From: an uncultured Prochlorococcus sp.
GTDB taxonomy: Bacteria; Cyanobacteriota; Cyanobacteriia; PCC-6307; Cyanobiaceae
Reading direction: 5' to 3'
DNA: 34,466 nucleotides
Assembly: GCA_902596585.1 (NCBI GenBank)
Contig: CACJUL010000012.1
Coordinates: 1-34,466 of the forward strand
The translations under genes and the position numbers were made by a program. Shown here piece after piece: positions 1-34,466 of the stretch (the first letter of the stretch is position 1; each line of letters starts with the position of its first letter). Under the pieces are notes generated by a model. The model did no database searches. It had not been told where the DNA came from and saw nothing but the letters and a program-made list of their open reading frames with translations.

Positions 1-717
1 AAAAGTCTTAGCAATAGGGTAAGACTTTTTTTTCAAATTTTAGTTGGTATGATATTCACAATTTTAGTTTATAAAGATACTATTTTTAATTTCCATATTT
101 CCCAAAATTCTTTTTTTATTGAAAATATCTTAGCTATTGCATTTATGACATTCCTTTTTGTCTCAATAGTAAATTTAACTAATTTTGCAGATGGTTTAGA
201 TGGTCTTCTTACTGGTTCAATGGTTATTATTTTTCTTTTTGCTTCCTATTTATCTGATACAAACTATATTTATTTAGTTGGAGGTCTATTAGGCTTTCTA
301 ATTTTAAACTGGTATCCTGCAAAAGTTTTTATGGGAGATTCAGGTAGCTATTTTTTAGGGTCAGTTTATTGTAGCTGTCTTGTACTATCAAATTCGTGGA
401 CAAATTTCACGGCTTTGTTGCTTATCGGTTCGCCACTTTACTTTGATGTTATTTTTTGCGTAATAAGAAGATTTTTTCATAAACAAAATGTTTTTCAGGC
501 ACATAAGTTGAATTTATATCAAAGACTTAATCAGAATGGTTTAAATCATTGGCAAATTTCATTTATTTACATATCATCAAAATTTTTGATTGGACTTAGT
601 TTTGTTTTTGGAAATATTTACTCAATGTTAGTAACATCTTTAATTATTTTAGGAATTGGAATATACCTTGATATTTCAGTCGCTTTACCTTTCAAAGAAG
701 CAATGGATAAAAATTAA
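1..717 (+). CDS. Polyprenyl-phosphate sugar-1-phosphate transferase, WbpL/WecA type (5' end outside window)
   Basis: Integral membrane enzyme of glycosyltransferase family 4 that moves a sugar-1-phosphate from a UDP-sugar onto undecaprenyl phosphate, the first step of lipid-linked O-antigen synthesis. The frame is open from base 1 (it begins KSLSNRVRLFFQ before the ATG at 49), so the gene starts upstream and the ATG at 49 is internal. Family motifs are clear: NFADGLDGL (catalytic aspartates), NWYPAKVFMGDSGSYFLG, and a cytoplasmic HKLNLYQRL loop of the WbpL/WbcO kind. About five to six hydrophobic segments remain; full-length relatives have 10-11, so roughly the N-terminal third is missing. 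As the probable initiating transferase it implies a lipid-linked pathway, in line with the flippase at 31131-32975. The sugar (FucNAc, QuiNAc or GlcNAc) cannot be told. Confidence 0.88.
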   Translation, partial: KSLSNRVRLFFQILVGMIFTILVYKDTIFNFHISQNSFFIENILAIAFMTFLFVSIVNLTNFADGLDGLLTGSMVIIFLFASYLSDTNYIYLVGGLLGFLILNWYPAKVFMGDSGSYFLGSVYCSCLVLSNSWTNFTALLLIGSPLYFDVIFCVIRRFFHKQNVFQAHKLNLYQRLNQNGLNHWQISFIYISSKFLIGLSFVFGNIYSMLVTSLIILGIGIYLDISVALPFKEAMDKN

Positions 718-890
718 TTAATTTCTTAATTAAATCAAAGTCATATTTAGAAATAAGAGGTTTAAATGGATTCAAAAGGACTTCGTGATAATATTTGTTT
801 ATCTAATTCGTAAAATTCAAATTTCAGTAAATTTATCAAAAATTTTAAATGTTCAAAAAATCTAGATAAACAGCTAATGAGGATAAAAAT

Positions 891-2909
891 TTGAAAATTG
901 ATCTTAAAAATGACTATAGACCTGAACTCGATGGGCTAAGAGCAATTGCTGTAATTGCAGTAATTATTAACCATATCAATGATAATTGGCTGCCAAGTGG
1001 ATACCTGGGAGTTGATATCTTCTTTGTTATTTCAGGTTATGTTATCTGTAGCTCAATCGAGAGAAGGAATAGTAAGAATTTCTGGAATTTCATTCTTGGT
1101 TTTTATGAAAGAAGAATTAAAAGACTTATACCTGCCCTTATTTTCTTGGTAATACCTATATCTTTATTAATAAGTTTCTTCGCTCCCGACCCTAGATTAT
1201 CTTTAAGAACTGGTATAACATCACTTTTTGGATTTTCAAATCTATATTTGCTAAAACAGTCTACAGATTATTTTGGCCTAGTAACTGAACTTAATGTGTT
1301 CGCTCATACTTGGTCATTAGGAGTAGAAGAACAATTTTATTTGGTTTTCCCCTTATTATCCTGGTTTTCAGGTTTCAGTTCTAAAAAACAAAATGGTTCA
1401 AAATACCTTTTCTTAGTCCTTTCTTTTTTGTCAATTTTTTCATTGTTTTTATTTGTAGGTCTTTATAAAACAAATGAATCTTTAGCTTATTTTCTAATGC
1501 CTACAAGGTTTTGGGAAATTGCTGCAGGTTGTATTTTGTTTTTATCTTTAAATAAAAAAATTCTTTTTAAAAACCATTTTTTTAAGATTTCTCCAGATTT
1601 TATTTTATTTTTAATATTATTAACTTTCTTTTTACCTATAAATTTAAGCTATTTTTCTAATCTCGTAGTAGTTTTCCTAACTCTCATACTAATAGCTAAG
1701 ATTGGGGAAAAAGACTTAGGATATAGATTACTTACTAGTGGTACCCTAGTGAGTATTGGCTTGATTTCTTATTCTTTATATTTATGGCACTGGAGTATAT
1801 TATCTATTAGCAGATGGACAATTGGAATTCATTGGTTTACTTTACCCTTTCAACTTATTTTAATTTATGCTCTAGCTAAGATTTCTTATGAACTTATAGA
1901 AAAACCTTTAAGGCATAAAAGCTGGTCTTTAAAAAATTGGGAAACTATTCTTAAGGGATTATTTGGGTTGATTTTTTCTGGATTATCTATATTCTTTGTC
2001 GATTATAAACAGGGAAATTTACCCGCTGGATCTGAAGGAAAATTATACCTTGGAAAAAATACTTATCTAGGAGATGATGTCAGTTGGAGAAATGAAATTG
2101 AATCTGCGAATTCAGAAATGAATGGTAAAAAGTGTCATGGGGACGCTTCTTATGGATCAAAACAAATCAATAATCTTTTGAATAATTGTAAAATAATTTT
2201 TCCAAACAATAAAAAAAATAAAACTATAGCTTTCCTTGGTGACAGCCATGTCCTACCAATGATGAATGCGCAAAAGTTAATATATAAAAATGGTTTTAAT
2301 GTAATCCACTATTCATTTAGTGGTTGCCCTTTCCCCTATCCAAGATATGGATTAAAAATAAAAAAATGTGATCAATTTAATTCAAAAGCGAGTCAAACTC
2401 TATTAAATAATTTGAGAGAAAATGACTATATTGTTATTTATAATTATCATCTTTCACATTTAGGCGATAAGTCTTTAAGAGACGTAAGACATAATTTTTA
2501 TGATGAGAATAGAAACATACCAACCTCAGGTGAAGATAAATTTAAAATATATACTGAAGCACTTATTGATTTTGCAAACCAAGCAAAATCTAAAAATATT
2601 AAAATTATTTTTATTGGTGCAACAATGCGGAATAATTTAATTAGGATTTCTAGTAAAGAATGGTTCAGACCTTTCCCAAGTAATCAATGGGTTTATGACG
2701 AAGAAAAAATTAATGCAAACAATTTAAATAATAAATTTAAAGAAAGGTTTCAAAAAACAGATAATATTGTTTTTGTAGACCCTTTGAAAGAGATGACGTG
2801 TTGTACAAATAATGAAGAATTTTTTAGAAATTTTAGAGATACCGATCATTTATCAGACTATGGCTCTGATACTTTAATAAAAAGTATTATTCCAATTATT
2901 AGGGATTAA
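891..2909 (+). CDS. Acyltransferase 3 with C-terminal SGNH domain (OafA-like), paralogue 1
   Basis: Membrane O-acyltransferase of 672 residues that probably acetylates a surface glycan. The N-terminal acyltransferase-3 domain (about residues 8-345, around ten hydrophobic helices) opens with LDGLRAIAVIAVIINH, whose final His28 is the expected catalytic residue, and contains SLGVEEQFYL. A periplasmic SGNH hydrolase-like domain follows (about 430-672) with GDSH (Ser452) and the C-terminal DTDH (Asp650, His653). The start is TTG at 891, chosen because a GAGG Shine-Dalgarno at 879-882 lies 8 bases upstream and no ATG precedes the conserved N-terminus. It is closely related to the proteins at 13282-15165 and 15293-17446. 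The acyl group and target sugar are unknown. Confidence 0.9.
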   Translation: MKIDLKNDYRPELDGLRAIAVIAVIINHINDNWLPSGYLGVDIFFVISGYVICSSIERRNSKNFWNFILGFYERRIKRLIPALIFLVIPISLLISFFAPDPRLSLRTGITSLFGFSNLYLLKQSTDYFGLVTELNVFAHTWSLGVEEQFYLVFPLLSWFSGFSSKKQNGSKYLFLVLSFLSIFSLFLFVGLYKTNESLAYFLMPTRFWEIAAGCILFLSLNKKILFKNHFFKISPDFILFLILLTFFLPINLSYFSNLVVVFLTLILIAKIGEKDLGYRLLTSGTLVSIGLISYSLYLWHWSILSISRWTIGIHWFTLPFQLILIYALAKISYELIEKPLRHKSWSLKNWETILKGLFGLIFSGLSIFFVDYKQGNLPAGSEGKLYLGKNTYLGDDVSWRNEIESANSEMNGKKCHGDASYGSKQINNLLNNCKIIFPNNKKNKTIAFLGDSHVLPMMNAQKLIYKNGFNVIHYSFSGCPFPYPRYGLKIKKCDQFNSKASQTLLNNLRENDYIVIYNYHLSHLGDKSLRDVRHNFYDENRNIPTSGEDKFKIYTEALIDFANQAKSKNIKIIFIGATMRNNLIRISSKEWFRPFPSNQWVYDEEKINANNLNNKFKERFQKTDNIVFVDPLKEMTCCTNNEEFFRNFRDTDHLSDYGSDTLIKSIIPIIRD

Positions 2910-3030
2910 AAAGTTATTTCTATATAAAACTAAGATATTTATAATTTATCAACAACTTGATTTTATAAAAGGATAACAATATTGATATAAATCGTCTTCA
3001 CATAAGATTATATTCTAAAGGTATTTTTAG

Positions 3031-3963
3031 CTAAAAAAGAACTTCTTCTTTTTTAAGAAATGCCTTTAATTTACATAATCTATTCATTAAATATAAATAT
3101 AGATCATTTTTAGATTTTAAAGCTCTTTTTAATGGATATTCAAGAAAATGTGACCTTATTACATGTCTTTCCCCCTCTTGGATAATTCCGCCTTTATGGA
3201 TTCCTGCTGCATCAAAAATTATCAGAGTTCCAGCCTTTGCAGGAATTGAAAAGAAATTATCGTATTTATCTTGATTGATAATATGATCATCCATTAATTT
3301 GATTTTTTTAATTAATGAGTTATATTCATTTTTATTAGATTTTAATTCTAATGATTTAGAAAAATCAATAAGACTTTTTTTTATATTTTCATATGTAAAT
3401 AGCCTTTTTGTTCTCTCTTTTACATCATATTTTTTATGCAGTAAATGAATATATGAGTGCATTGATGGAATATATGAAAAAGCTCCACTTTTATCATCGG
3501 TATCTGAAAGATATAAAAAAAACTTTAGACATTTTGAACCAGTTGGGAAAAGATCAATATGCCATTCAGTTATTGGTTCATCACTCACTTTATCAACGGT
3601 ATATATCATTCTTTCTAGGACCCTGGAGTTATTTAGATATTTAGAGCGTAAATTATTAAGAATTTTTTCTTTAAAAACTGTCGATGATATTTTGCAATAT
3701 TTTGTGGCTTTATTTATATACCTTACCAAAGGCGAATAGTGAATAGTATAACCTGAATTTTTTGAAATTAATTTTGCCCATTTTGGCATTTTCTTATACA
3801 TTGACTTAAATTCAGATCTGATGTGGTTTTGTTTATTTACATCACAAAAATTGGTTAATATTACTATCCCATCATTTTCAAGTTTTTCATTAATTATATT
3901 TCTCGTAATTTTTTTATTATTGAAATCAAATGTATTTTCTTTAAAAAAAGAATTTTGTTCCAC
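3031..3963 (-). CDS. PhyH-family 2-oxoglutarate/Fe(II) oxygenase
   Basis: Predicted soluble non-heme iron, 2-oxoglutarate dioxygenase of 310 residues, phytanoyl-CoA dioxygenase-like. The iron facial triad is visible: WHID (His135, Asp137) and IHKGG (His256), with an arginine after it (Arg266 or Arg270) suited to bind 2-oxoglutarate. The start appears to be GTG at 3963; there is no obvious ribosome binding site and no nearby ATG. It stands alone on the minus strand, convergent with the acyltransferase at 891-2909. PhyH-like oxygenases are common in marine polysaccharide islands and may hydroxylate a sugar or lipid intermediate, but the substrate is not known. It is one of three Fe/2OG oxygenases in the window. 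Confidence 0.8.
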   Translation of the reverse strand: MEQNSFFKENTFDFNNKKITRNIINEKLENDGIVILTNFCDVNKQNHIRSEFKSMYKKMPKWAKLISKNSGYTIHYSPLVRYINKATKYCKISSTVFKEKILNNLRSKYLNNSRVLERMIYTVDKVSDEPITEWHIDLFPTGSKCLKFFLYLSDTDDKSGAFSYIPSMHSYIHLLHKKYDVKERTKRLFTYENIKKSLIDFSKSLELKSNKNEYNSLIKKIKLMDDHIINQDKYDNFFSIPAKAGTLIIFDAAGIHKGGIIQEGERHVIRSHFLEYPLKRALKSKNDLYLYLMNRLCKLKAFLKKEEVLF

Positions 3964-4516
3964 TACTAAGTACTTTTTTTGGAACTATAGCATAGATCAG
4001 TTTTTTATGTAATAAGTTTTCAAGTAGACCAGTCTTTAATTAATTCCCTATCTAAAAACTTTATTCGTAATTTTTAATTCTTACAGTTTTTTATTATTTT
4101 TTGTTCAATCAAATTCTATCTTACAAAATTTTATTCATATAATTTTAAATTCCATAAATAATAAAGATTATTTTTGTTTTTTATTTAACTGTTTTTAAAT
4201 GAAGTCTTTTCGGGAAAGTATTGTATTTCCGTTATTGGATAACTTACAAATGCATCAAACATTTCTGAACTTGCAGGAGGTATATCTATAACTCTTATTG
4301 GGATTATTTCAGGAGCTGCTTTGCGTAACATATTTGAGGTACTTGTAAAGATATATTTGATGTTTTAATTTAGTAAACATTTTGAAGTCTTACCAAATAA
4401 CTTTCTTAAAGTTATATTTTATTCCAGCAAAAATAGAAAACAAATCTGAAAGAATCTTAGATTCATGTCATCAAGAAAATATCTCTGAATAACTTTTATA
4501 AAATAGAAAAATTAAG
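3964..4516. other. Gene-poor intergenic stretch upstream of tRNA-Ala
   Basis: About 550 AT-rich bases between the oxygenase and the tRNA. The only reading frame that looks faintly protein-like is a 48-codon minus-strand ORF (4331 down to 4185, ATG to TAA) starting MLRKAAPEIIPIRVIDIPPA. I do not recognise it, it has no clear ribosome binding site, and the opposite strand also reads as a hydrophobic fragment ending near 4368. It may be a small unknown gene or a decayed remnant. No terminator or repeat is convincing. Confidence 0.3.
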
Positions 4517-4589
4517 TGGAGCCAAGCGGATTTGAACCGCTGACCCCCTGCATGCCATGCAGGTGCTCTACCAACTGAGCTATGGCCCC
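4517..4589 (-). tRNA. tRNA-Ala (anticodon GGC)
   Basis: A complete 73-base cloverleaf on the minus strand. The acceptor stem GGGGCCA pairs with TGGCTCC (one G-U), the D stem is GCTC/GAGC, the anticodon stem CCTGC/GCAGG holds loop ATGGCAT with anticodon GGC, and the T stem AGCGG/CCGCT holds loop TTCAAAT; the discriminator is A. The CCA tail is not encoded: the bases after the discriminator are CTTAAT. It is isolated, without neighbouring RNA genes. Confidence 0.97.
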
Positions 4590-4863
4590 CCCATTATTAA
4601 AAGTTATTCATATTAATCTTTGAAAGATTAAATGCATAATGACTATAAATATATATTACTTCATAGCATTTAATTATGATGTTAAACAGAGAAATTTAGC
4701 CATGATTTTCTCATACTATCTAAGAATAATTTATTGAAATTAATTAATATGTTGAATAATATTCATAAACTCATATATTTTTAATCGAATAAAATATTAG
4801 AATAATTTTTAAAGAGATTTTTTAGATATAATTTGATAAAAGTAAAACCGACTTTGATATAGT
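4590..4863. other. Intergenic region between tRNA-Ala and the CMP-sugar synthetase operon
   Basis: About 270 very AT-rich bases with no supported gene. At 4822-4846 there is a motif, TTAGATATAATT followed by TGATAAAAGTAAA, that recurs with a 3-base insertion at 13245-13272, just upstream of the second acyltransferase. This stretch should also carry the 5' flank of the tRNA and the 3' end of the operon ending at 4864, but no clear hairpin terminator is visible. Confidence 0.3.
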
Positions 4864-5649
4864 CTAACTCAAATTATCAAGTGGAATATTATTAATATAA
4901 TTTTTCAATTTTATAGAGTCAAGAAATCCATTTTCAATAAGTTTTTGCGCCACAAAAAAATCTAATGGATTGTCAATATCAAACCCTTCAATAGGATCAA
5001 TAATAATATTCTTAGCATTATTATGAAGAAAAGTTTTACATTTTAAGAATTCAATTGTTTCGGAAATAATAACAGCAGGACTTAATTGGAAAAATTTAGG
5101 CATTTCTTGTCTGTTAGCTAATTTAAATTTTTCGGGAATCCAATCTTTCATAAATCCATCTGGCCTAATTTCATTGCACTTTAAAGGACTAGTTGAAGCT
5201 TCAGTAATAGAAAAAATACCTTTTATTTTTTTATCTGAAAACAAAGTCTCAAACCCTCTATTTAAATTTTCTAATTTTCTAAATGGTGTTGTAGGCTCAA
5301 GTAAGCAAATATGATTTGGAGTGTAGTCATTTTTTTTACACCAATCTAAAGTATGAATTACAGCATCCTCTTGCTTAGAAGTGTCTAAGGCAAGTTCGTG
5401 AGGCCTTAAAAAAGGAACTTCTGCTCCGAATTCTAAACTAACTTTTTTAATTGCTTCACTATCTGTAGAAACAATTAGCCTATCAATATGTTGGCATTTT
5501 TTTGCCACATTAATGGTATAACCAATTAGTGGGACTCCATTTAATTCTCTTATATTTTTATTGACAACTCCTTTAGAACCTCCTCTAGCAGTTATGAGCC
5601 CTAAACATTTTGAACTTTTCATATTTTTTCTGAGATAATTATCATCCAT
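4864..5649 (-). CDS. CMP-nonulosonate (NeuA/PtmB-type) cytidylyltransferase, copy A
   Basis: Predicted soluble enzyme of 261 residues that joins CMP from CTP to a nine-carbon (sialic/legionaminic-type) or related keto sugar. The nucleotide-binding ITARGGSKGV (about residues 19-28) is the family signature; VSTDSEAI, FLRPHELALDTS and LLEPTTPFR follow in the usual order. ATG at 5649 lies 7 bases after the preceding HD gene; an internal ATG at 5622 (residue 10) is an alternative start nearer to the usual family N-terminus. It is the last gene of the five-gene operon. An SDR lies two genes upstream, as in the Campylobacter ptmA/ptmB pairing (from memory). A second, shorter paralogue lies at 29224-29907, yet only one NeuB-type synthase is present, so the substrate of this copy is uncertain. 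Confidence 0.87.
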   Translation of the reverse strand: MDDNYLRKNMKSSKCLGLITARGGSKGVVNKNIRELNGVPLIGYTINVAKKCQHIDRLIVSTDSEAIKKVSLEFGAEVPFLRPHELALDTSKQEDAVIHTLDWCKKNDYTPNHICLLEPTTPFRKLENLNRGFETLFSDKKIKGIFSITEASTSPLKCNEIRPDGFMKDWIPEKFKLANRQEMPKFFQLSPAVIISETIEFLKCKTFLHNNAKNIIIDPIEGFDIDNPLDFFVAQKLIENGFLDSIKLKNYINNIPLDNLS

Positions 5650-5656
5650 ATTTAAA

Positions 5657-6328
5657 TTAATTTAATTTAAAATTTAATCTAACATTTTTATCTAAAACGT
5701 AATCAGTAAGATTTAAAAGATATTCTGAAAGGAAAGGATTCTTTGTAATAATCCTAGGACAAACATATTTTTTAACTACCATTGAATCATAAGGTTTTAT
5801 ATGGTCCAGCTTTACCCACCATAAAGTATTATCAAGTTTGTCAAGAGTTTTTAATAGCATTAAGTTAGGAACTTTATTAATATTGTCGTAGTAATAATTT
5901 AGATATGAGTCATCTTTAGATCTGGATCTTTCTATAGTTAACAATCTAATTTTTCTCCATACTTCATCTGAAATTAAATTTGGGAACTTTTTTAGCTCTT
6001 CTTCAAAACCCAATTCAATAATATTATGACAAAGAGCAAGAGATATATCATCAAATGAAGGTGTGCTTAAATTATTTGCATAACTATATGCTATTCGTAT
6101 TGGATGAGTTAAGTATCCAATATAATTTTCATCTAAATGCAAGTTGTTTAATATATCAAATAAATGATTTAACTTACTTTTATCAATTTCGGATAATTTA
6201 TTACTAACAAAACTAGAAAAATATAAAAATATTTTTTTATTGCAAATATCTAAGCTTTTTATTTTATTTTTAATCTCAATATCGTATTCTCTAAATTGAA
6301 AAAATAAATCATCTGGATTTTTATTCAT
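5657..6328 (-). CDS. RelA/SpoT (MESH1)-type HD-domain protein, degenerate metal site
   Basis: Soluble helical protein of 223 residues. I assign it to the HD phosphohydrolase fold from the order and spacing of motifs known from the RelA/SpoT hydrolase domain: YLTHPIRIAY (His75), ALCHNIIELG (His101-Asn102, Glu105) and KTLDKLDNTL (Asp163, Asn167, corresponding to the DRLHN motif). The aspartate of the HD pair is asparagine here, which would weaken or alter the divalent metal site. It overlaps the SDR stop by ATGA (translational coupling) and is followed 7 bases later by the cytidylyltransferase. A nucleotidase or phosphatase role in a sugar pathway is possible but unproven. No synthetase domain is attached. 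Confidence 0.6.
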   Translation of the reverse strand: MNKNPDDLFFQFREYDIEIKNKIKSLDICNKKIFLYFSSFVSNKLSEIDKSKLNHLFDILNNLHLDENYIGYLTHPIRIAYSYANNLSTPSFDDISLALCHNIIELGFEEELKKFPNLISDEVWRKIRLLTIERSRSKDDSYLNYYYDNINKVPNLMLLKTLDKLDNTLWWVKLDHIKPYDSMVVKKYVCPRIITKNPFLSEYLLNLTDYVLDKNVRLNFKLN

Positions 6329-7113
6329 AATGCGTTCATAAATCCGCCATCTATAGGGAGATTCACTCCATTAAGATAGGATGATAATGGTGAACATAGG
6401 TAAAGAATATTATTAGCGAATTCTTCAGGGCTAGAGATATGTCCAACTGGGATATTTTCAGAAGCAATCTTATACATTTTTTCAATAGAAATACTTTTAG
6501 CATCAGCTTCCATTTGTAATAAGTTTTTTGTTCTATCAGTTAATACCCCACCAGTTAAAATTGAATTAAAAGTTATTCCATTATTCGATAATTCTTTTGA
6601 AAGGGTTTTTGAGTATGAAATTACTGCAGCTCTTGTAACATTGGATAAAAGCATACCAGCTTCAGGCTCTCTAGCTGTTGTTGAAGATAGATTTATAATG
6701 CGTCCAAACTTATTTTCAATCATTTTAGGTATAAAATGATTACATAATTGCACTACACTATAAAAATTTATTTGCATTGCCGCATGTAACTCTGTATCCT
6801 TGAATTCAATAGCAGATACAGGTTTAGGCCCAGGGGAATTCGTTATTAGAATATCTATACCTTTATGATCAATTTTTATTTCTTCACAAGTTTTATTTAC
6901 TGAATCTTCTGAAGATAAATCCATGTGATATGTAAATACTTCTTTTTTAGATTTTTCTTCAATTTCTCTTTTGGCTAAAGAAAGATTTTGTAGATCACTT
7001 GAACAAATTATTACTTTGCAACCTTCATTATTTAATGCTAAAGCTATTCCTTTCCCAATGCCTTTACTAGCAGAAATAATTAATGCCTTTTTATCATTTA
7101 ATTGAAGATCCAT
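6325..7113 (-). CDS. Short-chain dehydrogenase/reductase (PtmA/FabG-like)
   Basis: NAD(P)-dependent classical SDR of 262 residues, a normal size. The Rossmann motif ASKGIGKGIAL (about residues 15-25) replaces the usual TGxxxGxG. LITNSPGP corresponds to NNAG. The catalytic region has NLSSTTAREP, with the serine of the triad, but the YxxxK tyrosine position reads NVTRAAVISYSK rather than Tyr-x-x-x-Lys; this may be real divergence or my misalignment. The C-terminus has the usual PVGHISSPEEFANNILYLCS and LPIDGGF. It lies between the kinase (2 bases apart) and the HD gene (4-base overlap). Neighbourhood with a CMP-sugar synthetase recalls PtmA/PtmB of Campylobacter flagellin glycosylation. Substrate unknown. 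Confidence 0.85.
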   Translation of the reverse strand: MDLQLNDKKALIISASKGIGKGIALALNNEGCKVIICSSDLQNLSLAKREIEEKSKKEVFTYHMDLSSEDSVNKTCEEIKIDHKGIDILITNSPGPKPVSAIEFKDTELHAAMQINFYSVVQLCNHFIPKMIENKFGRIINLSSTTAREPEAGMLLSNVTRAAVISYSKTLSKELSNNGITFNSILTGGVLTDRTKNLLQMEADAKSISIEKMYKIASENIPVGHISSPEEFANNILYLCSPLSSYLNGVNLPIDGGFMNAL

Positions 7114-7115
7114 AG

Positions 7116-8180
7116 CTAATAAAAAAGATAAATTAGTTCAAAAAGATTATGTATTTTCTTTTCAAGATCATACATAAATTTTGGATCATTATTCAAGTAG
7201 TAAGATTCTGTAATTAAAGAAAGATCTGAGAAAATCCTTATAAAAGAATACTCGAAGAATTCTTCTGTGGAATTAATCCCAATATCAGAATTGTACGTTG
7301 ATGACATTATAGTTTCTAAGTATTTGGAAATTTCTTTTTCAAATAAAAGGTTATTTGAATAGATGATATGCCTTAAGTTTTTGAATATAAAGTGACAAAA
7401 AGCGACTTTCTTGTTAGACCATATTATATCCTCAAGATCAATAAAATTTATATACTCATTATCAATAATTATATTTGCATGTTGTAAATCATTATGAACA
7501 AGATTAATGCTAGATAATTCTATAGAATCTATTTTGCAAAACAATTCATTGATAAGAGACTTATTTTCTATAAGATATTTTGTTGTAGAACTTTTTATAA
7601 AATTTAATTTTCTTAAATTTTCAATTTTTTTATTATTCAATAATATTTTTGAAAGAGATTTTAATTTATTTTTGTCTATTAAATTGATACCTAATATCTT
7701 CTTAGATTCTAGAGGTTTAAAAGTTTCAATTATTTCCAGTTCCTTAAAAAATTTCATACCATAGTTAATTAATTTAGATAAAGAGCAATTAGATCCATTG
7801 AATATATCACCTTTGATTTTTGGATAAATTATCCAAGAGTTACTTCCAATTTCAGTCGCGTAGCATTCTTCATCATTTTTTAATGGAGAAATAAAATTAA
7901 TATTTTTTATTTGATTAGATATGCAACAGAGAAATTCATTCTTATTATTTAATTCAAGTTTTGAACTCCTTAAAATATATTCACCTTTTTGGGTTTCTAA
8001 CAGAAAAATATTTGATGTTTTGGATTTTTTATTTATTTTTCTTAAGGATATAATTTCTCCTAAATAATATTTATTAACTAGATGCTCAATATCTTTAGAT
8101 AATAAGAAATTTATCCATTGAAAACCAATATTAGTTTCAATAGTAAAAAGATCTTCTTTAAAGAATTTTTTATTTAGCAT
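7116..8180 (-). CDS. Aminoglycoside/choline kinase-like (APH fold) phosphotransferase
   Basis: Predicted small-molecule kinase of about 354 residues. The catalytic loop HNDLQHANII (HxDxxxxN) and the metal-binding FIDLED segment are characteristic of the APH/choline kinase/homoserine kinase II family, and the N-lobe reading YILRSSK is consistent with a nucleotide-binding lysine strand. The longest frame begins with TTG at 8183, but the next codon is ATG (8180), which I prefer; this start overlaps the exonuclease gene by 11 bases. Within the operon it might phosphorylate a sugar, amino alcohol or nucleoside before cytidylyl transfer. The substrate cannot be told from the sequence, and antibiotic resistance is not suggested by the context. 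Confidence 0.75.
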   Translation of the reverse strand: MLNKKFFKEDLFTIETNIGFQWINFLLSKDIEHLVNKYYLGEIISLRKINKKSKTSNIFLLETQKGEYILRSSKLELNNKNEFLCCISNQIKNINFISPLKNDEECYATEIGSNSWIIYPKIKGDIFNGSNCSLSKLINYGMKFFKELEIIETFKPLESKKILGINLIDKNKLKSLSKILLNNKKIENLRKLNFIKSSTTKYLIENKSLINELFCKIDSIELSSINLVHNDLQHANIIIDNEYINFIDLEDIIWSNKKVAFCHFIFKNLRHIIYSNNLLFEKEISKYLETIMSSTYNSDIGINSTEEFFEYSFIRIFSDLSLITESYYLNNDPKFMYDLEKKIHNLFELIYLFY

Positions 8181-8733
8181 CAAAGAAATTATTTAGAAGG
8201 CCTTCATTTTTTAGTTTAATAAAACATTCCTTGAGGATTATTGCATCATAGAGTGCATTGTGCCTTTTGTTCGAGGTATAATTCCTGACAAAATATTCTC
8301 TATCAATATCAGTTTTTATACCAGCAACCATAAATAATGTATTTAGGTCAAAATGTGAGTTGTGATTTAAATAATCAGGTAAACAATGTAATGAATGAAA
8401 ATATTTAAGATTAAATTTTGAATATTTCCATAACTCAAATAATAAAATTAAATCAGCGCCTTTACCTGCCGAAACTAAGTGTATTTTTTCTCCATTTGAA
8501 TAGTTTTCAAGCCATTCTGAAACTAATTTAAATGCTTCTTTAGAGGATATACTTTTAGTTGAATCTATTTGATTTAGGACATTTTCCCTAAGCCATTCTG
8601 TTACTTGATTTTCAGAATAATCATTTAATGAAACATATAATTGATCCCCCTCTAGATTTACTAGACCTAATGAAACAAGTGTTGTTAATGCATGCTCTCC
8701 AGTAAATTCTGCATCTATAAATACAATCTTCAC
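8170..8733 (-). CDS. DEDDh-type 3'-5' exonuclease-like protein
   Basis: Predicted RNase H-fold nuclease of 187 residues, first gene of the five-gene operon. All DEDDh residues can be placed: FIDAEFTG (Asp7, Glu9), SAGKGADLILL (Asp94) and RHNALYDAIILKE (His158, Asp163). The size and motif style resemble stand-alone exoribonuclease-like proteins such as the Rv2179c family rather than DnaQ proofreading subunits. The start is GTG at 8733; no ATG is available before FIDAEF. Its overlap with a sugar-type kinase gene ties it to a carbohydrate operon, which is odd for a nuclease. It could act on a nucleotide-linked intermediate or regulate RNA; no function is claimed. Confidence 0.75.
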   Translation of the reverse strand: MKIVFIDAEFTGEHALTTLVSLGLVNLEGDQLYVSLNDYSENQVTEWLRENVLNQIDSTKSISSKEAFKLVSEWLENYSNGEKIHLVSAGKGADLILLFELWKYSKFNLKYFHSLHCLPDYLNHNSHFDLNTLFMVAGIKTDIDREYFVRNYTSNKRHNALYDAIILKECFIKLKNEGLLNNFFDAK

Positions 8734-8901
8734 TTTAAATATATTTAACCGATTAATCTGACATTATATTAATATATTAATCATAATATTTAAGAGTCAA
8801 GAAATATTTATTTTTTCTTATAAAACTTTTCTATATTAAATATTTTTTTTAATACTTCTGAAAAATTTACATAGAAGTTTTTTTATTTACAAAGCATTTA
8901 C

Positions 8902-10257
8902 TTAAGTAAAAAGTTTTCTCTTTATTGGCCTTAATAGATTCTTTAATTTTATTTTTAATGAAGATTTAACCTCGGCCATTGGATCTATTGAAGAAAATTG
9001 AAAGTCTTCAATATTTTCAACGAACATATGAGCAAATAATTGCATCACTCTTTTTACTGCCTCAGGATTTACATGTCTTTTGTTTGCTTCCCATGGATTT
9101 TCGCAACCATACATAACAGTTTCATAAGAAGGAAGATAAAAAACATCTTCGGAATGATTTTTTACAAATTCGTTGGCTGCAACTCTAAGAATAGATTTTG
9201 ATAGACATGTTGCAGATACAACATGGTTCTTTTTAGAAAAAGTTTTATTAAGTGGTATTGGTGAAACAGATATAATAAATTTGATATTTGGTTTGTGTTT
9301 TTTGTAAATAGCATATATTTTTTCTAATTCCTTGATGTTATCTTCCACCGATAGATTTTTTTGTCTTAGTAGAGATGGCTCGATTTTGTGAGGCGATACA
9401 CTGGTATATTTTTCTGAATGAGCAAAAAACCATGCTTCAGTTAGACCTAAAGTCAATATAAAAACGTCACATTTCAAAAGTGCATTTTTTAATGCAATAT
9501 TATGATTTTTATAGTCCTCAATAAAGCCTTTATAATCTTTATAAAGAGGATTAGAAGTTCTGAAAGGGTCACAAATTTCACCATTATTTTCTGCAACAAT
9601 ATATTCCGGTTCCCAATATCCAAATCCTCTTTCTACCATTTGACGCATGCTAGGGGTATTAAATAAATTACCAACTCTAGCTGGACTTACTCGATAGGGA
9701 CTATTAGTTAACTTTTCTATTTTAAAATCTTTAGGTAAGTCATCTTCCTCTATTACATAATTGAATCCTGATCTCTGTAATTGATGCGCAATTGCTCTAG
9801 CAAAGCAAGATCCTGCACTTCCAACAGCAGTCTTTTTGTTGATAATGGGAAATCTTTCCCTATAAAAAACATCTTCGTAAATATTAAAGTAGTGGTCTGG
9901 ATTACCTACTTTTGTATATTGATTATTAGGCCATTGAATCACTCTTGTTTTTGCAGGATCTTTTCTTAGATAACAAAATTCATTATTTTCAACTTGTTCT
10001 GATAAATTATCTAAAAATTTTATTACATCTTTTTTAAGATTATCTTCACTATAGTTTTTATTTATCTTAATTTTAAATTTAGAATGAAATTCTTTAAATG
10101 AGGTAGGTACATTATCATTCAAATAATTTTTAATTTCATTACACCAATAAGAACTGAGCCCATCTTTTTTCAAGCCTAAAATAAACATTTTTTTGAACCA
10201 TTCTTCATTCCAAATATTTTTTTTAGAGAGATTTTTTACTAATTCTATATTTTTCAT
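8902..10257 (-). CDS. GSCFA-domain protein (SGNH-like esterase family)
   Basis: 451-residue protein of the GSCFA family, named from the motif GSCFAR seen at residues 149-154. Other family blocks are LTLGLTEAWF (269-278), SVSPIPL (330-336) and HVVSATCLSKSILR (345-358), and the C-terminus is basic. GSCFA proteins are related to SGNH/GDSL hydrolases and occur in surface glycan clusters; they are presumed esterases or transferases acting on sugars, but the reaction is not established. No signal peptide is visible. It is the last gene of the minus-strand group 13051 to 8902, 33 bases after the upstream oxygenase gene. Confidence 0.88.
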   Translation of the reverse strand: MKNIELVKNLSKKNIWNEEWFKKMFILGLKKDGLSSYWCNEIKNYLNDNVPTSFKEFHSKFKIKINKNYSEDNLKKDVIKFLDNLSEQVENNEFCYLRKDPAKTRVIQWPNNQYTKVGNPDHYFNIYEDVFYRERFPIINKKTAVGSAGSCFARAIAHQLQRSGFNYVIEEDDLPKDFKIEKLTNSPYRVSPARVGNLFNTPSMRQMVERGFGYWEPEYIVAENNGEICDPFRTSNPLYKDYKGFIEDYKNHNIALKNALLKCDVFILTLGLTEAWFFAHSEKYTSVSPHKIEPSLLRQKNLSVEDNIKELEKIYAIYKKHKPNIKFIISVSPIPLNKTFSKKNHVVSATCLSKSILRVAANEFVKNHSEDVFYLPSYETVMYGCENPWEANKRHVNPEAVKRVMQLFAHMFVENIEDFQFSSIDPMAEVKSSLKIKLKNLLRPIKRKLFT

Positions 10258-10290
10258 ATTAATTTTTAATAAATAGATCTAATTTAAATC

Positions 10291-11229
10291 TTATAGTTTT
10301 TGAGGATTATCTTCAATCTTTTCGTGACTAGAATTAAATTTCTCAGAAGTAGTAGTAAATTCTGTAGACGGGTAAATATGCATCAAACTAACTATTCTTT
10401 CATTTCCTTTATCAGTGAACCCCCCACCATGTACGCAATTATTATTAAAGCAATAAATCAAACCAGATTTTTCTGTATTAGGCTGGAAATATTTTATTGA
10501 ATTTGATTTGATAAGTTTATTTAGGTTTTCACATTTTTTTAATCTGTGATAAGTTCTATCGAAATTTTTAAGAGATGTTTTTGATTGTTTTTTAACCCAA
10601 TACCTATAGTTAAAAAAAGTCTTAGTTAATAAATTAATCGATAAATTAAGAGGGATAACTTTCATTGCGCCATTAAAACTACTCACTGGCGTATGACATA
10701 TCATTAAATTTAGACGAATTCCTGGGCCCCCATCTCCATGCCATAAAGCAGACCCTTGGGGACTCTCATCATCAGAATCTCTTTTGGATCTATATAAAGT
10801 ATGGTAATGAATTTCATAATCTGAATTGAAAATAGATTTTATAAATTTATCAACCCCATTATCAAATATTTCTATTAATTCATCTCTAAATTCAATTGAA
10901 GGTCTAAGTCTAAGTATATTTTCTTGGTCCCAGGGGTTGTCAATTTTTGAAATTTTTTTTAGGATTATTTTGCAATTTTTTTCGATTTGAATATTAGAAA
11001 ATGTAGCATATCCTAATTTTTTAAAACTATTTGTTTTGGCAGAATTTATTGAAATAGATTGATTATTCCTCAGCTTAAAAATGGTTTGAGATTTTATTTT
11101 ATGTATGGAATATTTTAATGATGCAATTTCATTCATTGGACTATTAAAGATTTTAAGCTTAAGCCAATGTCTTAATGTAAATGCTAGATTAAAAAAAAGA
11201 AAAAAATAATCTTGAATATTTTTTTTCAT
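10291..11229 (-). CDS. 2-oxoglutarate/Fe(II) oxygenase, PhyH-like
   Basis: 312-residue putative dioxygenase. The iron ligands are WHGDGG (His164, Asp166) and CVHGGG (His267), followed by NERIV (Arg278) for 2-oxoglutarate binding. Before the domain are about 60 residues with a hydrophobic start (YFFLFFNLAFTLRHWL), which might anchor the protein at the membrane. It has a simple ATG start, lies 13 bases after the fused oxygenase upstream and 33 bases before the GSCFA gene, so it is probably co-transcribed with both. It is a different subgroup from the oxygenase at 3031-3963 (GPGIRLNLMI after the HxD motif). A hydroxylating or oxidising role on a sugar is likely but the substrate is unknown. Confidence 0.8.
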   Translation of the reverse strand: MKKNIQDYFFLFFNLAFTLRHWLKLKIFNSPMNEIASLKYSIHKIKSQTIFKLRNNQSISINSAKTNSFKKLGYATFSNIQIEKNCKIILKKISKIDNPWDQENILRLRPSIEFRDELIEIFDNGVDKFIKSIFNSDYEIHYHTLYRSKRDSDDESPQGSALWHGDGGPGIRLNLMICHTPVSSFNGAMKVIPLNLSINLLTKTFFNYRYWVKKQSKTSLKNFDRTYHRLKKCENLNKLIKSNSIKYFQPNTEKSGLIYCFNNNCVHGGGFTDKGNERIVSLMHIYPSTEFTTTSEKFNSSHEKIEDNPQKL

Positions 11230-11242
11230 GTAAATTAAATAT

Positions 11243-12199
11243 CTATAGTATCTGTTTATTTTCTAAGGCTGACCATATTGGAATTTTAGAGTCTTTATAC
11301 CTTTTATTTGAGAAGAATTCATGGGCTATATATTCTGATGCTATTACAATAGCATCATATTCATTTTTTAATTTATAGCCACTTGATAATCCCTCTAAAA
11401 TTGGATAACCATATCTTTCAATTTCAGCTTCTTGATCAGTAATTTGAAGATTATATCTTTTAGAAAAAGAATCTATTAGTATTTGTTGTGCAAATGTATT
11501 TTTGTTATTACCACCACATATATATTTTAATATTCTTTTGCCATATAGTTTGTGCGACGGTAAATTATATTGATCAATATGTTCATCATAAATTAAATAA
11601 TTATCTAAATCTTTAGTTGAGGTTTTGTCTTCAATTTTGGAAATTCTAAAATCAAAAGATATTCTTGTTTTTTGGGTTGAATTAAAAGTTGATCCGTGTA
11701 AAGTTGTTGAATCGAAAAGAAAAGCACTATTTTTCGGAGGCAGAACTTCATTATCTTTTTTAGTTATTTCTTCTGAAATTCTTTTTAAATCATCTAAACT
11801 AAAAGTTGAGCTATGTATATTATTTTGTATAACTTTTTTATGATCTGCATAGAATGTAGCACCAGAAATAGAATTTAAAATTGGGATCCATATAGTTACG
11901 GCACTTAATCCATGGCCATACCAGTAGTCGGAATGAATTGAAGTGCCATGTGAATTTGGAAAAAATATTCTTGGCGTTGGAGATGTTTGAAGACATGTTT
12001 TATATGGACTTCCATAGAATTGGGTAGCTACTTCTTTAGCAAAACTTTTATAGATTAATAAAAATTCCTCAGATTCAAAAGCATCAAAAAGAGTATTCTT
12101 TATCAAAGAAGATTTATTTTTAACTAAAGGAATTTTATTGAGGTATTTCTTTATAATTTCTTGTATCTTATTTATTTTAGGAGAACTAAAGTAATTCAA
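11243..12199 (-). CDS. 2OG-Fe(II) oxygenase fused to a LIC12192-like 'sporadic carbohydrate cluster' domain
   Basis: 318-residue protein that appears to hold two modules. The first (about 1-190) is a Fe/2OG oxygenase with SIHSDYWYGH (His89, Asp91), LHGSTF (His168) and Arg179, resembling the 'sporadic carbohydrate cluster 2OG-Fe(II) oxygenase' group. The second (about 215-314) carries QQILIDSFSKRYNLQI, IERYGYPILEGL and EYDAIVIASEY, a pattern I recall from the LIC12192-type family of such clusters, usually a separate short protein. The start is TTG at 12199: an in-frame TGA lies at 12206-12208 and no ATG lies between. It is 12 bases downstream of the epimerase gene. The reaction is unknown; the assignment of the second module is from memory of the pattern. 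Confidence 0.72.
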   Translation of the reverse strand: MNYFSSPKINKIQEIIKKYLNKIPLVKNKSSLIKNTLFDAFESEEFLLIYKSFAKEVATQFYGSPYKTCLQTSPTPRIFFPNSHGTSIHSDYWYGHGLSAVTIWIPILNSISGATFYADHKKVIQNNIHSSTFSLDDLKRISEEITKKDNEVLPPKNSAFLFDSTTLHGSTFNSTQKTRISFDFRISKIEDKTSTKDLDNYLIYDEHIDQYNLPSHKLYGKRILKYICGGNNKNTFAQQILIDSFSKRYNLQITDQEAEIERYGYPILEGLSSGYKLKNEYDAIVIASEYIAHEFFSNKRYKDSKIPIWSALENKQIL

Positions 12200-12211
12200 T
12201 ATAACTCAAAA

Positions 12212-13051
12212 TTAAAATTTTCTAGATTGTACCATATGCTTAACTATCTTATTTATGCCTTCCTCCAAAGAGATTTCGGGACTCCAAAATTGTCTAAAAT
12301 ATGGGTCTGGTTCGTTTGATATATTATTCTGTACTGAATCTTCTAACTCCCCAATTTTTATAGGTATGTTATCAAAAATTTTTGAAATTATCTTTGCTAT
12401 TTCATAAATAGAGCTCCACTTATAACTTGTAATGTCCAAATATCTTTTTTCAATAAATCTATAGTTTTGTTGAATTTCTAAAAGCCCTTTACTACAGTCT
12501 TCAGCATGCAAAAACTGTCTTTTTTCTTTGCCATTTGTACGCATTAATATTAATTTATTGGCTATTGCAGAATTTATAAAATCTGTGATTACGTGGGTTT
12601 TTTCAGGATCATTTTCTATTCCATAGGTATTCCAAAATCTAACAATATGTCCTCCAAGAATTTTCGTATAATGCTCACCTAACCTTTTTAAAGTACCATA
12701 TTCAGAATGACTCATGTTTGACATTTGAGTTGAGGCAAAAACGAAAGGTATTGAATGTTTCTCTAGATAGTTAAATGTATTTTGCATTAAGAGAAGGTTA
12801 TTATTTAGAAAACTTGTAGATTTTTGATTATTTTCTAGGTATCTTGATCCACCAACATCATATGCTAAGAAATATACGAAATCAGCCTCAGAAAATGATT
12901 TTTCTAAAAAATCTGACTGCTTTCTTAAATCATTGCTTTCACTAAGAACAATATCACATTCAATAACATTATATTTTTTGAACTTACTTAAAATTCTTGT
13001 TAACGATAAGCCTATTTGACCACTAGATCCTAAAACTAATACATTTTCCAT
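12212..13051 (-). CDS. NAD-dependent epimerase/dehydratase (extended SDR)
   Basis: 279-residue extended SDR acting on a nucleotide-activated sugar. The cofactor motif GSSGQIG (residues 8-14) is near the N-terminus, ASTQMSN takes the place of the catalytic Ser/Thr region, and YGTLKRLGE supplies Tyr-x-x-x-Lys. VRFWNTYG and RQFLHAEDC are typical of sugar epimerases. It is slightly short for the family (usually about 310). It is the first gene of the minus-strand set that continues with two oxygenases and GSCFA, and is divergent from the acyltransferase at 13282. Whether it is an epimerase, reductase or dehydratase cannot be decided. Confidence 0.83.
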   Translation of the reverse strand: MENVLVLGSSGQIGLSLTRILSKFKKYNVIECDIVLSESNDLRKQSDFLEKSFSEADFVYFLAYDVGGSRYLENNQKSTSFLNNNLLLMQNTFNYLEKHSIPFVFASTQMSNMSHSEYGTLKRLGEHYTKILGGHIVRFWNTYGIENDPEKTHVITDFINSAIANKLILMRTNGKEKRQFLHAEDCSKGLLEIQQNYRFIEKRYLDITSYKWSSIYEIAKIISKIFDNIPIKIGELEDSVQNNISNEPDPYFRQFWSPEISLEEGINKIVKHMVQSRKF

Positions 13052-13249
13052 GCTTTATTGTTGGAAACAAAAATAAATCTCTTTTCCTGATATTATACTT
13101 CACTGTTTTAAGTAAAAATTTAGTTTATAAAAAATTGAATATTTAAAAATTAAACTTAATCTATTTTTTAAAGGGATATACCTTATTTAAGACAAAATAA
13201 AAAATAAATTATCAGAAATCTATAGCAATTTTTATTCGAAATTATTAGA

Positions 13250-13255
13250 TATAAT
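13250..13255 (+). promoter_or_regulatory. Possible -10 element upstream of acyltransferase paralogue 2
   Basis: A perfect TATAAT stands 26 bases before the GTG start at 13282. No good -35 hexamer is seen at the usual distance (AATTTT at 13227-13232), so this is weak evidence in such AT-rich DNA. Confidence 0.3.
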
Positions 13256-13281
13256 TGAATGATAAAAGTAAACTTATCTAA

Positions 13282-15165
13282 GTGTCCAAGACTTTAAAGA
13301 TTGATAATTCCGCATCTAAGAGTAACTATCGCAAGGATATTGATGGTCTTAGAGCATTTGCAGTGATAGCCGTTATAATTAATCATTTTAACAAAGAATT
13401 ATTGCCTGGAGGTTATTTAGGTGTTGATATATTTTTTGTCATTTCTGGATTTGTAATTACATCATCTCTTAATGAAAGACCTAGTAAAAACTTTAAAGAT
13501 TTTATAAGCGGATTTTATGAAAGGCGATTAAAAAGATTAGTTCCAGCATTATCTGTTTTTGTTTTAATAACAAGTATATTAGTTTGTTTTTTCAATCCAA
13601 GTCCAGGAGTGGCATTAAGAACAGGAATAGCATCCTTATTTGGAATATCGAATTTATATTTACTTCAACAATCAACTGATTATTTTTCACAATCAACTCA
13701 ACTAAACGTATTCACACAAACATGGTCTCTTGGGGTTGAAGAACAGTTTTATATCCTATTCCCATTATTAATATGGTGTTCTGGTTTTGGGAGGCAAACA
13801 AAAAATGGAGAGAGGACTCTATTTTTAACTGTTTTGGGCTTAACCATTGCTTCTTTAATAGCATTTATTTATCTATATATAAATAACCAATCAGCGGCTT
13901 ATTTTTTGATGCCAACAAGGTTTTGGGAAATGTCATCAGGGTGTCTTCTTTTTTTATTGATGAAAAAAAGTCCATTGGTAAAAGAAAGATTTAAAAGCAT
14001 GCCATCATCTCTTTTGTTGCTATTGATAATAGCAATAATGTATCTCCCTTCATTTTTGGCAATAGGATCAACAATATCAGTTGTAGCTTTGACTTTCATT
14101 CTTATTGGATCTTTGACAAATAAAAAAGCTGCTTACAAAATATTAACCAACCCTAGAGTTAATTTTATAGGTCTTATTTCTTATTCTCTATATTTATGGC
14201 ATTGGGGTGTCTTATCATTAAGTCGCTGGACTATAGGCATACATTGGTGGTCATTCCCTTTTCAATTATTAGTAATTTTTCTTTTATCAGCAGCCTCATA
14301 TAAATGGATTGAAAAACCACTTAGAAATGGGATCTGGTTTGAGCGTCGTTGGAAAAATATACTCTTTATTACAAAAGTAATGTTTCTAGTCTCTTTGAGT
14401 TTAGTCGCGATTGGAAGGCCACTAAAAGGCAGACTATATACTGGTGATCCTTACAACAAATGGAATTTAAGAGGTTATGGAGAGACAAAAATTATAAATA
14501 ATATTGTTCGGCCAACTATATTTCTTTTAGGAGATAGTCATGCAGGGCATTATGGTGCAGTAATGCAATATTTATCTAATAAAGAGGATTTTAATTTTAT
14601 AATGCATCCTCAAGGAGAGGGGCTTAATATTAAAAAAGAAAAAGGAACAATAGAGCTTATACTTGCACCTCTGAGAAAATATAAAAATATTTTTAAAAAA
14701 GGAGATATCGTAATCCTCTCATCAAATATTGGAGAATATAGAGGTAAAGGAGAATTTTTGAATGCTTATAAAACTTTTATTAAAAATACAAATAAAATTG
14801 GTATGAAATATTATTTAATTTCTCCAACTCCAATATTTGATGTTTTTAAAAAAGGTGATACATGCCAAGAAGAATGGTATCGTCCTAAATGGGCAATAGC
14901 GTCAATTTGTCTAACTCAAAAAAATAAAAATGATTGGATTGATAGTAATAATGATTCATTAATATCAATTAATAAATTTCTTTTATCTAATCCGGAAGTT
15001 TCTTATATTGATACATTTTCCATACTGTGCCCCGATCAAATTTGCAGAAACCATGATAATCAGTCTTTAATGTATAAAGATGCACATCATCTGACTTCTT
15101 ATGGAGCGATGAAAATGAGTAAAGTTTTAGAAACTCTTTTGTTCTCAAATCAAGTAAATTTTTAA
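13282..15165 (+). CDS. Acyltransferase 3 with C-terminal SGNH domain (OafA-like), paralogue 2
   Basis: 627-residue membrane O-acyltransferase. The acyltransferase-3 domain starts at IDGLRAFAVIAVIINH (catalytic His at its end), includes SLGVEEQFYILF and LISYSLYLWHWG, and spans about ten hydrophobic helices. The SGNH domain follows with GDSH (Ser419) and DAHH (Asp600, His603). The start is GTG at 13282; there is no ATG before the conserved domain and no clear Shine-Dalgarno. It resembles paralogue 1 closely, with a shorter linker between domains, and is followed by paralogue 3. It probably O-acylates a sugar of the island's glycan; donor and target are unknown. Confidence 0.9.
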   Translation: MSKTLKIDNSASKSNYRKDIDGLRAFAVIAVIINHFNKELLPGGYLGVDIFFVISGFVITSSLNERPSKNFKDFISGFYERRLKRLVPALSVFVLITSILVCFFNPSPGVALRTGIASLFGISNLYLLQQSTDYFSQSTQLNVFTQTWSLGVEEQFYILFPLLIWCSGFGRQTKNGERTLFLTVLGLTIASLIAFIYLYINNQSAAYFLMPTRFWEMSSGCLLFLLMKKSPLVKERFKSMPSSLLLLLIIAIMYLPSFLAIGSTISVVALTFILIGSLTNKKAAYKILTNPRVNFIGLISYSLYLWHWGVLSLSRWTIGIHWWSFPFQLLVIFLLSAASYKWIEKPLRNGIWFERRWKNILFITKVMFLVSLSLVAIGRPLKGRLYTGDPYNKWNLRGYGETKIINNIVRPTIFLLGDSHAGHYGAVMQYLSNKEDFNFIMHPQGEGLNIKKEKGTIELILAPLRKYKNIFKKGDIVILSSNIGEYRGKGEFLNAYKTFIKNTNKIGMKYYLISPTPIFDVFKKGDTCQEEWYRPKWAIASICLTQKNKNDWIDSNNDSLISINKFLLSNPEVSYIDTFSILCPDQICRNHDNQSLMYKDAHHLTSYGAMKMSKVLETLLFSNQVNF

Positions 15166-15292
15166 AATGATTTTTATATTTTTTAGAATTAAATATTAAG
15201 GAGATTTAAATTTTGGAAATAACTAATTGTAGAAATTTAAGATTGATTAATTATCGGATATCATTTTTAATAAACCTTAATCCAATATAATT

Positions 15293-17446
15293 TTGAATTT
15301 GATTGAAAATAAAAAAAAAAGTAATCAGTACATTGCTGAAATTGATGGCCTTAGAGCAATAGCGATTATAGCTGTCATATTAAATCATCTAGGCTCTGAC
15401 ATTTTGCAAAGTGGTTTTTTAGGCGTTGATATCTTTTTTGTGATTTCAGGATATGTAATAACAAAATCAGTTTTAAAGACTCAATTTATTAATTTTTCTG
15501 AATTTATAAAATCTTTCTTTGAGAAAAGGTTCAAGAGGTTATTTCCTGCTTTATTTGTTTATGTAATATTTATTTCAATTGTCGTATGTTTATTCAACCC
15601 CTTCCCTAATGTTTCTATTAGGACAGGTTTTTTTTCGTTATTAGGACTTTCCAATTTTTACCTATTTAGGTATTCAACTGATTATTTTGCACAAGCAAGT
15701 TACTTAAATCCATTCTTAAATACTTGGTCTTTATCACTGGAAGAACAATTTTATCTGATATTTCCACTAATTATCTTATTAAGTGGATTTTTTAAAAACG
15801 ATACAAAAAAAATTTCTTTTTTGGTTACCATAGTCGCTATTTTCTCAAGCATATCTCTTTTCTTATTTTTGAAGTATTATTATGTTTATTCAAGTTTTTC
15901 ATATTTTTTAATACCAACTAGATTCTGGGAGATTGGAATTGGAGTTTTGATCTATATTTTTCATAATAATTTTGAAGACAAATTAACAAAAAAATTTTTG
16001 AAAAATTTAAATTTCACTCAGATATTTGGAACAATTCTTCTTCTTTTAATTTTTCTTTCAACAAACGAATTATCTCATATTAAAACGTTGTTTGTAGTTT
16101 TAATAACTTCATACCTTCTAATATCCTTTAGTCAGAAATCTTTTTTAAATAATGTACTTTCTAGTAAAGTGCTTGTTTATATTGGAAAACTTTCATATTC
16201 ACTTTATCTATGGCATTGGGGAATTATTTCTCTTTCATATTGGATTTATGGAGATAACAGTAATCCTTTTTCCCTTCTGTTAATAATTTTCTTTATTTCA
16301 TATCTTTCTTTTAAATATATTGAAAATCCTTTAAGAAAAATAGAATGGAAAATTTATTTTATGAGAACTTATAGAATAGTTTTATGTTTGATAACTTTTT
16401 CCTTTTTTTTCATATATTTTTTAGGTGATTCTAGACAAACAAGATATAGTTTGATTGCATTTTTTACAAGAAATAATATTGATCCAGAAAGTTTCTATCT
16501 ACCTCAGCATGTCCCTGGAACAAGTATAAATAGGAAAAATTGTCATGGAAGTATGATTGTTAATTATGAATCATTCTCAGATGTAGCAAAAAAATGTACA
16601 TATAATTATTCAAAAAATAACAAAAACCAATCTAGGAGAATTTTTCTCGCAGGTGATTCACATTCTTATGCTTTAAGAAATTTGATAGCTGACTTGTCTA
16701 ATAAATATAAAATTTCTTTTACATCAGTATCAGGGTCTATGTTCCCAAGTGATGAACGTTGGTTTAAGTCAAATTCAAAACTTTATACAAGTGATTCACT
16801 ATTAAAAGTAACTTATGATTATAAAAAATTTATTCTTAACAATGCAAAAAAAGAAGATATAGTAGTTATTTCAAATAGGATTGTCGCTGTCTACACTGAG
16901 CCAGTAAATAAATTACAAGGGAAATTGTATAGTGAGGCTTTATTTTATGACAAGGATGGCAAATCAATATCTCGCGAAAAATCTTTAGATCTTTGGTTCA
17001 AGGATTTAGAGCTGTTCGTCAATGAAGCAAAAAAAAGAAATATTTCAATTATATATGTTTTACCAGTACCTGAATTTGAATTATCTGCTCAAGCATGTTT
17101 ATTCTCAGCTGATAGGAAAAATTGTGGTGAAATAGATAAAAACCTTTTATCAAAAAAATATAAGAAGATTGATAATCATTTGAGATTTATCTCAGATAAA
17201 TATAACAACTTTTCTCTTATTGATCCTTTTAAAGAACTTTGTAACGAAAAAAAATGCTTTATGAGTGGAATATCTTTTGATAATACTAGAAAGGTTTCTT
17301 ATTACAACGATAATAATCATTTATCTTTAACTGGATCGAAAAAATTGTTCAATCAATTTGATGATATTTTTAAAAAACTTTTATCCTTTGATATTGATAA
17401 TTTTGATAATGTTAACTCCTTTTTGGAAAAAAAAGTTAAATTCTGA
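15293..17446 (+). CDS. Acyltransferase 3 with C-terminal SGNH domain (OafA-like), paralogue 3
   Basis: 717-residue member of the same family, the most divergent of the three. IDGLRAIAIIAVILNH opens the acyltransferase domain, SLSLEEQFYLIF replaces SLGVEEQFY, and KLSYSLYLWHWG is near its end. The SGNH domain shows GDSH (Ser456) and DNNH (Asp673, His676). The start is TTG at 15293 (a second TTG lies at 15299); no ATG precedes the conserved region. A TATAAT at 15286-15291 almost touches the start. It is the last plus-strand gene before the convergent fcl gene. Function as for the paralogues, with probably a different target. Confidence 0.88.
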   Translation: MNLIENKKKSNQYIAEIDGLRAIAIIAVILNHLGSDILQSGFLGVDIFFVISGYVITKSVLKTQFINFSEFIKSFFEKRFKRLFPALFVYVIFISIVVCLFNPFPNVSIRTGFFSLLGLSNFYLFRYSTDYFAQASYLNPFLNTWSLSLEEQFYLIFPLIILLSGFFKNDTKKISFLVTIVAIFSSISLFLFLKYYYVYSSFSYFLIPTRFWEIGIGVLIYIFHNNFEDKLTKKFLKNLNFTQIFGTILLLLIFLSTNELSHIKTLFVVLITSYLLISFSQKSFLNNVLSSKVLVYIGKLSYSLYLWHWGIISLSYWIYGDNSNPFSLLLIIFFISYLSFKYIENPLRKIEWKIYFMRTYRIVLCLITFSFFFIYFLGDSRQTRYSLIAFFTRNNIDPESFYLPQHVPGTSINRKNCHGSMIVNYESFSDVAKKCTYNYSKNNKNQSRRIFLAGDSHSYALRNLIADLSNKYKISFTSVSGSMFPSDERWFKSNSKLYTSDSLLKVTYDYKKFILNNAKKEDIVVISNRIVAVYTEPVNKLQGKLYSEALFYDKDGKSISREKSLDLWFKDLELFVNEAKKRNISIIYVLPVPEFELSAQACLFSADRKNCGEIDKNLLSKKYKKIDNHLRFISDKYNNFSLIDPFKELCNEKKCFMSGISFDNTRKVSYYNDNNHLSLTGSKKLFNQFDDIFKKLLSFDIDNFDNVNSFLEKKVKF

Positions 17447-17499
17447 GAGTTTGATTATATAAAGAAATAGCGATTAATTTTAAAATTATGTTTTTCGTT

Positions 17500-18513
17500 T
17501 TATTTCCTTAAAGTTGAGTTTAAAATTTCATTTTTAAAGTGATTTAAAGTCAATTTAATACCTTCCTCAAGATTAGTTTTTGCTTCCCAACCAAGATCAT
17601 TTATTTTTTTTGTGTCCAATTTCTTTCTAGGAGTCCCATCTGGCATTTCCTTGTTCCAAATTATTTCCCCTTTAAAACCAACTTGACTAGAGATAGTCTC
17701 TGATAAATCTTTTATAGAAACTTCATAGGGACTTCCTATGTTTAACCAATTAATTTCTCTGCCGTTGTGATCAATCCTCTTGAAATTTGGATCATTCCAT
17801 TTTTCTAAAACGAACAAACAAGCTTCAGCTAAGTCATCAACATATAAAAATTCTCTAAAGGGTTTACCAGTGCCCCAACATTCTACGTAGTCAAGTTTTT
17901 TTTCTTTTGCATCATGGAATTTCCTAATTAAGGCTGGTATTACATGACTGTCTTGTAAATTATAATTATCTCCAGGCCCATAAAGATTTGTAGGCATTAA
18001 ACAGATTGAATTAAAATTATGTTGTTTTCTAAGAGCTTGGCATAACTTTATCCCCGAGATTTTTGCAAGGGCGTAGAACTCATTAGTTGTTTCAAGAGTA
18101 TCAGTTAGTAAATATTCTTCTTTTATTGGTTGAGTGGCAAACTTAGGATAAATACAACTACTCCCTAGGAAGATTAGAGTTTTTACTTTAAATAACCATG
18201 AAAGCTCAATTAGGTTGGTTTGAATTTTAATATTTTCAAGGATGAAATCAAATGGTTTTGAGTTATTTGCATGTATGCCTCCAACTTTAGCTGCAGCAAT
18301 AATTACAATATTTGGTCTGTTTTCATTAAACCAGCTTTTAACTGAAGCAAAATCAGTAAGGTCAAGTTCGTCTCTATTAGGAGATAAAATTAAGGTTTTT
18401 TTAAATTGTTCTTTATTTTTATTCTTCCAAATATTTCTTATGATGGCACTGCCAACCATACCATTGCCACCTGCAATAAAAATTCTTTCAGAATAATCAA
18501 GAGAATTTTTCAT
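17500..18513 (-). CDS. fcl: GDP-L-fucose synthase
   Basis: NADPH-dependent 3,5-epimerase/4-reductase (WcaG) that converts GDP-4-keto-6-deoxy-D-mannose to GDP-L-fucose. 337 residues. The cofactor motif is AGGNGMVGSAI (residues 14-24), AAAKVGGIHAN is typical of the family, and the catalytic GSSCIYPK (Ser119, Cys120) and YALAK (Tyr147, Lys151) are intact. The start ATG at 18513 follows gmd by 11 bases, so the two form one transcription unit with gmd first. The C-terminus ends normally. The product would be fucose for the surface polysaccharide. Confidence 0.95.
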   Translation of the reverse strand: MKNSLDYSERIFIAGGNGMVGSAIIRNIWKNKNKEQFKKTLILSPNRDELDLTDFASVKSWFNENRPNIVIIAAAKVGGIHANNSKPFDFILENIKIQTNLIELSWLFKVKTLIFLGSSCIYPKFATQPIKEEYLLTDTLETTNEFYALAKISGIKLCQALRKQHNFNSICLMPTNLYGPGDNYNLQDSHVIPALIRKFHDAKEKKLDYVECWGTGKPFREFLYVDDLAEACLFVLEKWNDPNFKRIDHNGREINWLNIGSPYEVSIKDLSETISSQVGFKGEIIWNKEMPDGTPRKKLDTKKINDLGWEAKTNLEEGIKLTLNHFKNEILNSTLRK

Positions 18514-18524
18514 AATTAAAGATT

Positions 18525-19616
18525 TTAAGTTATTTTGTATAATTTTTGAACTTCATTTTCTACAATCTTTAGGTCTTCCTTAATCATTTCTGCAATCATT
18601 TCCTCAAGTGTTATTTTTGGTTCCCAACCTAATTCATTTTTAGCTTTGGTTGAGTCTCCACAAAGTTGATCGACTTCTGTTGGTCTGTAATATCTTTTAT
18701 CGACTTTAATAACTATTTCTCCAGTATCAACTCTCCTCCCAATTTCATCGGCACCATTGCCCTCCCATTCAATTCCTTTCTTATCATATGAGCTCCAACC
18801 TAGCTCAATTGCAGCTAACTCACAAAATCTTCTGACGGTTTCCATTCTCCCTGTAGCTATCACATAATCTTTTGGAATACTTTGTTGCAACATTAACCAC
18901 TGAACTTCAACATAATCTTTGGCATGTCCCCAGTCTCTCTTAGAGTTAAGATTTCCTAGATAAAGACATTTATCAATTCCTTTATCTATTCTTGATAAAC
19001 CTCTAGTGATTTTTCTAGTGACAAATGTTTCTCCTCGTCTTGGGCTTTCATGGTTAAATAATATTCCATTACAACCAAAAATATCGTAGGCATCTCTATA
19101 ATTTTTTGTAATCCAATAAGCGTATAGTTTCGCTACTGCATAGGGACTTCGAGGATTAAAAGGTGTTTCTTCATTCTGAGGTGATTCTTTCACTAGTCCA
19201 TATAACTCACTTGTGCTGGCCTGATAATATTTAGTTTTTTTCTCTTTTTCAAGGATTCTTATTGCCTCAAGTATTCGCAGGGTTCCAATCGCATCACTAT
19301 TGGCTGTATATTCGGGTGTTTCAAAGCTAACAGCAACATGACTTTGTGCTCCTAAGTTATAAATTTCATCTGGATCAACTTGTTTCATTATTCTTATTAG
19401 ATTTGTACTATCAGTAAGATCTCCGTAATGCAGAATAAAATTGGCACTTGTTACGTGTGGATCTTGATAAAGGTGATCGATACGATCGGTATTAAAACTG
19501 CTTGATCTTCTTTTGACTCCATGAACTTCATAACCTTTCTTCAAAAGAAACTCTGCAAGATAACTACCATCTTGTCCAGTAATCCCAGTTATTAGAGCTT
19601 TTTTATTATTACTCAT
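18525..19616 (-). CDS. gmd: GDP-mannose 4,6-dehydratase
   Basis: Makes GDP-4-keto-6-deoxy-D-mannose from GDP-D-mannose. 363 residues, a full-length family member. The Rossmann motif [15 protein letters not shown] is at 11-25, [13 protein letters not shown] at 87-99, the catalytic STSELYG (Thr135, Glu137) and YAVAK (Tyr159, Lys163) are complete, and [16 protein letters not shown] is diagnostic for GMD. ATG start at 19616. It is upstream of and probably co-transcribed with fcl, in the usual gmd-fcl order. It uses NADP(H) and supplies the fucose branch; GDP-mannose itself must be made by genes outside the window. Confidence 0.97.
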
Positions 19617-19874
19617 TAAGAAGAACTTAAGAAAAAAAATAAGATTTATCGAATTTAGTTTTTAGCAAACCATAATCCAAATATAACCTATGAACTACAT
19701 ATATTATTTACTTAAAATTATCAATTTTAATAAACTCATAATTAATCTTTTTAACAATTTTTTTTAAGATCATCATTATTTAGGCTACAAAAAAAATTAA
19801 TTAAATAAAAAAATGCAGAAATTTTATTCTTTTAATTTATGATGTGATAGCTAATAAATTCCAAAAAATATCCT

Positions 19875-21254
19875 ATGAAAGTCAAAGACAAAATTTTAAT
19901 CTTTATAGATATGGAAATGATATTAAGACATTTTATTGCTAATGAAACATTTAAGGAATTAAATAAAAATTATGATTTGGTATACGTATTTAATAATGAT
20001 AGATATAATTTCAAGAAAAATAAAATTGTTAGTGATCATATTTCAAGTGAAAAAATTAGAATAACAAATATACCAAGATCAAGGATAGGATATTGGTTTT
20101 ACCTTTATATTACTACTGTTCTAAGGCAGCAAAGAGGTACTAAGAATTTCTCTGCACGTATAAGACAAGAATATTTAAGACTTGGAAGAAGAAATGTTAT
20201 TTTAGCTTTAATTGCAGGCTTGCCTATCGTTTATCATATATTCCGTTTTCTTTTTGTTAGAAAAATGGGAATCCATTCTAGTGTTACTGAAATCATAAAA
20301 AAAGAAAAACCTAAAATAATTATTCATCCAAGTATCCTTCAAGGTTATTACGTTAACGAACTTATAAGATATACCGTTGTCGATGACAACTCAATTCCTC
20401 TAATCTTTTTAATGAACTCTTGGGATAACCCATCCGCAAAAGCTTTTTGCAGTGGATCACCAAGTAAGTTAGTTGTATGGGGTGAACAGAGCAAAAATCA
20501 TGCCATTGAGTATATGAAAATGAATCCTCAAAATATTGAATGTTTTGGGGCAGCCCAGTTTGAAATTTATAAACAGGAAACTAAGTTTACTAGACAAGAA
20601 CTTTGCGACTTTTTTAAAGTAGATAAAAGTAAAAGGATTATTCTTTATGCTGGAGCTGGCCATGGTAAATATGAATCTTTATACTTGGAATTGTTAGATA
20701 GTTACATTAAAAATGGCGCACTTCCAAATTGTCATGTAATTTACAGACCACATCCTTGGAGAGGAGGATTAGGAGAGGGTGAAAGAGATTTCTTTTCGCT
20801 AAATCTTCAAAATATAACAATGGATCCAACTATGTCTGATTACTATAGAAAAGATATTGAGAAACCTTCCAATAATATGTTCTTAACTGACTATAGAAAT
20901 ACTAGGGATTTACTGAGTCTGGTTGATTGTGTGATCTCTCCTCTTTCAACAATGCTTGTGGAGTCAATAATTAATGGTAAACCAATATTAATGTTTTTCC
21001 CTGAACGTCAATATAGTAGTGATTTTGCAATAGATGAAATTCATTTTGCAGAATTTTTAAAAATTAAGATAATAAATAAATGTTTAAAAGAAGATGATTT
21101 TTTAAAATCCTGCCAAAATTTATATAAACAAATTGATGATAAAAATATTTCTCTTGCTTTAAAAAAAGCTTCTAATTTTTTTGTATCATCCTCAAAGAAA
21201 TCTTATGGCGAGCAATTACTGAAATTAGTCGAAAATTTAAATAAAAAAACCTAG
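19875..21254 (+). CDS. Putative GT-B-fold glycosyltransferase, unassigned family
   Basis: 459-residue protein that I place loosely among GT-B-like transferases (capsule, CDP-glycerol or 2-epimerase-like C-terminal fold). The evidence is a C-terminal nucleotide-binding-like half with ILYAGAGHGKYES, VIYRPHPWRGG and SPLSTMLVESIINGKPILMF, the last being the serine/glutamate-rich motif seen in such enzymes. A hydrophobic run near residues 113-130 may associate with the membrane. ATG start at 19875. It is the only plus-strand gene between gmd and the sulfur cassette; its stop is a single base from the end of the convergent cysteine dioxygenase gene. It is a candidate for transferring a local sugar, possibly the sulfonated one. 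Specificity unknown. Confidence 0.65.
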   Translation: MKVKDKILIFIDMEMILRHFIANETFKELNKNYDLVYVFNNDRYNFKKNKIVSDHISSEKIRITNIPRSRIGYWFYLYITTVLRQQRGTKNFSARIRQEYLRLGRRNVILALIAGLPIVYHIFRFLFVRKMGIHSSVTEIIKKEKPKIIIHPSILQGYYVNELIRYTVVDDNSIPLIFLMNSWDNPSAKAFCSGSPSKLVVWGEQSKNHAIEYMKMNPQNIECFGAAQFEIYKQETKFTRQELCDFFKVDKSKRIILYAGAGHGKYESLYLELLDSYIKNGALPNCHVIYRPHPWRGGLGEGERDFFSLNLQNITMDPTMSDYYRKDIEKPSNNMFLTDYRNTRDLLSLVDCVISPLSTMLVESIINGKPILMFFPERQYSSDFAIDEIHFAEFLKIKIINKCLKEDDFLKSCQNLYKQIDDKNISLALKKASNFFVSSSKKSYGEQLLKLVENLNKKT

Positions 21255-21255
21255 A

Positions 21256-21822
21256 TTAATAACATTGAATAATTTTATTTATGGTCTCAATATCTTTGAA
21301 CTCTGATCTATAACCTTCAATTTCCTGAAATTCATCATCAAGATAAATCCCCTTATTTAAATTAAAGTTATTACCATAAATATGCATACTTATAGTTTGA
21401 TGTAAACTTTCTCCAGTTGAGACTTTATGCCAATCAGATATAGGTGGACAAAAGGATTGAGAACTGCCATCTTTTAGAATTAAACCACCTCTTGAAAAAA
21501 AAGATCCTTCTTTTGTTTTATTCCAATCTTCAACAAAAAGAAATCCATTGAAAACATGGAGTATACCCCAAGTATTGTGACAATGAATCTTACCAGTGTA
21601 GTTGAATGAGAAAACGTCAATTTGAATATTAAATAGATTTCTATCATCTTGATGTATTAAATATCTTCCATAAGGGATATCAGTAACTTTTTTAAAGTGA
21701 TATTTACTAAGTAGAGGGAATAATTCTTGTTGGAGTTTACAAATTGATTCCATGGTATGAATTTTATTAGTTGCAGTATATTTTTCAACAATATAAACTA
21801 ATGGTTTCCAAAGAGTATTCAT
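21256..21822 (-). CDS. Cysteine dioxygenase-type thiol dioxygenase (cupin)
   Basis: 188-residue non-heme iron enzyme that I predict oxidises L-cysteine to cysteine sulfinate with O2. Comparison with remembered mammalian cysteine dioxygenase is good along the core. IHCHNTWG gives iron ligands His80 and His82, SDWHKV gives His132, and SMHIYG gives the Ser145-His147-Tyr149 triad with the same 13-residue step from the third ligand. YGRYLIHQ places Arg53 where CDO Arg60 binds the cysteine carboxylate, which favours cysteine over 3-mercaptopropionate. The crosslinking Cys of animal CDO is Gly87, as in bacterial forms. Its start overlaps the PLP gene stop by ATGA, so the two are translationally coupled. 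Another thiol substrate remains possible. Confidence 0.78.
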   Translation of the reverse strand: MNTLWKPLVYIVEKYTATNKIHTMESICKLQQELFPLLSKYHFKKVTDIPYGRYLIHQDDRNLFNIQIDVFSFNYTGKIHCHNTWGILHVFNGFLFVEDWNKTKEGSFFSRGGLILKDGSSQSFCPPISDWHKVSTGESLHQTISMHIYGNNFNLNKGIYLDDEFQEIEGYRSEFKDIETINKIIQCY

Positions 21823-23000
21823 TTTTTTAAAAGTTCCACCATAGCAGCCACCATCCTTTCCACAGCATAATTTAGACGTTCTTCTGATTCATAATAAGGC
21901 AGACCAAATCTCAGCCTATAAATTGTCGAAGATTTTTTAGATATTTTAATAAATTTGCTATGTATATTTGAATTATGTAATTCTTGATAGTATTCATATG
22001 GTAAATTTCTAATTGGATTTTTCCAATCTAAGAGAATTACTGAGTCATTCATTGATATTTGAAAGATATTTTTTAAGATACTCTTTTCTAAAAGAACAAA
22101 AAATGTTTTTGCCAATTTAAGACTTTTACTAAAAACATTTTCATGACCTACTTCTTTTAAAATTAAAAGAGCCTCAAGTAAACCTGCATACGTTATAAAA
22201 CTTTGCCCACCTGATTCTTCAAAATATGAGGCTTTATTGATAGGGTCAATGGGTTCTCCATAATGGAATCTTGGCAACCTTTTTATAGTCTCTTTATTAA
22301 TCCACATAAAACCAGAACCCTGAGGCCCAAATAGCCATTTATGCCCTGAACAAACAACAATATCAGAGTTAGTAAAAATTATCTTTTCTATTCCAATGCT
22401 TTGAGCACTATCTAGAATAGTAATTGCATCTGGATATAGTTTCTTGATTATTTTAAAGCAACTATTTATCGGTAATTTTAAATTTTGATCCCAAGTTTTT
22501 TGAGAAAGCAAGAAAATATTTGGGATATTATTTTTTATAAAATTTTCAAACAGTTCAGAATTGAATAAAATTTGGTCACTAATTTTTATTACTTGATAAA
22601 AAGGGTGGTTCTCAAAATTTAATAAAGCCCCCTTATGCTCATGGTGACTGGTGAGAATTTTTACTGGATTATTTTTACTAGCTCCTTCCCAAAGTCGAAG
22701 GAAACTTTCACTTAATTTGTTACACCAAGATGTAGTAGAACCTCCAATTGCTAACTCATGATTTGGATGAGGCCACAATATATTTGCTTCTTCTCTAATT
22801 CTTTGTAAATTTGCTCTACCTTTTTTATAAATATTCAATGGGTTTTTATTATCTTTACAGGACTGATGAATAGCATTTATTACTGGCAAAGAAGGTGATC
22901 CCATTGTTCCAGGATTTAAATTCAAGATGTTTTTATTGTTTTCTATATCAAAGTATTTATTTTTGAATTTATCCCAATCAAAACTATTATTTTCTCTCAT
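21819..23000 (-). CDS. Class V PLP enzyme, possible cysteine sulfinate desulfinase/C-S lyase
   Basis: 393-residue fold-type I PLP protein of the aminotransferase class V/cysteine desulfurase superfamily. Visible residues are SHHEHKGALL (His122, ring stacking), ILDSAQSIG (Asp197 on the pyridine nitrogen, Gln200) and CSGHKWLFGPQGSG (Lys221, Schiff base), with YRLRFGLPYYESEERL near the C-terminus. The cysteines are 48, 93, 181 and 217; none lies in the C-terminal half where SufS/IscS carry the persulfide cysteine. In this family sulfinate cleavage does not need that cysteine, so with the coupled dioxygenase gene I infer release of sulfite (or SO2) and alanine from cysteine sulfinate. Other C-S lyase, epimerase or aminotransferase activity cannot be excluded. 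It is divergent from the SQD1-like gene. Confidence 0.7.
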   Translation of the reverse strand: MRENNSFDWDKFKNKYFDIENNKNILNLNPGTMGSPSLPVINAIHQSCKDNKNPLNIYKKGRANLQRIREEANILWPHPNHELAIGGSTTSWCNKLSESFLRLWEGASKNNPVKILTSHHEHKGALLNFENHPFYQVIKISDQILFNSELFENFIKNNIPNIFLLSQKTWDQNLKLPINSCFKIIKKLYPDAITILDSAQSIGIEKIIFTNSDIVVCSGHKWLFGPQGSGFMWINKETIKRLPRFHYGEPIDPINKASYFEESGGQSFITYAGLLEALLILKEVGHENVFSKSLKLAKTFFVLLEKSILKNIFQISMNDSVILLDWKNPIRNLPYEYYQELHNSNIHSKFIKISKKSSTIYRLRFGLPYYESEERLNYAVERMVAAMVELLKK

Positions 23001-23091
23001 TTATGAGTTAACAAGACTTAATTTTAATTTTATCTTATTTAATTTATATTAGTAATAGGTTAGAATTTAACACGGGTAAAATTCATACTTT
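23001..23091. promoter_or_regulatory. Divergent intergenic region of the sulfur cassette
   Basis: Ninety-one AT-rich bases between the PLP gene (minus) and the SQD1-like gene (plus) must carry promoters for both. A TAGAAT at 23061-23066 is a possible -10 for the plus-strand gene, without a convincing -35. No operator-like palindrome is clear. Confidence 0.35.
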
Positions 23092-24246
23092 ATGAAAATA
23101 GTTGTAGCAGGTGGAGATGGCTACATTGGTTGGCCATTATCTTTGAAGTTAGCAAAAAATTATCCTAATGCAAAAATTATTATTATTGATAATGGATTGA
23201 AAAGGAGATTGATAGAAAAACAATCAACTGAGAGTATAACTCCTATTTTATCTTTGGAGAATAGAGTAAAAGAAGCTAACGCAGAAGTATCGTTTAAAAA
23301 CTTGTCATTTAGGGATATCGATGTAAGCAGTGAAGAATTAGCCAAATTCATGGCATTAGAGAGACCAAACATCTTTTACCATTTAGCTCAAATACCATCA
23401 GCACCTTACTCTATGGCAAATGTGAATGGTGCAGTACACACTCTAGTAAATAATGAAGTTGGTAATACAAGACTCGCTTGGGCTGTAAGAAAATATTGTC
23501 CCGAATGTCACATTATTAAATTAGGCTCTTTCGGCGAATATTTTGCAGATGAGTTAGATGTTGCTGAAGGTTATTTTTGTCCTGAATATAAAGGTAAGAA
23601 ATCAACAGTACCTGTTCCCTACCCAAGGAGAGCAGATGATGTATATCACATAACGAAAATCAATGATTCGAATATTTTAGCCATGGCTACTAGCCAGTGG
23701 AATCTTAAAGTTACAGAAATAATGCAAGCAACTATTTTTGGAATTGGAACCGAAGAAACTTTATTAAAAGAATCTTTATATAACAGATTTGATTGCGATT
23801 CAAATTTTGGGACGGTTGTTAATAGATTTGTTGCACAAGCAATATTAAAAAAAGAACTTACAATTTATGGAACAGGAAAGCAAAGAACAGGCTTAATGTA
23901 TCTCCGAGACGCAATTGAATCTTTAGTGTCTTTAGTTGATTTAGATAGTAAATTTGGAGAACATAAGATAATAAATCATGTATCAGAGAAGGATTTCTGT
24001 ATTAATGAGATTGCTGATGTAGTTATAAATTGTGCAAATAAATATGGAATAAAAATTGTGGCTAAGCATGGTGATAATCCTAGATCTGAAAATGTGCTAG
24101 AAAAGAAAAAATATAGTATTGAGTCAAGTTATGCAAAATCTATTACCCCTATTGAAACAGCTATTACCGAAATGATTCAATTAGCTGATAGATATAAAGA
24201 TAGAATTTCTCCTGAGTTTGTTAGAGTTGGGAAAACGTGGTTTTAA
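23092..24246 (+). CDS. UDP-sulfoquinovose synthase homologue (SQD1/SqdB family)
   Basis: 384-residue extended SDR. Known family members make UDP-sulfoquinovose from UDP-glucose and sulfite. The N-terminus GGDGYIGWPL (7-16) matches the SQD1 GGDGYCGW motif; KRRLIEKQSTESITPI, SAPYSM (103-108), KLGSFGEY (143-150), FGTVVNRFVAQA and IYGTGKQRTG also follow SQD1 block by block. The catalytic Tyr185-His186 and Lys189 (YHITK) are kept; Ser146 replaces the usual Thr, and the Arg before SAPYSM is absent (IPSAPYSM). It is adjacent to the dioxygenase/PLP pair and shares its stop region with neuB. Placement in a glycan island suggests a surface sugar rather than SQDG lipid. A different sulfonated or 4-keto hexose is possible. 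Confidence 0.85.
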   Translation: MKIVVAGGDGYIGWPLSLKLAKNYPNAKIIIIDNGLKRRLIEKQSTESITPILSLENRVKEANAEVSFKNLSFRDIDVSSEELAKFMALERPNIFYHLAQIPSAPYSMANVNGAVHTLVNNEVGNTRLAWAVRKYCPECHIIKLGSFGEYFADELDVAEGYFCPEYKGKKSTVPVPYPRRADDVYHITKINDSNILAMATSQWNLKVTEIMQATIFGIGTEETLLKESLYNRFDCDSNFGTVVNRFVAQAILKKELTIYGTGKQRTGLMYLRDAIESLVSLVDLDSKFGEHKIINHVSEKDFCINEIADVVINCANKYGIKIVAKHGDNPRSENVLEKKKYSIESSYAKSITPIETAITEMIQLADRYKDRISPEFVRVGKTWF

Positions 24247-25241
24247 TTAATAACAGATTTTAAAGAAGATAATTCTATAGGACTACCTGATGACATCCCT
24301 TCAATAAAAGAATATTTATTCTCAAAATTTATATCTTCAAATCTAGTTCCTGTGAATGGTCTTTTCATTTCATAGCAATCGTAAGTTAATATTTCATCTT
24401 TTTTCACATCTTTTTTTAAATATGGAGATTTGCAAGCCCAAAAAATATTTTCTTTGGCTGATTCAGTTACAAATTTTTCATATAGTCCTATTTGATCGAA
24501 AGTCCTATTTAGCGATTTTCTTAGTTGTTTTAATTCACTAGGAAGAGAAGCAACTTTCCAATCTTGAGCATTCGGAATATTTTTTTCTAAAGTAATATGT
24601 CTTTCGATAATTTTCGCTCCAAAGCATATTGAATTGATACAAGCTAAATGGTCAGGCGTATGATCAGAATATCCGATATGACAATTTTCATACCTATTAG
24701 AGAAATCCTTTAGTACAGATAAATTAACTTCATTATCATTGGTAGGATAAGAGGTATTACAATGCAATATTGATAGTTCTTTCTTTTTTGATTTAGCAAT
24801 TTCTACGACGTTGTCAATGTCTTTAATATTGCTTAAACCGGTTGAATAGATTAAGTGATCGCAATAATCAAGACACTTAGAAATAAATGGTAAATTCCCC
24901 ACTTCCCCTGAACCAATTTTTAAAGCTTTGATATTTATGTTTTTTAGATAAGGTAAGATGTAATCATCATGTGGTGTGATAATGAAATCAATATTAGATT
25001 CATCGCAAAGTTTGGAGATTTTTATTATTTCCTCAACTTTTAATACTCTATCTTTAAGCCTTTTTTTCCAACCTTTAGCTTCATTTGCGAATAAATTATC
25101 TGCGCTAAAAACCTGAATTTTGAATGCATCGCAGTTGGCATCTATCGCTGCATTTAAAAGTTCTATAGCTTTCGTCATTGATCCAAAGTGAGCTACACCA
25201 GCTTCCGCTATTAAATAGGGATATTTATTAAAAGTAATCAT
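24243..25241 (-). CDS. NeuB-family nonulosonate synthase (sialic/legionaminic/pseudaminic acid type)
   Basis: 332-residue TIM-barrel enzyme that condenses phosphoenolpyruvate with a six-carbon amino sugar to give a nine-carbon acid. Family motifs: LIAEAGVAHFG, FIITPHD, KIGSGEVGNLPFI (108-120), LHCNTSYPT (159-167), GYSDHT (190-195) and IERHITLEK (212-220). The C-terminal SAF/antifreeze-like domain is present (about 265-332, with KRPFTGT). After IERHITLEK the usual GPDHxxSL is replaced by NAQDWKVASL, suggesting a divergent subgroup. Its start overlaps the amidotransferase stop by ATGA, so the product is probably an amidinated nonulosonate. It ends convergent with the SQD1-like gene, their TAA codons overlapping in TTAA. 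Which acid is formed cannot be told. Confidence 0.9.
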   Translation of the reverse strand: MITFNKYPYLIAEAGVAHFGSMTKAIELLNAAIDANCDAFKIQVFSADNLFANEAKGWKKRLKDRVLKVEEIIKISKLCDESNIDFIITPHDDYILPYLKNINIKALKIGSGEVGNLPFISKCLDYCDHLIYSTGLSNIKDIDNVVEIAKSKKKELSILHCNTSYPTNDNEVNLSVLKDFSNRYENCHIGYSDHTPDHLACINSICFGAKIIERHITLEKNIPNAQDWKVASLPSELKQLRKSLNRTFDQIGLYEKFVTESAKENIFWACKSPYLKKDVKKDEILTYDCYEMKRPFTGTRFEDINFENKYSFIEGMSSGSPIELSSLKSVIN

Positions 25242-26425
25242 GAAACTTTATGCTTTAGTTGCCATTCACCGTCCACTTTATCCCAAATATGATCACTACG
25301 AGATTTATCGATAATCTCTTTAAACTGATTTTCATCAACATTTATATAATTTAAAAAATGTTCATAATATCTTTTAGGGAATTCACCATCAAATTTTTTC
25401 ACTAGAGAAACACCTTCTTCTCTAGTGATATGCTTATTTCTTATTTCTGAAGCAGCATCATATGTTGCTCGTCCAATGCCGTATTTAATATAAGTTGTAT
25501 AGTAATGAAATCCATCAATTTTGTCATCAAGTGAAGCGTATGTTGAATATGTTCCTTCAGACCTTATTGAATTATCCTTAAATCCGCAGTTTTCAACTGC
25601 ATAATAGTAGTTTTCTTGAGGGATCCATTTTCTGTAATAGCTCATAAAATGAACCTCAAGATCACTCGATATATTTTTTAAGGGTTTGTATAAATTTAAA
25701 TCAGATTCTGAAATCCCATGATCTGAAAGCTCCTTAATATTTAGCCCTCCTATCCTCAATTCTTCTGAATTCCCTGTAAAAAAATTTCGCGGCATCGTTT
25801 TCTGATCCCAATCTAGATTACTTCCCCCTTCAGCTTGATTTTCACCATAAAAAACTAAATTTATTCCATAATCTTTGGCAATTCTAGGACCTATATATTT
25901 TTGGCCAATTATGAATGGTTGAAAAGGATGTAATAGATTTTTAAATGAAATTGAAGTTAGCTTCTTATGCACAGATCTATCAGGAGTGATTAAAAAATTG
26001 TCATGCCCAGATTCTATCCATGAAATAAAATTCTTCCACCCAATTTCCGTATAGCTATGAGGAGCCCAAGTAACTGTAAGAGGATTCATACCATATTTGT
26101 TTTTAAGTATATGGGATACATATGCGCTATCTTTCCCCCCACTCCCTGGAACTACTACGTCATAAGATCCATCTTTACTTCTGTGTTTATCAAGCAATTT
26201 TAATAATTCTTTTTCTCTGGAATCCCAATCCACGACATCATATTTATATTCATGATATCTACAAGCAGCGCAAATTCCATCTTCAAATCCAATAGTACTC
26301 TTTTTGGTAGAATTTTCTTTAGAACTCTTATTCTTGAATTCTGGTACCGTGCCTGGCCTCTGATTAGAAACAACGCATTTCTTGCAAAAAATTACTTTTT
26401 CTGGGAGACCCCAAAGTGTTTTCAT
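25238..26425 (-). CDS. N-acetyl sugar amidotransferase (WbpG/PseA family)
   Basis: 395-residue PP-loop ATPase-type enzyme that converts an N-acetyl group to an acetamidino group using ammonia supplied by a HisH/HisF pair. The PP-loop PGSGGKDSAY (Ser95-Ser100) is intact and two CxxC-like pairs (Cys14/Cys17 and Cys52/Cys55) probably bind zinc. Further typical blocks are VTWAPHSYTEIGW and FYGENQAEGG. It is 39 bases downstream of HisH2 and coupled to the NeuB gene. In Pseudomonas wbpG works with hisH2/hisF2, and pseA makes acetamidino-pseudaminic acid in Campylobacter; the linkage to NeuB here favours modification of the nonulosonate or its precursor. Confidence 0.92.
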   Translation of the reverse strand: MKTLWGLPEKVIFCKKCVVSNQRPGTVPEFKNKSSKENSTKKSTIGFEDGICAACRYHEYKYDVVDWDSREKELLKLLDKHRSKDGSYDVVVPGSGGKDSAYVSHILKNKYGMNPLTVTWAPHSYTEIGWKNFISWIESGHDNFLITPDRSVHKKLTSISFKNLLHPFQPFIIGQKYIGPRIAKDYGINLVFYGENQAEGGSNLDWDQKTMPRNFFTGNSEELRIGGLNIKELSDHGISESDLNLYKPLKNISSDLEVHFMSYYRKWIPQENYYYAVENCGFKDNSIRSEGTYSTYASLDDKIDGFHYYTTYIKYGIGRATYDAASEIRNKHITREEGVSLVKKFDGEFPKRYYEHFLNYINVDENQFKEIIDKSRSDHIWDKVDGEWQLKHKVS

Positions 26426-26464
26426 AAAAATTTTTCTATATCATACCTTATTAAAGTGTTTCGA

Positions 26465-27073
26465 TTAAATTAAGTCATTCTCTTTTAGCAAAAAAGAAAT
26501 TAAATCTCTGCCTTTACTTCCAGAAAGTTCAGGATGAAATTGAACTCCTGTAAAATTTCCTTTTTTGAAAACCGCAACAAATTTTTTATTATTAATTTCG
26601 TAATAAGCTAATTCATCGCTTTCACCACTCCATTGGATGCCAAAGGAATGAGAAAAAAAATAGTAACCATCCATATTAGCTAAATCTCTTTTTATGAACT
26701 TCACATAATTCCAACCTGTATGAACTCTCTTTTCATTTTTGCTTGCAGAAATAGGGATTACTGATTTATTGCTGAAATTAAAACCCTTTATTGAGCCTTT
26801 TTCACATTCATAACTTTCTTTTTGTAAGAGATGCATTCCTAGGCAAATTCCAAAAACCTTTTTAAAGTTTTTTTGTAAAAAGGTTTTATTAAATTTTTTT
26901 GAAATTAATTCATTCATAACGAATTCAAAATTTCCTACTCCTGGGAGAATTAATAGATCAGATTTATAAGAATTATTTTTAATCTCTAAAATTTCTTCTT
27001 CAAAAACCTTTTTGAATAACCTTTTTACATTTCCAGTATTTGACGAACTATAACTAAGTATTCCAAGTTTCAT
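26465..27073 (-). CDS. hisH2: Glutamine amidotransferase subunit HisH2 (surface glycan-specific)
   Basis: 202-residue class I glutamine amidotransferase related to HisH. The nucleophile lies in FGICLGMHLL (Cys77), and GVQFHPELSG supplies His180 and Glu182; GVGNF and HTGWN are the usual HisH blocks. It releases ammonia from glutamine for the partner barrel. Its ATG overlaps the HisF2 stop by ATGA. Position directly before the WbpG-type gene, instead of in a histidine operon, identifies it as the amidation paralogue rather than the housekeeping enzyme. Confidence 0.9.
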   Translation of the reverse strand: MKLGILSYSSSNTGNVKRLFKKVFEEEILEIKNNSYKSDLLILPGVGNFEFVMNELISKKFNKTFLQKNFKKVFGICLGMHLLQKESYECEKGSIKGFNFSNKSVIPISASKNEKRVHTGWNYVKFIKRDLANMDGYYFFSHSFGIQWSGESDELAYYEINNKKFVAVFKKGNFTGVQFHPELSGSKGRDLISFLLKENDLI

Positions 27074-27843
27074 TTCCTAACTTCCCATTTCTTTGAAATT
27101 ATCGACCTAACATTATTTATTCTTTCGTAATTATGGATATAAATGTAAGAAAGGGCAATACCTTGAGCTCCATACTCAAAAGCATTTATAAAGTTATCCT
27201 CAAGATGCATTGATCCGGATACGATTGTGTCGATATTGATGGTGCTAATTTTTTTTAATTGATTTAGGGTTAAATCATCTATTTTTTTATTTACACCATC
27301 AAAATCAATAAATCTTAGTAAAACTTCTATTAAACCTTTCTCACTAAGTTGGTATAAATAATTATATGCATCCATATTATCCTTTGGTTTCACCAATTCT
27401 CTTCCTGCATTGGTATAAAAATCAATTTCGCCCTTTTTATTAACTCTTATAGATGGTGAGAAAACTATTGCCTGTGATCCAAATTCTTTGAATAATGTTT
27501 CTAATGGTATTAAATCTTTAATAATTGAGTTATTTAAAGCAACTCTGCTTGCCCCATGAGTAAACAAATTTTCTATTTCTTTAAGAGAATTTATTCCGCC
27601 TTGAACTGTCACAGGAATATGAATATTTTTGCATATCTTTTCGAGGATATTTATATCTAAATGGGTATCATATAAACTACCTGTAATGTTATTAATATAT
27701 ATTTCATCAACTAAATAGTCACTTTCTCTTTCACTGAAAAATCTCTCTAATTCATCGATTATTTTAAGTCCTTCGAATCTAATACCTTTTATAACTTTAT
27801 TGCCCTTTATATCAATCTTGCCAATAATACGTTTTGTAGACAT
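27070..27843 (-). CDS. hisF2: HisF2-type TIM barrel, ammonia channel partner, altered active site
   Basis: 257-residue barrel homologous to imidazole glycerol phosphate synthase cyclase. RIIGKIDIKG keeps the first catalytic aspartate (Asp11) and FIDFDG (Asp180) matches the later acidic residue. At the strand where HisF reads AIDAKR with the second catalytic Asp130, this protein reads FSPSIRV, giving Ser131 or its neighbour Pro130. The loss fits a protein that passes ammonia to WbpG instead of closing the imidazole ring. It is the first gene of the tight hisF2-hisH2-wbpG-neuB set and starts with ATG at 27843. Confidence 0.88.
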   Translation of the reverse strand: MSTKRIIGKIDIKGNKVIKGIRFEGLKIIDELERFFSERESDYLVDEIYINNITGSLYDTHLDINILEKICKNIHIPVTVQGGINSLKEIENLFTHGASRVALNNSIIKDLIPLETLFKEFGSQAIVFSPSIRVNKKGEIDFYTNAGRELVKPKDNMDAYNYLYQLSEKGLIEVLLRFIDFDGVNKKIDDLTLNQLKKISTINIDTIVSGSMHLEDNFINAFEYGAQGIALSYIYIHNYERINNVRSIISKKWEVRK

Positions 27844-27915
27844 TTCAGTTTTTGCTTCAAAATATCAAGTCAATAATACTACAAAGATTTTGAATATCTC
27901 TTTGTTTATTAGGAA

Positions 27916-28167
27916 TTAATTAATTAAACATTTTAAAAAGTTTTAATGTTGCCATGTTGGCTACTTCTGTAGAAAAGTATTTTTCTATAGTCAGTCTAGA
28001 ATTTCGTGAGATTTGAGAATATAGATTTTTATCATTACTTAATTAATTAAACATTTTAAAAAGTTTTAATGTTGCCATGTTGGCTACTTCTGTAGAAAAG
28101 TATTTTTCTATAGTCAGTCTAGAATTTCGTGAGATTTGAGAATATAGATTTTTATCATTACTTAATT
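27916..28167. repeat. Perfect 123-bp tandem duplication across the 3' end of a glycosyltransferase gene
   Basis: Bases 27916-28044 are repeated exactly at 28039-28167 (offset 123, 129 matching bases). The unit is bounded by the 6-base direct repeat TTAATT at 27916, 28039 and 28162. Each copy contains the last 38 or so codons and stop of the glycosyltransferase at 28043-29161. 123 is a multiple of three, so the copy after the stop stays in the same frame but is not translated unless the TAA is read through. The lack of any mismatch points to a very recent event or an assembly error. Confidence 0.97.
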
Positions 28168-29161
28168 TTTCTATTGCTTCTTCAATTTCTTTTTCTTTAT
28201 AGGGACAAACTAAGATACAATTTTTATTATTTTTAAAATATGATGGCGCCCATAATCCCTTTGTTAAAGTTAAAATTACCGGCTTGCCACAAGACATGGA
28301 TTGTAAAGTCACACTATAACCGCTAGGCTGGAAAACATCCTTTAAAGGTATTATGACCGCAAAAGAATTTTGATAAAGTTCTCTTATTTTTAAGTCTGTA
28401 TAACTGTTGCTGTATTTGTAATAATTTCCATTTGTTATTTTAAATTTTTGATCATCTCTTTTTTTTAATAAATTAGTATGAATATGAATCTTTTTAGTTG
28501 TATTAACCTTTAATAGTGTATCAAAATCTCTAGCAGGATCTTGCCCAATTGAAAATAAATAATCTGAATTAAAAGTACTTTTATTTGTTGGCTCCCAGAA
28601 TTTTGTATCGACTCCAAATTTTATAATATGTGTTTTAAATTCTGGTATTTTGAAATTTTTAATAGAGTTTATTTGATCTGCTTTTCCATAGAAAAATATA
28701 TAATCTAGTCTTGATAATGATTTGCGAAGGATAATATGATAAATAGATTTTATAAGTGGAGATAATTTTCTATCGAAGTCGGATAAACGATGAAAACCGC
28801 CTGCAAGTTTTATACTACTTTTTTTATTTATAAAATAATAGTAGAAACCTAAACTAATACTAAATCCATCAGTAAGACTTACTACATAATCAGAGGCTTT
28901 AATTTTTTTTTCGAACTGAAAAACTGATAAAGGTCTAATACCGATATTTGAAATCTTACAAAAAAACTCTTCAATAAGGTTTCCTATTTTTGAAAGAAAA
29001 GTTTGTTTGTAAGATTTAATAGAGGAGAGATGTTCAATATTTAAACCCTTTGATTTCAGAAAATTTATGCCCTGCAGGAAATCTTTAGGAGCTTTTTCTT
29101 TTTTTATTAGATTTAGTCTTTTTTTTCGCCCGCCCTTATCAAAAACTAAAATTTTCTTCAT
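28043..29161 (-). CDS. GT4-family (group 1) glycosyltransferase
   Basis: 372-residue GT-B enzyme of the group 1 family, probably cytoplasmic and acting on the lipid-linked glycan. Supporting blocks are IIKFGVDTKFW (start of the C-terminal domain), YLFSIGQDPARDFDTLL and FQPSGYSVTLQSMSCGKPVI, the donor-binding motif. In the last, both glutamates of the classical EX7E are glutamine, a variant I have seen in related sequences. ATG start at 29161; the stop at 28043 lies within the first unit of the 123-bp tandem duplication, so the intact C-terminus is followed by an untranslated second copy. It is located between the CMP-nonulosonate synthetase and hisF2, so it could transfer the acid or a neighbouring sugar; specificity is unknown. 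Confidence 0.85.
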   Translation of the reverse strand: MKKILVFDKGGRKKRLNLIKKEKAPKDFLQGINFLKSKGLNIEHLSSIKSYKQTFLSKIGNLIEEFFCKISNIGIRPLSVFQFEKKIKASDYVVSLTDGFSISLGFYYYFINKKSSIKLAGGFHRLSDFDRKLSPLIKSIYHIILRKSLSRLDYIFFYGKADQINSIKNFKIPEFKTHIIKFGVDTKFWEPTNKSTFNSDYLFSIGQDPARDFDTLLKVNTTKKIHIHTNLLKKRDDQKFKITNGNYYKYSNSYTDLKIRELYQNSFAVIIPLKDVFQPSGYSVTLQSMSCGKPVILTLTKGLWAPSYFKNNKNCILVCPYKEKEIEEAIEKLSNDKNLYSQISRNSRLTIEKYFSTEVANMATLKLFKMFN

Positions 29162-29223
29162 GATTTATGTGATTTTTTATGAAACCTTTTTTGGGGATTA
29201 ATAAACTAAAAATATTTTTTTAA

Positions 29224-29907
29224 TTATAAGCATAATTCATTACTTATAAAGTTTGCATATTTTAAATCTAATAAAGTATCAATATTAATACTCTCTATTA
29301 AATTCATTTCAATAAAACCAATTGGGTTTATTAAGAATCTTTTTTTATTGAATAATAAATTTCTATCTGTCGCATAAATAGCACTATTTATACGGCATAG
29401 ATTTGTCATTAATTGCCTTTGCTCAAATTTTTCGTTAGGAATCTGAATATATTTTCTCAAAAAATCCCCTTTTAGGTAAATATTTTCAGGCTTATTTTCC
29501 AGTGAGCAAATTGATACGATCGTTTTGTATGATTCTGTTTTTAATTTCTTAATTGTTTTTTTTATATGTTTTGAATTTCTAAATGGTGAGGTTGGCTCTA
29601 CCAGAAAAATATAATCTAAACTTTTTTTATAAATCTTTTCATATTCAGAAACGGCATGAATACAAGCATCTATTGATTTTGCAGTATCTGAAGCAAGTTC
29701 TTTTGGTCTAAGGAAAGGAACTTTTGCTCCATTTTTTAATGCTTCTGATTTTATCTTTTCGCTATCAGTTGAGACGATTACATCCATATGTTCAAGGCAG
29801 CTATTTATAGCTCTTTGTAAAAGTGATTTGTCTCCAACTTTTTGAAGATTTTTATTTTTAATACCTTTGCTACCTCCCCTCGCGGGTATTACTGCTAGGA
29901 AATTCAT
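29224..29907 (-). CDS. CMP-nonulosonate synthetase (NeuA/LegF type), copy B
   Basis: 227-residue cytidylyltransferase that activates a nonulosonic acid with CTP. AVIPARGGSKGIKNKN is at residues 5-20, followed by VSTDSEKI, VPFLRPKELASDTA and FLVEPTSPFRN. It starts at ATG 29907, 2 bases after the epimerase gene, the usual neuC-neuA arrangement. The clustered LegG-type epimerase and NeuB synthase make this the likely partner of the NeuB at 24243, in contrast to the copy at 4864-5649. Legionaminic acid is favoured over sialic acid by the gene context but is not proved. Confidence 0.9.
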   Translation of the reverse strand: MNFLAVIPARGGSKGIKNKNLQKVGDKSLLQRAINSCLEHMDVIVSTDSEKIKSEALKNGAKVPFLRPKELASDTAKSIDACIHAVSEYEKIYKKSLDYIFLVEPTSPFRNSKHIKKTIKKLKTESYKTIVSICSLENKPENIYLKGDFLRKYIQIPNEKFEQRQLMTNLCRINSAIYATDRNLLFNKKRFLINPIGFIEMNLIESINIDTLLDLKYANFISNELCL

Positions 29908-29909
29908 AA

Positions 29910-31064
29910 TTAATAAGTTATTGTTTTATCTAAAAAGAGATCGCATTTTGCTAAGAAATTTGATATCAACTCTCCACTATTTCCCTCTCCATAGATATTT
30001 GATGAGTTATATTTACCATGATTAATCTGAGTTCTTATGGCGTCTCTAATTCTTTTTACGGAATGACTACAATCGATAGTATTTGGACCACGTAATCTGC
30101 CGAATTGTCTCTTTCCTATATTGACTGATGGTACGCCAAGATAAGAAGATTCTCTTATTCCGCTGGAGGAATTACCAATTAAACACTTTGAATTGGCTAT
30201 TAAAGTTGCGTATAACTCAAGAGGCATACTATTAATAAGAAATAAAGGATAATTTGCGTTTTTTATGTTCTTTTGTAAGAAATTATATGCAGAACTATTA
30301 CCTGCATCTATATTTGGCAGTATCCAAAATGTTGGTAATTTGAATTCATCTAAAGCTTCAAAAGTATGTTTTATTTGATTTAAAGATTCATTTATTTCTG
30401 TTACCACAGGATGCTGAGAAATTACTAAGTATGAATTGTAAAATTTGAAATTTATATTTTTTTCTTTTAGAAACTTTTCTAAGTTACTTGTATTATTTAC
30501 ATTAATTTTATTAATTAAGTCGATGCTTGGATTACCGCTTATTATAATATTTTTTTTATTTTCTCCCATTGAACTTACTCTCTCAGCTGATTCTTGGTTA
30601 GAAACAAAGTGAATATGTGAAAGTTTTGTAATGGCATGTCTAATTCTTTCATCTATAGAACCAGAAACCTCACCACCCTCTAAATGTGCAATTGTTTTAT
30701 TCATACATAGTGCGGTTTGTGCAAAAGATAAAGCTTCAAAACGATCTGCAGTAATAAAAACAACATCTGGATTAAGTCTTTCAACTAATCTTGAGAATTG
30801 CATTTGAGCAAGACCTGCAGAAATAGATATATTTTCAGTACAATCTCCATCAAGTAAAAATGGTAACTCGCCGGCGATTTCAAATCCATCTTCTTGAATT
30901 ATTTTTTTAAAGTTTCCATAGCTAGAGAGAACTAATCCACCAGCGATAATTAGCTGGTATTCAAGTGAATTATTTTTCTTAATTGCACTAAGGGTACTTT
31001 TTAATTTCCCATAATTTCCTCTAGTTGATATAGGGATACAAATTTTTCTTTTTTGATTAGTCAT
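29910..31064 (-). CDS. Hydrolysing UDP-sugar 2-epimerase (LegG/NeuC family)
   Basis: 384-residue GT-B-fold enzyme that releases UDP from UDP-GlcNAc or UDP-diacetylbacillosamine while inverting C2, giving the six-carbon substrate for NeuB. ISTRGNYGK (12-20), ITADRFE (104-110), HLEGGEVSGSIDERIRHAI (127-145), IISGNPSIDLI and GNSSSGIRES are the expected blocks. ATG start at 31064. It is followed immediately by the CMP-nonulosonate synthetase. Whether the substrate is the bacillosamine derivative (legionaminic route) or UDP-GlcNAc (sialic route) is open: the LegB/LegC/LegH genes that would settle this are not in the window. Confidence 0.9.
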   Translation of the reverse strand: MTNQKRKICIPISTRGNYGKLKSTLSAIKKNNSLEYQLIIAGGLVLSSYGNFKKIIQEDGFEIAGELPFLLDGDCTENISISAGLAQMQFSRLVERLNPDVVFITADRFEALSFAQTALCMNKTIAHLEGGEVSGSIDERIRHAITKLSHIHFVSNQESAERVSSMGENKKNIIISGNPSIDLINKINVNNTSNLEKFLKEKNINFKFYNSYLVISQHPVVTEINESLNQIKHTFEALDEFKLPTFWILPNIDAGNSSAYNFLQKNIKNANYPLFLINSMPLELYATLIANSKCLIGNSSSGIRESSYLGVPSVNIGKRQFGRLRGPNTIDCSHSVKRIRDAIRTQINHGKYNSSNIYGEGNSGELISNFLAKCDLFLDKTITY

Positions 31065-31130
31065 ATTATTTAAGTTTGCTTATCAAAAAATTGTATATTA
31101 TTGGTAAACCATTTCATGTGTGTGTTTTTT

Positions 31131-32975
31131 TTAATAAAAGTTATTTTGAGTATTGGATAATTTTCTGAAAAGTTTGCTTTTCTTTAAAAGAGTTTCATAA
31201 TTACCTTTATCACTGATTTCACCATTATTAAGTAAATAGATACAATCACAATTTTTTATCGTTGAAAATCTATGAGCAATTGAGATGATTGTAATTTCTT
31301 TTTTAAGATTATTTAATGTTCTTTGAATAATCTTTTCACTTTCATTATCTAAAGAGCTTGTTGCTTCATCCAAAACGAGAATCTCACTACTTCTATATAG
31401 TGCTCTTGCAATGGCAACTCGTTGCTTTTGTCCTCCAGAGAGTGAAATACCTTGATTCCCTAAATTTGTATGTATACCACTAGGTAATGATTTTGAGAGC
31501 TCATATAAGTTAGTTTGTTCTAAACAATTAATAACTTTTTTATTATCAATTGATTCAGGGGGGACACCAAATGCAATATTTTCTCTCAAACTTAAATAGC
31601 TTATTAATGGATCTTGAGGAACATAACTTATTGAATTTTGCCATTTTTTATACCCAATTTTTTTTATATCGTATCCATCTACTAATATTTCTCCTTCATT
31701 TGGCTCGATTAAACCTAGAAATAAATCTACTGTCGTAGTTTTGCCTGACCCTGAGAAACCAACGAATGCATAATGCAAACCTTTTTTTATGTCAAAATTT
31801 AGATTTTTTAAAACTAAATTTTTAGAATTTGGATAACTAAATGTTACTCCTGAAAAATTTAATTTATTCCAAATAATTCGTTCATAGCTGTTATTGGAAG
31901 TCATATTTAAATTTGTATTGTTTTTATAAAGACTTTTCTCTGTTTCAAAAACTACGTCCATCCAACTATTTACATTTGATATACCGTTAATTGAATTACC
32001 TAATCTGTTCAACAAAGGAATTAATCTTAAAAAGAGAAGAGTAACAATAGCCATAATTCCTGCTAATTCACCTCCTCTAATGCCAATAATAAATAATGAG
32101 GAAGTAGCAATTAGAATACTTAATTGACCAAAAAGAACAACTAAAAAAGAAGGAAGTAAGTTCCATATACTAGCTGCAGCAAAATTTCTTATAATTATGT
32201 GATTCAACATATAAAAGATTTTTATAAAATCATTTTCTCTTGATGAAAGTTTTATATCTTTGATGCCCGTTAAAGTTTCAGTCATAAATATATTAATAAT
32301 CTCTTCTTTTTCTCTGACTTTATTCATTAGTTTTGAAGATGTCTTTCTTATTAAATTCAGAAATATTGTAAGTAAGGAGCCTGATATGATTATTAGCCAA
32401 AATCCAAGTTTTGGTGTTGCAATTAATAAAGCTATGAAGGCAAATAAAATCCCAGATATTTGTCCTGATATTAAGGGAATTACTCTTATTACGCATTTAT
32501 TCCATAAAGTCAGACTATTTAAAATAGTATTTCTTGTAATATTTGGATTTTTTTTAAGATGCCATACGTAAGGAGAATTTATAATTTTTTCATAAAGTTC
32601 TTTAGAGTATCTCTCTTGTGCAGAACTTCCATCTTTTACAGATAAAATTTGAGATATCAAATTTATGAAAGTTGAAATAATTAATAAAAAAGAAATCCCT
32701 ATTGATAGTAAAATTACAAACTTATTTTCACCAGGGCTACCTAGATAGTTCCATAGTGATTTTATAAATTTGTTTTTTTCTAAAAGCTCAGGTTCAACTA
32801 TTATGCTTATTAGTGGGAAAAAAGTTGTTACTGAGATAATTTCTAAAACTCCAGCTATAAAAGAAATTAAAATATTCAATCTGAGCTTTTTTCTTTCTTT
32901 TTTATTTAAAAGTGAATATGGCTTCATAAAAACTTCTCTGAAAGAACTTTTTATTGCTTTCGAATTACTAATCAT
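31131..32975 (-). CDS. ABC exporter, PglK/MsbA-like lipid-linked oligosaccharide flippase
   Basis: 614-residue half-transporter with membrane and ATPase domains on one chain. The N-terminal about 340 residues hold five to six hydrophobic helices, opening with PYSLLNKKERKKLRLNILIS in the style of PglK. The ATPase has Walker A GFSGSGKTT (Lys412), the Q-loop region YVPQDPL, signature LSGGQKQRVAIARAL, Walker B ILVLDEATSSLD and the switch IAHRFST, all intact. It probably acts as a homodimer that flips the completed lipid-linked glycan to the periplasmic side, which suits the initiating transferase at 1-717. ATG start at 32975. It lies between the capsule-type transferase and the LegG-type epimerase. 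Confidence 0.9.
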   Translation of the reverse strand: MISNSKAIKSSFREVFMKPYSLLNKKERKKLRLNILISFIAGVLEIISVTTFFPLISIIVEPELLEKNKFIKSLWNYLGSPGENKFVILLSIGISFLLIISTFINLISQILSVKDGSSAQERYSKELYEKIINSPYVWHLKKNPNITRNTILNSLTLWNKCVIRVIPLISGQISGILFAFIALLIATPKLGFWLIIISGSLLTIFLNLIRKTSSKLMNKVREKEEIINIFMTETLTGIKDIKLSSRENDFIKIFYMLNHIIIRNFAAASIWNLLPSFLVVLFGQLSILIATSSLFIIGIRGGELAGIMAIVTLLFLRLIPLLNRLGNSINGISNVNSWMDVVFETEKSLYKNNTNLNMTSNNSYERIIWNKLNFSGVTFSYPNSKNLVLKNLNFDIKKGLHYAFVGFSGSGKTTTVDLFLGLIEPNEGEILVDGYDIKKIGYKKWQNSISYVPQDPLISYLSLRENIAFGVPPESIDNKKVINCLEQTNLYELSKSLPSGIHTNLGNQGISLSGGQKQRVAIARALYRSSEILVLDEATSSLDNESEKIIQRTLNNLKKEITIISIAHRFSTIKNCDCIYLLNNGEISDKGNYETLLKKSKLFRKLSNTQNNFY

Positions 32976-33016
32976 TGTTATTTTGTTCCTTAAGATGTTG
33001 GTAAACTTTTACTTTT

Positions 33017-34466
33017 TTATTTTTTTGTATATAAAGTTGTATATCTATTAGAGTTTTCCATCTTATAGGTGTGGTAATCATTGCTTTTAGATGCTATCCA
33101 TTTATTTAAAAATTCTATTTCTTTTTTTATTTCATTTTTATTTTCTTTAATAAATTTAGGTAAAATTTGCCTTAGCTCTAACTTATCTGCATCATCTGGA
33201 AGAACTATATTTTTTTGCCAATAAGGTATACCAAAATATAAACCAGCAAATAGTTGGGCTTTTGATTTCGCTTTTTCCATATCAACTGTTTCATACCATT
33301 TTGTTTTTAATAACTCTAAGAAATGACCTCTTGATTTTGGCATTACCGCAAAATCCCAATTTTCATACCAACCTTTATCAGTAATTAAAGCAGGTTTACC
33401 AAAACATGTATATTCAATTGCAGACGTCCCATGATGGGTAACCAATGCATCTGCACAATCGATAACAGCCTGACCTGAGTAGTAATTTGGTAATACTATT
33501 ATATTATCTGGTAAATCTTTAGGTAATAGGTCTTTAAGGACAACATCTCCTCCATGCCATTCATCATAAGGATGAGATTTTATAAGCCAAATAACATCTT
33601 TATTTTTTTTTGCTTCTTTTAAAGTAGCTTCACACCATTCCAATATATCGATAAATCTAGACATCCCAAAAATATGAGGAAAATCGAACCAATTCCCAAC
33701 ATAAACAGCAATGATTTTTTCCCCTTTAACTTTTTTAGCGCCAAATATATCAAGTTTTTTCTTACCTTTGCTATATGCTAATTTACCTCCAAGGTCGATT
33801 GCTTTTCCAAGAAATCTTTTTTTCAAATAAGTAAGACCAATTTTACGCAATTTAGTTTTATTCTCTTCTTTTATATTTAATAGATTTTCTTCAGGTGGAT
33901 GACCAATCCCAAAAAAAATATCTTCAGGAATATTCATTTTCCAGAATCTTGGCACTCCATATTCACCATTCAAAATAATTGTTGGAATTTTATTACTTGC
34001 TGCGATCCATGCAATTGGAGCGCATTGAAAAGAGATACTATGGCTGAGCACAACTAAATCAGGACTGGAATTTTTTATAAGATCCTCAGACAATTTTATG
34101 GCTAATAAAAAATTATAAATATAGGACTTTATCTTTTTATCTTTTAAGTCTAATGTTGCTTTCCTCTGCTGTTTTAATATGTAGTCATAAAGATGTGTTC
34201 CTGGAACTCCATAAGGAAATTTGATATTTAAAATATCAGATTTAGTTTTAATATTTCTAGCAATTTGATCAGCTTTTATAAATAAATTAGGAATTCTTTT
34301 ATTACCCATTTCATAAATATTTTTTATCCCCAAGGATCTCAAAATATATTTACAAATTTTCTGATTGTAATTCCAAGTAAAGGCATGTTCGATTAATCCA
34401 TCTGATTTTACTGCCGCTCTAAGTAATTGTAATCTATAAAAATAACCTAAATTATAAAAATGACCA
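33017..34466 (-). CDS. Capsule polysaccharide-type glycosyltransferase (KpsS-like), 5' end outside window
   Basis: At least 483 residues of a predicted sugar transferase of the capsule/KpsS-like class. The TTG at 34342 is not the start: the frame stays open to the window edge and reads on as FYNLGYFYRLQLLRAAV. Recognisable parts are KSHPYDEWHGGD and VTHHGTSAIEYTCFGKPALI, the histidine and serine/glutamate motifs of this fold, and NGEYGVPRFW in the middle. Its stop at 33017 precedes the flippase gene by about 40 bases. It probably works in the cytoplasm on a lipid-linked chain; donor and acceptor are unknown, and the N-terminus is missing. Confidence 0.7.
   Translation of the reverse strand, partial: GHFYNLGYFYRLQLLRAAVKSDGLIEHAFTWNYNQKICKYILRSLGIKNIYEMGNKRIPNLFIKADQIARNIKTKSDILNIKFPYGVPGTHLYDYILKQQRKATLDLKDKKIKSYIYNFLLAIKLSEDLIKNSSPDLVVLSHSISFQCAPIAWIAASNKIPTIILNGEYGVPRFWKMNIPEDIFFGIGHPPEENLLNIKEENKTKLRKIGLTYLKKRFLGKAIDLGGKLAYSKGKKKLDIFGAKKVKGEKIIAVYVGNWFDFPHIFGMSRFIDILEWCEATLKEAKKNKDVIWLIKSHPYDEWHGGDVVLKDLLPKDLPDNIIVLPNYYSGQAVIDCADALVTHHGTSAIEYTCFGKPALITDKGWYENWDFAVMPKSRGHFLELLKTKWYETVDMEKAKSKAQLFAGLYFGIPYWQKNIVLPDDADKLELRQILPKFIKENKNEIKKEIEFLNKWIASKSNDYHTYKMENSNRYTTLYTKK

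Follow-up and report, generated by a model that had tools for sequence, protein, structure and literature searches.

The supply of the sulfur donor to UDP-sulfoquinovose synthase in the cell is an old open question. Three neighbouring genes in the window, the whole 34,466 nucleotide stretch of uncultured Prochlorococcus DNA analysed here, raise the question of whether a nucleotide-sugar enzyme related to this synthase could be fed from cysteine by enzymes encoded beside it. Judged from sequence, the genes probably form a cassette that turns cysteine into a sulfur-bearing surface sugar.

Locus and gene layout

The genes of the cassette and their immediate neighbours are as follows.

19875..21254, plus strand: glycosyltransferase adjoining the cassette, BFO_1060-like but under the cut-off of the model (NCBIfam)
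21256..21822, minus strand: DIOX, Arg-type thiol dioxygenase, 188 aa (ORF, motif residues, homologues)
21819..21822, minus strand: ATGA in which the PLP stop and the DIOX start overlap (sequence)
21819..23000, minus strand: PLP, class V PLP enzyme with a C-S lyase fold, 393 aa (ORF, Pfam, model, alignments)
23001..23091, no strand: intergenic space of 91 bp separating PLP-DIOX from the divergent SQD1-like gene (sequence)
23092..24246, plus strand: SQD1-like nucleotide-sugar SDR of the PLP-linked clade, 384 aa (homology, residues, tree)
24243..25241, minus strand: NeuB-family nonulosonate synthase, convergent with the SQD1-like gene and overlapping it by 4 bases (Pfam/NCBIfam matches)

All three ORFs of the original prediction, with the residues named in them (GGDGYIGW included), are present, as is the ATGA overlap, which makes translational coupling of PLP and DIOX likely. 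The frames are open and their products are homologous to known proteins, ruling out frame artefacts. A single operon for all three genes is likewise ruled out, the SQD1-like gene being divergent from the PLP-DIOX pair across the 91 bp gap. The NeuB gene is a member of the surrounding island and lies outside the cassette proper. The source assembly is 72% complete. Its cyanobacterial origin is shown by split rpoC1 and rpoC2 genes that score above cut-off; peptide motifs of photosystem and other proteins had no match in 20 stretches of the genome and L053.

The thiol dioxygenase

DIOX has the three His ligands (His80, His82 and His132), the Ser145-His147-Tyr149 triad and Arg53. Arg versus Gln at the position of CDO Arg60 separates Arg-type from Gln-type dioxygenases (PMC8050391). 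Arg53 occupies this position, Arg is found there in all three cassette copies (the window, L113 and L187), and by this combination of His ligands, Ser-His-Tyr and Arg, DIOX is of the Arg type. DIOX matches the solved structure 6xb9 (E 7.5e-12), identified as the Azotobacter 3-mercaptopropionate dioxygenase (PMC8050391), and is 32% identical to a 3-mercaptopropionate dioxygenase (MDO) over 114 aligned positions. The homologues in L113 and L187 carry the same motif set and are each 35% identical to DIOX, over 139 and 182 aligned positions respectively. The prediction of a thiol dioxygenase with CDO ligands and a carboxylate-type Arg therefore stands for every residue. Its kinship to CDO is less direct, with no match among the Pfam and NCBIfam profiles, including CDO_I (PF05995), and with MDOs rather than CDOs as the nearest solved relatives; the key residue is nevertheless the CDO-type Arg.

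The class V PLP protein

The second gene was predicted to encode a class V PLP enzyme, and this is borne out by its match to Pfam Aminotran_5 (E 8.4e-12) and by the C-S lyase fold of its predicted model. Among 50 entries listed, the model aligns with solved structures at Z 32.4–33.7 and 13–19% identity, the best matches being SufS, C-DES, selenocysteine lyase, carbon-sulfoxide lyase and PvdN. Lys221, His122 and Arg364 are invariant in nine aligned PLP sequences, and the window protein thus has both the fold and the PLP site of a class V C-S lyase. The catalytic Cys of the class II desulfurases is not present; Phe350 is found at the SufS position, where the other 14 of the 15 PLP proteins have an aligned Cys. 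Class V PLP lyases can convert cysteine sulfinate to alanine and sulfite without a catalytic Cys. Ten plasmid records had PLP matches, and the two examined (haloarchaeal and Terrisporobacter) had no adjoining sugar genes.

The SQD1-like protein and its clade

Full-length homology to Arabidopsis SQD1 is far beyond chance (E 2e-67), and GGDGYIGW, His97, Glu149, Tyr150, Tyr185 and Lys189 are all present. Alanine scanning of Agl3 found H95, R101, M145, Y182 and K186 to be essential, with the R101 and M145 mutants inactive. Three of these five are kept in the window protein (His97, Tyr185 and Lys189), while Pro102 stands at the R101 position and Phe147 at the M145 position. Residue counts cover all 135 sequences, near-copies included, being 17 clade members and 118 others. 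Outside the clade, Pro is likewise the residue at position 101 of 40 of the 72 genome loci and 31 of the 35 viral loci; because it is so common, the R101-to-Pro change alone may be compatible with function, and its exclusion of sulfonation by itself was rejected. Phe at position 145 is found in none of the 118 non-clade sequences. The NCBIfam equivalog NF041015 scores the window protein at 305 bits, under its cut-off of 575, and relatives also fall short (L096 351, L100 347 and L113 332 bits).

The clade comprises 17 loci, the branch with exactly these members having support of 91/92 and that with two phage sequences added 100/98; a value of 100/100 refers to separation from the haloarchaeal group only. 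It was drawn from the best 80 of at least 568 relatives and may be larger, and G1091 (328 bits, 382-aa frame) was excluded from the count. The tree holds 84 of the 135 sequences, leaving out near-copies, fragments and every second weaker genome locus. The window protein has a long branch and unusual composition, and its fork inside the clade has support of 98/57. The presumed lipid sqdB of the genome falls outside the clade and is on another contig (G000:C39), cut by the contig end; with this gene located there, the SQD1-like gene was rejected as the lipid gene. The original prediction of an SQD1 homologue is thus upheld in its homology, GGDGYIGW and Tyr185/Lys189. UDP-sulfoquinovose as its product is not secured on these sequences, because R101 and M145 are replaced by Pro and Phe and the clade, whose window member is under the equivalog cut-off, differs from lipid SqdB.

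Linkage of the genes in other genomes

A PLP partner is found in 15 of the 17 clade loci, fused to the SQD1-like protein in 12 and neighbouring it in three. The fusions are single ORFs, of 789–853 aa in seven cases and 817–839 aa in five more; Litorivivens lipolytica and a Spongiibacter are among the carriers, and the PLP Cys stands in an HxKC motif; the SQD part of L098 begins without a clear start codon. The unfused loci are the window, L113 (genome G676) and L187 (genome G786), and these are the only three with DIOX within two genes of PLP, immediately after it in the window and L113, and with one gene between them in L187. Both L113 and L187 keep DIOX together with the desulfurase-type Cys, and DIOX is followed in both genomes by a gene for a family 2 glycosyltransferase. 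L113 has a GC content of 72%, which makes its 'Klebsiella pneumoniae' label doubtful. PLP was not found in the locus DNA examined of the clade members L101 and L102. Outside the clade, none of 107 SQD1-like loci had PLP or DIOX in the locus DNA examined (E up to 1e-3), an absence bounded by locus length, 34 of the 72 genome loci being at least 15 kb. DIOX is absent from the examined DNA of all 12 fused loci, of which L098 is just 5.7 kb, and it may therefore be dispensable for most of the family.

Eleven whole genomes, including seven of the 12 fusion genomes, gave no match to PF05995, a profile that also misses DIOX itself; with window DIOX as the query, the same genomes gave a match in G676 only. 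Among 235 genomes of the phylum of G676, the two strong DIOX matches were in G676 (352 bits) and G786 (154 bits), the same two whose SQD1-like genes are of the clade type (655 and 547 bits). G676 is a row in both query alignments, and G786 is the independent case. Like the search involving G1091, this phylum search covered a sample drawn evenly from a larger group. No relative was found by a single-sequence DIOX search of genome contigs or by viral scans with DIOX, SQD1-like, PLP, A4 and A3 queries, and nothing was found by phage-record searches with all three cassette proteins or by a search of E. coli DNA for distant similarity to the DIOX-PLP stretch. The co-occurrence elsewhere that was proposed as a check is thus seen for SQD1-like and PLP genes throughout most of the clade, with DIOX joining them in two further genomes. 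The grouping of the genes is real; the chemistry is predicted.

Sulfur species and product

From the observed genes, with their residues, clade and linkage, the cassette is read as a cysteine-fed module that would attach sulfur to a UDP-hexose at C6 to supply a surface glycan, a reading to which a probability of about 0.5 is given. DIOX would oxidise cysteine to cysteine sulfinate, which the class V PLP lyase would split into alanine and sulfite. The SQD1-like SDR would then oxidise C4 of the UDP-sugar, form the 5,6-ene and add the sulfite, perhaps handed over directly, to give a UDP-6-deoxy-6-sulfo-sugar, of whatever parent sugar, for a glycosyltransferase of the island. This route from cysteine through sulfinate and sulfite to a nucleotide sugar is a good hypothesis for the window. 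For the family as a whole sulfite is not secured, because 12 of the 15 SQD-PLP loci are without a dioxygenase in the locus DNA examined and 14 of the 15 PLP proteins keep the SufS-type Cys. The original prediction also had the supply independent of sulfate reduction, which is not secured because of the 72% completeness of the assembly; CysH was not found in it, an absence that proves nothing. The one PAPS-reductase-domain match in the genome (23.0 bits, cut-off 22.5) was rejected as CysH, the ORF translation resembling TilS in our own reading.

The residues of the relatives bear on a different sulfur species. Cys at position 101 occurs in 13 of the 17 clade members (13 of the 15 linked to PLP and neither of the two without it) and in none of the 118 other sequences, near-copies counted singly. 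A persulfide relay is therefore allowed in the relatives: the PLP domain of most of the family would be a cysteine desulfurase passing a persulfide through Cys101 of the SDR to C6 of the 5,6-ene, giving a 6-thio sugar, and DIOX, where present, would oxidise the thiol or supply another sulfur species. The Cys aligned with that of SufS and the 12 fusions without DIOX in their locus DNA agree with this. It cannot run as drawn in the window, because both cysteines are missing there (Pro102 and Phe350); L098 has the PLP Cys and yet Pro at position 101, and cysteine would suit an Arg-type dioxygenase better than a sugar thiol. As an account of the cassette it is rather unlikely. Somewhat less doubtful, and still tentative, is a new class spanning both chemistries, in which an SQD1-like dehydratase would receive nascent sulfur directly from a C-S lyase that is usually part of the same polypeptide. 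The fusions would use persulfide through the two paired cysteines and make a thiosugar; the dioxygenase loci, such as the window without both cysteines, would use sulfite and make a sulfosugar, possibly a sulfonated nonulosonic acid.

The surface glycan island

The surface glycan setting of the original prediction agrees with the enzymes encoded around the cassette, which include NeuB, NeuC and two CMP-sugar transferase-like genes. A homologue of the glycosyltransferase at 19875..21254, 50% identical, adjoins the SQD1-like gene in L147, where nearly the same island has a different SQD1-like subtype. Phage loci also combine an SQD1-like gene with NeuB (8 of 35), and one more has NeuC and a CMP transferase. 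These associations, and the overlap of the 3' end of the SQD1-like gene with NeuB, would fit sulfite chemistry on UDP-GlcNAc, the product passing through NeuC, NeuB and a CMP transferase to a sulfonated nonulosonic acid instead of a sulfoquinovose residue. The analogy with GalE Lys84 presumably places residue 101 close to the sugar, and R101P could therefore widen specificity. In the locus DNA examined, matches to NeuB, NeuC or a CMP transferase are absent from the other 16 loci of the clade; a nonulosonic acid is therefore not what the clade makes in general, and this alternative is improbable for the cassette. Least probable is that the SQD1-like protein is a plain epimerase/dehydratase without sulfur chemistry, PLP and DIOX serving another branch such as modification of a glycan-linked amino acid: this would suit the NCBIfam score and the loss of R101 and M145, both also missing in four haloarchaeal homologues, but is at odds with twelve fusions to a C-S lyase-fold protein, three loci with a thiol dioxygenase and the retention of Glu149, Tyr150, Tyr185 and Lys189.

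The reading as a cysteine-fed module is thus favoured by gene linkage, the Arg-type dioxygenase, the C-S lyase fold and the glycan island. If true, it would show how cysteine can give rise to carbon-bound sulfur in surface glycans. No earlier description of such a cassette was found among the matches listed in the open-licence literature. The natural SQD1-like/C-S lyase fusions make direct sulfur hand-over testable in a single protein, and the clade is set apart whose members would by score alone be named epimerase or UDP-sulfoquinovose synthase.

Comparison with known systems

DIOX shares the 3-His site, Ser-His-Tyr and the Arg-type position with the cysteine and 3-mercaptopropionate dioxygenases, and differs in the missing CDO_I match, in having MDOs as closest solved relatives and in its linkage to sugar genes. 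The window PLP protein has the fold, PLP Lys, His and Arg of SufS, CsdA/cysteine sulfinate desulfinase, C-DES, EgtE/Egt2 and PvdN; unlike the class II desulfurases and C-S lyases, to which identity is 13–19%, it has Phe for the catalytic Cys, and its family is fused to or lies beside an SQD1-like SDR. The UDP-sulfoquinovose synthases (Arabidopsis SQD1, SqdB and Sulfolobus Agl3) resemble the window SQD1-like protein in full-length homology, the NAD-binding motif, the Tyr/Lys pair and the equivalents of Glu147 and Tyr148, whereas its Pro and Phe for R101 and M145, separate clade, PLP linkage and score under the NCBIfam cut-off distinguish it. Agl3 itself has R101 and M145, and we know of no PLP or DIOX gene linked to it. 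The Agl3-dependent sulfoquinovose of the Sulfolobus surface N-glycan is a parallel to what is proposed here from genes, in that a surface glycoconjugate contains a sulfonated sugar.

The SQD1-like, PLP and thiol dioxygenase genes

The three open reading frames of the original prediction were found at its coordinates, and the residues named for them and the ATGA overlap of the first two were verified in the sequence.

21256–21822, minus strand: thiol dioxygenase (DIOX)
21819–23000, minus strand: class V PLP protein (PLP)
23092–24246, plus strand: SQD1 homologue (SQD1-like)

Across 84,980 species genomes, ten relatives of the SQD1-like protein were at 41–48% identity, the next being at 37% or less among the best 80 of at least 568 matches, and later searches added genome G786 and five more. 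These 16 relatives and the window protein group together in an 84-sequence tree (support 91/92; with two phage sequences, 100/98). Sequences of the lipid SqdB type fall elsewhere, the presumed lipid sqdB of the window's own genome among them. Because its branch is long and its composition atypical, the window protein has an unsure position within the clade (98/57).

Of the 17 clade loci, 15 carry a PLP homologue linked to the SQD1-like gene. In 12 of these (7 plus a further 5), with Spongiibacteraceae and Bacteroidota as hosts, the two form a single open reading frame, which is strong evidence that the proteins function jointly. They are unfused in the window, L113 (genome G676) and L187 (G786). 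The L113 genes overlap and DIOX starts 18 bases past PLP, while the order in L187 is SQD1-like, PLP, a 525-aa gene without assignment and DIOX. Two clade loci, L101 and L102, are without both PLP and DIOX in the DNA examined, as are all 107 control loci with a non-clade SQD1-like gene (72 genome, 35 viral; E up to 1e-3). Near six Spongiibacteraceae fusions (L096, L097, L231, L232, L233 and L234) lies a gene for a response-regulator-like protein of some 450 aa. The L113 contig, CAMAXZ010000024.1, is labelled Klebsiella pneumoniae; at 72% GC, this label seems wrong.

The co-occurrence proposed as a check thus holds for SQD1-like and PLP, and is weaker for DIOX, which joins them at three loci, two being tree sisters. 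DIOX is present in all three unfused loci and in none of the 12 fused ones, within the DNA examined per locus. Among 235 genomes of G676's phylum, strong DIOX matches came from two, G676 and G786, which are also the carriers of clade-type SQD1-like genes; the other eight DIOX matches score 21–37 bits. Because G676 contributes a row to both query alignments, independent support comes from G786. The two remaining genomes with strong SQD1-like matches, G772 and G808, are of a Pro101/Met145 type (Agl3 numbering) and have neither partner in the DNA examined. CDO_I had no match in 11 genomes, 7 with the fusion, and also misses DIOX; the window DIOX query matched only G676 among them. The gene after DIOX in G676 and G786 encodes a family 2 glycosyltransferase, that of G786 being closest to polyprenyl-phosphate types, yet under their cut-offs. 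Judged by sequence, this neighbour is consistent with sugar delivery to an envelope glycan.

Proposed sulfur route and product

There is a probability of roughly 0.8 that the cassette genes belong to one sulfur-sugar pathway, likely as a cysteine-fed module. With an Arg-type dioxygenase adjoining PLP, the simplest reading is that DIOX would convert cysteine to cysteine sulfinate, from which PLP would release sulfite and alanine. DIOX has no match in Pfam or NCBIfam, and its closest solved structures are 3-mercaptopropionate dioxygenases. Arg53, at the position discriminating Arg-type from Gln-type enzymes (a distinction drawn in PMC8050391), is of the cysteine dioxygenase type.

The predicted PLP model (pLDDT 84) matches SufS, C-DES, selenocysteine lyase, carbon-sulfoxide lyase and PvdN (Z 32.4–33.7; rmsd 2.7–3.7 Å across 340–363 residues), most of which act on C-S or C-Se bonds. 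Phe350 aligns with the catalytic Cys of SufS, so desulfurase chemistry via such a Cys is unavailable to the window protein. Desulfination reportedly requires no such Cys, from work on E. coli CsdA/CsdB.

A persulfide relay, from PLP to the SQD1-like protein, fits the family at large. At position 101, 13 of the 17 clade members have Cys (3 have Pro and 1 has Arg), as does none of 118 other sequences; each of the 13 is PLP-linked, and the desulfurase-type Cys with which Cys101 is paired is retained in 14 of 15 PLP proteins. Both cysteines are missing in the window, L098 lacks only that at position 101, and L113 and G786 retain both alongside DIOX. With the pair lost in the window and common in its relatives, and no CDO recognised in the 7 fusion genomes searched, sulfite has its best case in the window and is an unsettled choice for the clade. 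Even in the window, the chances of the sulfite route are evenly balanced.

The linkage evidence strengthens the earlier interpretation, of which UDP-sulfoquinovose as the product is unproven. A sulfonated nonulosonic acid is thinkable, as NeuB accompanies the SQD1-like gene in 8 of 35 phage loci, but the DNA examined for the other 16 clade loci shows no neighbours of this kind.

The surrounding island

The cassette is part of a surface-glycan island with GDP-mannose-dehydratase-like and fucose-synthase-like genes, NeuB, WbuX, HisH, HisF and NeuC homologues, an ABC transporter and the following:

891–2909: AT3-SGNH acyltransferase
4864–5649: CMP-sugar transferase-like, PseF-like, under cut-off
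13282–15165: AT3-SGNH acyltransferase
15293–17446: AT3-SGNH acyltransferase
29224–29907: second, different CMP-sugar transferase-like gene, PseF-like, under cut-off

The cassette is rare, since DIOX was matched at E up to 0.001 in its own genome alone among 149 relatives and weakly (20–28 bits) in six others among 386 genomes of the phylum, and the best further PLP match among 266 genomes of the genus was 38.7 bits. Split rpoC1/rpoC2 genes mark the source genome, whose assembly is 72% complete, as cyanobacterial. The cassette was probably imported. The G+C of its genes is 28–32%, against 28% for the window.

Comparison with related loci and Agl3

The SQD1-like/PLP/DIOX grouping is confirmed as observed, and the chemistry proposed for it is partly supported. 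The three-gene combination is not described among the matches listed in the open-licence literature, and the earlier statement that no description was known stands to that extent.

A closely similar island is present at L147, a Rhodospirillales MAG (WbuX 61%, glycosyltransferase of 19875–21254 50%, NeuC 44%), where the SQD1-like gene likewise adjoins this glycosyltransferase. Unlike that of the window, it is of the Pro101/Met145 subtype, with no PLP or DIOX.

On phage contigs L061 and L062, a PAPS-reductase-domain gene lies immediately upstream of a Pro101 SQD1-like gene, which hints that Pro at 101 is compatible with sulfite use. L062 has a further epimerase gene close by. SQD1-like genes accompany NeuB, NeuC or CMP-sugar transferase genes on phage contigs L063, L075–L078, L081, L085, L090 and L094, with all four together on L077, and a phage-borne modified nonulosonic acid pathway is possible. 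On L071 and L086, as judged from translations, the settings of the SQD1-like genes are a replication-like phage module and a group of structural-looking phage genes.

According to PMC4388408, Agl3 is inactivated by alanine at H95, R101, M145, Y182 or K186, T144A remaining active, and a distant haloarchaeal cluster is described. The corresponding window residues are His97, Pro102, Phe147, Tyr185 and Lys189, and the changes at the R101 and M145 positions count against UDP-sulfoquinovose as the product; Phe at 145 is found in 14 of 17 clade members and in none of the 118 others. Four haloarchaeal plasmid SqdB-like sequences (L049, L056, L057 and L058) are without R101 and M145, and glycan genes are present in the larger stretches of the first three. 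On these residues, UDP-sulfoquinovose synthase looks a doubtful name for the four haloarchaeal proteins.
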